A DNA stretch of 48,168 nt, taken from positions 1 through 48,168 of the forward strand of contig JAUWQD010000018.1 of assembly GCA_030611265.1 (NCBI GenBank). The letters are read 5' to 3'. Below are positions 1 to 48,168 of the stretch, one piece after another (positions within the stretch are counted from its first letter, which is position 1; every line of letters begins with the position of its first letter). The DNA comes from Methanosarcinaceae archaeon. GTDB lineage: Archaea; Halobacteriota; Methanosarcinia; Methanosarcinales; Methanosarcinaceae. The notes beneath the pieces are model-generated. The model saw nothing but the letters and a program-made list of their open reading frames with translations, was not told the DNA's origin and searched no databases. The position numbers and the translations under genes were made by a program.

Positions 1-103
1 GGCTGTACTTTGCACTTTTTGGCAACTTTATTATACTTGTTTCACTAAGTAGTTCAATTGCTAAAGTCAGTATGCTAGCTGACTTTATTTTTGTAAAATC
101 CAT
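1..103 (-). CDS. N-terminus of a probable transposase (runs off the left edge)
   Basis: An open frame begins with ATG at 103 on the minus strand, preceded by a strong GGAGGGG ribosome-binding site, and runs off the window after 34 residues. It starts MDFTKIKSAS, is lysine-rich and has no recognised motif. I call it a probable transposase because an inverted repeat covers its ribosome-binding site, an arrangement common at the 5' end of insertion-sequence transposases, and because it lies in a gene-poor border. The family cannot be determined from 34 residues. It could equally be another short helical protein. Confidence 0.4.
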   Translation of the reverse strand, partial: MDFTKIKSASILTLAIELLSETSIIKLPKSAKYS

Positions 104-104
104 T

Positions 105-145
105 GAATCATCCCCTCCAGGATTTGATACTGAGGGGAATGATTC
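105..145. promoter_or_regulatory. Inverted repeat covering the RBS of the left-edge ORF
   Basis: GAATCAT-CCCCTC at 105-117 pairs with GAGGGGAATGATTC at 132-145, with one bulged base and a 14-nt loop. In RNA from the minus strand this would hide the GGAGGGG ribosome-binding site of the ORF that starts at 103. Insertion sequences often use such a hairpin to stop translation from read-through transcripts. The pairing is visible; the role is inferred. Confidence 0.5.
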
Positions 146-271
146 ACATGGTACAAACTTTTTCAATTTGTTGGCTTAAGTTAAAATGAAAAATTGATAA
201 TCAATCGGAAGTAGGGCTATTCGGAAGTACTGATTCTACTACTGGATTAGAATTGCATTGGAGACTGCACT

Positions 272-547
272 ATGAATACGAATCTATTATCTGTTACCCC
301 TGCATCTATTTATTTTGCGTTTAATGTTATCTCGTTTTTGTTTTATGGATTGGACAAGGCTAAGGCTCAAGCGAAACGAAAATGGCGACGGGTTCCTGAA
401 AATAATCTGTTGTTGATGGCATTGATGGCACCTTTTGGTGCTATGGCAGGAATGCAGATATTCAGGCACAAGATTAGAAAAGATCGATTCAAGTATTTGG
501 TGCCGGCTTTTGTTGCGGTTCATCTGGTTATTTTTGCGGTATTGTGA
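272..547 (+). CDS. DUF1294 family membrane protein
   Basis: A 91-residue protein with the typical DUF1294 pattern: an N-terminal membrane segment (about 10-25) ending in FYGLDKAKA, a basic stretch with RVPENNLL, a second hydrophobic segment with GAMAGMQIFRHK (about 55-67), then KDRFKYLVP and a third membrane segment. The length is normal for the family. A TTGGAGA ribosome-binding site stands 8 nt before the ATG. The family is small and integral to the membrane, and its biochemical function is unknown. The gene stands alone and converges on the gene at 628-1107. Confidence 0.85.
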   Translation: MNTNLLSVTPASIYFAFNVISFLFYGLDKAKAQAKRKWRRVPENNLLLMALMAPFGAMAGMQIFRHKIRKDRFKYLVPAFVAVHLVIFAVL

Positions 548-603
548 TTTTATAAAAAGCCTCAACTAATCGCCAATAAACAATTCATAAACAAAAAAAA
601 AGA

Positions 604-623
604 TGGAATACTTTAGCATTCCA
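604..623 (-). terminator. Terminator of the 628-1107 gene
   Basis: TGGAAT (604-609) and ATTCCA (618-623) form a 6-bp stem with an 8-nt loop. Read on the minus strand it is followed directly by TC and a run of nine T, so it serves the minus-strand gene ending at 628. It may also slow transcripts from the convergent DUF1294 gene. Confidence 0.65.
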
Positions 624-627
624 TTTA

Positions 628-1107
628 TTAAATCAATCCGAGAAGATTGGCTAAAAACTGCCCTACTTTTGCAACTCCGACAACTATCATATTTGTAACT
701 CCAACACCCTTGTAAGTGATATCCCCATTATTGAGAGCACTCATAGTTTCAGATGCGGGGTCTTCAGAGCTTAAGATCTTGTCTATGGTTTCCTCGTTTG
801 ACGTAACCAGAAGTGTTGGTTTTTCTGGTTCTCCACTTGTGATTTCAGTGATATATGCATCTGAATCTGTAACTGCTGCAAGTTCAATATCTTCACCTGT
901 TTTTGTGATGGTGATATGGATAACCTGATCACCAAATATTGATGCGACAAATGGCACATCCGGATTTGCACTAATAAAAGCATTGTATTCAGATAGCAAA
1001 TACATTTCAACTTCATCTTCTGTTACTGCTGATGCCGGTAAAGCAAAACAACTAGTTACTACAAATGTTAGTAATATCAAAATGGAAAGCCGTTTTATGT
1101 TCATCAT
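628..1107 (-). CDS. Secreted protein of unknown function, possibly SCP2-like
   Basis: About 159 residues from the ATG at 1107 (a second ATG follows at 1104). The N-terminus is a signal peptide: KR, a hydrophobic run, then ALPASA before VTEDEVE. The frame stays open upstream to 1185, but a TATA-like sequence near 1122-1142 and the GTGGGG ribosome-binding site just before 1107 lie inside that extension, so the shorter start is chosen. The end of the protein (NNGDITYKGVGV, then a hydrophobic tail) and the preceding two strands resemble SCP2 sterol-carrier folds, in which a short glycine turn follows an amphipathic helix. That resemblance is by eye only. It is likely exported or surface attached. 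Confidence 0.65.
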   Translation of the reverse strand: MMNIKRLSILILLTFVVTSCFALPASAVTEDEVEMYLLSEYNAFISANPDVPFVASIFGDQVIHITITKTGEDIELAAVTDSDAYITEITSGEPEKPTLLVTSNEETIDKILSSEDPASETMSALNNGDITYKGVGVTNMIVVGVAKVGQFLANLLGLI

Positions 1108-1259
1108 GTTTCTTGTCCCCACTATTATATAGTCAGTATATAAAATAAATATTTCATTGTATAAATAATTTATTGAGTGCTCCATATTTCAGTATCCTTC
1201 GGTTGTTTTTGTGACCTGAAAATATTTGGGATATGAGAAAATGCTTATAACAAGGCTTT

Positions 1260-1273
1260 ACTAATATATTAGT
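1260..1273 (+). promoter_or_regulatory. TATA box of the P-type ATPase gene, perfect 14-bp palindrome
   Basis: ACTAATATATTAGT is a perfect palindrome holding the TATA element. Transcription is expected about 25 bases downstream, near 1290-1295, which gives a leader of about 25 nt before the ATG at 1320. The symmetry could be accidental in AT-rich DNA or could be a regulator site overlapping the TATA box. Confidence 0.45.
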
Positions 1274-1319
1274 AGACAAGAATTTGTCAAAACATAGCGG
1301 GATATATTGGAGTTTGCAA

Positions 1320-4028
1320 ATGGACTATGACAAATCAGACATCAATGACGTATTCGCGGCTTTAGAAACATCTAAAGAGGGTTTGTCATTCGAAGATGCA
1401 AAGATCAGGCTTGAAAAATACGGTATTAACGAGCTTGAGGAAAAACAAAAAGTTACGCCCCTGAAAGTGTTGCTGAACCAGTTTGCAGATTTCATAGTAT
1501 GGATCTTATTTGCGGCAGCCATAATCTCGTTGATGATAGGGGAAACCATCAACTTTTGGGTAATCTCATCGATCATCGCATTTGTCGTGATTTTGGGTTT
1601 TATACAGGAATACAAAGCAGAAAAAGCAATGGAAGCACTGAAAAAAATTGTTGAACCAACCACCAAAGTGCTTAGGAATGGACGGCGAAAAGAGATTCTG
1701 ACAAATGAAGTCGTACCAGGTGATATTTTGCTGCTTGAGACCGGTAGCAGTATCCCTGCCGATGCAAAGATATTTGACATAACCGGCTTGAAGGTCGATG
1801 AAGCGGCTCTAACGGGTGAGAGCGGGTCGGTTGAGAAAAAAGAAGGCGATATGGTCTTTGCAGGAACACAGATAGTTCATGGAAAGTGCAAGGCTGTGGT
1901 AACGGCAACAGGCATGCAAACGAAATTGGGACAAATTGCAGGGATGATACAGGAAGTTGAAGAAAAAACTCCCCTGCAGATAAAGATATCAGACCTTGCA
2001 AAAAGCCTTGCAATACTAGCCCTTAGCGCATCTACTCTTGTATTCATCCTCGGGATGATAAAAGGAGCACCTCTGGGTAGTATGCTGATAATTGCTCTTG
2101 CACTGGCCGTTGCATCCGTTCCCGTGGGACTGCCGTTTACGCTCACACTCACTCTTGCGTATGGAATGCATAAGATGGCAAAACAAAATGCGCTTATCAG
2201 GAAAATGCTTGGTGTTGAGACGTTAGGGTCTACAACGGTAATCTGTACGGATAAGACAGGCACGTTGACAAAGAACGAGATGACTGTCGAAAAGGTCTAT
2301 GTTGACGACACATTCTTTGACATAACAGGTGTCGGCTATGAACCGAAAGGAGATTTTTCGGTTGATGGTGCAAAGATCGATGTGGCAAAACATGAAAATC
2401 TGAGCATGTTGTTAAAGGCTGCTACTCTTTGTAACAATGCGGGCTTTGAGGAAAGTTTAGGGAATTTGGGAAATGTGGAAAAGCAGGAAAAATGGAAACT
2501 TATCGGAGACCCGACAGAGATCTCGCTTGTTGTTGCAGCAGCAAAAGGGGACATGTGGCAGGACGATCTGAAAAATGATTACCGGATGATCGAAGAGATT
2601 CTCTTCACATCAGAAAGGAAATTAATGTCAACCGTACACGAAAAAAGTGGAGAGAAGTGTAAAACGGTATTCAGCAAAGGTGCACCCGAATTTTTGTTAA
2701 AGAAATGCAGTTTCATCAGGAAAAGGGACGGGGTTGAGGAACTCACCAAAGACGAGGTTGCGAGAATACTTGAAACAAACCATGATCTTGCAAGTTCTGC
2801 TTATCGTGTGCTTGGTATTGCCCATAAGGAGATGACCGAGCCACTGACTCCTGAAAACATTGAGAAGGATATGGTATTTCTGGGATTGGTTGCCATGATA
2901 GATCCTGCCCGGGAAGAAGCAAAAGAAGCGATCGTGACCTGTAAAAAGGCTGGCATCAAGGTCGTAATGATAACAGGCGATAATGATGCGACTGCAAAAG
3001 CAATAGCAGAGAATATTGGTCTATTCGATGAAGTAGGGGATTTTGGAGATCTGACGGATGAAAAATTAAAAGGCATCGTTGCGGATGGTGTGATAACAGG
3101 CAGCGAACTGGAATCATTGGACGAGGATGAGTTTGAGGGTGTTGTTGAGGGCATTAGTATCTATGCAAGGATGATGCCGCAACAGAAAGTGAGGATCGTT
3201 AAGGCATTGCAGAAGAAAGGTCATATCGTTGCCATGACAGGTGATGGTGTAAATGATGCTCCTGCACTCAAGAAAGCAGATATCGGTATAGCGATGGGAA
3301 TCAAGGGAACCGATGTGGCAAAGGAATCGAGTACCATGGTGTTACAAGATGATAATTTCGCAACGATCGTTGATGCAGTGAAGCAGGGCAGGGCGATATA
3401 TGCTAACATTGAGAAATTCACCTGTTATTTGGTTTCAAGGAATTTCACAGAGGTCATATTGATAATGATGGGCATCATCCTGCTTGGTTTTGATTTCCTG
3501 CCGCTTTTGGCATTGCAGATATTGTTCATAAATATGTTTGATGAGGTAATGCCTGCGATCGGGCTTGGTCTGGACCCTGCAAGAGAGGGAATTATGCTGA
3601 AAAGACCAAGGGATCCTTATGAAAAGATCCTAAAAAAGCGGAACTTGATCATGATTATGAGCATGGCTTTTATTATGGGGATGGCAGCATTTATGGTGTT
3701 TGTGCTGGACGATCCGGTCAATGAGATTGAAAAAGCAAGAACATTGACCTTTGCTACGATCGTGAGTATGATATTATTCATCCCGTTCGCATTCAGGTCG
3801 CTGGATGATTCAATTATCAAGGTCGGTCTTTTCACAAACAAACTTTTGGTTGGTGGTGTATTTGGGACATTCCTGTTGACACTGGGTGTAATGTATATCC
3901 CATTTTTCCAGAGTATATTTGAACTCACTCCCTTGTCTGTAACGGATTGGTTAATCCCTCTGTCCGTAGCATTTGCAGCAATGGTCTTTGCTGAGGTTAT
4001 CAAAGCAGCGACCAAAGGTGTAAAATAG
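1320..4028 (+). CDS. P-type cation-transporting ATPase
   Basis: A 902-residue P-type ATPase. An upstream in-frame TTG at 1284 exists, but the ATG at 1320 has a TTGGAG ribosome-binding site and matches the usual N-terminus. Visible motifs are the N-terminal cation-ATPase domain (1-70), TGES at 165-168 (actuator), PVGLP at 268-272 (M4), the phosphorylated Asp311 in DKTGTLT, KGAPEF from about 453 (nucleotide binding), TGDGVNDAP at 640-648 (hinge), and a C-terminal block of membrane helices. M4 carries PVGLP, as in fungal plasma-membrane proton pumps, rather than the PEGLP of calcium pumps. M6 reads NMFDEVMPA. The overall layout, with the C-terminal cation-ATPase domain, is P2-like. The ion is therefore uncertain: proton or another monovalent cation is more likely than calcium. 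Confidence 0.93.
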   Translation: MDYDKSDINDVFAALETSKEGLSFEDAKIRLEKYGINELEEKQKVTPLKVLLNQFADFIVWILFAAAIISLMIGETINFWVISSIIAFVVILGFIQEYKAEKAMEALKKIVEPTTKVLRNGRRKEILTNEVVPGDILLLETGSSIPADAKIFDITGLKVDEAALTGESGSVEKKEGDMVFAGTQIVHGKCKAVVTATGMQTKLGQIAGMIQEVEEKTPLQIKISDLAKSLAILALSASTLVFILGMIKGAPLGSMLIIALALAVASVPVGLPFTLTLTLAYGMHKMAKQNALIRKMLGVETLGSTTVICTDKTGTLTKNEMTVEKVYVDDTFFDITGVGYEPKGDFSVDGAKIDVAKHENLSMLLKAATLCNNAGFEESLGNLGNVEKQEKWKLIGDPTEISLVVAAAKGDMWQDDLKNDYRMIEEILFTSERKLMSTVHEKSGEKCKTVFSKGAPEFLLKKCSFIRKRDGVEELTKDEVARILETNHDLASSAYRVLGIAHKEMTEPLTPENIEKDMVFLGLVAMIDPAREEAKEAIVTCKKAGIKVVMITGDNDATAKAIAENIGLFDEVGDFGDLTDEKLKGIVADGVITGSELESLDEDEFEGVVEGISIYARMMPQQKVRIVKALQKKGHIVAMTGDGVNDAPALKKADIGIAMGIKGTDVAKESSTMVLQDDNFATIVDAVKQGRAIYANIEKFTCYLVSRNFTEVILIMMGIILLGFDFLPLLALQILFINMFDEVMPAIGLGLDPAREGIMLKRPRDPYEKILKKRNLIMIMSMAFIMGMAAFMVFVLDDPVNEIEKARTLTFATIVSMILFIPFAFRSLDDSIIKVGLFTNKLLVGGVFGTFLLTLGVMYIPFFQSIFELTPLSVTDWLIPLSVAFAAMVFAEVIKAATKGVK

Positions 4029-4260
4029 GTGTAAATCTTATATGCGGCAGGTATTTTCGCAAGAATGTCTATTTTTGTAAATATCGCTAATGGCGAATGC
4101 GTGCTATTTTGAGTGTTTGAAGATATTGCTCCATAATAATGTATAGCGTTTTCTGCCTGAGTTTAATCTTAAACTCGAACTTGAATTTAACAGAATACAA
4201 TTACATTATAACGCAAACAAACAAAAATATTTCATATATTCGATACCGATATCAATACAT
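4029..4260. other. Intergenic region between the ATPase gene and deaD
   Basis: No gene is supported here. A 70-codon open frame starting at 4139 has low-complexity composition, no ribosome-binding site and overlaps the deaD promoter. The DNA is very AT-rich. The last part runs into the TATA box of deaD. Confidence 0.6.
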
Positions 4261-4378
4261 TTTATACATAATGAGTAGAAACGTGTGGAATTTGGGGCAA
4301 GTACCCGTTGGATTAAATATGCTAACGAGGACCTCCATTAAGATTCCCTGAAAAAAAATATTATTACGAGATAAGATC
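4261..4378 (+). promoter_or_regulatory. Promoter and long 5' leader of deaD
   Basis: The TATA element TTTATACATA is at 4261-4270. Transcription would start near 4290, which leaves about 85-90 nt of untranslated leader before the ATG at 4379. That is long for this archaeon, where many genes here look nearly leaderless. Cold-induced deaD of Methanococcoides burtonii is reported to have a leader of over 100 nt. No strong Shine-Dalgarno is visible directly before the ATG. The element is predicted, not measured. Confidence 0.55.
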
Positions 4379-5857
4379 ATGGAACAATTTAAGAAACTGG
4401 GCATTTGTGAGCCCATATTAAGAGCAATTGAGGATGAGAGATTTATTGAACCTACTGAAATTCAGGAAAAGTCAATCCCTTACATCCTTGATGGAAGAGA
4501 TGTTGTCGCAGAGTCGGCGACCGGATCCGGCAAGACGCTTGCGTTTGGATCGGGTATATTACATGATATCGAGAAGGGAGAGGGAATACAGGCTGTTGCA
4601 TTAACCCCTACACGAGAACTTGCGGAACAGGTTGCAAGTTCACTGCGGATATTTGGAAAATACCAGCATTCAAAGATCACTGCAATTTATGGCGGTGTGG
4701 GGATTGAACCACAGATCAAGAGACTTAAAAGAACTGAGATCGTTGTCGGAACTCCGGGACGTGTTCTTGACCACATAAACAGGGGCACGATGGATCTGAG
4801 CAATGTGGAACAATTTGTGATCGATGAAGCCGATACGATGCTTGATATGGGATTCATAGACGATGTTAAAAAGATACTCCGGGCATGCCCACTTGAAAAG
4901 CAGGTGCTTTTGTTCTCGGCCACAATATCGAGAGAAGTAAACCGTCTTGCCCAAAAATACATGGTAGACCCTGTAAATGTGTCTGTGGAGGCTTATGTGG
5001 ATGCTTCGAAACTTGAGCAAATATACTACAAGGTGTCCAATAGTATGAAATTCTCGCTGCTTCTCCATTTGATCAAAAATGAGCGGTCAGGACTTATCAT
5101 GGTCTTTTGCAATACCCAGAGAAATACGGATTTTATTGCAAAGAACCTCAAAAAATACGATGTTGATGCTGTTGCTCTTCATGGCGGTTTGAACCAGAGT
5201 AAACGAACAAGCATTATGAACCAGTTCCACTCTGCAAAAGCCACTGTCCTCGTATGCACCGATGTGGCGGCACGTGGAATTGATGTACCTGAGGTATCAC
5301 ATGTGTACAATTACGATATTCCAAATGAGAGCAAGCATTATGTTCACCGTATCGGGCGAACCGCAAGAGCCGGTAAAGAGGGCAAGGCGATAAGCATTCT
5401 AACAGATCGTGACCGGGGTTTCTTTGATGCGGTGCTGCAAGATAACGATGTGTCCATCATTGAAGAGGAGACTCCTTATATTCAACAAGTTGAGATCAAA
5501 TGGATGGAAAAACCAAAGGACAATAAAAGATCAGGTAGAAGACAAGATAGAAATCAAAACCGGTCCTATGTACAAGGCGGTCACAAAAGCCACAGTGATG
5601 GGAAAGGTAAAAGTGGTCAAAAACGATCCTTTGGAAATAAAAGTCAACAAAGCCGTGATGGTGGAAAGAGCCAAGGTGGTCCAAAAAGAACTTTCGGAAA
5701 TCAAGGGCCACAAAGCCGTGATGGTGGAAAGAGCCAAGGCGGTCCAAAAAGATCCTTTGGCAACCAAGGTCCTCAAAGCCAGAATGGTGGAAAAGGTCAA
5801 GGCGATCAAAAGAGCCAAAAAGGCTCACAAAGAAGACCAAGACAACACAAACGATGA
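4379..5857 (+). CDS. deaD: DEAD-box RNA helicase with a repeat tail
   Basis: A 492-residue ATP-dependent RNA helicase that unwinds structured RNA and typically helps growth in the cold. Both RecA-like domains are present: ATGSGKT at 47-53, PTRELA near 77-82, TPGRVLDH near 125-132, DEAD at 149-152, SAT at 180-182, VAARGID near 297-302 and HRIGRTARAG near 323-332. After residue 375 there is a basic, glycine- and glutamine-rich tail with a 21-residue repeat: KRSFGN or KRTFGN begins at 415, 436 and 457, linked by SRDGGKSQGG. Such tails bind RNA non-specifically. The helicase core is normal for the CsdA/DeaD group. The tail is rich in exact 63-nt repeats and may vary in length between strains. Confidence 0.95.
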   Translation: MEQFKKLGICEPILRAIEDERFIEPTEIQEKSIPYILDGRDVVAESATGSGKTLAFGSGILHDIEKGEGIQAVALTPTRELAEQVASSLRIFGKYQHSKITAIYGGVGIEPQIKRLKRTEIVVGTPGRVLDHINRGTMDLSNVEQFVIDEADTMLDMGFIDDVKKILRACPLEKQVLLFSATISREVNRLAQKYMVDPVNVSVEAYVDASKLEQIYYKVSNSMKFSLLLHLIKNERSGLIMVFCNTQRNTDFIAKNLKKYDVDAVALHGGLNQSKRTSIMNQFHSAKATVLVCTDVAARGIDVPEVSHVYNYDIPNESKHYVHRIGRTARAGKEGKAISILTDRDRGFFDAVLQDNDVSIIEEETPYIQQVEIKWMEKPKDNKRSGRRQDRNQNRSYVQGGHKSHSDGKGKSGQKRSFGNKSQQSRDGGKSQGGPKRTFGNQGPQSRDGGKSQGGPKRSFGNQGPQSQNGGKGQGDQKSQKGSQRRPRQHKR

Positions 5858-5890
5858 TGTTTTTGGTCAATCGATATTAGTATTGCGGGA

Positions 5891-5914
5891 GGGTGCAAAT
5901 GGATGGTTGCACCC
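5891..5914 (+). terminator. Hairpin downstream of deaD
   Basis: GGGTGCAA (5891-5898) and TTGCACCC (5907-5914) form a perfect 8-bp stem with an 8-nt loop, 34 nt after the deaD stop. The following bases are C-rich rather than a T-run, so it is only a possible terminator or mRNA 3'-end stabiliser. Confidence 0.5.
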
Positions 5915-5927
5915 CCCTACAACAACC

Positions 5928-5937
5928 TTTATAATAT
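5928..5937 (+). promoter_or_regulatory. TATA box of the tRNA-Arg gene
   Basis: TTTATAATAT at 5928-5937 lies about 35 bases before the first base of the tRNA at 5968, so transcription would start a few bases upstream of the mature 5' end. This is the normal arrangement for archaeal tRNA genes. Confidence 0.6.
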
Positions 5938-5967
5938 GAAACGATGTTAAAGGGATGAAAACATGTT

Positions 5968-6039
5968 GTCCCGGTAGGGTAGAGGATATCCTTGGGGCTT
6001 GCGGAGCCTTAGACCCGTGTTCGATTCACGGTCGGGACG
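5968..6039 (+). tRNA. tRNA-Arg (anticodon GCG)
   Basis: 72 bases fold into a full cloverleaf. The acceptor stem GTCCCGG pairs with TCGGGAC along all 7 bp, with one G-U. The D arm has A14, G15, G18-G19 and A21, with a U13-U22 mismatch. The anticodon stem is GGGGC/GCCTT with loop TTGCGGA, giving anticodon GCG. The T arm is CCGTG, TTCGATT, CACGG. The discriminator base is G73. No CCA is encoded and there is no intron. If the loop were read one base earlier the anticodon would be TGC (Ala), but the 5-bp stem and G37 support arginine. The gene reads CGC codons and, with inosine-free wobble, CGU. Confidence 0.92.
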
Positions 6040-6050
6040 TGTTTTTCATT

Positions 6051-6083
6051 TTCACATATTTTTCACATATTTTTCACATATTT
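6051..6083 (+). repeat. Three tandem 11-bp repeats after the tRNA
   Basis: TTCACATATTT is repeated exactly three times, then followed by more T. The T-rich units directly follow the tRNA 3' end and probably act as a transcription stop. The exact repetition also suggests slippage. Confidence 0.8.
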
Positions 6084-6098
6084 TTTCTACGTCATAGG

Positions 6099-6189
6099 GA
6101 AGTATCGTAGCATAGCGGAGATGCTTCATTGCGCCCTCCCGAGGCGCAACTCGGGTGTTCAATACATTTGTTTTTTGATCCGTCAAATG
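6099..6189 (+). ncRNA. Candidate structured leader RNA with nested hairpins
   Basis: Four possible helices occur in 91 bases: GAAGTATC/GATGCTTC (6099-6106, 6120-6127), TTGCGCC/GGCGCAA (6129-6135, 6143-6149), CCCGAG/CTCGGG (6138-6143, 6150-6155) and CATTTG/CAAATG (6164-6169, 6184-6189). The second and third cannot form together. T-runs follow the last two. The block precedes a short ORF with a strong ribosome-binding site at 6203-6207. It could be an attenuator-like leader or a small RNA. No known riboswitch class was recognised. Confidence 0.3.
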
Positions 6190-6217
6190 GGTTTTCTTGT
6201 TTAGGAGGATTACGGAA

Positions 6218-6328
6218 TTGGCAATTTCACTTGATGGAACTGTTGAGAAAAGTGTAGCAAATATGACTGATGAATTGTGGGATATTTTGAGTCTGATGGG
6301 TAAAGAATGCGGAAAATACTATGTTTGA
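6218..6328 (+). CDS. Short ORF of 36 residues with a strong RBS
   Basis: A TTG start at 6218 is preceded, 9 nt upstream, by AGGAGGA. The peptide begins MAISLDGTVE and contains MTDELWDILS, then stops at 6328. It has the look of the N-terminal helix of a small regulator or antitoxin and may be a truncated remnant: the sequence just after the stop enters the hsdS-tail repeat zone at about 6345. No function can be assigned. Confidence 0.3.
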   Translation: MAISLDGTVEKSVANMTDELWDILSLMGKECGKYYV

Positions 6329-6344
6329 TGAAAGACGTGCGGAA

Positions 6345-6394
6345 AGTGCGATGGGTGGCGGGTAACGCAGATACGCTACGCTACGGACTTATAA
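6345..6394. repeat. Partial copy of the hairpin repeat next to hsdS tail A
   Basis: It contains the shared core AACGCAGATACGCTACGC and the motif GGTGGCGGGTAACG, also seen at 28,617-28,652 in nearly the same form. It lies directly downstream (minus strand) of hsdS tail copy A, as the equivalent sequence does at most other tail copies. Only one arm is present, so no full hairpin forms. Confidence 0.7.
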
Positions 6395-6490
6395 TCACAC
6401 ATCAACCAACTCAGCCACCACCGCATCCATCAATTTCGCGCCGTCGGTTTGTGATTGATTGAGTTTTGCTTCGAGTTCGTCACAGAGTGC
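6395..6490 (-). pseudogene. hsdS tail copy A
   Basis: 31 codons and a stop on the minus strand match the C-terminus of HsdS: ALCDELEAKLNQ, then QTDGAKLMDAV and a TGA. Compared with the intact gene (10507-12213) it has a few substitutions and is in frame, but it lacks a start and any target-recognition domain. It is the most distal of six tail copies and lies downstream of the 95-aa gene at 6578-6865. Confidence 0.85.
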
Positions 6491-6577
6491 ACACACCCCA
6501 GCGGGCATGCATACAGAAGCGTAATTGGCATCGAGGTTGTACTTGCAATATTAAAGAATGGGCAGGCAGATCGATCT

Positions 6578-6865
6578 TTACTTTGATATACTTTTGATCC
6601 TTTGCTTTTGATAAGCCAGTATCTTATCGCTTAAAGGATGATCCGGCATTATCCTTATGTGAGTCAAGGAGACAATGAGGACTTCTTTATTCTCATCCAT
6701 TATCTTACAAGCTATGCCTCCTGCATCTCCAGAATCATACACTTCTAATATATTCAATTCTACATTCTTTAGGATTACTCCTTGCTTGCGCAGTGTTTTC
6801 TGTAGTTTCTTTGAAGGGTACACTGGGATTGGCAAAAAATCTTGGATTTCTTCAATCAATTTCAT
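6578..6865 (-). CDS. Hypothetical protein, 95 residues
   Basis: Not recognised. The protein is mixed alpha/beta with a conserved-looking centre (VYDSGDAGGIACKI, about 43-56) and a basic end (YQKQRIKS). There is no signal peptide or membrane segment. The ATG at 6865 has AGGAGC upstream. It is the only gene between hsdS tail copies A and B and is transcribed in the same direction as the restriction operon. Its position in the accessory island suggests a defence- or toxin-antitoxin-associated role, but nothing in the sequence shows it. Confidence 0.65.
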   Translation of the reverse strand: MKLIEEIQDFLPIPVYPSKKLQKTLRKQGVILKNVELNILEVYDSGDAGGIACKIMDENKEVLIVSLTHIRIMPDHPLSDKILAYQKQRIKSISK

Positions 6866-7020
6866 GTTATTACCTTTGCTCCTAAAATAGCATTTTCATT
6901 TTCATGGGTGTCCCGCAAAATTATGAATGCTTATTTTATCTACAACATCAAATAACTTGCCCGTATTCAGCTTTTGAATTCATTTAGTTGGAGATTATCG
7001 GGCGGCAGGTTTGCGATTTT

Positions 7021-7099
7021 GGACCGGATGAACAGGATCGACAGGATGCCGTTGAATGTTCGAGCGGAAATCCTGTCCATCCCGTAAATCCTGTCTGAT
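7021..7099. repeat. Dispersed inverted repeat (ATCCTGT family), copy 1
   Basis: The left arm contains GGATGAACAGGAT and ACAGGAT. The right arm contains ATCCTGTCCATCCCGT and ATCCTGTC. The two arms are roughly complementary around a 20-nt centre. The same family occurs at 13698-13766 between hsdM and hsdR. Such short palindromic units are common between genes in methanogens and bacteria. Confidence 0.7.
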
Positions 7100-7109
7100 A
7101 TTTCTCCAA

Positions 7110-7184
7110 TCGATGTCTATTTGCGTGTATCTGCATTCCAGTATGAAATGGTAAACGCAGATACGCTACGCGACGGACTTGTGA
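7110..7184. repeat. Hairpin repeat copy next to hsdS tail B
   Basis: Minus-strand sequence directly after the stop of tail B: it shares AACGCAGATACGCTACGCGA and the following ACGGACTTGTG with the copies near 8,950, 10,310 and 10,490, then runs into a partner arm containing GCGTGTATCTGCATTCC (near 7123-7140). The arms flank a short AT-rich centre. Confidence 0.7.
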
Positions 7185-7307
7185 TTACGCACCAACCAAC
7201 TCAGCCACCACCGCCTCCATCAATTTCGCGCCGTCGGTTTGTGATTTATTAAGTTTTGCTTCGAGTTCATCGCAGAGTGCCATGAGTTGATCAACTCTGG
7301 CGACGAT
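7185..7307 (-). pseudogene. hsdS tail copy B (longest)
   Basis: 40 codons and a TAA match the HsdS C-terminus from IVARVDQLMALCDELEAK to ELVGA. It is in frame and close to the intact gene, but there is no start codon context and no recognition domain. It begins about 37 nt after the stop of the nucleotidyltransferase gene at 7345. The longer match than in the other copies shows that the copied segment has variable length at its upstream end and a fixed end at the stop codon. Confidence 0.88.
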
Positions 7308-7344
7308 GCTCCCGAACGTGTTTTCATGAAAAATGCATACATTA

Positions 7345-7680
7345 TTAAATGATGCTGATCCCGTTCTCTACAGCCTTATTGAAAATCAAATTATCAATCT
7401 TTTTTCGTGAAAATTCCTCTGGTGTATAACAGATAGCATCAATGTGTTCTGGAAATCGGACTTCTTTAAGGAACTGTGCCATCCTGCCTGTGAATTTCTG
7501 CCCTTTAAAATAATCAGAAACGATTATAAGATCAATATCACTGTCATCTGTGGGTTTCCCCCATGCACGCGAACCAAACAAGATTAACTTTTCAGGATTG
7601 AACTTTGATACAATAACATCAATTTTTTCAGTAAGGAATCTTCGGACCAATTTATCCCTTACCGCAGTGTTATCAATCAT
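7345..7680 (-). CDS. MNT-type nucleotidyltransferase
   Basis: A 111-residue minimal nucleotidyltransferase. The start is taken at the ATG at 7680, which has GGGGGAAG upstream; the open frame extends 10 codons further. The catalytic pattern GSRAWG with SDIDL (about residues 37-52) matches the pol-beta superfamily minimal nucleotidyltransferases that transfer nucleotides to proteins or RNA. Relatives act as the antitoxin of HEPN toxins in MntA/HepT pairs. No HEPN partner is seen: the gene overlaps the small upstream ORF by 8 nt. It is probably translated with that ORF and the BRO/DinD gene before it. Confidence 0.85.
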   Translation of the reverse strand: MIDNTAVRDKLVRRFLTEKIDVIVSKFNPEKLILFGSRAWGKPTDDSDIDLIIVSDYFKGQKFTGRMAQFLKEVRFPEHIDAICYTPEEFSRKKIDNLIFNKAVENGISII

Positions 7681-7879
7681 AATCTTCCCCCATCTGTGAT
7701 TTTTCATCATGGTGTTTACGAATGGACTTTTTTACAAGTGATGCTATTTCATCAGCATCCTTTTCCGTAAGTTCGCTCTTCTCAAGAATGATGAAATTAT
7801 CTTTTTCATCCAAACGTTTGTACTGACGCCCCATGAATTTGTCATACTCAAATGTCTTCATTTCCCAATTATGTTTCAT
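7673..7879 (-). CDS. Small charged protein, 68 residues
   Basis: Not recognised. It is rich in Lys, Asp and Glu, with a helical stretch containing LTEKDADEIASLVKKSIRK. The ATG at 7879 is 1 nt after the stop of the BRO/DinD gene; a GTG at 7891 would overlap that gene. Its 3' end overlaps the nucleotidyltransferase start by 8 nt. Tight coupling with the nucleotidyltransferase suggests the two act as a pair, perhaps toxin and antitoxin. That is inference only. Confidence 0.6.
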   Translation of the reverse strand: MKHNWEMKTFEYDKFMGRQYKRLDEKDNFIILEKSELTEKDADEIASLVKKSIRKHHDEKSQMGEDYD

Positions 7880-7880
7880 A

Positions 7881-8720
7881 CTATTTTCCACTTAGTGTTT
7901 TGTTCTTTTTCGGTGGCAAATAATTTTTCTCGGTGACAACCTTTTTCCCCGTTTTCTCTTCCAATTCCACCCTCGCTTTTTTCGCAATATTGCCACCTGA
8001 TTTACCGGCCAATTCATTTTCAGACATTCCAATGGCTTCTGTGCTTTCGGCAATCTGTCGGGTAGATAACTCCGCCAATGCGGTAAAGATCAATTCAGCT
8101 TCACTCATGTGATCGCGCAAATTTTGCGTATGCAAGTTTTTGATATCTTTGTGCTCTTTTACCGTTACATCAGACCATTCCTGATGAATGATATTGGTGA
8201 GTATGGCAAACTCTTCACCCTTTTTAATCTCATGTTCACTCCAGTAATCTGTGAGTTTGTTACGAGTCTCCTGCCCCATCATTCGTTGCTGAATCCATTT
8301 ATCGCTACGTCCATGTTTTTGCCAGTTTTCCCTGGCTCTATCAAGTGAACGTGCCGGATCGGCAATTTCTTGCATCCGCTCATAGCCCACTTTTGCAAGC
8401 CATAGTTTAATCGGCTCAGCTTTGGGGCTTGGCACGGATTGGATTAGCCGTAAGAGTGTTTCGGCATTAGCAACATCTGTCAAGCGCAATTTTCCATCTT
8501 GCGCAACCATTTTCAACCGGTTACATTTTGTAACCGTTTCACTACCTTCCTTGTTTAATCGGTTTTTCAAAACTTTCCAGTAGTTTCTGGCAACTTGGAA
8601 ATCAGGTTGCTGTGTCAAAACCTGTATGATATCCACTACCGAAAAAAACCAAGTTTCGGTATCTTCATCATACAAACGACGAATTTTGTAATCTTCAAAT
8701 ATTGCTAAATTGTTCTTCAT
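7881..8720 (-). CDS. BRO-N / DinD-like protein
   Basis: A 279-residue protein with an N-terminal BRO-N domain (WFFSVVDIIQVLT, about 24-36, then ARNYWKVLKNRL) of the kind found in phage antirepressors, and a C-terminal region (HMSEAELIFTALAELSTRQI, then GGNIAKKARVELEEKTGK) resembling damage-inducible protein D. The ATG at 8720 follows GAGGG with short spacing; an in-frame TTG at 8732 is less likely. A TATA-like TATATATA near 8780-8788 or TTATAA near 8755-8760 gives it its own promoter. DinD binds RecA filaments in Escherichia coli, but equivalent activity in archaea is unknown. It heads a three-gene module with the small ORF and the nucleotidyltransferase, flanked by hsdS tails B and C. Confidence 0.85.
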   Translation of the reverse strand: MKNNLAIFEDYKIRRLYDEDTETWFFSVVDIIQVLTQQPDFQVARNYWKVLKNRLNKEGSETVTKCNRLKMVAQDGKLRLTDVANAETLLRLIQSVPSPKAEPIKLWLAKVGYERMQEIADPARSLDRARENWQKHGRSDKWIQQRMMGQETRNKLTDYWSEHEIKKGEEFAILTNIIHQEWSDVTVKEHKDIKNLHTQNLRDHMSEAELIFTALAELSTRQIAESTEAIGMSENELAGKSGGNIAKKARVELEEKTGKKVVTEKNYLPPKKNKTLSGK

Positions 8721-8811
8721 GCCAACCCTCAAAAAGTATAAGTGAATTTTTTGATTATAAACATAATTGATTTTTTTGTATATATATCAAAGCCAAGCGG
8801 TGTGAAAGTGT

Positions 8812-8884
8812 TTACACATCAACCAACCCAGCCACCACCGCCTCCATCAATCTCGCGCCGTTGGTCTGTGATTGATTGAGTTTT
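8812..8884 (-). pseudogene. hsdS tail copy C
   Basis: 23 codons and a TAA: KLNQSQTNGARLMEAVVAGL, then VDV. The match starts abruptly at AAAACTCAATC, preceded by GGGGTT, exactly as in copy F (10332-10404). It stands upstream of the promoter region of the BRO/DinD module. Confidence 0.85.
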
Positions 8885-8972
8885 AACCCCACGCTACAAA
8901 TCTGCGTTCATTTGCGTTTATCTGCGGTTCGATAAAAAATAACCGCAGATACGCCACGCGACGGACTTGTGA
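8885..8972. repeat. Hairpin repeat between tails D and C
   Basis: It holds a perfect 10-bp inverted repeat, ATCTGCGGTT (8920-8929) and AACCGCAGAT (8941-8950), around an 11-nt AT-rich loop, flanked by AAATCTGCGTTCATTTGCG on one side and ACGCCACGCGACGGACTTGTG on the other. The arrangement tail, hairpin, tail is the same as at 10332-10640, so the composite unit was copied as a whole. Confidence 0.8.
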
Positions 8973-9016
8973 TTACGCAACAACCAACCCAGCCACCACC
9001 GCCCCATCAATTTCGC
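8973..9016 (-). pseudogene. hsdS tail copy D (frameshifted)
   Basis: The last 9-14 codons of hsdS, with one base missing in the run that encodes LMEAV, so the upstream part is out of frame. It is fused directly to the stop codon of the gene at 9021-9482, with no spacer. Confidence 0.75.
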
Positions 9017-9020
9017 ACAT

Positions 9021-9482
9021 CTACTCATCTAATTTAGCATCGCACGAACAGCACACCCATACTTCTTTATTATCTTGTTCCACAAGAATGCGCTCATTAT
9101 GATGACAGACTTTTTGTCTTTCTGCTCCTTCGAGACCCATGACCTGAAATATCATATCCTGCGCACATTCATTTATACATATATTGCAATTTCCATCAAA
9201 AACTAAATCATCCAGATCAGGCAGTGAATCTTTTCCAATCTTAACAATGACTTCTGAAGCAATATCTATACGGTCATCTATGTCTGAATCTGAAAGACTA
9301 TCATCACCGATTGCATATTCAATTGTACACATAATTGGCCTAACCGTTTTTACACCATATTGAATCAATTCTTTTTCGGCAAGTTGGCGAGTGTTTTTTC
9401 TTTTCGAAAACAGCCGCGCAGCAATATCCGAAATTTTGTAAAATTCTTCCTCATCATCATCTTCTTTAAGATATGGACACAT
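9021..9482 (-). CDS. HEAT-like protein with a C-terminal zinc site
   Basis: A 153-residue protein. The N-terminal half has helical repeat character (LAEKELIQYGVKTVRPIMC, then SEVIVKIGKDSLPDLDDLV), like two HEAT repeats. The C-terminal 30 residues hold CHHNER and CCSCDAKLDE, a likely treble or ribbon zinc site. The start MCPYLKEDDDEEE also has a cysteine. No specific family is recognised. The gene lies alone between hsdS tails D and E, oriented like the restriction operon. It could be a protein-binding accessory factor or an immunity-type protein. Confidence 0.65.
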   Translation of the reverse strand: MCPYLKEDDDEEEFYKISDIAARLFSKRKNTRQLAEKELIQYGVKTVRPIMCTIEYAIGDDSLSDSDIDDRIDIASEVIVKIGKDSLPDLDDLVFDGNCNICINECAQDMIFQVMGLEGAERQKVCHHNERILVEQDNKEVWVCCSCDAKLDE

Positions 9483-9519
9483 ATTTTATCACTCCTATGC
9501 ATTTTATTATCGGATTAGT

Positions 9520-9585
9520 CTATGCCGCCACGAGATTGTGCACCACCGCCTTCATCAATTTCGCACCGTCGGTGTATGATTGCTT
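9520..9585 (-). pseudogene. hsdS tail copy E (diverged)
   Basis: About 21 codons with a TAG: KQSYTDGAKLMKAVVHNL then VAA. It is the most diverged copy and appears older. An open frame runs through it from 9702, overlapping the RelE-like gene, but only the last third resembles HsdS. It lies just downstream of the toxin gene ending at 9608. Confidence 0.7.
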
Positions 9586-9607
9586 CAATATACCTTTGAT
9601 TTTAGTT

Positions 9608-9901
9608 TTACAAAATTTTCCCCAAATACTTTTCCAGATCAGTATAGTTGTTTTTCCGATCCAGTAAGCACACAAGAACAATATTGGGAGACAGTACTGC
9701 ATAAATAAGTCTAATTTCTTTATTTTGAAGGTTCAACCTGACCCTGAATACATTAGGTACAGTTTTAGTGTGAATCCTTTTAAACCTGAATGGATTTGAT
9801 GAGATCAAATCGATCTTTTCTTTTATCTGATCCTTGGATTTTTTATCAAGGTCTTCTATCTGCTCAATAAAAAATTCTGTAGCAACAAGTTCAAACTTCA
9901 T
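9608..9901 (-). CDS. RelE/ParE-family toxin
   Basis: A 97-residue protein with the RelE fold pattern: MKFELVATEFFIEQIEDLDKK, a basic region FRFKRIHTKTVPNVFRVRL, and a C-terminal LIYAVLSPNIVLVCLLDRK strand. RelE proteins cleave mRNA in the ribosome. The start codon overlaps the stop of the antitoxin gene by ATGA, the classical antitoxin-first arrangement. The pair forms one cassette between hsdS tails E and F. ParE-type gyrase poisoning is the alternative. Confidence 0.85.
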   Translation of the reverse strand: MKFELVATEFFIEQIEDLDKKSKDQIKEKIDLISSNPFRFKRIHTKTVPNVFRVRLNLQNKEIRLIYAVLSPNIVLVCLLDRKNNYTDLEKYLGKIL

Positions 9902-10158
9902 TGTAAAGCTTTGATGATATCATTTTGGTCTTTTATCTTGCCTTTCTCAATTGAAACTGACAATAATTTTTCAATCAGGTCAACCTCTTTGCCGGAGAAT
10001 GATTCATCATATTTGTTATCCCTGAATATCTTGTCTCTTATCGCCTCAAGAATAAATTCTTGGATGTTTCTATAACCATAATTATCTACATACTGTTCAG
10101 TAGCTAATTGTAATTTGGAAGGCAAACGAAGATTTATCTGCGGATTTGCATGAGTCAT
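9898..10158 (-). CDS. Ribbon-helix-helix antitoxin
   Basis: An 86-residue protein from the ATG at 10158 (the frame is open to 10254, but those residues are not conserved-looking and overlap the promoter). INLRLPSKLQLATEQYV then GYRNIQEFILEAIRD is the ribbon-helix-helix signature; the acidic C-terminus would cover the toxin. It likely represses its own promoter; TTAAATACC at about 10186-10194 is the probable TATA box, and the mRNA leader would be short. Confidence 0.85.
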   Translation of the reverse strand: MTHANPQINLRLPSKLQLATEQYVDNYGYRNIQEFILEAIRDKIFRDNKYDESFSGKEVDLIEKLLSVSIEKGKIKDQNDIIKALQ

Positions 10159-10246
10159 AATAAATACTAATGTGTATTTATTGGTATTTAATGGTATCTT
10201 TTGCTTATTGAGTAGCAGGAAATTGTCTTGCAAAAACTTACAATAA

Positions 10247-10331
10247 ATCTGCATTCATTTGTGTGTATCTGCGGTTCAATCAAAATATTAATCGCAGATG
10301 AACGCAGATACGCTACGCTACAGACTTGTGA
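10247..10331. repeat. Hairpin repeat after tail F
   Basis: It has arms ATCTGCGGTT (10267-10276) and ATCGCAGATGAACGCAGATA (10291-10310), then CGCTACGCTACAGACTTGTG leading to the stop codon of tail F. One arm has decayed (ATCGCAGAT instead of AACCGCAGAT). It is the border between the toxin-antitoxin cassette and tail F. Confidence 0.75.
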
Positions 10332-10404
10332 TTACGCACCAACCAACCCAGCCACCACTGCCTCCATCAATTTCGCGCCGTCGGTCTGCGATTGATTGAG
10401 TTTT
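10332..10404 (-). pseudogene. hsdS tail copy F
   Basis: 23 codons and a TAA: KLNQSQTDGAKLMEAVVAGL, then VGA. It starts at the same base as copy C, at AAAACTCAATC after GGTT. It stands about 100 bases downstream of the intact hsdS stop, so the operon ends in two consecutive tails. Confidence 0.88.
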
Positions 10405-10506
10405 AACCTCCTAACTACAAATCTGCGTTCATTTGCGCTTCAATTAAAAAAAATAACCGCAGATGAACGCGAATAAACGCAAATGCGCTACGCGACGGAC
10501 TTGTGA
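10405..10506. repeat. Hairpin repeat between hsdS and tail F
   Basis: Arms AAATCTGCGTTCATTTGCGC (10419-10438) and GCAGATGAACGCGAATAAAC (10459-10478) with CGCAAATGCG flank a loop with eight consecutive A bases. On the minus strand, directly after the hsdS stop, it reads as a long imperfect hairpin with an interior T-run, so it may also terminate the operon. The family is the same as at 8885-8972 and, outside the island, at 28554-28706. Confidence 0.8.
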
Positions 10507-12213
10507 TTACGCACCAACCAGCCCAGCTACTACCGCCACCATCAATCTCACGCCGTCGGTCTGTGATTGATTGAGTTTTGCTTCGAGTTCGTCGCAGAGT
10601 GCCATGAGCTGGTCAACTTTGGAGACGATGCGGCGCTGTTCTTCGAGTGGAGCCAATGGAACCAAATGATTTTTAATTGTAGACAAATTTAACTCGATCT
10701 GATTTGTTGTTCCTGAAGCCATCTCTTCTATTTCATTTTGAATAATTGGGCTAGCAATCCAGCAGTAGATAAAACGGCTATTAAGCAAAATAGGCCGAAC
10801 AATTGTTACATGAGAATCAGCAACAACTTTATCATGTGAATTATCTTCATGAACATAAGCATTAACTCGTCCAATCGTTCCTGTACCTGTTGAATTCCAA
10901 AGGAGATCACCAGTACGCAGGAAGCGCTCTTCATTATACTTTTCTAGTGCAGAAGGAGAAATAAATCTGGCTCTATCTAACTTGAAACCATCCCATTGAA
11001 TACACTTTTGAGATATTACTGGAATATCACTTTTTTCAACGTATTTTGGACCTTTTCCCCTTTGGATATAAGAGCAAATATCATCAAACCTAGCCCAATG
11101 CCATCCAACTGGCAATTCAAAATAGATTTCATCTTCAATAACTGGGGGCAATGGCTTCAATTTCTTAGCATTCTTCCCTTTCTCAACCTTAATCCTCTCC
11201 AACAACACCGCCGCAGGCTCATCATTCGGATCCTGCCGCACAAGTTTCCCCTGCACCGCCAGTTGCAATATCGCTTTCCTCAACTCGCCCACGGTTTCGG
11301 GATTGTCATAGAGCAGGTCGAAATTATCACAAACACGCTGCCAGTGGTTAGCGAATTCGGCAGGCTCGTGGGCGGTCAGCAGTTTGTCAAGCGCGGCGCT
11401 GTTGAGGCGCAGGCGGGTTTCCTGCTTTTTCTGCTGTCGGGCTTCAAGCTCGTCGCAGAGTGGCATGAGTTGTTTAAGTCTGGTGACGATACGACGTTGT
11501 TCATTAGGAGGGGGGAGTGCCACTAATAGATTTCCTATTATTTTCATATTCAATCCCCTTCTCTGTTTATGACCAGTTATGTTTCTAATATTCATATAAT
11601 TCGATTTTAAATATAAAAATAAATATTCCGGAACAAAATATTCGTCATTTTTTGAAATCATCGCAACCAGAGATTGATTGCATGCGGCATCGATTCTCAA
11701 CATTGCGACTGTCCCTCTGGTTTTCCCTTGCCCATTTAATGCTATTAAAACAGAATCAACAGGTAATATTTTGCAATTAGAATCATTTAAACCTTTTTCA
11801 GTAATTCTCCCATCGCATTCGAAAATTTCTCCTTTATTAACATCTCCAGATTTTAACCATCTTATACTTCCATCCCAATAATCTGATTTTCTTGTGCTTG
11901 GTGTTGCTCCAGTTTTGAGAGAAAAAATAGATCCCAACCTAACCCATTTCCATCCACCTGGAGCTTCATAAGGAATCTCATTTTCATTGATGGAATTGAA
12001 ACCTTTTTCAGTTTTGATTTTCTTTTCCTTAACCAATTCCTCTCTCTCAGCCTTAATCTTCTCCAACAACACCGCCGCAGGCTCATCATTCGGGTCTTGT
12101 GGCACAAGCTTCCCCTGCACTGCCAGTTGCAAAATAAGCTCGCGCAGTTTCTGAACACCATTTGGCGTATCAGCAAGCAGTCCGAATTTATCAAAAAACG
12201 TCTCAGGGTTCAT
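10507..12213 (-). CDS. hsdS: Type I restriction enzyme, specificity subunit
   Basis: A 568-residue DNA-recognition subunit that directs the HsdM methylase and HsdR nuclease. There are two target-recognition halves. Each begins with a near-identical block (AILQLAVQGKLV, then QDPNDEPAAVLLE, near residues 27-52 and about 315-340), followed by a variable domain, and ends with EQRRIV and CDELEA (about 238-257 and 532-552), the coiled-coil spacer. The repeated halves are typical and allow domain exchange by recombination. ATG overlaps the hsdM stop (ATGA). Its last 14-41 codons recur six times downstream. No frameshift is present, so the enzyme is probably functional. Confidence 0.95.
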   Translation of the reverse strand: MNPETFFDKFGLLADTPNGVQKLRELILQLAVQGKLVPQDPNDEPAAVLLEKIKAEREELVKEKKIKTEKGFNSINENEIPYEAPGGWKWVRLGSIFSLKTGATPSTRKSDYWDGSIRWLKSGDVNKGEIFECDGRITEKGLNDSNCKILPVDSVLIALNGQGKTRGTVAMLRIDAACNQSLVAMISKNDEYFVPEYLFLYLKSNYMNIRNITGHKQRRGLNMKIIGNLLVALPPPNEQRRIVTRLKQLMPLCDELEARQQKKQETRLRLNSAALDKLLTAHEPAEFANHWQRVCDNFDLLYDNPETVGELRKAILQLAVQGKLVRQDPNDEPAAVLLERIKVEKGKNAKKLKPLPPVIEDEIYFELPVGWHWARFDDICSYIQRGKGPKYVEKSDIPVISQKCIQWDGFKLDRARFISPSALEKYNEERFLRTGDLLWNSTGTGTIGRVNAYVHEDNSHDKVVADSHVTIVRPILLNSRFIYCWIASPIIQNEIEEMASGTTNQIELNLSTIKNHLVPLAPLEEQRRIVSKVDQLMALCDELEAKLNQSQTDGVRLMVAVVAGLVGA

Positions 12214-13661
12214 GCTTTAGTCTCACCGAGTGCATCCACAAGTTCATCCCTGAGCTTGTTACGGGTGTCTGCAATTTCATGTAGCAACTGGTGGTAATCT
12301 TGCAGTAATTCATCAGGGTCGCCGTGTTTTGTATCCTCTACATTCGGGTTCTTAATGTCCAGATTGTAGCTATTGCTCTTAATCTCATCAATCGACACCC
12401 TCCATGCAAAATCAGTCTCCTCGCGATTGTCCCACCATGCCTTCTCAGGTTCAAACTCTTCTATGCGCAGGGGTTTTGTCTTGGAATAAGATTTGTACCC
12501 TTCAGGATAAGTGTGCTCATAAAACCAGACTTCCTTTGTAGGCTCGCCTTTGGTGAAAAAAAGCAGGTTGGTCTTAATGCCTGTGTATGGATTAAACACA
12601 CCATTCGGCAGGCGCACAATGGTATGCAGGTTGCACTTCTCAAGCAATTCCTCCTTGATCCGTGTCTTTACACCCTCGCCAAACAGCGTACCGTCAGGCA
12701 GGACAATAGCACCGCGCCCTTGATCCTTTAGCAGATGCACGATAAGCACAAGGAACAGGTCTGCGGTTTCCCTTGTACGGAAGGATGCCGGAAAATTGGA
12801 TTCAATACCGTCTTCCTCCATACCGCCAAAAGGCGGATTGGTGACAATTACATCCAACTTGTCCTTTTGCCCGTAGTCACGCAAAGGTCGTGCAAGAGTA
12901 TTGTCATGACGGATCTGTGAAGGGTCTTTGACATTGTGCAGCAACATATTCGTAACACAAAGAAGATGCGGAAGAGGCTTTTTCTCCACGCCGGAAATTG
13001 AGTTTTGAAGTGTTGCTTCATCCTCAACACTCTTAACATACTTTCCGCGCACATGCTCAATAGTAGCAGTAAGGAAACCGCCGGTACCACAGGCAGGATC
13101 AAGCATATTCTCGCCCAGCTTCGGGTCAACCCTGTCCACCATAAACTTGGTGACAGCCCGTGGTGTGTAAAACTCACCGGCATTACCTGCGCTTTGAAGG
13201 TCTTTCAATATCTGCTCATAAATATCCCCGAACAAAAACAGATCATCAGTCTTATTGAAATTGATCTCATTGATCTTGTTAACGACCTGACGCATAAGAG
13301 TACCCGATTTCATGTAGTTATATGCATCCTCAAACACACCGCGAACCACAAAACCGCGCCGGTCGCCCTCTACATCAAGAGACAGATCCTTCAGGGTCTT
13401 AAAAAGGTCATTATTCACAAAATCCAGTAACTCATCACCCGTAATACCCTCAGGGTCAGTCGCCCAGTTGCACCAGCGCAGACGATCGGGAATTGGTGAA
13501 ACATAATCATCTTCAATCAACTCATACTCTTTTTCGCGGTCATCATATATCTTGAGGAAAAACATCCACACAAGCTGACTGATACGCTGAGCGTCGCCAT
13601 CCACACCGGCATCCTTCCTCATAATGTCCTGAATCGTTTTGATAGTAGTGCTGATTGACAT
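12210..13661 (-). CDS. hsdM: Type I restriction enzyme, DNA methyltransferase subunit
   Basis: A 483-residue N6-adenine methyltransferase. It has the N-terminal HsdM helical domain (1-140), the S-adenosylmethionine site DPACGTGGF at 188-196 and the catalytic NPPF at 275-278. The length fits the family. With HsdS it methylates the host sites, and with HsdR it forms the restriction complex. AAGGGA precedes the ATG at 13661. The gene is separated from hsdR by a 173-bp gap that holds a palindromic repeat, and it overlaps hsdS by 4 nt. Confidence 0.96.
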   Translation of the reverse strand: MSISTTIKTIQDIMRKDAGVDGDAQRISQLVWMFFLKIYDDREKEYELIEDDYVSPIPDRLRWCNWATDPEGITGDELLDFVNNDLFKTLKDLSLDVEGDRRGFVVRGVFEDAYNYMKSGTLMRQVVNKINEINFNKTDDLFLFGDIYEQILKDLQSAGNAGEFYTPRAVTKFMVDRVDPKLGENMLDPACGTGGFLTATIEHVRGKYVKSVEDEATLQNSISGVEKKPLPHLLCVTNMLLHNVKDPSQIRHDNTLARPLRDYGQKDKLDVIVTNPPFGGMEEDGIESNFPASFRTRETADLFLVLIVHLLKDQGRGAIVLPDGTLFGEGVKTRIKEELLEKCNLHTIVRLPNGVFNPYTGIKTNLLFFTKGEPTKEVWFYEHTYPEGYKSYSKTKPLRIEEFEPEKAWWDNREETDFAWRVSIDEIKSNSYNLDIKNPNVEDTKHGDPDELLQDYHQLLHEIADTRNKLRDELVDALGETKA

Positions 13662-13697
13662 CGTTTTATTCCCTTTTTACAATATAATACACTTTTT

Positions 13698-13766
13698 TGA
13701 CAGGATTTACGGGATTTACAGGATACAATTTCCATAAAAATCCTGTCCATCCTGTTAATCCCGTCT
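13698..13766. repeat. Dispersed inverted repeat (ATCCTGT family), copy 2
   Basis: GACAGGATTTACGGGATTTACAGGATA forms the left arm (in pieces GACAGGAT, ACGGGAT, ACAGGAT). The right arm has ATCCTGTCC, ATCCTGTTAATCCCGTC. It lies between hsdR and hsdM and shares its arms with 7021-7099. Confidence 0.75.
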
Positions 13767-13834
13767 AAAATGATAAAAACAATTGTATTTATTCATACAG
13801 AAGATTTTCTCATTAACAATCAGGTCAAAAAAAA

Positions 13835-16129
13835 TTAAGCCTCTGCCATATAGAGTTGCTTTTCCAATCCTTTCACGGCTACAAGGTAATTATCCTTTCC
13901 TCCAAAGATGTCAATGATCTCAATTGGAGTGCCAAACTGGTTAATAGGTTGTACTTTCAGTACATCCATGCTCTCAATATTCTCAATACCCTCATCTGCA
14001 TACTTATCCAGTAAAGCATCAAGAACAACACGCGCTTGCTCACCGTACCTGGTAAAATAATCACTCTTACGAACCTGCTTTGCCCTATCCTTCCTGCTAA
14101 GTGGCGGCTGGTCGAACACAACATGACAGATCAGGTCAAACGGATCGAAATCCTTGCCAACCTGTTCCGCCAATTCCTCAAACATCACGCCCTCTTCTTC
14201 AAGTTCCTTAACAACCGCCATCTTTTGGCTGGCAGTGCTCCAATAATTAAGGAAAGAATCCAGTGACTTAAAATCCTTAAGCACAGCTTTGCTGGTATAA
14301 TCCTTAAGTGACTCAGTAATTAATTTCCCTGCCTTATCCATATACTGCACACGCTCATTAATAACGCGCACCTTCACATCATCCACCACATATTTATCGC
14401 GCCCTGCGTTGGAATGTTCCCTCAATAAAACGGGTTTGGTAAGCCCGGGTTCATATATCTCCACCGGTTCTCCATCAAAATCAGGATCAGCAAAAAGTTC
14501 AGTCGCCTTCTTAAAATCCATAATTGTGAAAAAATGCTTATCAAACTCCTCATTGATACGTGTCCCCCTGCCAATGATCTGTTTAAACTGGGTCATGGAC
14601 TGGATACGCTGGTCAAGAACTATGAGTTTACAGGTTTGCACATCAACTCCGGTTGACAGGAGTCTTGATGTAGTCGCTATAACGGGATAACGAGTCTCCG
14701 GCAGGATAAAATTATCAAGTTCCGCTTTACCCTCCGGATTATCACCCGTGATACGCATGACATATTTACGGTTTTCTACTGCAAGATCAGGATTTTCATT
14801 AACAAGCGCCTGACGCATCCTTTCAGCATGATCTATATTCTCACAAAAAACAATCGTCTTATCAAAACGATTTGTAGCTTTCAAATACTCTGAAATCTTA
14901 TTAGCCACAACCTGTGTACGCTGTTCAAGCACAAGACCCCTATCGAAATCCTTCTGGTTATAGATTCGATCTTCAATAGAATGACCATACTTATCAATCT
15001 TATATCTCTCAGGTCGCCACCCTGTCAGGTCTTTATCCAGATCGATCCGTATCACCTTATACGGTGCCAGAAAACCATCTTCAATTCCCTGTTTGAGTGA
15101 GTAAGTGTAAACCGCCTCTCCAAAATAATGAATGTTTGAAACATACTTTGTCTCCTTTGGCGTTGCAGTCATCCCAACATGAGTTGCCGATGAAAAATAC
15201 TTAAGAATATCATGCCATGCCGAATCCTCATCAACACTGCCACGGTGGCATTCATCCACCACAATAAGATCAAAGAAATCAGGTGAGAACTGCTTGTAAA
15301 TGTTCTTCTCTTCCTCCGTCCCTGTAACTGCCTGATAAAGAGAAAGGTAAATCTCATAAGACTTGTCTGCCTGCCGCTTTTTGATCTTAGTCATGGCATT
15401 GCCAAAAGGCTTAAAATCATTTGTCCGTGTTTGATCTACCAAAATATTACGGTCGGCAAGGAACAAAATACGCTTCTTAGTACGTGATTTCCACAATCTC
15501 CAGATGATCTGGAAAGCAGTAAATGTTTTTCCCGTGCCGGTAGCCATAACCAACAACAATCGATCCTGCCCTTTAGAAATTGCTTCAACCGTGCGGTTAA
15601 TGGCGATTTGCTGATAATATCGCGGAGCTTTCCCACTACTATCGGTATAATATTCTTGAATGATGGATTCCTCTTCAATGCTGTCAATACCCTTCCATAC
15701 ACAATAGTTCTTCCAAAGTTGCTCAGGTGAGGGAAACTCATGTAATGCAATTTCACGTTCAACCTGACCCGAAGTACCGCTTCGATCATGTTCAAGAAAA
15801 GCATCACCATTTGAACTATAAACAAAAGGAATATCCAGTGTCTCAGCATATCCGAGCGCCTGTTGCATACCCTCGCCAACACCATACGTGTTCTTTTTAG
15901 CTTCAATAACAGCAATCGGAATATTCTGCTTGTAGTAAAGGATGTAATCCGCCCGCTTAGGTTTCCCTCTACTTACCGATTGACCTTTAACAATGACCCG
16001 ACCTTTAGTAAAAGTAACTTCCTCACGTATCTGGGTATGTAAATCCCATCCGGCCTGACTAATGGCAGGAGTGATATATTTAGTACAAATATCTCGTTCA
16101 CTGAGCTCTTTTTTGTTGATTTCTTCCAT
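13835..16129 (-). CDS. hsdR: Type I restriction enzyme, nuclease/translocase subunit
   Basis: A 764-residue subunit that translocates DNA and cuts it when the site is unmethylated. The N-terminal nuclease domain shows [20 protein letters not shown] (about 60-79; the PD-(D/E)xK residues are the Asp and the EAK). The helicase motor has MATGTGKTF (motif I, about 195), DECHRG (about 292), GMTATP, and RIGRGTRI-like IIGRGTRI. The C-terminal domain is EcoEI-R-like. The ATG at 16129 is preferred over the TTG immediately before it. It is shorter than EcoKI HsdR but normal for the EcoEI-type (type IB-like) group. It is first in the operon. Confidence 0.95.
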
Positions 16130-16177
16130 CAAATATCATCTTCAAGCGGTGATGTTATTGACAAATAAACAACTTCA

Positions 16178-16189
16178 TTAAATATATAA
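16178..16189 (-). promoter_or_regulatory. TATA box of the hsdRMS operon
   Basis: On the minus strand GTTATATATTTAATG spans this position, about 50-60 nt before the hsdR start at 16129. A transcript would begin near 16155-16160. Confidence 0.5.
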
Positions 16190-16326
16190 CATGCAGTTTT
16201 TAAATAAATTCTGTTATTTTTTGCTGGATGTTGCAGACGACAAAAGAGAGTTACGTATTAACCCTAGAAAGCCAATTATCGATTTTGTTTACATAAAGAT
16301 AATATATATCCATCCCAATAACTGTC

Positions 16327-16374
16327 GTAGCCATCTAAGTATACTATAATGGCTACTTTAAGTTTTATAAAACT
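16327..16374 (+). promoter_or_regulatory. Symporter promoter with two inverted repeats
   Basis: GTAGCCAT (16327-16334) and ATGGCTAC (16349-16356) are a perfect 8-bp inverted repeat with 14-nt spacing. Immediately downstream lies AGTTTTATAAAACT (16361-16374), a perfect 14-bp palindrome containing the TATA element. A start near 16392 would give a leader of about 35 nt. Palindromes upstream of and over the TATA box suggest regulator binding; no known consensus was recognised. Confidence 0.5.
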
Positions 16375-16426
16375 ATACAGTTATTGAATATTTATAATAA
16401 TATAAAAACTATAAGAGGTAATACTT

Positions 16427-18349
16427 ATGGATGGTTATCAAACATTTTTGATATTGCTTGCAGTCTATTTATTAGGACTCATAACAATTGGATGGTATTT
16501 TTCGAAAAGACAGAAATCTGTTACTGATTTCTGGCTCGCAGGCAGGGAAGTTGGTGCTATTGGCATTGGCTTTTCAGCCGCAGCATCCTGGCTCACGGCA
16601 GGAGCGCTCCTCGCAGTCATTGGTTTTTACATGCTGCTTGGAATGGGCTCGATATGGGGATTTGTATTCCCTAACATCGCCGCCCTGCTGATAATTGCAC
16701 CCCTTGTTGGCAGGATAAAGAACCTGCCTTCCGTTACTCAGCCGGAACTTCTTGAAATGAGATACAGCAGCGCAATACGTGCTCCTGTTGCATTTATCAT
16801 CACCATTGTGATGATACTCTTTGCAGTGGCTGATATCAAGGGATTTGCATTTGTCCTGTCAGTATTCTATGGGGTAGATCCAATTCATGCAGCACTTATA
16901 GTCGCAATTGCCGTATCGGTATATGTGACCCTTGGAGGATTGTCTGCCGTTGTATGGACTGATGTCATCCAATTCGCATTCCTGTCAGTCTTTGCACTTG
17001 TAATGGCAGCCCTTGCAGTGAGTGCTGCAACATCGGGTGGAGTTGACATGGCAGAAATTTCCGTGTCCCAACTGTTCAGCGATGTGCCGGGTACATGGTG
17101 GAATCCGTTCATAATCGGACTTCCTATGGTACTCATATTCATATTTGCAATTGTTCCCGGGTGGATGACAGAACAGGACCCATGGCAGAGAGTCTGGGCT
17201 GCAAAAGATGCAAAGTCCGCACGATTTGGAATGATTCTTGGTTCACTGTTGGTTGCAATCGTATTCGCCGCATGTGCCGTGATCGCGATTGGACTCAACG
17301 CTATTTATCCTGATATTGCAGCAGCCGGCTTCCCGATGGGAATGAAGTTTGCAGAACCTGCCCTTTTGAGATTCATAGTCGAAAATTTCCCACCGATAAT
17401 TGTCGCACTCAGTGCTATTGGTCTTGCAGCAGCAGCGATGTCATGTGCCGATACCTTCGCAACATCCGGCGGATCATGTCTTTCCCGTGACATCTACCAG
17501 AGATACATAAAACCTGATGCTACAATGAAAGAGATGCTTATGATTAACAGGGTCAGTGTACTGATCGTTGTTGCCGGTGCAACTATCGGTTCTTTCTTAA
17601 TTGACGGTATCCTTGAAGCAATTCACATAGCGACCTTTATCGCAAGCGCATCATATTTCTTCCCGATCATGGGTGGGATTTATTGGAAGCGTGCAACAAA
17701 GGAAGGTGCACTTGCAGGACTTGTTGTCGGAGCAGTTGTCCAGATCGGGTTCATTGCTGTGGATCTTATAAAGACTGCGCCAATGGAGCCTTATTATCTT
17801 GAAACTATACACCCCATCCTCATGAATCACGGGGTCATTGTGGGAATGTTGTTAAGTGGAATCGCATTCTTTGGAGTGTCCTTTGCAACCAAACCTTCAA
17901 GCGATATTAACCTTGCACCATTCTTCAGTGATGTTGCAGAGAAACTCGCACAAAAGGATAAACAGGAGGTCGATGAGTCGAGCAAGGAATATGCAAAATT
18001 CCTCGAAAACCTTGATGAAAAAATAACAGGTGAGCGTGCACATCTGCACTTAAACCTTGAGGCATCTGCAACGGTCAACTGGACAAAGTTCATTGGCAAT
18101 TTAAGATCAATGCACCCTGCATGGGTCACACCGGCCGGTAACGATTCAATCTACAGGTTGACACAGGCAGATATGCTTTCATGTGTCTCGATCACACGAG
18201 GAAGCACCGAAAAGGAGATCTGGTTCGCTTCCGAGCCAAGGGTCGAATCAGTTGACAGCCAGCGAAAAGTGCTGTTCCTTGCGTTTAAGGAGATCGCTGA
18301 TGCACTTGAGGACATGGGCGTGTTGATGACACTCCCGAGTGCAGAGTGA
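16427..18349 (+). CDS. Sodium/solute symporter (SSS family)
   Basis: A 640-residue membrane transporter. About 13 hydrophobic segments fill residues 5-490, with the family's signatures: DFWLAGREVG (about 34-43) after the first helix, AASWLTAGALL, the core GGLSAVVWTDVIQ (about 168-180) and ADTFATSGGSCLSRDIYQR (about 342-360). The substrate, commonly an amino acid, proline, pantothenate or acetate-type solute, cannot be told. Residues about 490-640 form a charged cytosolic extension unusual for simple carriers, which may regulate transport. AAGAGG stands 7-8 nt before the ATG. It is single and divergent from hsdR. Confidence 0.93.
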   Translation: MDGYQTFLILLAVYLLGLITIGWYFSKRQKSVTDFWLAGREVGAIGIGFSAAASWLTAGALLAVIGFYMLLGMGSIWGFVFPNIAALLIIAPLVGRIKNLPSVTQPELLEMRYSSAIRAPVAFIITIVMILFAVADIKGFAFVLSVFYGVDPIHAALIVAIAVSVYVTLGGLSAVVWTDVIQFAFLSVFALVMAALAVSAATSGGVDMAEISVSQLFSDVPGTWWNPFIIGLPMVLIFIFAIVPGWMTEQDPWQRVWAAKDAKSARFGMILGSLLVAIVFAACAVIAIGLNAIYPDIAAAGFPMGMKFAEPALLRFIVENFPPIIVALSAIGLAAAAMSCADTFATSGGSCLSRDIYQRYIKPDATMKEMLMINRVSVLIVVAGATIGSFLIDGILEAIHIATFIASASYFFPIMGGIYWKRATKEGALAGLVVGAVVQIGFIAVDLIKTAPMEPYYLETIHPILMNHGVIVGMLLSGIAFFGVSFATKPSSDINLAPFFSDVAEKLAQKDKQEVDESSKEYAKFLENLDEKITGERAHLHLNLEASATVNWTKFIGNLRSMHPAWVTPAGNDSIYRLTQADMLSCVSITRGSTEKEIWFASEPRVESVDSQRKVLFLAFKEIADALEDMGVLMTLPSAE

Positions 18350-18367
18350 GACTTAGGTCAATTATGT

Positions 18368-18422
18368 GATGCCTGCCATCAATGGAAGTAACGATGTTGC
18401 AGGTATCGCATTCATATTTTTT
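18368..18422 (+). terminator. Terminator after the symporter gene
   Basis: GATGCCTGC (18368-18376) pairs with GCAGGTATC (18399-18407), with one G-U. A T-run (ATTTTTTGG) follows at about 18415-18423. It lies 19 bases after the stop codon. Confidence 0.5.
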
Positions 18423-18472
18423 GGTTCTTCCCAACATTGAGTGGGTAGTATTAATCATCGCATTATTATTTT

Positions 18473-18758
18473 GTATTTGTATAGCTGCGTAAATAAGATT
18501 ATTCCACCTTAAACTAAACCAATACAACTGCCGCATGCGGCGCATTCTCACACCACTAGCACTAGAAAGTCTTTCATATCAGTTGAATTAACCGTAATAT
18601 ATAATTTGGAAATTATATATTCCACGAAAATGGCACTTAATATCTATAAGACAATTCACTTTGTTCATTGAATACGAAAAGATGAAAATTTATCGGTGAC
18701 GGAGGGATGCGCCGCCTGCGGAGGATTGACTCGGCGTCAAAAATCGCTAAACAAATAC
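18473..18758. mobile_element. MITE-like element, copy 1
   Basis: The ends GTATTTGTATAGC (18473-18485) and GCTAAACAAATAC (18746-18758) are terminal inverted repeats matching 12 of 13. Inside, CTGCGTAAATAAGATT at the left, and GATTGACTCGGCGTCAAAAA at the right, recur in copy 2 at 25428-25574. The interior differs: arms CCGCATGCGGCGCAT (18531-18545) and ATGCGCCGCCTGCGG (18707-18721) enclose about 160 bases. It encodes nothing. A third inverted pair, ATTGAGTGGGTA (18436-18447) and TACCCACTCAAT (18767-18778), lies just outside. Confidence 0.6.
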
Positions 18759-18791
18759 ATTAGATTTACCCACTCAATATTAGAGTGAACC

Positions 18792-19196
18792 CATGATTTC
18801 TGGAAAGCGTACTACAGATATTTCTGTGATCATGGACTTTGTGATGCCCATCTCCTAAAGAAATTAACATTCATCTCTGGAAATCATGAACCGGAATGGT
18901 CAGAGAAGATGACAAATTTGCTTCTTGTCATCAAAGTATGTGTGGATGAAAATCGAGAAACATCTGATTCTTTGACGGACGAGCAGATTAAAGATTTTGA
19001 AATGATGTATGACTTCATCACCAAAATGGGACTGGAAGAAAATCCACTGCCTCTGGATTTCGAAACGCACACGAGAATGAAAATTGTGAAACATTTTCAT
19101 CCCAAACTAAACAACGAAATTGCATGGATATTAATTTTAATGTCGAAAAATCATCGTTGCCAATGTCAATTTTCTAATTGCCGGACAGCCTGTTGA
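18792..19196 (+). pseudogene. IS66-type transposase remnant
   Basis: Reading from 18792, in frame with the ATG at 18909, gives HDFWKAYYRYF, CDAHLLKKLTFI and WSEKMTNLLLVIK, the central part of IS66-family transposases (a CNAHHLREL-like block followed by the helical region). There is a stop just upstream, and after about residue 105 the likeness is lost, so both ends are missing. No intact insertion sequence or inverted ends were found around it. It is a decayed relic. Confidence 0.7.
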
Positions 19197-19216
19197 GATA
19201 ACGGATCAAAACGAAA

Positions 19217-19227
19217 TGTACATATTA
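19217..19227 (+). promoter_or_regulatory. TATA box of the 19251 gene
   Basis: ACATATTATAG is centred about 27 bases before the ATG at 19251, which fits a leaderless or nearly leaderless mRNA. Confidence 0.45.
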
Positions 19228-19250
19228 TAGATCAAGTAATACTAAGTAAG

Positions 19251-20453
19251 ATGAATCTTAAAAAAGTTCTTACTATGAGCGTATTTATTTTAGTTTTACT
19301 GGTCCAGCCGTCTGCCGGAGAAACAGAATGGATTGACCATGGGAAAAAAACGCTTTACTGGGGTGAGGCGACCAACATCAGTGGATATATGATCAAGGCG
19401 GTGGATTTCACCCCCAGCCGATATTTCGATGTGGATCATGACTGGGTACTGCTGGGAATCTATAAAGATGGGATCAATCTGGACGCTGCTAAACTTTCGT
19501 TTAATAATTCCCATATAAACGATACGGCTATTCTTTGCAAAGATAAGGTAAAAATAGTTGTTAAAGATATTAAGACAGGGTATGATGTACCGTCTCCACA
19601 TGTCGTAATTCAGGTATATGTTCTTAAAGAAGAAACTATACTTTCAATTTCACCTGAACAATGGATTGACAGTACACTTGAATTTTCTAAACTTGTGCTT
19701 AAAGACATATATATTGGAGACTGGATAAACGTGGAAATCAGGGTGAAGAATTTAAAGGATATTGATTTAGATATCATGATCAATGATTCTATTCCATCAG
19801 GATTTGAAGTGGTCCCGGATCCGGATAAAAAGCTGATATGGAATCTCGACCTCTCAGGGAAAGAAAGTACGGATACGTGCCAGTATTCGATGAGAGCAGC
19901 AAAGCCAGGTACCTTCACCATGCCAGGTGCCAGCGTGGTAGTTGAATATCATGGAGCCACTTATATCACAACAACTGATACTTCCAAAATCGTTGTTCAC
20001 GGTCCGGATATCAATTTAACAAAGACCGGTAAAATGCTGGAAAATAAAAATATAGCTGTCACCGTTTCAGTCCGGAACATTGGAGACCGTGCAACCCTGG
20101 TACGGGTTATCGATGAAATTCCCGAGAATGCGGAACTGGTTTATGGTGACCTGAAATTCGAGGTCGTGGCGCAGCCGGATAAAACCTATTCCAATGATTA
20201 TATTATCAAAACGAGCAATGATAATCTCCCGCCTGTTGCAGCCACATATAAAGATAATAAAGAGCGCATTCATGACGTGAGATCAGAAAATGTTACTCTT
20301 GCTGTTCAAACATCGCCGTCACCTACACCTCTACCAACTGCGGCATCAGGTATCACTCAAAATGTAGCAACACCGCAGTCTTCTAATAACAATTCAATCC
20401 GTGAAAAACTGGCAATTATGTTCCAGCACCTCGTGCAACTTTTGAAGAAGTAA
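19251..20453 (+). CDS. Secreted surface protein with CARDB/DUF11-like domains
   Basis: A 400-residue exported protein. It has a signal peptide (KKVLTMSVFILVLLVQPSAG), then a beta-rich domain beginning EWIDHGKKTLYWGE, followed by two Ig-like repeats. The first has VEIRVKNLKDIDLDIMINDS and IPSGFEV; the second has VTVSVRNIGDRATLVRVIDE and IPENAEL. These are typical of DUF11 or CARDB modules in archaeal surface proteins. A Pro/Thr/Ser-rich spacer (about 350-365) and a hydrophobic, basic C-terminus follow, which may anchor it. Similar proteins in Methanosarcinales occur beside pilus genes. Its closeness to the pilus cluster suggests cell-surface adhesion, but this is inference. Confidence 0.75.
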   Translation: MNLKKVLTMSVFILVLLVQPSAGETEWIDHGKKTLYWGEATNISGYMIKAVDFTPSRYFDVDHDWVLLGIYKDGINLDAAKLSFNNSHINDTAILCKDKVKIVVKDIKTGYDVPSPHVVIQVYVLKEETILSISPEQWIDSTLEFSKLVLKDIYIGDWINVEIRVKNLKDIDLDIMINDSIPSGFEVVPDPDKKLIWNLDLSGKESTDTCQYSMRAAKPGTFTMPGASVVVEYHGATYITTTDTSKIVVHGPDINLTKTGKMLENKNIAVTVSVRNIGDRATLVRVIDEIPENAELVYGDLKFEVVAQPDKTYSNDYIIKTSNDNLPPVAATYKDNKERIHDVRSENVTLAVQTSPSPTPLPTAASGITQNVATPQSSNNNSIREKLAIMFQHLVQLLKK

Positions 20454-20489
20454 CTTCACATGTTAATAATTCATGTCTTTGAGTATAAC

Positions 20490-20567
20490 TTATATTTCGC
20501 AGGTATATTTTGAAAACAAATCTTTTTTCATAAATGTTGAATAATGGCAGATGATTGTGTTTTTTGA
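20490..20567. mobile_element. Degenerate copy of the CTCACTTTCCGCA element
   Basis: TTCGCAGGTATATTTTGAAA then ACAAATCTTTTTTCAT and a diverged GATGATTGTG match the interior of the 99-bp element at 41544-41642. The right arm is missing or diverged. It is noncoding. Confidence 0.6.
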
Positions 20568-20877
20568 TGTTTGTGTACAAATGATGCAGAATAATGTATG
20601 AGTGTATTCTGCCGAAGGTGGTCAGATTATGTGTTTAATGTATGCCATAATATATACACAATATAAAAATAATATCGATTGAATACATAAAACCGCTATC
20701 AGTAATAATAGTACATAATTTACATATACGTGCGGAATGTCAGATATAAATAAGATACCTCACACATCATTAATATCAAAAAATATTCACGACAATCCTG
20801 AATCACAAGTTTTATAACAATTAAGGTTACTTTTCTGAATAATCGTATGATTAAGTAACAATAGATCGAGTAATAAT
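20568..20877. other. Leader region before the pilus operon
   Basis: No gene is seen. GCAGAATA/TATTCTGC around 20586-20611 form an 8-bp stem. A TATA-like TTTTATAAC at 20809-20818 would start transcription near 20840, about 38 nt before the pilin ATG at 20878. The remainder is AT-rich and featureless. Confidence 0.5.
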
Positions 20878-21648
20878 ATGAAAAATGTTAGCAATGACCA
20901 CGCAATCTCCGAAGTAATGGCTCTGTTGATGCTGGTGCTGGTGGCAGTGTCAGCATCTGCAGCCTATTATACATGGATTGCGGACCTGCAGGAAGATGTG
21001 CAGACCACGAGCACCGAGGTTACAGAATCAAGACTGAATACCTTTATGTCAGAAATCGAGGTGGTGTGTTATCCGGAATATGAACACTATAATACCGACT
21101 CCAATTCGGACGGCGAAATAACTGCAAACGCCACTCTGGACGAACGCTTTATTCAGGAAATACGGGTGCTTGTGATAAATAAAGCCTTATTTGATCTGCC
21201 AAATGTAAAGGTAAAGGCGGTTTCCTTTGGAAATGGAAGCCTTGATTGGGCAGCTCTTCATTTTAATCGCAATAGTAGAGAACTTCTGGATAGAGAGGGG
21301 ACACCTTATCATTTTAACAATGTATCTATTAATGAATCTATTTATCTCACCTCACAGAACATGACCAATGTCTCAATGAGATTCATCACTGACGAAGGAT
21401 ATTCTTATTTTGCAACTAATTATTCAGAAGGTAACACCACCATAAGCACCACAAATCTCACGGATCTGATGCCACTTCACAATCCCACCTATGAGATAGG
21501 CGATATCCCCGAAGGCGAACTTGGTACCGGATATGTGTACCTGTTAATAAATCGCTCAGCACTGCCTGTAGATACCGCTTTAAAGCTCTACATCACTAAT
21601 GACCATGGGGTTGATGCATATCGAACCATCCAGTTTAGAATCCAATGA
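20878..21648 (+). CDS. Archaeal type IV pilin-like protein
   Basis: A 256-residue protein with the archaeal pilin N-terminus: a short basic leader, then NDHAISEVMALLMLVLVAVS (about 6-25), one hydrophobic helix that is cleaved by a prepilin peptidase and packed in the filament core. The rest is a glyco- and acid-rich extracellular domain with many Asn-X-Ser/Thr sites, suitable for N-glycosylation. It is longer than minor pilins and may be a major or tip pilin. It overlaps the next gene by 35 nt and opens the operon. No peptidase gene is present in the window. Confidence 0.85.
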   Translation: MKNVSNDHAISEVMALLMLVLVAVSASAAYYTWIADLQEDVQTTSTEVTESRLNTFMSEIEVVCYPEYEHYNTDSNSDGEITANATLDERFIQEIRVLVINKALFDLPNVKVKAVSFGNGSLDWAALHFNRNSRELLDREGTPYHFNNVSINESIYLTSQNMTNVSMRFITDEGYSYFATNYSEGNTTISTTNLTDLMPLHNPTYEIGDIPEGELGTGYVYLLINRSALPVDTALKLYITNDHGVDAYRTIQFRIQ

Positions 21649-22249
21649 AGAAGCCACCAGCAATCTTATTTCCACAATGCTGCTCATGATCATCTTCACA
21701 GGACTGGTTTTATCTGCCATCTCCTTCGCTGTTCCCATGCTTGGCAAGGCAGTGGCAGTTGCGGATATGCAAAAAGCAAAGGATGTGCTGTCTTCACTGG
21801 ATGAAACCATGAGAACAGATGCTCAGGGGACACTGGAGTACAGATTATATCATGGATACCTGATCGGGGAAAAACAGGGGATTGACGTGCAGATCAACTA
21901 CTCCAATAATTCAATCTACAGGACCATCAATCTCAATGGATGTACTCTTTGTTATAAGCAGGCTGAGGAATATCCCTGTCCTTCCGTTAGCTACACCACC
22001 GAAACGTCGCTGCAAAACGGGAGCGTCCTGCGCCTTGGTATATCGGAGATAGATTGTGATCTTGTCCCGCAGCCGGGGTATCACAGAATCAGGTTCAGCA
22101 GCTATCAGGAGAACAGCAACCATACAGGGAACTTTACAGTGCACCTTAATTATCACCAGTATAACCGCTCGCGGTACTATTCCAATATCAGCAGGGTGGA
22201 TTTCGAAATTAAAAAGATCAGTATATGGGATGAAGAATGGAGAGGATAA
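21614..22249 (+). CDS. Second pilin-like protein
   Basis: A 211-residue protein from the ATG at 21614, with an earlier in-frame ATG at 21599; both overlap the previous gene. GGGGTT before 21614 is a plausible ribosome-binding site. The N-terminus SNEEATSNLISTMLLMIIFT then GLVLSAISFAVP gives a single membrane helix after a short leader, as in archaeal pilin-like subunits. The extracellular part has cysteines at about 113, 116, 126 and 150 and several Asn glycosylation sites. It is probably a minor pilin or assembly factor of the same filament. Confidence 0.75.
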   Translation: MHIEPSSLESNEEATSNLISTMLLMIIFTGLVLSAISFAVPMLGKAVAVADMQKAKDVLSSLDETMRTDAQGTLEYRLYHGYLIGEKQGIDVQINYSNNSIYRTINLNGCTLCYKQAEEYPCPSVSYTTETSLQNGSVLRLGISEIDCDLVPQPGYHRIRFSSYQENSNHTGNFTVHLNYHQYNRSRYYSNISRVDFEIKKISIWDEEWRG

Positions 22250-23796
22250 GAGATCTACCAGGGATGAATGGTTTAAGGATAATCCAGTCCCTTAAAAAAC
22301 TGTTCCGGAAGCAGAAGCAAAACGGAGATTCGCCGGAAGATCCCTGGCTGGAAAATATCTCCCATCTTCCGGCATGCACCGAAGAGAGCTTTGATGGAAA
22401 TGAAGGGATTGAATACAAGCTTGACCGGTACTGTTATGCCAGTGTCAGCAGGCACCCTGATGCCGTGTACTGTGTTGTGGAGCCCGAACTGACAGACGAT
22501 GAGCAGGAGATTATCCGGAACCTGAAAAACCGGATGCTCGGAACTGTTCTTGCTTCAAGCAATGGCGATCTGGAAGGTGAGATATTCGAATTGATGGAAA
22601 AATTTGCAATCGATGTTCCGGCAGCCTCAAAGAACCGCATAATCTATTACCTGCTCCGTGATTTTACAGGCTATGGACCCATTGACCCCCTCACCAGGGA
22701 TGCAAATGTCGAGGATATAAGCTGTAATGGAGTTGGAGCTCCTATCTATGTGGTGCACAGGCATCTCGGTTCGATAAAAACCAACATGGGTTTTGAGGAT
22801 GAGGGCACACTGGATAACTTTGTTGCAAAGCTTGCTTTGCGCTGCGGCAAATCCGTATCAGTGGCTAAACCAATACTGGATGCGGGGATGCCGGATGGTA
22901 ATCGCGTGAACATAACCTACGGCAAGGAAGTGACCCCGAAAGGCTCCACATTTACAATAAGAAAATTTAAAGAAAGTGTGATAAGCCCTGTGGATCTTAT
23001 CCAGCATGGAACCATATCCCCCCAGATGCTGGCATATCTGTGGACACTGATCGAACACAAGTCCTCGATAATGGTCTTTGGTGAGACCGGCTCTGGTAAA
23101 ACAACGTTATTGAATGCTTTTTCTCTTTTTATACCTCCTGAAATGAAGATCGTGAGCATAGAAGATACCCCTGAGGTACGCTTGCCTCATGAAAACTGGA
23201 TCCAGTCAATAACACGCTCCTCTTTCAGCGGCGAAGGGGCTGAGATAACCATGTTTGAACTGCTCAAGGCATCCTTAAGACAGAGACCGGATTATATCAT
23301 TGTGGGAGAGATACGGGGTGACGAGGCAAAGGCGTTGTTCCAGGCGATCTCCACAGGGCAGCTGGGTCTTTCAACCATGCATGCCTCAAGTGCCGAAGGC
23401 GTGATAGACAGGCTTACCTCCCCTCCCATGAACATTCCTATTTCCCTTATTACCAGTATTGGATGCCTCTGCCATCAGATCACTGTAAAGTATAAGGACG
23501 GCTCGGTCCAGCGCCGCACCATGGGCATAACCGAGATAATAAAGAATGGCAGTGAGATAGAACTTAAGCCTGTTTTCAGATGGAATCCGCAAACAGGGTT
23601 CAAATCCAGGGGACGCGATAAGCTGGGATGGGAAAGCGAGCAGCTTGGGCGCATTGCCATGAAAGCAGGAGTGGATAAACGAGTAATTGAGGAGGAAATG
23701 AAACAAAAAACGGAGATGCTTGAACAGATGGCGGAAAACAATATCCATGATGTGGCTGAAATGATTTCAAACTACTATAGAAACCGTGGCTTATGA
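22237..23796 (+). CDS. Type IV pilus assembly ATPase (FlaI/GspE/TadA type)
   Basis: A 519-residue hexameric ATPase that powers filament assembly at the cytoplasmic side. Residues 1-200 form the N-terminal domain and the linker. FGETGSGKTT (281-290) is Walker A, SIEDTPEVRL (about 307-316) the Asp box, RPDYIIVGEIRG (350-361) Walker B, and GLSTMHASS the His box. The layout is that of archaeal secretion ATPases in the VirB11/TadA branch. ATG at 22237 overlaps the previous gene's stop by 13 nt; 22264 is an alternative start. It is encoded directly upstream of two membrane platform genes, as in Tad and Epd operons. Confidence 0.95.
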   Translation: MERIRDLPGMNGLRIIQSLKKLFRKQKQNGDSPEDPWLENISHLPACTEESFDGNEGIEYKLDRYCYASVSRHPDAVYCVVEPELTDDEQEIIRNLKNRMLGTVLASSNGDLEGEIFELMEKFAIDVPAASKNRIIYYLLRDFTGYGPIDPLTRDANVEDISCNGVGAPIYVVHRHLGSIKTNMGFEDEGTLDNFVAKLALRCGKSVSVAKPILDAGMPDGNRVNITYGKEVTPKGSTFTIRKFKESVISPVDLIQHGTISPQMLAYLWTLIEHKSSIMVFGETGSGKTTLLNAFSLFIPPEMKIVSIEDTPEVRLPHENWIQSITRSSFSGEGAEITMFELLKASLRQRPDYIIVGEIRGDEAKALFQAISTGQLGLSTMHASSAEGVIDRLTSPPMNIPISLITSIGCLCHQITVKYKDGSVQRRTMGITEIIKNGSEIELKPVFRWNPQTGFKSRGRDKLGWESEQLGRIAMKAGVDKRVIEEEMKQKTEMLEQMAENNIHDVAEMISNYYRNRGL

Positions 23797-24638
23797 GTCA
23801 TATTATTTACAGATTGATCGGTAAGCCCATTGACCGGAAAAAGAATTTTCTGGAACAGCCTCTTGAGCAGGCAAGAATGGGGGTGACTGTGGGGCAGTAT
23901 GTATCCATGGGGGTACTGATAGGTATACCTGTTGTATCAGTAACCCTTGTGCTCTATTTTGTATTCAGCAAGGCGTTGCTGTTTCTTATAATACCGTTAT
24001 ATATCCTGTTATTTTTTGCATATCCGTTCTGGAAAGTTTCAAACCGTGCTTCTGAAATTGAAAAGGAGCTCCCTCATGCCCTGAATTACATATCCACAAT
24101 GGTTGCTGTGGGTGTTAGTGCACCAAAAGTTTTTCAATCTCTTTCCATGGAATCGTCTTTTGGAGAAATACGAAAGGAATTTAATGATATATACAGGGAC
24201 ATCGAATTTTTCGGAGCCGACTTCAGCACTGCCCTGCTGCGGGCAGCGGCGAGAACCCCTTCCAGGAATCTTGCCAACACTTTTAATAATGTCATAGCCA
24301 TGCTTGCAGCCGGAAGTGATCTGAGTACGGTTCTGCGAAGTACCGCTGAGATGCACATCCGCCAGCATTACCGTAAACTTGACCGTGTTGTTGATAACCT
24401 GAGCCTGTTTGCTGAGATATACATAATCCTGGCAGTTTTTGTCCCTATTCTTTTTATGATAGCTTTTCCTGTGGTCGAAGTTATAACCAATTTCTTTGCA
24501 GGAGCATTCGGAACAGAACCCATACAGTTTGTAAACAAAGCCACGGTGGAAGCTGTGATCTATTTAATAATACCTACTGTCTCTGTTATATCCATAATTC
24601 TGTTAGATGCCATTATACCGGAGGATATGAAAGTATGA
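23793..24638 (+). CDS. Pilus platform membrane protein (TadB-like)
   Basis: A 281-residue member of the type II secretion F domain family. It has N-terminal hydrophobic segments (about 40-80), a cytoplasmic helical domain (LPHALNYISTMVAVGVSAPK, then FQSLSMESSFGEI), and C-terminal membrane helices (about 200-230 and 250-270). FlaJ-type proteins in archaella are about twice this length; here the platform is split in two genes, as in bacterial Tad pili. The start overlaps the ATPase stop by 4 nt. Confidence 0.88.
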   Translation: MSHIIYRLIGKPIDRKKNFLEQPLEQARMGVTVGQYVSMGVLIGIPVVSVTLVLYFVFSKALLFLIIPLYILLFFAYPFWKVSNRASEIEKELPHALNYISTMVAVGVSAPKVFQSLSMESSFGEIRKEFNDIYRDIEFFGADFSTALLRAAARTPSRNLANTFNNVIAMLAAGSDLSTVLRSTAEMHIRQHYRKLDRVVDNLSLFAEIYIILAVFVPILFMIAFPVVEVITNFFAGAFGTEPIQFVNKATVEAVIYLIIPTVSVISIILLDAIIPEDMKV

Positions 24639-25414
24639 ATAAAATGATCCCGGTTACTGCAGTTTGTCTGTGCAGTGCTTTTTGCCTCCTGTATCTTTTG
24701 GTATCAGGAAAGGTGTCAGGGGATGATTATGTATTTTTCATATTCCTCCTGCTTCTGCTGCCGCTTTCTTTGAAGGGGTTTCTGGATTACCGCCGGCTTT
24801 CCAGCAAGGAGAAGAATTACCCGATCTTTGTGCGTGACCTGACACTTAATATAAAAACCGGCATGGAGCCTGTAAAGGCAATCGTCATGCTTGAGGACAA
24901 CGACTACGGAGCACTGGGCGATGATGTGAAACTGCTGGCATCAAATCTTAAGCTTGGGGTGCCTATGGGCGAGGCGCTTGAGGTTATGGCACATAATACA
25001 AAATCCAGGAAGATCAAACGCACCATTTCTGTGATCTCGGGTGCTGTAAAAACCGGGGGAAAAATAGAAGAGGTGTTTACAATACTTTCTGCATATCTTC
25101 TCAATGACAGGGAGATGAAATCCGAGATCAATAGTAAACTTTTTATATATCAGCTTACATTTTTTATAATTTATCTTATATTTATAGCCATGAACTATTT
25201 TTTACTTAGCAACATTCTTCCCATGATGGGAAAAAGCGGCTTCCCTGTTGATGAGGATTTTTACGGAATGCTTATGTTCAGAAGCACAATGCTCCTTGGC
25301 GTATTCATGGGAATGGTAGCCGGCAAACTCACAAAAGGCTCAATAGCTGGCGGGGTGCCGAATATATTTTTGCTGGTAATTATCGGATGGGGATTGAACA
25401 GGGCAGTGATGTGA
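24635..25414 (+). CDS. Pilus platform membrane protein (TadC-like)
   Basis: A 259-residue relative of the preceding protein. It has membrane segments near 5-25 and 33-50, the F-domain helices VRDLTLNIKTGMEPVKAIVM, then ISVISGAVKTGGKIEEVF, and further membrane segments after 175. It overlaps the previous gene by ATGA. With it, it forms the inner-membrane platform on which the ATPase docks. It ends the pilus operon. Confidence 0.88.
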   Translation: MNKMIPVTAVCLCSAFCLLYLLVSGKVSGDDYVFFIFLLLLLPLSLKGFLDYRRLSSKEKNYPIFVRDLTLNIKTGMEPVKAIVMLEDNDYGALGDDVKLLASNLKLGVPMGEALEVMAHNTKSRKIKRTISVISGAVKTGGKIEEVFTILSAYLLNDREMKSEINSKLFIYQLTFFIIYLIFIAMNYFLLSNILPMMGKSGFPVDEDFYGMLMFRSTMLLGVFMGMVAGKLTKGSIAGGVPNIFLLVIIGWGLNRAVM

Positions 25415-25427
25415 CTGTTAAATTAAA

Positions 25428-25574
25428 CGTATTTGTAGCTGTGTTAAGATAGCTGCGCAAATGAGATTGTTCGATCTGAAACTAAAATCAATACAACGCC
25501 GAATAAGAAAGAGTGAGTAATCGCTCTTTCTTATTCGGCGATTGACTCGGCGTGAAAAACATCTAAAAAATATG
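25428..25574. mobile_element. MITE-like element, copy 2
   Basis: It shares with copy 1 (18473-18758) the left part GTATTTGTAGC and AGCTGCGCAAATGAGATT, the sequence CAATACAAC, and the right part GATTGACTCGGCGTGAAAAA. The ends are imperfectly complementary (CATCTAAAAAATATG at the right). The centre is a different and perfect 17-bp hairpin, so conserved flanks surround an exchanged core. Confidence 0.6.
25497..25540. terminator. Perfect 17-bp hairpin between converging genes
   Basis: CGCCGAATAAGAAAGAG (25497-25513) and CTCTTTCTTATTCGGCG (25524-25540) with a 10-nt loop. It lies between the pilus operon (plus strand) and guaAA (minus strand) and could end transcripts from both. It is also the core of the MITE-like element. 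Confidence 0.55.
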
Positions 25575-25592
25575 TTTTAAAAACTGCGCCCC

Positions 25593-26162
25593 TCAATACC
25601 CCTCACAAACCTCAAAAAAGTTCATGAACAGCTCTTCGCCTTTTTCCGTATGCGCAACCTCAGGGTGCCACTGCACACCATAGATCGGCTTTGTCGAATG
25701 GCGCATTGCTTCGATCTCGCAGATATCGGAGCGTGCGAGTTGGATAAATCCTTCCGGCATGACCGTGACCTCATCAGCGTGTGATGCCCAGACCGATGTT
25801 TTAGGACCAATGCCCCTCAGGATGTCGTCCTCGTCAATCACTTCGATCTCAACATCGGCGTATCCACCATGTTCGCCTGAACCAACCTCTCCGCCGAATG
25901 TTTTTGCAATAAGTTGATGCCCGAGGCATATTCCTAAAATAGGCACATCGATCTTTTCTATGTATTCAGAACCGATACCTGCGCGCTCCATTGTAGGGCC
26001 GCCGCTTAATATGAGTCCGTCCGGTTCCTCTGCCATGATATCTTCCACAGTAGACGTATTCGACACGATCCTTGTATCCATATCAAGATCGCGTACAGTC
26101 CGGTGGATCAAATGACAGAATTGTCCGTAGTTATTTATGACCAGTATCGTTAGTTCTCTCAT
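25593..26162 (-). CDS. guaAA: GMP synthase, glutamine amidotransferase subunit
   Basis: A 189-residue class I glutamine amidotransferase that supplies ammonia to convert XMP to GMP. Archaea encode this as a subunit separate from the ATP-pyrophosphatase. The catalytic triad is visible: Cys79 in GICLGHQ, His166 and Glu168 in WHPEV. ILSGGPT (about 51-57) forms the oxyanion region. The ATG at 26162 starts MRELTIL, the normal archaeal start; a 10-codon upstream extension is open but unlikely. The gene stands alone, and the partner subunit is elsewhere. Confidence 0.95.
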
Positions 26163-26263
26163 AATAAGTCCCGCCTTTTTGGAAAAATGCATATGCCTCT
26201 GTGTGCAATAATAGAATGCAGGATAATGTATATAAAAATATTCAAACTTGCTTGCATCTGTTC

Positions 26264-26334
26264 ACCGCTGAGCACGCAGAGACCGCAGAGGTGCCACAAT
26301 ACCAACTCTCTGCGCCCTCTGCGTGCTCTGCGGT
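26264..26334. repeat. 71-bp inverted repeat element
   Basis: ACCGCTGAGCACGCAGAG (26264-26281) and CTCTGCGTGCTCTGCGGT (26317-26334) match 17 of 18 around an about 35-base centre. It is a short palindromic unit of the kind widely dispersed in bacterial and archaeal intergenic DNA. It lies between the divergent guaAA and aroA' promoters. Confidence 0.8.
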
Positions 26335-26398
26335 AAAAATTTGTTCCTAATTTGTTGAAATAACTGGAAAATTAGGCAGTGCCACACAACTAAATACC

Positions 26399-26438
26399 TT
26401 TAAATATCTTGACCATGCTACTATGTCACATAGTGACA
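26399..26438 (+). promoter_or_regulatory. Promoter and possible operator of aroA'-aroB'
   Basis: TTTAAATAT at 26399-26407 is the TATA element, with an expected start near 26428-26432. TGTCAC-ATA-GTGACA (26424-26438) is a perfect dyad centred on that start, and CACAG-CGAAC-CTGTG follows a few bases later. A repressor bound here would block initiation. The regulator is unknown; the sequence does not match the TGTACA boxes described for TrpY. Confidence 0.6.
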
Positions 26439-26510
26439 CAGCGAACCTGTGAAATAGACTAATCCAACAACTAACATTTACAACCATAAACCAACCGGAG
26501 AATAATAACA

Positions 26511-27308
26511 ATGGCAGAAATAGGAAAGAAGATCAGGATCGAACGAATAATGGACCGCGACAGCAGAAATATGGTAATCATGCCAATGGATCACGGAATG
26601 TCAGACGGACCAATCAAAGGACTCATCGACATCGCAGATACCGTGAACAAAGTAGCAGAAGGCGGCGCAAATGCCGTACTCATGCAAAAAGGTATGATCG
26701 CGCACGGTCACAGGGGATACGGACTCGATGTCGGATTGATAATCCACATGAGTGCATCAACAGCACTCGGACCGGACCCAAATGACAAGGTTCAGGTATG
26801 TACGGTGGATGAAGTTATCAAAATGGGTGCGGATGCCGTATCCATACATGTCAACATAGGCTCAGAGACAGAATCCGACCAACTCCAGAAACTTGGATAT
26901 GTTGCCGAGCAATGCAATGAATGGGGAGTACCGCTACTCTCAATGATGTACCCGCGTGGGAAGAATATCAAAAACCCGCACGACCCAGAACTTGTGGCAC
27001 ACGTTGCAAGGATTGGTGCAGAACTCGGTTCTGACATCATCAAGACCTTGTACACCGGAGACCCGGACTCGTTCAGAAACGTAGTAAACGGCTGCCCGGT
27101 GCCAATCGTCATCGCAGGCGGACCAAAGACCAACACTGACAAGGAGTTCCTTGAAATGATACAGGGCGCAATGGAAGGCGGAGCACGCGGTGTTGCAATT
27201 GGAAGAAACGTGTTCCAGCATGCCGATCCTGTCAAGATGACAAAAGCGATAACACAGATCGTGCACAAGAACACGTCAATCGAAGAAGCGCTTGAAACAC
27301 TCAAATAA
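26511..27308 (+). CDS. aroA': 2-amino-3,7-dideoxy-D-threo-hept-6-ulosonate synthase
   Basis: A 265-residue class I aldolase, the first enzyme of the archaeal dehydroquinate route. It joins a 6-deoxy-5-ketofructose phosphate derivative with aspartate semialdehyde. The family's residues are visible: MPMDHG with Asp27 near the start, the Schiff-base lysine in [10 protein letters not shown] (Lys178), and GGPK near 203-206 for phosphate binding. The ATG at 26511 is preceded by CGGAGAA. It replaces DAHP synthase in most methanogens. aroB' follows after 83 nt. Confidence 0.95.
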
Positions 27309-27391
27309 TGCAGATTTGATCAGGTAACTAAACAAACTGCATCACGCATAATAGAAAGAATCAAATCAGTTGACTTGGAATTTGTGATAAT

Positions 27392-28534
27392 ATGAAAGAC
27401 AAAATCGTATGGATAAAGGCCGATGAAGGCGACTGGGACGAACGTAAAGGAAGAATCACAACAGGTCTGGAATCGGGTGCAGAATGCGTACTGGTCAATG
27501 CAGATGATGTGGAAAAGGTTCGCGAACTTGGCGACATCAAAGTTGCGGCATTTTCCTTTGACGACACGTCCGGTGCAGACATCGTGGTTGTCGGAAAAGG
27601 CGGAGAAGGTGATGGAACAAAGCCCATGCCACCTGACTTTGTCGGTTCGCTGGACATCGCGACCGCAGCCAATCTTGTGGATAAAGGCGTAAAGGTCGCA
27701 GGGTATGTGGTAATTCGAAACAAAGGTTACGAAGAGTTGGCGGTCGAACTCGGGAAAGTGTGCGATTACATAATCACTATCGGGACCGATTGGCAGATCA
27801 TTCCGCTTGAGAACCTTATTGCAAACCTTCAGGATAAGGATGTCAGTATCATCTCAGGAGTCCAGACCTCTGAAGAGGCAAAACTGGCACTCGAAACAAT
27901 GGAACACGGCTCTGACGGCGTACTTCTTGATTCAGACGACCCGAACCAGATCAAGCGCACGGTATCGATCGCGGAGCAGTCCGGTGTTGAAGGAGTGGAA
28001 CTTGCAGCGGCAACTGTTACAAAAGTCGAAGCAGTAGGTATGGGTGACCGTGTATGTGTGGATACCTGCAACCTGATGGTAAGAGGTGAGGGGATGCTTG
28101 TGGGTTCACAATCGAACGGCATGTTCCTAGTACATTCCGAATCCGAAGAAAGTCCTTACGTAGCATCAAGACCATTCAGGGTAAATGCCGGTGCTGTACA
28201 CGCTTACGTGCGTGTCGGTGAAAAGACCAGATACCTATCCGAACTTGAATCAGGTGACGAGGTCACCATCGTAGATTCAGAAGGTAACCAAAGAACAGGC
28301 ATTGTCGGGCGTGTGAAGATCGAGCGAAGACCTTTGATGCTTGTCGAGGCTGAGGTGGAAGGAACGATCATCAAGACCATCCTGCAGAATGCAGAGACCA
28401 TCAAACTGGTAGGAAAAGATGGAAAACCGATATCAGTTGCAGATATTAAAGAAGGCGACGAGGTTATGGTTCACTTTGAAGACACTGCACGGCATTTCGG
28501 GATGAAGGTCGAAGAGACTATCATCGAGAAATGA
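27392..28534 (+). CDS. aroB': 3-dehydroquinate synthase, archaeal type (type II)
   Basis: A 380-residue NAD-dependent enzyme that deaminates and cyclises the product of AroA' to 3-dehydroquinate. It starts MKDKIVWIKADEGDWDERKG, the conserved opening of the family, and has GMLVGSQSNGMFLVHSES near 230-248 and the C-terminal strand-rich domain (MLVEAEVEG, then GDEVMVH). The length is typical. With aroA' it forms one operon; the next genes, aroD-aroE-tyrA, appear to have their own promoter. Confidence 0.95.
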   Translation: MKDKIVWIKADEGDWDERKGRITTGLESGAECVLVNADDVEKVRELGDIKVAAFSFDDTSGADIVVVGKGGEGDGTKPMPPDFVGSLDIATAANLVDKGVKVAGYVVIRNKGYEELAVELGKVCDYIITIGTDWQIIPLENLIANLQDKDVSIISGVQTSEEAKLALETMEHGSDGVLLDSDDPNQIKRTVSIAEQSGVEGVELAAATVTKVEAVGMGDRVCVDTCNLMVRGEGMLVGSQSNGMFLVHSESEESPYVASRPFRVNAGAVHAYVRVGEKTRYLSELESGDEVTIVDSEGNQRTGIVGRVKIERRPLMLVEAEVEGTIIKTILQNAETIKLVGKDGKPISVADIKEGDEVMVHFEDTARHFGMKVEETIIEK

Positions 28535-28553
28535 GCATAAACAATAACGAATT

Positions 28554-28706
28554 AACCGCAGATAAATGCAAATACACTCACCTGCTACCGCAGTTGAGTG
28601 CCTGCCACCCGATGGGTAGCAGGTAACGCAGATACGCTACGCGTCGGTTTGTGTTTCAGATGTGGTGCACTTTAAGTTGCACCCACATCTGCGTTTATCT
28701 GCGGTT
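28554..28706. mobile_element. MITE-like element of the hsdS-hairpin family
   Basis: The terminal inverted repeats AACCGCAGATAAATGCA (28554-28570) and TGCGTTTATCTGCGGTT (28690-28706) enclose about 120 bases with two more stems (CTGCTACC/GGTAGCAG and GGTGCA-CTTTAAGT-TGCACC). The internal AACGCAGATACGCTACGCG (28625-28643) is identical to the sequence that abuts the hsdS tails at 6,365 and 7,153. It shows the hairpin repeat exists independently of hsdS. Confidence 0.75.
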
Positions 28707-28735
28707 CATTTTTCATTTAAACGAAAGTGATGAAG

Positions 28736-28745
28736 ATATAAATAT
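28736..28745 (+). promoter_or_regulatory. TATA box of aroD, leaderless placement
   Basis: GATATAAATATC spans this site, centred about 26 bases before the ATG at 28766. A transcript starting at the usual distance would begin at the start codon, so aroD is probably translated from a leaderless mRNA. The box lies just outside the repeat element. Confidence 0.55.
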
Positions 28746-28765
28746 CATTATTTAATGTGATTTCC

Positions 28766-29470
28766 ATGGTTAAGATCGGCACATTCGACCTTGAAAAAAG
28801 AGCCGCAGTCGTTGCGGCTATCAGCGAAACCCCCATCGAGACCGCAAGGTCTGCAAAAATGCTTGGTGCGGATATTCTTGAAATTCGATTTGACCTGCTC
28901 AATATAACAAATCCGCATGATGCGAAAAAACTGGTAAATGATATCAAATCAGCCACGAACCTGCCATGTATTGCAACCAATAGGTTACAATCCGAAGGCG
29001 GCAAATGGTCAGGTACAGAAGAAGACAGGATAGGATTGCTTATTGAGATTCTTGAACAGGTTGATGCAGTGGATATTGAATTTTCAGCGGACGAAGATGT
29101 ACGCGATCTGGTCGTACAGAACGCAAAAAACGCTGGCAAAACTGTGATCGTGTCTTCGCATGATTTTAACAAAACGCCTGTGGTAGACCTGATGAGGAAA
29201 ACACTTGACGATTGCTTCAATGCAGGTGCAAACATCGCAAAACTGGCAGTAATGCCAAAATCTATGCAGGACGTGCTGAATTTGTTGCAGGTCACACATG
29301 ATTCAAAAGCACCTGTGTGTACAATATCCATGGGTGACCTTGGCAAGCACTCAAGAATTGTCGCCTCCTGCTACGGTTCCGTACTAACATACGGCTCTGT
29401 GGGGGATGCAGTCGCACCCGGACAACTGCGTGTCGATGAACTGAAAACCGCTCTGGAGATGCTCTTATGA
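28766..29470 (+). CDS. aroD: 3-dehydroquinate dehydratase, type I
   Basis: A 234-residue class I dehydratase that turns 3-dehydroquinate into 3-dehydroshikimate through a Schiff base. Catalytic His132 is in SSHDFNKTP and Lys159 in NIAKLAVMP; the N-terminal EIRFDLL is the substrate-binding strand. A GTG three codons earlier (28757) is open, but the ATG at 28766 fits the TATA spacing and family length. Its stop overlaps the aroE start by ATGA. Confidence 0.95.
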   Translation: MVKIGTFDLEKRAAVVAAISETPIETARSAKMLGADILEIRFDLLNITNPHDAKKLVNDIKSATNLPCIATNRLQSEGGKWSGTEEDRIGLLIEILEQVDAVDIEFSADEDVRDLVVQNAKNAGKTVIVSSHDFNKTPVVDLMRKTLDDCFNAGANIAKLAVMPKSMQDVLNLLQVTHDSKAPVCTISMGDLGKHSRIVASCYGSVLTYGSVGDAVAPGQLRVDELKTALEMLL

Positions 29471-30288
29471 AGACCGTTTTCGCAGTATTTGGCGACCCGA
29501 TAGAACATTCTATGTCACCAAAAATGCACAATGCCGCATTCTCAGATTTGGGAATGGATTGTGAGTACCACGCATTCAGAGTCAGTCAAGATTCACTCCG
29601 TGATGCCCTCATAGGTGCAAAAGCCATGGGTTTTGGAGGAGTAAATCTCACAGTTCCCCTCAAGGAAGAAGTACTGAACATCGTTGATGCTGACCCCCTG
29701 GCTGCCAGAATAGGTGCAGTGAATACCGTGGATCTCAAAGACGGTATGCGAGGGTACAATACTGACGGCATCGGTGCAAAACGAGCGCTTGCTGACGCGG
29801 GCGTGGATGTTTCAGGTGCAAGAGTGCTTATTGTAGGCGCAGGCGGCGCGGCGCGGGCGATTGGATTCCAGTTTGCGAACGATGGTGCCAATATTACGAT
29901 TGCAAACCGCACCGAGAAACGCGCCCATGACCTTGCGCGTGATGTTAGCAGTGTCGGTACGGCGCAGGGCACAGGACTGGATGATCTGAAAGACCTTATT
30001 GCGAAGACAGACATCCTTGTAAATACCACAACCGTGGGAATGCACCCCAATACCGACCAGACGATTGCAACTGCAGATGATATGCATCCTGACCTCACGG
30101 TGTTCGATATCGTTTACAACCCGCTTGAAACACGACTGCTCAAGGAAGCAAAGGCTGCAGGTGCGACTGCCGTGAACGGGGTTATGATGCTTGTACATCA
30201 GGGTGCTGAAGCATTTCGAATATGGAACAATGTGGAACCTCCTGTCGATGTTATGAAAAATGCGGTTCTTGAAGCATTGGGGGCATAA
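29467..30288 (+). CDS. aroE: Shikimate dehydrogenase
   Basis: A 273-residue NADP-dependent reductase for dehydroshikimate. Visible features are the substrate site EHSMSPKMHN (13-22), catalytic Lys67 in NLTVPLKEEV and Asp100 in YNTDGIG, the dinucleotide fold GAGGAARAI (about 125-133) and NRTEKRA for the NADP phosphate. Length and order are normal. It is translationally coupled to aroD and followed after 5 nt by tyrA. Confidence 0.96.
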   Translation: MKTVFAVFGDPIEHSMSPKMHNAAFSDLGMDCEYHAFRVSQDSLRDALIGAKAMGFGGVNLTVPLKEEVLNIVDADPLAARIGAVNTVDLKDGMRGYNTDGIGAKRALADAGVDVSGARVLIVGAGGAARAIGFQFANDGANITIANRTEKRAHDLARDVSSVGTAQGTGLDDLKDLIAKTDILVNTTTVGMHPNTDQTIATADDMHPDLTVFDIVYNPLETRLLKEAKAAGATAVNGVMMLVHQGAEAFRIWNNVEPPVDVMKNAVLEALGA

Positions 30289-30293
30289 AGACC

Positions 30294-31607
30294 ATGAAAA
30301 TGCTGATAATCGGCGGCACAGGTGAGATGGGGCAGTGGTTCACCCGATTTTCCAAAGAACATGGTTATGAAGTCGTTGTATGGGGTAGCAGCCGCCGTGT
30401 TGATGTAGCAGAGAGCATGGGTGTTGAATTCGCATCCGACCTTGATCATGCAATTGGTGATGGCGACATCGTAGTTGTATCGGTACCGATCGACATTACT
30501 GAAAAAGTGATCGCAGAAACTGCCCCAAAAATGAAAGACGGCAGTCTGCTTATGGATATCACATCCCTGAAGGCAAAGCCCATCGAGGCAATGAAGAAAC
30601 ACGCACCTGCGGGTGTTGAAATTCTTGGAACACACCCCATGTTCGGACCATCCATACCAAGCCTGCACGGTCAGATCGTTATTATGACACCTGTTGAAGG
30701 GCGATGCGACAAATGGTTCCCGATCATTCGCGCTCTTTTTGAGAATAACGGCGCACACATAGAGGTCATTGATGCAAAAGAGCATGACAGGTTTGTATCT
30801 GTTGTACAGGGGCTTACGCATTTTGCATATATCACCATAGGAACAACATTCAAGCGGCTTGATTTTGATGTTAATGAATCACGAAGGTTCATGAGTCCGG
30901 TGTATGAGATCATGGTGGATTTCGTTGGCAGGATACTGGGGCAGAACCCTTACCTCTATGCGCTTATCCAGATGGAGAATCCAGAGGTTCTGAAAGTTCA
31001 TGAGGCATTCAAAGAAGAATGTATGAGCGTATCCGATATGGTAAAACAGCATGACGTAGAAGGATTTTCCAAGAAGATGAAGGATGCTGCAGTTCATTTT
31101 GGAGATACGGCTTTGGCGCTGCATCGTTCTGACAACCTGATAAATTCAAAGATACATGAATTTGACGAACTTGTCGATTCGATCGGAAACGAACGCGGAC
31201 TTGAACATATATACTCGGGAGTTACGCATGTCGGTGTTATCAAAAAGGTCACGCCAAGAGAAGTTATACTTTTAAAGAACGGCAAAGGCATCTCACTAAA
31301 GATAGAGAATGTGCGTCTGTTGTCCGATCATGAACTTATTGAGTGGAAAATTGATGAATTGGCACACTCAAATAGGGATATTTCCGTGCTTATTCCAGTC
31401 GGTGCCGACCCGGAGATACTGCTTGGTGTGATTACAAATGATAAGAGAATCGTCTCTGCAAGTATCATTGACACATACACAGGAATTGATACAAAACGGC
31501 TGAGTGTGACCTGCCGCATCACGATAATCGGGGACAGTAAGCCTGCCGAGGTGCAGGACGACATCCAGAAATTGCTGGTCGGACTTGGGTGTGAATTGAG
31601 GGGTTAA
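30294..31607 (+). CDS. tyrA: Prephenate dehydrogenase with a C-terminal regulatory domain
   Basis: A 437-residue NAD-dependent enzyme making 4-hydroxyphenylpyruvate for tyrosine. GGTGEMG (7-13) is the nucleotide-binding loop, THPMFGPS (about 113-120) and QGLTHF (about 170-175) are the substrate-binding motifs. The core ends near 275; residues about 280-365 form a linker domain, and about 370-437 resemble an ACT-type effector domain (DISVLIPVGADPEILLGVIT, then CRITIIGDSKPAEVQDDIQK). Most archaeal TyrA proteins are shorter, so the added domains may mediate tyrosine feedback. It ends the aromatic operon. Confidence 0.92.
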   Translation: MKMLIIGGTGEMGQWFTRFSKEHGYEVVVWGSSRRVDVAESMGVEFASDLDHAIGDGDIVVVSVPIDITEKVIAETAPKMKDGSLLMDITSLKAKPIEAMKKHAPAGVEILGTHPMFGPSIPSLHGQIVIMTPVEGRCDKWFPIIRALFENNGAHIEVIDAKEHDRFVSVVQGLTHFAYITIGTTFKRLDFDVNESRRFMSPVYEIMVDFVGRILGQNPYLYALIQMENPEVLKVHEAFKEECMSVSDMVKQHDVEGFSKKMKDAAVHFGDTALALHRSDNLINSKIHEFDELVDSIGNERGLEHIYSGVTHVGVIKKVTPREVILLKNGKGISLKIENVRLLSDHELIEWKIDELAHSNRDISVLIPVGADPEILLGVITNDKRIVSASIIDTYTGIDTKRLSVTCRITIIGDSKPAEVQDDIQKLLVGLGCELRG

Positions 31608-31921
31608 AACCGAACAAATGCCGACGCAAAACGCGCGTTAGCGCGGCGTATTCCGAATATTATAATCAAATATATGTGACAATAATGCAAATACACTTTA
31701 AGTCAACATATTGAAAATTACTGGAAAATGGAAAGGTTTCGGCTTTGTGCTAAAAGTAAAATTATGCCCCGACTTTCTACACAGGCTTCTTACTTTTTAC
31801 ATGTGAGCGATTTTTTTATACAAAACCGTGATAACACAAACTATATATTTTATAACTTGACTAATAATATTTATTTATATAAGTATTGTTGCTGAATATA
31901 AAAAATAAAGGGGGTGAAAAA
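31608..31921. other. Intergenic region after tyrA
   Basis: A small GC-rich stem CGCGC-GTTA-GCGCG (31632-31645) could end the tyrA transcript. The rest is AT-rich without genes, until a TATA-like TTATTTATATAAG (31869-31881) that serves the 31922 ORF. Confidence 0.5.
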
Positions 31922-32077
31922 TTGACAAGCAAAGCAGAACAAGGTGGGTTATTAGGAATTGCGATGCTACTTTTTCCAGCAGGCATCTCATTGGTAACTG
32001 CTGGAAACAATAGTGGTGGTGGCATATTAGTTATAGCAGGGATAGCTGTTATAGTAATTAGAGAATTTAGAAAATAA
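31922..32077 (+). CDS. Small membrane protein, 51 residues
   Basis: A TTG start at 31922 follows GGGGGTGA at ideal spacing; an upstream TTG at 31886 lacks a site. The peptide has two hydrophobic segments (GGLLGIAMLLFPAGISLVTA and GGGILVIAGIAVIVI) joined by GNNS, ending REFRK. It is a likely two-helix membrane peptide of unknown function. It opens an AT-rich islet of unrecognised genes between tyrA and tpiA. Confidence 0.55.
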   Translation: MTSKAEQGGLLGIAMLLFPAGISLVTAGNNSGGGILVIAGIAVIVIREFRK

Positions 32078-32101
32078 AGCAGTGAATTCGATATATAGGT
32101 G

Positions 32102-32121
32102 CCCCCGAATTCATTCGGGGG
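32102..32121 (+). terminator. Hairpin after the small membrane ORF
   Basis: CCCCCGAA (32102-32109) and TTCGGGGG (32114-32121) with a TTCA loop, 24 nt after the stop. It is a strong stem but without a following T-run. Confidence 0.5.
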
Positions 32122-32207
32122 TGGCGCGAACGGGGCTTTGAGATGGTAGGTTCATGTTCGGAAAGGATATTGGTATATTAACAAAAAATTAAAATTGATG
32201 TGATCGA

Positions 32208-32693
32208 ATGACTTCATTCAGAACTAATAAACAAGGAAAAGCATATCCCCTGAATCCACGTCAACCAAAACAATCCATACACCAAAACTTTTTTGATAAA
32301 CCTATCCCTACACAAAAAACTATGATTTACGGTGCATTTGCATGGTATGGCTGCCATGTTATCCCCGATAAATGCTTACTAATAAATGGATTTAATATAG
32401 CTTACAAAATATACAAACAAAAACCACTAAATAGACTATATGAAGATCAGATCGAAGATATAGTAAAATTAGGAATACAAAAATTTACCTCAACTGTTGC
32501 CGAAGACGAAATAAACAAAGTTTCAAAAGAAATAATTGTCCAAGTTAATAAGAGTGGTCTTATAAACAATATTTCTAAAAATACAAAGATAAATGAAAAT
32601 ATTATTAAAGACATTATGGGGGGGACTATTTCAATCTTATTAAAGGATAAGATTGAAAATGGTACTGGATTTTTAGTTAATAATATAATGTGA
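32208..32693 (+). CDS. Hypothetical protein, 161 residues
   Basis: Not recognised. The N-terminus is basic and proline-rich (NPRQPKQSIHQN), followed by a hydrophobic stretch (MIYGAFAWYGCHVI, about 39-52) that might be membrane associated, then a charged helical half. A TATA-like GGTATATTAAC at 32171-32181 is 25-30 nt before the ATG, again nearly leaderless. The codon use is AT-rich compared with neighbours, suggesting acquisition. It is followed after 4 nt by the 97-residue gene. Confidence 0.6.
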   Translation: MTSFRTNKQGKAYPLNPRQPKQSIHQNFFDKPIPTQKTMIYGAFAWYGCHVIPDKCLLINGFNIAYKIYKQKPLNRLYEDQIEDIVKLGIQKFTSTVAEDEINKVSKEIIVQVNKSGLINNISKNTKINENIIKDIMGGTISILLKDKIENGTGFLVNNIM

Positions 32694-32697
32694 TATT

Positions 32698-32991
32698 ATG
32701 AAAAAATCAATTTCTACTCTAGATTATATTGTCAATATTTCAGCTAGAAAATTAGAATATCTTAAGTACATTGAAAAAACAGTACCTGCACTTAAGAAAC
32801 ATCAAGAAGCTATTAAAGACACTATAGCAAACATGGAGAATTCTGTTTTTCTAACACCCTATGAGATAAAAAATAAACATTTTCAAGAAAAAATAGTGTT
32901 CAATGGACAGAAAATTGAAGATAATTTTAAAGATACACTTGAAAAAAGGCATCCTGAACTTTACATTGATTTTTTAGAATTCTTTCTTTGA
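32698..32991 (+). CDS. Hypothetical protein, 97 residues
   Basis: Not recognised. It is helical, charged and has no signal peptide: SARKLEYLKYIEKTVPALKK could form a coiled coil, and the C-terminus is DFLEFFL. It begins 4 nt after the 161-residue gene and is presumably co-transcribed. A two-gene system of unknown type is possible. Confidence 0.6.
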   Translation: MKKSISTLDYIVNISARKLEYLKYIEKTVPALKKHQEAIKDTIANMENSVFLTPYEIKNKHFQEKIVFNGQKIEDNFKDTLEKRHPELYIDFLEFFL

Positions 32992-33076
32992 AATGAATAT
33001 ATAAGCGGTGTCTAATTTTAATTCTAAAAAACATAAATTATCCAAAAAGATTTGAGATGTGCTGATCATTGATATT

Positions 33077-33427
33077 TTAGTTTTCTTTGATTTTTTCATA
33101 AATTGTGTTAGCAAAAACATTGACAAAATCCTCTTTTTCAGGATATTCCGGACCCATTATGAAATCTAAATCATGCTTCCTATCCACGATATAAATTCCA
33201 CATGATTGAGCTTCGTTCTGGTGAGGCTTGATGTGTTTCTCATACAAGTTCCAAAAGATATTAGCAACAACAATTAATTCCAATAATGCAGTAATTTCTA
33301 ATGAAACATTAATGTTTAACAAAATATTGAAGTCAAAAGAATCTGCAGATGAACCTGAATTTTTATTACTATCGATTCTGGTCAGATATATATTGTAATC
33401 AAATTTTTTTACCAATTCATCTTCCAA
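33077..33427 (-). CDS. Hypothetical protein with unclear 5' end
   Basis: From the TTG at 33427 this is 116 residues, with no recognised domain; it contains LLNINVSLEITALLELIVVAN (hydrophobic helix) and a C-terminal acidic helix. The same frame stays open upstream to 33550, giving a credible sequence (VHIEYGEFEIAIINADKKF), but with no ATG, GTG or TTG in it. A GGGGGTGTCC just there suggests a start in another frame. Either the gene is frameshifted, its 5' end was lost near tpiA, or it uses a rare start. A palindrome CCATATT-C-AATATGG (33492-33506) lies in this zone. Confidence 0.45.
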   Translation of the reverse strand: MEDELVKKFDYNIYLTRIDSNKNSGSSADSFDFNILLNINVSLEITALLELIVVANIFWNLYEKHIKPHQNEAQSCGIYIVDRKHDLDFIMGPEYPEKEDFVNVFANTIYEKIKEN

Positions 33428-33545
33428 TTCATCATAAAATAAAGATGAGTTGAATTTTTTATCTGCATTTATAATTGCAATTTCAAATTCTCCATATTCA
33501 ATATGGACACCCCCTAAATAGTAAACAACATAGATATTGGATTTT

Positions 33546-34229
<684 letters not shown>

Positions 34230-34356
34230 CTACTCCGATTGTGAAACAAATAACTGGTAACTAATAACTGATATGATAAACGGTAATTAATAATTAATGA
34301 TTGAAACTTTAACTTAAACTTGAAAAAAAAACAAAACAAAAAAAAATGAAAAGAAA

Positions 34357-34376
34357 ACGTGTGATGAATCACACGT
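34357..34376 (-). terminator. Terminator of fae-hps
   Basis: ACGTGTGAT-GA-ATCACACGT is a perfect 9-bp stem with a 2-nt loop. Read on the minus strand, directly after the fae-hps stop, it is followed by TTTTCTTTTC and a longer T-run. The whole spans 34330-34376. Confidence 0.75.
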
Positions 34377-34378
34377 AA

Positions 34379-35557
34379 TCAGAAATCGGTCATAACTCTG
34401 AACTGGTCGATCTCCGGCTTGTTCAAACCTTCGATGAACTGTTCTGCTACCTGTCTGACATCCTTTGAATTGGTGATCGCTCTTCCGACCACAAGTATAT
34501 CAGCACCTGCATCCAATGCAGCAGGTATCGTGTCAACACGGACACCGCCGGCAACTGCCACCAGTATCTTTGGAGACAATGCCTTGATACCTTCAATGCT
34601 GCCCCATGCGTGTTCGGTCTCTTCGATATCGATCGCGCGGTGGAGTTCAACAACATCAGGCAGATCATCGAGTTGTTTCAATACAGATACAGGGTCAGGC
34701 TGGTTCAGCGTGTCCATAACTGCATAGATGCCTGTCTTGTGTGCTTCCTCAATTACCTTGTTGATGGTTGCGATAGGTGCGAGTGCTGAAACAACAATTG
34801 CGTCTGCGGTTGCATCTGCAACCATGCGAGCCTCAAGGTTTCCTGTATCAAGGGTCTTAAGGTCTGCCACAATAAATGCATCGGGTTTTGCTTCCCTGAG
34901 TTTTGTAATTACATCCACACCATAGCGTTTGATAAGAGGTGTGCCTGCTTCAAGGATCAGGTGGTCGCTGTTTGGCAACTGTTTGATGACATTGAGTATC
35001 GCATCAATGTTTGGATTGTCAAGTGCAACCTGAAGATATGGTGCATCCCAGAGTCTTGTGACCTTGAATCCCATGATAGCGTGTGCTGCCCTGTCTTTTT
35101 CATCGAGTACTGTGTCGATGTCAGGGAAACTTGCAAGTGCGCGTTTGAGTGCCAATTTTGTTGCTCCGTAGTTGTACCTGTATATCCTGTTGTAACTGGT
35201 TGCCTGCGGGTGAATGAAAACGCTTGCTACGATTACAAGATCTTCAACCTGGTCTTTTGGGATCATTCCTTCCTCAACAGCATCTGCCACCGCTTTAGCA
35301 ACAGCAGCCTGTGCAGGACCGAATATCTGTGCGGCCTGGTCCATATCCTTCACCGTGACTTTCGGTACGATCAATGTGGCCGGTTTTGTTGGCAGGTTTG
35401 GACGGATAACCGAGAGCAAAGGTGTGTGCCCTGCTGAGAGTTGGGTCATTCCGTTTGCAAATGCCTGTCCGACAGGACCCTCCTTGTCTCCGATCATAAG
35501 ATCAACGTGTGCGAGTTCTGGTTCCTCGCCTATTAGTGCTTCTCCGATTAGTAACAT
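34379..35557 (-). CDS. fae-hps: Bifunctional formaldehyde-activating enzyme / hexulose-6-phosphate synthase
   Basis: A 392-residue fusion. The N-terminal Fae domain (1 to about 165) condenses formaldehyde with tetrahydromethanopterin; catalytic His17 is in [10 protein letters not shown]. The C-terminal Hps domain (about 170-392) makes or cleaves hexulose 6-phosphate; [14 protein letters not shown] (about 262-275) and [12 protein letters not shown] are typical. In methanogens it supplies ribulose 5-phosphate by the reverse ribulose monophosphate route while returning formaldehyde to C1 metabolism. AAGGAG lies 7 nt before the ATG. tpiA is next downstream, linking triose and pentose supply. Confidence 0.97.
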
Positions 35558-35590
35558 AATACTCCTTCAATTGCGTTAATTGTTATTACT

Positions 35591-35600
35591 GTATATATGA
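35591..35600 (-). promoter_or_regulatory. TATA box of fae-hps
   Basis: On the minus strand CATATATACAG spans this site, about 38-40 nt before the ATG at 35557, giving a leader of roughly 12-15 nt that just contains the ribosome-binding site. Confidence 0.45.
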
Positions 35601-35805
35601 GTATCTTACGTAAATAATGATATTAGTATCTTTATATTTGCGGGACTGGCGATGAGGGCGGAAAATAGATGTGAATGACATAAAAACAGCATCTAAAGGC
35701 ATCTTGCAGCCATCCATTAAAGATACTGTTCGATAAACCAATCAAAACAAGTACAATGATGATCCTTGAATCTTAATAGTTTAAGATTACTTATTCATCA
35801 ATTGT

Positions 35806-35928
35806 TTATTGGACGGACGTCACACGTCCACATTGTCTACAATGTTGTAGAATATTCAAACCAATTTTCTGCCGCTTAAGCGGTGATTTACATTTTTTGC
35901 AGATGTTTTTGGCAACTTTTTCCATCAT
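35806..35928 (-). CDS. Mini zinc-ribbon protein, 40 residues (copy 1B)
   Basis: The peptide MMEKVAKNICKKCKSPLKRQ continues KIGLNILQHCRQCGRVTSVQ. Two CxxC pairs (CKKC at 10-13, CRQC at 30-33) spaced by 16 residues form a rubredoxin- or ribbon-like zinc knuckle. GAGGTGAGG stands before the ATG, and the gene starts 7 nt after copy 1A. It is too short to be picked up by many annotations, but an equally intact copy exists at 36621-36743, which supports a real protein. Small zinc ribbons of this type may bind nucleic acid or a protein partner. Confidence 0.75.
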   Translation of the reverse strand: MMEKVAKNICKKCKSPLKRQKIGLNILQHCRQCGRVTSVQ

Positions 35929-35935
35929 CCTCACC

Positions 35936-36073
35936 TCATGCGAAAATCATTATCGAATCAAACCTTGCAGTTCCTTTTTTGGTCCAATATTTACAGACAC
36001 TACAAACCTGCATGTTGTTGCTGTTCATTTCTAATTCAGAATCACATTTTGGGCATTTTTTCAGTGTATCCAT
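35936..36073 (-). CDS. Mini zinc-ribbon protein, 45 residues (copy 1A)
   Basis: The protein MDTLKKCPKCDSELEMNSNN continues MQVCSVCKYWTKKGTARFDS, then IMIFA. CPKC (7-10) and CSVC (24-27) form one zinc ribbon. A strong GGAGG precedes the ATG at 36073. The partner gene 1B follows after 7 nt, so the two are likely translated together. A TATA-like CATTTAAAATG near 36131-36141 is plausible, with an inverted repeat TTACTTT/AAAGTAA next to it. A near-identical pair lies about 815 bp away. Confidence 0.75.
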   Translation of the reverse strand: MDTLKKCPKCDSELEMNSNNMQVCSVCKYWTKKGTARFDSIMIFA

Positions 36074-36261
36074 GTTTTAATTCCTCCTAAATTTGGATGT
36101 ACCAGATTTACTTTTGAAATTGAAAGTAAGCATTTTAAATGTTGTACTGTTTTTATTAACAGTTACACATTGTCACAATTGCAGATATACATTTCGGCTT
36201 ATTTTTAGATGTGCCAACATGGGCAAAGATAATATGGAAATTATCAGGCTTTAATATTTTA

Positions 36262-36438
36262 TCAGCGTCTGCCAATGACATCCTTTACCAAATAGTACGG
36301 CAAACACGGTGCAACCCATTTCATGAACGATAGATACTCCAGCCTGCCTGTAGCGAGGTGAATGAACTTGTTTAACAGTGATCCATTGTTGACCAGTATC
36401 CTCGATGATAGATTCGAATAGCTATAGAACAAATTTGA
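36262..36438 (-). pseudogene. Decayed copy of the 3' end of the reductase gene
   Basis: About 58 codons and a TGA give FYSYSNLSSRILVNNGSLLN, then KFIHLATGRLEYLSFMKWVA and PCLPYYLVKDVIGRR. This matches the last part of the reductase at 37226-38386 (FYRFPNLSYRILVDNEPLLN, then KFIHLATGRPSYFSFIKWIA) with many substitutions. There is no upstream part and no start. It shows the duplication of the reductase tail together with the zinc-ribbon pair. Confidence 0.85.
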
Positions 36439-36620
36439 AAGTACGAGAAAATTCTCCCTACGGTCGAATTAACTCGCACTATATATTTATAAAATATATA
36501 TTATGAAAAAATATAACAACGGTATCTTGCAGTTACGTATTAAAGATACCGTTCGGCAAACCAATCAAACAAAATACAATGATGACACTTGAATCTTAAG
36601 ATAACTTATTCACCAATCGT

Positions 36621-36743
36621 TTATTGTACGGACGTTACACGTCCGCAGTGTCTGCAATGGTTTAGAACATTTAATCCAATTACCTGTCGCTTAAACGGTG
36701 TTTTACATTTTTTGCAGATGTTTTTGGCAACTTTTTCCATCAT
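36621..36743 (-). CDS. Mini zinc-ribbon protein, 40 residues (copy 2B)
   Basis: MMEKVAKNICKKCKTPFKRQ then VIGLNVLNHCRHCGRVTSVQ, with CKKC and CRHC pairs. It is the counterpart of 35806-35928; six residues differ, all outside the cysteines. The first half of the nucleotide sequence is identical between copies, while the second half has many silent and replacement changes, which points to selection on the protein and to local gene conversion. Confidence 0.75.
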   Translation of the reverse strand: MMEKVAKNICKKCKTPFKRQVIGLNVLNHCRHCGRVTSVQ

Positions 36744-36750
36744 CCTCACC

Positions 36751-36888
36751 TCATGCGAAAATCATTATCGAATCAAACCTTGCAGTTCCTTTTTTGGTCC
36801 AATATTTACAAACCCCACAGACCTGCACATTGTCACTGTTCATTTTCAATTCCGAATTGCATTTTGGGCATTTTTTCAATATATCCAT
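36751..36888 (-). CDS. Mini zinc-ribbon protein, 45 residues (copy 2A)
   Basis: MDILKKCPKCNSELKMNSDN then VQVCGVCKYWTKKGTARFDS and IMIFA, with CPKC and CGVC pairs. It is the counterpart of 35936-36073 and begins 7 nt before copy 2B. The ribosome-binding site is weaker (GAGTGGA). It lies downstream of the reductase gene, about 340 bp away, and may be read from the same or its own promoter. Confidence 0.75.
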   Translation of the reverse strand: MDILKKCPKCNSELKMNSDNVQVCGVCKYWTKKGTARFDSIMIFA

Positions 36889-37225
36889 ATTTCCACTCTC
36901 CATTATTTATGCGAACACATCGTTTGAAGATTACTTACCGTATTAGTGATGCATCTGATTGGACACTATAATAAGGCCAATTGCACAATACAGACGTAAC
37001 TCAAACCTATGCGTGTTTTACTCCCCAACACGCTGAGTTTGCGTAGTGATTCGAAACAGTAGTTTCAAATTACTACTTATTAATAAGCACCATTTCATAT
37101 AAATTTTGTCATGGATTTTTATAGATTTAATTGTTATAAAAATCGTAAAAAATTGTTTTCAACTTCAATTTTTCAGTTTATACGCCGCACATGCAGTTCT
37201 TATTTACACAGTGCGTGCATAAGTT
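36889..37225. other. Region between the reductase and zinc-ribbon copy 2
   Basis: No gene is seen. Nested inverted repeats, AACTCA (36998-37003)/TGAGTT (37034-37039) and CGTGTT (37012-37017)/AACACG (37027-37032), form a stem with a TTACTCCCC loop. A second stem AGTAGT/ACTACT follows at about 37056-37075. They could process or terminate the reductase transcript. Confidence 0.5.
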
Positions 37226-38386
37226 CTAGCAACGCCTGCCAATGATATTTTTTGCCACATAATACGGTAGGCGTGGTGCAATCCATTTTATGAACGAAAA
37301 GTAACTCGGCCGGCCTGTGGCGAGGTGGATGAACTTATTCAATAACGGTTCATTGTCTACCAGTATTCTGTATGAAAGGTTCGGGAATCGGTAGAACATT
37401 TCCGAAAAATTGTATGAATGTTTTAGGTTAGGCAAAAAAGAGTCCATACATCTTTTGTGATAGGATGAGAGCGAACCCTGTGAAAAATCGTCCTTTCGAT
37501 ATGCCTCAATTACGGTTTCTGCTGCCATATTCCCCGATGCGATCGCATACGTCATCCCCTCGCCCAAAAATGCATCAACATATCCGGCTGCATCCCCTAC
37601 AAGCAATATGCGGTTTGCATATGTTTTCCTGTCCAATCCGCCAATCGGCAGGAAATGTCCTCTGGGTTTTACATTTGCATAATCAAAACCAAGCCCCTTG
37701 ATAAAAGATCGATAAGCATCGATAGGTCTTGAAAAATCCTGACTCCTGTTAGCAATTCCGACAGAGAAATGCCCATCCTTTGGAAATACCCAGCCATACC
37801 CTTTTGGAACAACACCAAAATGAAATTCGCCTTTGTTCAGGATATACTCATCTATGCACTCATTTGATGCAGGTATTTCTGCCTCAAGCGCAAAACAGAT
37901 TTCCTGTGGTGTGAAAGGCGGCCTCACATTCTTTGCGCATACGCTGTTCACACCGTCTGCACCGATCACCACCTTTGATCTGAAGGTACCTTCTGTGGTT
38001 TCAACAACAACGCAGTCCTCACCTGTGTGCGTAGATATTACACGCACACCCTCAATGAGTTCTGCACTGGCATCAACAGCACAATTGGCGAGGTGGTGAT
38101 CTAACTTGTCACGAGATACCATAATACTTAGACGCTCGCGTGCCTCTGATTCAAGACTGCATGTCTTGTACCTGATCCTTGCACCAAAGCATTCACGCTC
38201 AATGAGCGAATTCGGAAGTTTTATACCAAGATTTGATAGTGCGTGTTCAGATAATGCGCCGCCACATGGTTTCACTCTTGGAAGCGCCTCTTTCTCAACA
38301 ATCAATGTATCAAGCCCTGCTGCTGCGATGTGGCGTGCGGCTGTTGAGCCTGCCGGACCGGTGCCGATGACTATTGCGTCGTACAT
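37226..38386 (-). CDS. Geranylgeranyl reductase family flavoprotein
   Basis: A 386-residue FAD-dependent oxidoreductase. The dinucleotide fold is GTGPAGSTAARHIA (8-21), the family loop is RVKPCGGALS (37-46, with the conserved Cys), GYGWVFPK (about 198-205) is the substrate-facing PxxYxWxFP-like motif, and LLVGDAAGYVDAFLGEGMTYA (about 262-282) closes the FAD site. Such enzymes saturate the isoprenoid chains of archaeal ether lipids or of menaquinone-like molecules. Several paralogues exist per methanogen, so the exact substrate is open. It is oriented with the zinc-ribbon pairs, and its 3' end has been duplicated downstream. Confidence 0.92.
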   Translation of the reverse strand: MYDAIVIGTGPAGSTAARHIAAAGLDTLIVEKEALPRVKPCGGALSEHALSNLGIKLPNSLIERECFGARIRYKTCSLESEARERLSIMVSRDKLDHHLANCAVDASAELIEGVRVISTHTGEDCVVVETTEGTFRSKVVIGADGVNSVCAKNVRPPFTPQEICFALEAEIPASNECIDEYILNKGEFHFGVVPKGYGWVFPKDGHFSVGIANRSQDFSRPIDAYRSFIKGLGFDYANVKPRGHFLPIGGLDRKTYANRILLVGDAAGYVDAFLGEGMTYAIASGNMAAETVIEAYRKDDFSQGSLSSYHKRCMDSFLPNLKHSYNFSEMFYRFPNLSYRILVDNEPLLNKFIHLATGRPSYFSFIKWIAPRLPYYVAKNIIGRRC

Positions 38387-38594
38387 AATACAATCAATAG
38401 AACATACTCTGAAACACAGATAAATGTTTGTTTGTTTACTATAGTATATATTTTATAAGTATAATAGTGCGAAGATTTTCTCGTATGGAATTGTTAATCC
38501 AGTTTTGATACATGTAAAACGATGTTTAGCATGCATCGCTACCAATGCCAGTTTTTCCCGTTTAACTTCAATCAGATTCGAAGCTTAAGACATC

Positions 38595-38603
38595 TATTTA
38601 TAA
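38595..38603 (+). promoter_or_regulatory. TATA box of the DUF4139 gene
   Basis: ATTTATAAC lies about 26 bases before the ATG at 38625, which predicts a leaderless transcript; no ribosome-binding site is present. Confidence 0.5.
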
Positions 38604-38624
38604 CACAGTATCCAATCCTCATAC

Positions 38625-40085
38625 ATGGCATTGAACAAAATTTTTGTCGCCGCCATGCTGATGATCGTGGTCTTTGCATTCGCAATCTCGCCAGGTCAGC
38701 AGGATGCGGGGGCAGATGGAAAAAACATTGTAACGCATTCGAGCATTGTTACAGTATCAGACCCATACAGCGCACTTTTCATGATAGCAACTGCACAAGG
38801 GGGGATGTCTGAAGATACCGAGGTCACTGTGTATAATCAGGACCTTGCTCTTGTAAAGGAAAAGAGGAACGTGGACCTTGATGCAGGATACAACAGCATT
38901 GAGTATGTTGATGTCGCATCCCGCATCGATCCTACCTCTGTCATGTTCGAGGATACAAGATATCCCAGCACTTTCGTTGCAGAGCAGAATTACCAATACG
39001 ACCTTGTGAGCAGCAGTAAACTGCTTGACAAGTATCTTGACAAGGAAATATCGGCAACCGATAGTGATGGTACGACATATACGGGAACACTTTTGAGCCA
39101 CGGAAACGGGATTGTTCTGAAAACCGACGGTGGTGTGGTATCATTGACCGATATCTCCAAGATAGAGTATCCTGATGCTGCCGGATTGTTGACTAAACCG
39201 ACACTTGTTTGGCAGGTATATTCACCTGTTGCAGGTAGCCGTGATGTGCTGACATCATACCTGACAGGCGGAATGTCATGGAAAGCGAACTACATTGTGA
39301 AGACAAATGCAGCAGATACAAAAGCGGATGTGACTGCATGGGTATCTATTGATAACAAGGCAGGTACGTCATTCAATAATGCAAAACTCAAACTGGTGGC
39401 GGGAGATATACACCGCGTGTATGACCGACCGGTTCAATTTGCAGGCTTTATGTATGATATGGATTCCGTTGCCAAGGCTGTGCCTGAAAGTTTTGCAGAG
39501 GAGAGCCTGTTTGAGTACCACCTCTATACTCTGGATCGAACTACGACCCTGAAGAACAATGAGATCAAACAGATATCACTGCTCAGTGCCGATGATGTGC
39601 CTGTGAACAAGGAATTCATTTTCGATGGTACGCAGGATAGTAAGGTGCGTGTGGTTCTGGAGATGACTAATTCAGAGGATATGGGACTTGGCATGCCGCT
39701 TCCCAAAGGTGTTGTGAGGGTATATAAGGCAGACACTTCAGGACAACTTCAGTTCCTTGGTGAGGATGAGATTGACCACACCGCAAAGGATGAAGATGTG
39801 CGCGTGTTTGTCGGAAATGCATTTGATATTACGGGTGAGCGAAAGCAGACCGATTATCAGAGAATTGGTGAGGATGTCTACAGGGTGAGCAATGAGATTA
39901 CGATCAAGAATCACAAGTCGGAGTCGATTGATATTGTTGTTGTAGAACATCTTTATGGTGACTGGGATATCATTACAACATCCGATACTTACACAAAGAA
40001 GGATTCACGCACTATCGAGTATAGGATCTCGGTGCCTGCTGATGGAACAAAAACAGTGTCGTATACAGTAGAGTACACGTATTAA
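38625..40085 (+). CDS. Secreted DUF4139-domain protein
   Basis: A 486-residue exported protein. A signal peptide (NKIFVAAMLMIVVFAFAISP, cleaved near GADG) is followed by an N-terminal beta domain (VTVYNQDLALVKEKRNVDL, then GYNSIEYVDVASRIDPTSV, the start of DUF4140-like sequences) and a DUF4139 region (VWQVYSPVAGSRDVLTSYLT, then GGMSWKANYI). The last part resembles a beta-sandwich (ISVPADGTKTVSYTVEYTY). The family is widespread in bacteria and archaea and its role is unknown, probably at the surface. It ends at a clear terminator. Confidence 0.88.
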   Translation: MALNKIFVAAMLMIVVFAFAISPGQQDAGADGKNIVTHSSIVTVSDPYSALFMIATAQGGMSEDTEVTVYNQDLALVKEKRNVDLDAGYNSIEYVDVASRIDPTSVMFEDTRYPSTFVAEQNYQYDLVSSSKLLDKYLDKEISATDSDGTTYTGTLLSHGNGIVLKTDGGVVSLTDISKIEYPDAAGLLTKPTLVWQVYSPVAGSRDVLTSYLTGGMSWKANYIVKTNAADTKADVTAWVSIDNKAGTSFNNAKLKLVAGDIHRVYDRPVQFAGFMYDMDSVAKAVPESFAEESLFEYHLYTLDRTTTLKNNEIKQISLLSADDVPVNKEFIFDGTQDSKVRVVLEMTNSEDMGLGMPLPKGVVRVYKADTSGQLQFLGEDEIDHTAKDEDVRVFVGNAFDITGERKQTDYQRIGEDVYRVSNEITIKNHKSESIDIVVVEHLYGDWDIITTSDTYTKKDSRTIEYRISVPADGTKTVSYTVEYTY

Positions 40086-40102
40086 GGATTCTGGAGGAAG
40101 AT

Positions 40103-40138
40103 GAGCAGGACTGATAAACCTGCTCTCTTATTTTTTTT
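40103..40138 (+). terminator. Terminator of the DUF4139 gene
   Basis: GAGCAGG (40103-40109) and CCTGCTC (40119-40125) form a 7-bp stem with a 9-nt loop, followed by TCTTATTTTTTTTG. Confidence 0.8.
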
Positions 40139-40175
40139 GTGCCTGATATAATTCGTCATTCACAATCGTGGTATT

Positions 40176-40658
40176 TTATTTTGTAGGTGCCATGTACGCA
40201 ACATCGATTGATGTTAACAGTGTACTATTCGAACTGTCACGACCCACCATTGTCCCGGAAAATATTAAATTTTTTGAGCCGATCTTTATCTCATCACCAA
40301 TCTCAAAATCGTACGTATCCCCGAATATGTGCAATTTGCCCATGTTTGAAGAAGTTATTATTAGTTGATTCAACAATGCTCCTGTATTTTCTTCATTTTT
40401 ATACACGGGAATATCCATCTTCGATTTTTCGAAGTTGAGGACTTCATATGCCAGACAGGTTGGAACATAACCACCACACGGTCCTGTACGACTTTCAACC
40501 AATCCCAAAACCCTGAGGTTTTGCATCTGGTTACGAATTGTTCCTTCTGACCTTTTCACTGCTTTGGCAATTTCACTACTTTTCAAAGCCAATCCGCTCA
40601 TTCTATGGGTACGAACCACTGTTGAAATAATGTCTTTTTGTACAGGCCTTAAATCGAT
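40176..40658 (-). CDS. Winged-helix transcription regulator, apparent ATC start
   Basis: About 160 residues. The N-terminal winged helix has SSEIAKAVKRSEGTIRNQMQ then NLRVLGLVESRTGPCGGYVP, typical of Methanosarcinales regulators that in relatives carry CBS domains. The C-terminal part (about 95-160) is beta-rich and not recognised. The first ordinary start in frame is GTG at 40619, but that omits IDLRPVQKDIIST, the conserved first helix. Directly in front of that segment stands GGAGGTGA (40663-40670) with ideal spacing to ATC at 40658. I therefore place the start at ATC, with the GTG as alternative. It converges on the DUF4139 gene. Confidence 0.7.
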   Translation of the reverse strand: MDLRPVQKDIISTVVRTHRMSGLALKSSEIAKAVKRSEGTIRNQMQNLRVLGLVESRTGPCGGYVPTCLAYEVLNFEKSKMDIPVYKNEENTGALLNQLIITSSNMGKLHIFGDTYDFEIGDEIKIGSKNLIFSGTMVGRDSSNSTLLTSIDVAYMAPTK

Positions 40659-40670
40659 TTTATCACCTCC

Positions 40671-40966
40671 GTTTGTGTTACTAATTTATACAATCGTATT
40701 ACTAGTTAATAAACTTATCTAATGTTGTGCTATTATAGAGGGTAAACAACAGTTGTTTCAGCCGGAGTATTGACAATAAACACACATATTGCAAAGTACA
40801 AGATAGGGATATCTATCAAATAAAAATAATAACCCATGGAGAAGGCAGAATTATATCTGCCCTCACCATTTGTACTCCCCAACCCGCATATAGTTGTTTA
40901 TACGTACCACACGTATACACCATCATAGACTTGCCCCCATATATATGTTCTGAGTATTTTGAAAAT
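40671..40966. other. Intergenic region between the regulator and the DedA gene
   Basis: No gene is seen. It contains the regulator's TATA-like TGTATAAATT (40682-40691, minus strand), a palindrome-like ACAACAGTTGTTTC near 40747-40760, and CGTACCACACGTATAC near 40903-40918. The DNA is AT-rich. Confidence 0.45.
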
Positions 40967-40978
40967 AATTATATATGT
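40967..40978 (+). promoter_or_regulatory. TATA box of the DedA-like gene
   Basis: AATTATATATG is centred about 28 bases before the ATG at 41001, so the mRNA would be leaderless; no ribosome-binding site is seen. Confidence 0.5.
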
Positions 40979-41000
40979 TGTGATAGATTGATGTAACCAC

Positions 41001-41456
41001 ATGTTCGAACTTGTAAATTCCCTGATATCAGATTATGGATACTTTAGCCTTTTTTTAACCAGTTTTCTGGCATCCACAATCCTGCCATTCGGCTCGGAAG
41101 GTGTGGTTGTACTGCTTATATATTCTGATTTTAATCTGTTCACGGTTGTGATGGTTGCAACTGTGGGCAACTATCTTGGTGCTTGTACAACTTACTACAT
41201 TGGACTGAAGGGACGCAGCGAAATTATTGATAAATACCTGTCAATTTCACATGAGCAACTTACAAAAACCGACAGATTGTTCCAAAAATACGGGGTTTAT
41301 GTGTTGCTATTTACATGGGTGCCAGGAATAGGCGATGTAATTACTGCGGCTGGTGGGCTACTGAAACTTCCATTTAAGATATTTTCGATCTATGTTTTTG
41401 CAGGCAAGTTCGCACGTTATCTTGCGGTTGCCTATTTAACTGCCCAACTGTTGTAA
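41001..41456 (+). CDS. DedA/YqaA-like membrane protein
   Basis: A 151-residue member of the VTT/DedA superfamily (YqaA branch). It has membrane helices at about 15-45, 50-70, 100-120 and 130-150, the motif FLASTILPFGSEGVV near the N-terminus and the characteristic WVPGIGDVITAAGG (about 106-119), where family members have a re-entrant loop with Gly and Pro. YqaA-type proteins are short. They are thought to act in lipid or ion transport; the function here is not known. Confidence 0.85.
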   Translation: MFELVNSLISDYGYFSLFLTSFLASTILPFGSEGVVVLLIYSDFNLFTVVMVATVGNYLGACTTYYIGLKGRSEIIDKYLSISHEQLTKTDRLFQKYGVYVLLFTWVPGIGDVITAAGGLLKLPFKIFSIYVFAGKFARYLAVAYLTAQLL

Positions 41457-41543
41457 AATATTATATTTTGCACAACCATGTACGTGTGACATGATTTACC
41501 ATTATTAATGTGTTAAATATTTACTTGTGTTTGCAGTGCTTAT

Positions 41544-41642
41544 CTCACTTTCCGCAAGTATATTTTGAAAACAAATCTTTTTCTTAAACATTGAATGATG
41601 TCGGATAATTGTGGTTTTCGAAATATACCTGCGGAAAGTGAG
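41544..41642. mobile_element. MITE-like element with 22-bp ends
   Basis: CTCACTTTCCGCAAGTATATTT and its near complement AAATATACCTGCGGAAAGTGAG (21 of 22 match) bound a 99-bp noncoding unit. A degenerate second copy is at 20490-20567. It lies between the DedA gene and the reductase operon. Confidence 0.75.
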
Positions 41643-41700
41643 CTTATAGTTATGTTTCATTTTTGACTTAAACGGAAATTCGATAATTAGAAGTTGGAAG

Positions 41701-41710
41701 TATATTATAA
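41701..41710 (+). promoter_or_regulatory. TATA box of the NADP-reductase operon
   Basis: TATATTATAA at 41701-41710 predicts a start near 41730 and a leader of about 60 nt before the ATG at 41791. Confidence 0.4.
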
Positions 41711-41790
41711 GTAACATTACTACAATCGTAGAGGCGAAAATCAAACATCATAGTTTCAACCAAATTTCAACCAAATTTCAAAGTGATTTC

Positions 41791-42660
41791 ATGACATATG
41801 ACATATTAGAAAAATACGAAATGGTGCCTACTGTGCACCTTATGAAGATACGGGCGCCGGATGTGGCGAAAGCCGCAAAGGCAGGTCAGTTCATTATCCT
41901 CAGGATCAATGAAACCGGTGAGCGCATCCCGCTCACAATTGCGGATTTTAACGTGGATGAAGGTTACGTAACCATCATCTTTCAGGAGATGGGAAAGACC
42001 ACAAAACAACTCGCAAAACTCACGACCGATGACAAACTGCAGGATTTTGTTGGACCTCTCGGTCAGCCGTCCAAAATTGAAAAACTTGGCACGGTTGTGC
42101 TGGTTGGTGGCGGTGTCGGTGTTGCCCCGATCTATCCTCAGGCAAAAGCATACCGCGAAGCCGGAAACAAGGTTATTTCCATCATAGGTGCAAGAAGTGA
42201 AGATCTCCTCATACTTGAAGACGAAATGCGAAACGAAAGCGATGAACTTTACATCACAACAGATGACGGTTCAAAAGGACACCACGGTTTTGTTACAGAT
42301 ATAGTACTAGACTTGCTGGAAGGCGACGAAGCGGTTGACAGGATCGTTGCGATCGGTCCTCCCATTATGATGCGCGCTGTCGCAGGTGTTGTTGAGCCAT
42401 TTGATGTTGAGACTCTTGTAAGTTTGAATCCGGTCATGGTGGATGGGACCGGAATGTGCGGCGGATGCAGGGTATTGATCGATGGAGAGACTAAGTTCGC
42501 ATGTGTCGATGGTCCTGAATTCGATGCACGTAAAGTTGATTTCAATCTCATGATGAGCCGTCTTGGATTGTATCGTCCTGAAGAGGCGGAAGCGGTTGAG
42601 GTTTATGAGAAGGAATGTGAAAGCGAAACGGGTTGCGGAGGTGGGTGTACATGTCAGTAA
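41791..42660 (+). CDS. Ferredoxin:NADP reductase / sulfide dehydrogenase, small subunit
   Basis: A 289-residue FAD- and NAD(P)-binding subunit of the NfnA/SudB family. The FAD-binding beta-barrel (1 to about 95) has RIPLTIADF, then the nucleotide fold VLVGGGVGVAPIYPQ (about 103-117). Four cysteines for a [2Fe-2S] cluster are in GMCGGCRV and FACVDGP (about 221-244). An extra Cys-rich end, CESETGCGGGCTCQ, is less common and could bind another metal. It pairs with the larger subunit, whose start overlaps it by 10 nt. Together they transfer electrons between ferredoxin and NADPH, or reduce sulfur. Confidence 0.9.
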   Translation: MTYDILEKYEMVPTVHLMKIRAPDVAKAAKAGQFIILRINETGERIPLTIADFNVDEGYVTIIFQEMGKTTKQLAKLTTDDKLQDFVGPLGQPSKIEKLGTVVLVGGGVGVAPIYPQAKAYREAGNKVISIIGARSEDLLILEDEMRNESDELYITTDDGSKGHHGFVTDIVLDLLEGDEAVDRIVAIGPPIMMRAVAGVVEPFDVETLVSLNPVMVDGTGMCGGCRVLIDGETKFACVDGPEFDARKVDFNLMMSRLGLYRPEEAEAVEVYEKECESETGCGGGCTCQ

Positions 42661-44018
42661 GACAACCAATGCCAGCTCAACCGGCTGACGTACGGGCCCA
42701 TAATTTCAAAGAGGTTGCACTGGGGTACACGCAGGAACAGGCAGTTGCTGAAGCCGAGCGGTGTATCGAGTGTAAGAATCCGCAGTGCGTCAAAGGATGC
42801 CCTGTGAATATCGATATTCCGGCATTTATCAAAAGTATGAAAACGTCTGATTTTGATAGTGCTATTGACAAGATCAAGGAGACGAACAGTCTGCCTGCCG
42901 TTTGCGGGCGTGTTTGTCCTCAGGAGACGCAGTGCGAAATGTATTGTATCCTTGGCAAAAAGGAAGAGCCTGTTGCGATCGGGCGGCTTGAGCGATTCTG
43001 TGCCGACTATGAGCTTGAAAAGGGTGTCAAAGCACCACAACGTGCACCACCCACAGGTAAGCATGTCGCTGTTGTAGGGTCCGGTCCTGCCGGACTTGCG
43101 GCTGCGTCAGATCTTGCAAAGGAAGGACATGAAGTTACTATGTTCGAGGCACTGCATTCTGCAGGAGGAGTGTTGATCTACGGTATTCCAGAGTTCAGGC
43201 TTCCCAAAGATATAGTTCAGGAAGAGGTGGATTATATCGGGCAACTTGGCGTTGATATGAAACCCGGTTACGTTATCGGAAAGATCAAGACCATTGATGA
43301 ACTGAAAAATGAGTTCGATGCGATCTTCCTTGGAACCGGCGCAGGTTTGCCAAATTTCATGGGGATCGATGGTGAGAATCTCAATGGCGTGTATTCCGCG
43401 AATGAGTTTTTGACACGTGTAAATCTCATGAAGGCGTATCAGTTCCCTGAATATGACACTCCCATCAAAAAAGGTAAGCACGTGATCGTTGTTGGTGGCG
43501 GGAATGTGGCTATGGATGCCGCACGATGTGCCCTGAGGCTTGGTGCTGATGAGGTAAGTATTGTCTATCGCCGCAGTGATGAGGAATTACCTGCAAGACG
43601 TGAGGAGATCGAGCATGCAAAAGAGGAAGGTATCGTATTCAGGTTACTAACCAATCCGGTAAAGATACTGGGTGATGAGAAACTGATGGTCACGGGTGCC
43701 GAATGTGTTAAAATGGAACTTGGCGAACCTGATGATTCCGGTCGCAGGAGGCCTCAGGTGATCGAGGGTTCCGAGCATGTTGTTTATGCGGATATTGTCA
43801 TTATGGCGATCGGGACATCACCAAATCCATTGATCTTTGAAGGAGCAGAAGGATTGGAAGCATCCAAATGGGGAACCATTATTGTTGATGAGGCAGGCAT
43901 GACATCGATCGATGGTGTTTGTGCAGGCGGAGATGTCGTTACCGGTGCAGCTACTGTTATCAGTGCAATGGGGGCAGGGAAACTGGCGGCCAGTACCATC
44001 AATGAGTATCTTGAGTAA
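42651..44018 (+). CDS. NADPH-dependent glutamate synthase-like large subunit
   Basis: A 455-residue homologue of the GltD/NfnB/SudA large subunit. The ATG at 42651 has GGAGGTG in front and overlaps the previous stop; an earlier ATG at 42633 gives only a basic stretch. Cysteines in RCIECKNPQCVKGCPV and VCGRVCPQETQCEMYC (about 38-100) bind two [4Fe-4S] clusters. The first nucleotide fold is VVGSGPAGLAAASDLA (about 140-155) for FAD and the second is VVGGGNVAMDAARC (about 281-294) for NADPH. GDVVTGAATVISAMGAGKLA (about 427-446) ends the FAD site. It is not a glutamate synthase on its own; with its neighbour it is an electron-bifurcating or sulfide dehydrogenase-type pair. Confidence 0.93.
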   Translation: MSVRQPMPAQPADVRAHNFKEVALGYTQEQAVAEAERCIECKNPQCVKGCPVNIDIPAFIKSMKTSDFDSAIDKIKETNSLPAVCGRVCPQETQCEMYCILGKKEEPVAIGRLERFCADYELEKGVKAPQRAPPTGKHVAVVGSGPAGLAAASDLAKEGHEVTMFEALHSAGGVLIYGIPEFRLPKDIVQEEVDYIGQLGVDMKPGYVIGKIKTIDELKNEFDAIFLGTGAGLPNFMGIDGENLNGVYSANEFLTRVNLMKAYQFPEYDTPIKKGKHVIVVGGGNVAMDAARCALRLGADEVSIVYRRSDEELPARREEIEHAKEEGIVFRLLTNPVKILGDEKLMVTGAECVKMELGEPDDSGRRRPQVIEGSEHVVYADIVIMAIGTSPNPLIFEGAEGLEASKWGTIIVDEAGMTSIDGVCAGGDVVTGAATVISAMGAGKLAASTINEYLE

Positions 44019-44040
44019 CGATCAATTGTATCATGTCAAG

Positions 44041-44104
44041 TGGCTGGCGTTTCGTCGAATAGTCCCAAAACCATTATATGTTTTGAAATATATGTAGCCA
44101 GCCA
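44041..44104. promoter_or_regulatory. Inverted repeat around the rpl40e promoter
   Basis: TGGCTGGC (44041-44048) and GCCAGCCA (44097-44104) are a perfect 8-bp inverted repeat. The 48 bases between hold TATA-like ATTATATG (44073-44080) and AAATATATG (44086-44094). It could terminate the preceding operon or bind a regulator of the ribosomal-protein gene. The role is inferred. Confidence 0.4.
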
Positions 44105-44178
44105 ACGACATTCTTATTTACTATGTCATATTACAAAGTAAATCATATTTCAATTATATCATAATCACAGGTGAGACC

Positions 44179-44328
44179 ATGGCAAGATTTCCAGAAGCAG
44201 AAAACAGGATCCTTAATAAAAAGATATGTATGAAATGCAACGCAAGAAACGCTGTAAGAGCAACACGTTGTAGAAAATGCGGCTACAAGAACTTACGCAC
44301 TAAATCCAAGGAAGTAAGAGGCGGTTGA
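44179..44328 (+). CDS. rpl40e: Ribosomal protein L40e
   Basis: A 49-residue protein: [20 protein letters not shown], then [20 protein letters not shown] and TKSKEVRGG. Two CxxC pairs (CMKC, CRKC) bind one zinc, and the basic surface binds 23S rRNA. Archaeal L40e is free, unlike the ubiquitin fusion of eukaryotes. GGTGAG stands before the ATG. It is 8 nt upstream of the GGGP synthase gene, so the two are probably co-transcribed. Confidence 0.95.
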
Positions 44329-44336
44329 TCTAATTC

Positions 44337-45080
44337 ATGCAAGTGGAAGAGTACCTAAATGATATTGTAGAACATGAAGGTACAGTTCACTTAACTCTTT
44401 TAGATCCGGCATCACAGTCCCCGGATGAGGCTGGCGAGATTGCTCTCGCGGTAACAGAGGGGGGTACGGATGCTATTATCGTTGGGGGGTCGACAGGGGC
44501 CGGTGGCGTATTGCTGGATCAGACTTTGCTCAAGATCAAAGAGCAGACTGATAAACCTACAATACTTTTTCCCGGCAATGCAAGCGGCGTGAGTGTACAT
44601 GCCGATGCTATTTTTTTCATGAGCCTGTTAAATTCACGCGATATTAATTTTATTACAACCAATCAGGCAATGGGTGCACCACTTGTTTACAAGTACGGGC
44701 TTGAGACCATATCAATGGCTTATCTGGTAGCAGAACCGGGTGGAACTGTTGGATGGGTTGGCGACGCAAAGCTTATCCCACAGAAAAAGCCTGAAATTGC
44801 CACAGCTTATGCTCTTGCCGGTAAATACATGGGTATGCATTATACTTATCTTGAAGCAGGTTCGGGTGCAGACAAACCAATCAATCCAAAGATGATTGGT
44901 ATGGTCAAACACGCACTTGGTGACAACATGCTAATTGTCGGAGGCGGTATTCGCGATGGTGCAACAGCCAAGGTGAGTGCCATGGCAGGTGCGGACATGA
45001 TCGTGACAGGCACCATTGTTGAAGAGACAAAGGATGTCAGATCAAAGATCGAAGAACTTGTCTCTGCCATAAAAAAATGA
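44337..45080 (+). CDS. Geranylgeranylglyceryl phosphate synthase
   Basis: A 247-residue TIM-barrel prenyltransferase of the PcrB/GGGPS family. It joins geranylgeranyl diphosphate to sn-glycerol 1-phosphate, making the first ether bond of archaeal lipids. HLTLLDPASQSPDEAGEIAL (about 18-37) and VGGSTGAGG (about 49-57) are typical, YTYLEAGSGADKPI (about 169-182) binds the polar substrate, and LIVGGGIRDGATA (about 199-211) binds phosphate. ATG at 44337 has AAGAGGCGG upstream. It directly follows rpl40e, the common order in this group. Confidence 0.95.
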   Translation: MQVEEYLNDIVEHEGTVHLTLLDPASQSPDEAGEIALAVTEGGTDAIIVGGSTGAGGVLLDQTLLKIKEQTDKPTILFPGNASGVSVHADAIFFMSLLNSRDINFITTNQAMGAPLVYKYGLETISMAYLVAEPGGTVGWVGDAKLIPQKKPEIATAYALAGKYMGMHYTYLEAGSGADKPINPKMIGMVKHALGDNMLIVGGGIRDGATAKVSAMAGADMIVTGTIVEETKDVRSKIEELVSAIKK

Positions 45081-45083
45081 ACG

Positions 45084-45118
45084 GTTGAAACATTCAACTG
45101 TGGTTTTTTCTTTTTTTT
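45084..45118 (+). terminator. Terminator of rpl40e-GGGPS
   Basis: GTTGAA-ACA-TTCAAC at 45084-45098 is followed by TTTTTTCTTTTTTTT. Confidence 0.8.
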
Positions 45119-45183
45119 GGTTATTGATGTTAATTGCTGAGCGTATAGGTTATATAGACGCACAAACATCACGAATATACATT

Positions 45184-45192
45184 CTATATAAC
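45184..45192 (+). promoter_or_regulatory. TATA box of atwA
   Basis: CTATATAAC at 45184-45192 is about 45-50 nt before the ATG at 45234; AAAGGTG is the ribosome-binding site. Confidence 0.5.
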
Positions 45193-45233
45193 ACTATATG
45201 AAATATGGATAAGTAATTAATAAAGGTGCTATC

Positions 45234-46952
45234 ATGCTTAACGTTTCCAACATCGTCAAAGACTATGAAGTCAATTCTGAAAAAGTACGGATACTAAACG
45301 GCATTAGTTTTAGTGTCGCAAACGGAGAGATTCTCGGCATTACCGGAAAGAGCGGTAGTGGAAAATCCACTCTTCTTAAGATCCTACGCGGAGTCGAACC
45401 TTTTGAAGAAGGCAGTTTTGAACTTGACGGCAAGTCATTCACACCTGAATCAGGGATGGAAGGTACTAAAGCGCTTGGTAAGACTACTGCGATCCATCTT
45501 CAGCGAACATTCGGACTCTGGACAGGTCCTGCGATCGAGAATATCATCAGGAAACTGAACTATCTTCGTGAAGGGCATGAATCATTGCCAAGGAAGAGTT
45601 CCCCTCATTATGAGGATATGTATGAAAAGTCAATGATGTATCTCAAACTCGTTGGAATGGAACACAAAGCATTGCATGCATCAAACCTGTTAAGTGGTGG
45701 CGAAAAACAGAGGATCATCATCGCACGTCAGCTTGCAGCAAACCCTAAACTCCTGCTTTTGGATGAACCGGTCACAATGACAGGACCTGACACGAAACAG
45801 GAAGTTCTGGATACAATAAAGGACCTTAAGAATACTTTGAATATCCCGATTATCGTTGTATCACACCTGCCTGAAATTCACATGTATCTTTCGGATCGGC
45901 TTATCTATCTTGAAAATGGTGAGATCGTTGAAGAAGGCGAGCCAAAAACCGTGCTTAAGCATTTCCTCAAGGAACTGAAACCGCAGGTGGAAATTGCACC
46001 GGTTACTGAGAAAGAACCTGTTATTCAAGTGAGAGATGTTTGCAAGCGCCTTGCACTCATAAGAGTTGGTGAGGTGTTGAATATCAAGGACTTGTCTCTT
46101 GATATCAACAAAGGGGAGATTGTTTCATTTATTGGACCATCTGGTGCCGGAAAGACTACCCTGTTAAAGATGATGGAAGGATTAACCAAACTTGGATCCG
46201 GACATATCGGCTACCTTAACAATGGTGAATGGGTGGATATTACCCGTTACAGCAAGAAACGTATAGAATTACGAAGCAAGATCAGTATCATGCATCAGGA
46301 ATTCACGATGTCCCCACATTCGACAGTAAGGCAGCAGATCGCTTTCAGGTTGAGCATTAAGATGACTGGTGCGATTGAATATGCAAGAATAAAGGCTGCA
46401 GAATTAGGCATATCGGACGAGAACCTTGATATGATCTATCAACTCCCTGATATGTCAGAGGATGAAAAAACAGAAGCTCTGCAGGATATGCATTTTTCAA
46501 TAGACATATTCCAAAAACTGTTCCCTCATGTTCCAGACACAGATGTTGAAAAATATGCAAAAATCGTATTTGACGCAATGGATCTTCCAATGGAAGTCCT
46601 TGATAAAACACCATACCAGATAAGCGGTGGTGAGCACGTAAGAGCATTCATCGCACTTTCACTGGCAACATCTCCTGAGATATTGATGCTGGATGAACCA
46701 TTTGGTGATCTTGACCCTGTAACCCTTCGTGATGTCACCAATTCACTCAAGAACATAAATGCAAAATTCGGTACAACAATTGTACTTGTTAGCCATCATA
46801 TGGATTTCGTAAAAGAAGTTGCTCACAGGGCTGTTTTGATAGATAATGGTGCAATAATTGAGGATGGTGAACCCAACGAAGTGTGCCAGCATTTGATCGA
46901 TATGAGTCATGCCACATATCTTGAACATGATATTCAAGAATTAGCAAACTAA
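45234..46952 (+). CDS. atwA: Methyl-coenzyme M reductase system component A2
   Basis: A 572-residue soluble ABC-type ATPase that activates methyl-coenzyme M reductase by driving reduction of its nickel F430. Two ATPase halves are seen. The first has GKSGSGKST (about 38-46), LLSGGEKQR (about 157-165) and LLLLDEPVTM (about 177-186). The second has GPSGAGKTT (about 301-309), QISGGEHVRAFIAL (about 463-476) and ILMLDEPFGDLDP (about 482-494). No membrane domain is present, as expected. It is encoded apart from the mcr operon, which is usual. A terminator follows. Confidence 0.96.
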   Translation: MLNVSNIVKDYEVNSEKVRILNGISFSVANGEILGITGKSGSGKSTLLKILRGVEPFEEGSFELDGKSFTPESGMEGTKALGKTTAIHLQRTFGLWTGPAIENIIRKLNYLREGHESLPRKSSPHYEDMYEKSMMYLKLVGMEHKALHASNLLSGGEKQRIIIARQLAANPKLLLLDEPVTMTGPDTKQEVLDTIKDLKNTLNIPIIVVSHLPEIHMYLSDRLIYLENGEIVEEGEPKTVLKHFLKELKPQVEIAPVTEKEPVIQVRDVCKRLALIRVGEVLNIKDLSLDINKGEIVSFIGPSGAGKTTLLKMMEGLTKLGSGHIGYLNNGEWVDITRYSKKRIELRSKISIMHQEFTMSPHSTVRQQIAFRLSIKMTGAIEYARIKAAELGISDENLDMIYQLPDMSEDEKTEALQDMHFSIDIFQKLFPHVPDTDVEKYAKIVFDAMDLPMEVLDKTPYQISGGEHVRAFIALSLATSPEILMLDEPFGDLDPVTLRDVTNSLKNINAKFGTTIVLVSHHMDFVKEVAHRAVLIDNGAIIEDGEPNEVCQHLIDMSHATYLEHDIQELAN

Positions 46953-46953
46953 G

Positions 46954-46985
46954 TTGCTGACGACCTGTCAGCAATCCCCTTCTTT
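46954..46985 (+). terminator. Terminator of atwA
   Basis: TTGCTGAC (46954-46961) and GTCAGCAA (46967-46974) form an 8-bp stem with a 5-nt loop, followed by CCCCTTCTTTTTT. Confidence 0.8.
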
Positions 46986-47024
46986 TTTACATCATATCTT
47001 GCAATAAAGGGCATATGCGAACGC

Positions 47025-47936
47025 TTATTTGAGATAAATATATTCTTTTGTTACTGGGTCTATGGCTATTTTTTCACCTTCAGGTTTTGCATCATATCCG
47101 GGATACCCATATTTTCCAGCCGTTGCGTCGAGAACTATGCATTTGTGATTATCAATTTCATAGTATGTTATTTCTTTATTCTCAAGAAATTCGTAAGCAG
47201 AATAATAACGATAAAATTTTGTATTTAAATCAACAGTAGCATCATAACGGTTGTCATTTTCTAAAATCAAACCTCCATAGTTCGTCAAACCATCGCATGA
47301 ATCACTTATTCTTAAAATATTTTGTTTTTGGCATGTTGGATAATGGGTAAATGTACGACCATCAGACATTAATTCATAATCTGTTATTGATGGAACAATA
47401 TAAATTGTTAGTGGCTGAGATGAAGAGACCTCATATTTTATATTCATATACTCAATTGGCGAAGTAAATTTAGAGCCATCTCCACCGTAATAATATAAAT
47501 GACCTGCATCTAAAACAAAAGTTTGCTGTTTTTCCTCCAAAATAAAAAGACTACCATCTTCTATAACCACATTCATGCCTTCTTTTTGACCGAAATCTTT
47601 TGATACTTGAGTTATTATAGATTCTTCAATGTATTGCCATAAATCATCTGTATCTATGTCACATGCCAAACAATACGCATGGTCTTCTGTCAAAATAAGA
47701 TATGTCTTTATTCCAAGGTTCTCCAAGAGGGACATAAGTAAGATTGTTAAATCTTCGCAATCTCCTCCTTTTATATTCATTGTTTCGGATGGAGATTGTA
47801 TAAATTCTCTACTTCTCGGATCACTATAATAATCGAAGTTCTCTACAACATATCGATATATTTTATTGACTTGACACTCTTTATCTCCAGATGGGGACTC
47901 ACTAACGATAGAAGCAGCTTGCTTTCTAAGGTTCAC
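47025..47936 (-). CDS. Transglutaminase-like protein with unclear 5' end
   Basis: From the GTG at 47936 this is 303 residues. A papain-like core is visible: Cys60 in KGGDCEDLTILL, His86 in TEDHAYCLA and an Asp, probably Asp143 in FVLDAGHLY, as in bacterial transglutaminase-like proteins. The C-terminal half is beta-rich (FTHYPTCQKQNILRISDSCD) with cysteines that could bind metal. No ribosome-binding site precedes the GTG, and the frame continues to about 48103, reading FYAGLDGAIPYGYIVRRYCQ, without a usual start codon before a TAG. The N-terminus may therefore be frameshifted or lost near the window edge. The orientation is opposite to atwA. Confidence 0.7.
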   Translation of the reverse strand: MNLRKQAASIVSESPSGDKECQVNKIYRYVVENFDYYSDPRSREFIQSPSETMNIKGGDCEDLTILLMSLLENLGIKTYLILTEDHAYCLACDIDTDDLWQYIEESIITQVSKDFGQKEGMNVVIEDGSLFILEEKQQTFVLDAGHLYYYGGDGSKFTSPIEYMNIKYEVSSSQPLTIYIVPSITDYELMSDGRTFTHYPTCQKQNILRISDSCDGLTNYGGLILENDNRYDATVDLNTKFYRYYSAYEFLENKEITYYEIDNHKCIVLDATAGKYGYPGYDAKPEGEKIAIDPVTKEYIYLK

Positions 47937-48168
47937 ATCGTCAAAAACAACTTCACTTATGTACGGTTCCGCTTCTTGAATAACAGGATCGCTGATAATA
48001 TCTGTTAGTAATGGGCTTTCTTCTTGACAGTATCTCCGAACAATATAGCCATATGGGATAGCCCCATCTAACCCCGCATAGAAATTTGAGAAAATGTGGA
48101 CATACTATCGATAGCTCCCTGATGATCCATCAACCTGCATCCTTATGTCGCTGAGTCATGAGAATGGC
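47937..48168. other. Right edge: upstream of the transglutaminase-like gene
   Basis: The first 165 bases are open in the same minus-strand frame and look coding. Beyond about 48105 there is a stop, and nothing recognisable follows. A minus-strand ATG at 48101 opens an 11-codon frame only. Confidence 0.5.

Follow-up and report, generated by a model that had tools for sequence, protein, structure and literature searches.

The stretch of DNA analysed here (the window) comprises 48,168 nucleotides of a contig from a Methanosarcinaceae archaeon, whose genome belongs to the ANME-3 genus of methane-eating archaea. On its minus strand, a frame of 160 codons that opens with ATC and is closed by TAA at 40178-40176 would encode a short regulator (Table 1). 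It is flanked by two plus-strand genes, one convergent with it (38604-40085; presumably DUF4139-like) and one divergent from it (40992-41456; which we take to be DedA-like). Both neighbours are kept in genomes G001 and G004, and neither was matched in the 10.8-kb contig of G006 that carries the regulator. Elsewhere on the minus strand of the window, at approximately 35800-36075 and 36620-36890, are two copies of paired tiny ORFs resembling CxxC zinc ribbons; near 36260-36370 lies a stray 3′ fragment of an oxidoreductase gene, and the whole reads as a local duplication.

Table 1. Positions of the regulator gene and of the features in and before it in the window. L036, L037 and L038 are the orthologues in three sister genomes.
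Feature	Position	Strand	Remarks
Regulator ORF from ATC, 160 codons plus stop	40176..40658	-	PF03444 winged helix and middle domain, without CBS
ATC, proposed start codon	40656..40658	-	Homologous codon is ATC (L036), GTC (L037), ATA (L038)
GGAGGTGAT, perfect 9-base Shine-Dalgarno (SD) sequence	40662..40670	-	GGAGGTG unchanged in 4 of 4 orthologues
GTG, codon 14, first canonical start	40617..40619	-	GTT, GTA and GTA in the other three orthologues
TAGTAACAC, second repeat copy, putative operator box	40675..40683	-	Upstream of the SD
TAGTAATAC, first repeat copy, putative operator box	40696..40704	-	21 bp apart from the second copy
TTTATTAA, possible TATA box, 48 bases before ATC	40706..40713	-	TTAT(T/C)AA kept in orthologues

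The regulator matches PF03444 (HrcA_DNA-bdg) with 95.7 bits (E 1.3e-27), well above the gathering cut-off of 21. Against TIGR00331, the model for the HrcA heat-shock repressor, it reaches 17.2 bits where the NCBIfam cut-off is 197.2, and it is therefore not HrcA proper. Beyond this domain, the protein is similar to the middle portion of a longer relative. Full-length relatives of the same order possess the same winged helix and middle domain (approximately 40% identical) and the same start position, and they extend into domains which we read as CBS, an arrangement presumably of the HTH-CBS type. No CBS domain is present in the regulator, its ORF stopping after 160 codons and giving no Pfam CBS match up to an E value of 1. 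Phage and viral searches revealed no relative of the regulator. A predicted structure, calculated with four sequences, was discarded because of its mean pLDDT of 35.8.

The first 80 residues of a full-length relative find a match in 174 of the 185 genomes of the order, and the short form occurs in four of the seven genomes of the ANME-3 genus. Three of these four carry the isolate names HMMV, HMMV2 and CSMAG_471; the first two correspond to the pair of ANME-3 (Ca. Methanovorans) genomes of PMC9012536.

Upstream of the ATC the frame is closed by a TAA, and no ATG, GTG or TTG lies between the two in the window. Downstream, the GTG at 40619 is followed by an ATG at 40601 (codon 20) as the next canonical start. 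An earlier note on this DNA had proposed that translation begins at the ATC, on the grounds of a perfect and correctly placed SD sequence, and such an SD was confirmed: the match spans nine bases, and seven bases separate the end of GGAGG from the ATC. The 8-mer GGAGGTGA runs from 40670 to 40663 and is followed by TAAA and then by ATC. It is found once in the window, where shuffled sequences contain it 1.03 times on average; since the 8-mer alone is thus expected about once per window, the argument must rest on the placement of the SD and on the relatives. The residues after the ATC, "IDLRPVQKDIIST," had been likened to the N-terminus of related regulators, and they align without gaps to MELTPIQKDIL of the relatives. 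The further claim, that a start at the GTG would remove a conserved N-terminus, holds as well, in that the match to PF03444 begins at position 2 of the profile. RNA folding gave no structure at the start region beyond that of shuffled sequences (z scores of 0.11, 0.93, -0.68 and -0.57).

The sequence ATCACCTCC, contained in the 3′-end of 16S rRNA in sister genome G004, is the exact complement of GGAGGTGAT. A pattern search found this anti-SD exactly in that one genome among the seven of the genus, whereas six genomes, including that of the window, gave no match to the 16S pattern. For comparison, 353 kb of the window's own genome, which gave 280 long ORFs, were scored for the SD before canonical starts, allowing a spacing of 4-11 and any canonical start within the first 60 codons. 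Most SDs in this set are short. Seven bases match in 10 of these ORFs, eight in one and nine in none, so that the 9-base match of the regulator is longer than the best canonical-start SD in the whole set. The same ORFs were screened for ATA, ATC, ATT, CTG, GTC and ACG, located no later than the first canonical start and preceded by an SD of at least six bases. Three qualified: the regulator (nine bases), an ORF with ACG followed directly by ATG, and one with CTG and an ATG 15 codons on; eleven weaker matches of five bases were also listed. These figures replace looser counts of an SD plus a codon (ATG 22, ATC 7, TTG 7, ATA 5 and many others), which had included internal sites. At L079 an 8-base SD match, AGGTGATC, precedes a CTG that lies 15 codons ahead of the first ATG of a 423-codon ORF (approximately 9492-10760, plus strand), possibly by chance.

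The four ANME-3 orthologues come from four genome records and differ pairwise at 22 to 100 of 477 bases. At the codon equivalent to the start they read ATC, ATC, GTC and ATA. A non-canonical codon thus stands at the homologous start in 4/4, and in 4/4 a GGAGGTG precedes it with seven bases from GGAGG to the codon. Since no normal start is present here in the three sister genomes either, this looks like a kept feature rather than a sequencing slip. In the L036 gene the first 19 codons are free of canonical starts. In L037 and L038, where the codon is GTC and ATA, an ATG follows three codons on, at codon 4, and the non-canonical start is accordingly less certain in these two genomes.

The wider family was sampled at 139 loci, which represent part of its members. 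Six were without a match and 27 identical ones were collapsed, leaving 106 distinct start regions, in which the start codon is ATG in 91, GTG in seven, TTG in one, ATA in three, ATC in two, GTC in one and ACG in one. Aligning the relatives at this codon, as the earlier note had advised, places the family start at the same position in 99 of the 106 regions; judging from this alignment, the ATC occupies the start position of the whole family. Seven regions deviate: the four short forms of ANME-3, two full-length forms from g25, another genus of the order, and one ACG. Among the full-length relatives read, a non-canonical codon at this position is confined to three: the ATA, ATA of g25 and the ACG. 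The latter, in L029 (G027:C111), was not counted, since a GTG three codons before it and a TTG two codons after it are usable. In genus g25, ATA occupies the start of the full-length relative in 2/2 genomes (L016 in G052; L088 in G070), no canonical start follows before codon 29, and 80 of 870 bases distinguish the two genes. Both ATA codons stand behind an SD-like GGGGATGAT. As a control we examined a GTPase-like gene that neighbours the full-length relatives, which begins with ATG in 41/41 distinct sequences (the gene was present at 58 of 99 loci, of which 17 were identical to others; all are from the window's family and none from g25).

In a tree of 103 rows the ANME-3 short forms make up one clade with a support of 100/100 and a long stem, located within the window's family, and g25 is placed apart from it. 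From this separation we surmise that the two non-canonical cases most likely arose independently. Within the group of g25 an ATG row (L103, G048) stands beside L016 with weak support, such that one change and two changes are indistinguishable there. Row L161 is labelled non-canonical despite an upstream GTG, and its branch is very long; that ANME-3 and g25 are separate does not hinge on this row. A phylum-wide hunt for ATA, ATC or ATT before the N-terminal motif of the family, made with an exact pattern that misses divergent members and on a sample that did not include the g25 genomes, matched one of 392 genomes. This single candidate was dropped, having an in-frame GTG three codons upstream behind what reads as an SD of its own.

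Translation could instead begin at a canonical codon farther on, namely at codon 14 (GTG) or 20 (ATG) where the family start codon is ATC, and at codon 4 (ATG) where it is GTC or ATA, with the front part serving as leader. We consider this unlikely, even though L037 and L038 do possess the ATG at codon 4 and the spacing between SD and start looks loose in the genus. In the aIF1 gene, for instance, the ATG lies 12 bases after GGAGG, and the SD spacing is not tight. A codon-4 start in L037 or L038 would put GGAGG 16 bases away, a distance which the histogram of ATG-to-SD spacings (539 kb from several genomes; 34 at 8, 31 at 9, 30 at 12 and 34 at 17) is too noisy to exclude. Against the GTG of the window speaks its replacement by GTT in L036, which disfavours the one normal start that the earlier note had named as a competitor. 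The strong SD lies 46 bases away from this GTG, and by eye the 24 bases before the GTG and before the ATG of the window contain no SD. A start at codon 14 or codon 20 would also remove the beginning of the PF03444 domain. Finally, codons 5-13, which would go untranslated with a start at the GTG, vary across the four orthologues at third positions only (all four variable sites), which fits a coding sequence and not a leader; at codons 2, 4 and 14-19 changes occur also at first or second positions.

A second alternative is an out-of-frame start at the GTG within the SD itself (GGAG-GTG-ATA...), followed by a frameshift or by a stop and restart. Such a mini-frame opens in 4/4 orthologues, closing by eye after 5, 5, 5 and 3 sense codons, and in L037 it ends in TAATG. 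Its length is not kept in L038, however, and by eye the GTG has no SD in front and the mini-frame no slippery sequence, from which we regard this course of events as very improbable.

The two ATC genes are identical at 455 of 477 bases (22 differ; approximately 95% DNA identity), their dN/dS is 0.15, and one of 2000 neutral simulations was as conserved. The pair is thus under purifying selection without a canonical start at its head, which indicates that the protein is probably made and that an isolated error is unlikely. Least probable of all is that the ATC stands for an ATG misread in sequencing or assembly, or that it marks a decaying gene, for although at least three of the four orthologue genomes are metagenome-assembled, the second genome (L036) has the same ATC in a record of its own, the others read GTC and ATA, and the six pairs all have dN/dS values of 0.09-0.15.

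Initiation at the AUC is in our opinion well supported by the sequence: the orthologues, the family-wide alignment, the invariant SD and the purifying selection all favour the start put forward in the earlier note. We consider it likely that the product is a short ANME-3 regulator with an HrcA-type winged helix, and that ribosomes placed by the SD would begin its translation, at a presumably low level, on a near-cognate AUC. In such a scheme a full 9-base duplex of SD and anti-SD would place the ribosomes, and initiator Met-tRNA would start on AUC (AUC, GUC or AUA in the sister genomes), the strong SD compensating for the poor codon. On AUC the initiator tRNA would have one mismatch, at the third position. 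Protein output would presumably be low and sensitive to initiation factors, with aIF1 discriminating against the AUC start. The aEF1A mRNA of P. abyssi has the same GGAGGUGAU shortly ahead of its AUG (PMC6237735), a structure with it has a nine-nucleotide SD duplex with AUCACCUCC (PMC7531240), and aIF1 of Sulfolobus reportedly discriminates against non-canonical starts (PMC6237735, PMC8211752). An aIF1 (SUI1) gene is present in 7/7 genomes of the genus, and in 7/7 its first canonical codon is an ATG behind GGAGG.

The region before the SD contains two TAGTAAYAC boxes, a direct repeat 21 bp apart, which is kept in the orthologues together with TTAT(T/C)AA, the first box being altered in L038; farther upstream, L037 and L038 have largely different DNA. 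Within the 48-kb window the box sequence TAGTAAYAC is found in the upstream region of the regulator only. The pair would fit an operator through which the regulator might repress its own gene, and it may also be a duplicated promoter. The tentative reading of TTTATTAA as a TATA box follows the archaeal consensus, and a scan for sigma-type promoters was uninformative for an archaeon.

When seven genomes were searched for the two boxes with up to two mismatches, eight matches were obtained versus 11 for a reversed control; as the control matches as often, weak two-box matches mean nothing. Exact matches number four, three of them in orthologue leaders and one at a place in G003. A one-mismatch match in G001 is at the same kind of place as that in G003, before a 19-codon ORF. 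At these two places (L107:848-877 in G001; L165, G003:C204:434-463) the promoter and leader block of the regulator recurs nearly unchanged after an oxidoreductase gene, presumably geranylgeranyl-reductase-like. The block is followed by an SD and the 19-codon ORF MFGFE(Y/H)FHIISCLHCNIYK, upstream of small ORFs resembling CxxC zinc ribbons. A further one-mismatch match, L169 (G003:C185:1556-1585), has GGAGGTGA and ATG downstream on the other strand and may be due to chance.

If the AUC start is true, the retention of AUC, GUC or AUA throughout a genus, behind a full-length SD, in an archaeal transcription regulator would point to weak start codons being maintained in archaea as well, and it would offer a natural test of proofreading by aIF1. 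In practice, gene callers limited to ATG, GTG and TTG would clip the start of its DNA-binding domain. A description of an archaeal gene with an AUC, AUA or GUC start was not found in those parts of the open-licence literature that were available. Chloroplast genes with non-canonical starts are listed in PMC9845219, and PMC7897474 reports that in H. volcanii without KsgA/Dim1 the raised proteins are enriched for annotated non-AUG starts.

The closest parallels are bacterial. Few genes with a conserved non-canonical start are well characterised: PMC5472188 describes infC as a rare example, to which sigR is added. The start of infC is ATT in E. coli and ATC in Streptomyces, the latter being the codon of the regulator. 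As infC encodes a fidelity factor it autoregulates through its own codon, whereas the product of the ANME-3 gene is a DNA-binding protein; the aIF1 gene of ANME-3, with ATG as its first canonical codon in 7/7 genomes, does not resemble infC in this respect. The start of Streptomyces sigR is GTC in 32 of 34 genomes and GTT in two, behind a highly conserved AGGAGGTG. Like the ANME-3 gene, sigR encodes a transcription regulator, has a conserved non-canonical start that varies among non-canonical codons between species, and possesses a near-complete ribosome binding site (AGGAGGTG versus GGAGGTG here). Unlike it, sigR specifies a bacterial sigma factor for which repression by IF3 is experimental, and here the case is an archaeon with aIF1. 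The strong SD, the presence of aIF1 and the likeness to sigR lead us to infer a weak, fidelity-sensitive initiation, and by analogy with infC and sigR, together with the conserved repeat pair upstream, expression of the regulator may be low or autoregulated. More doubtful is a wider proposal, in which near-cognate starts would be a regulatory device in this order, the ANME-3 regulator and separately the g25 relative being held low by aIF1-type proofreading, such that a change in fidelity or ribosome supply might raise the regulator, in the manner of IF3 with infC and sigR in bacteria.
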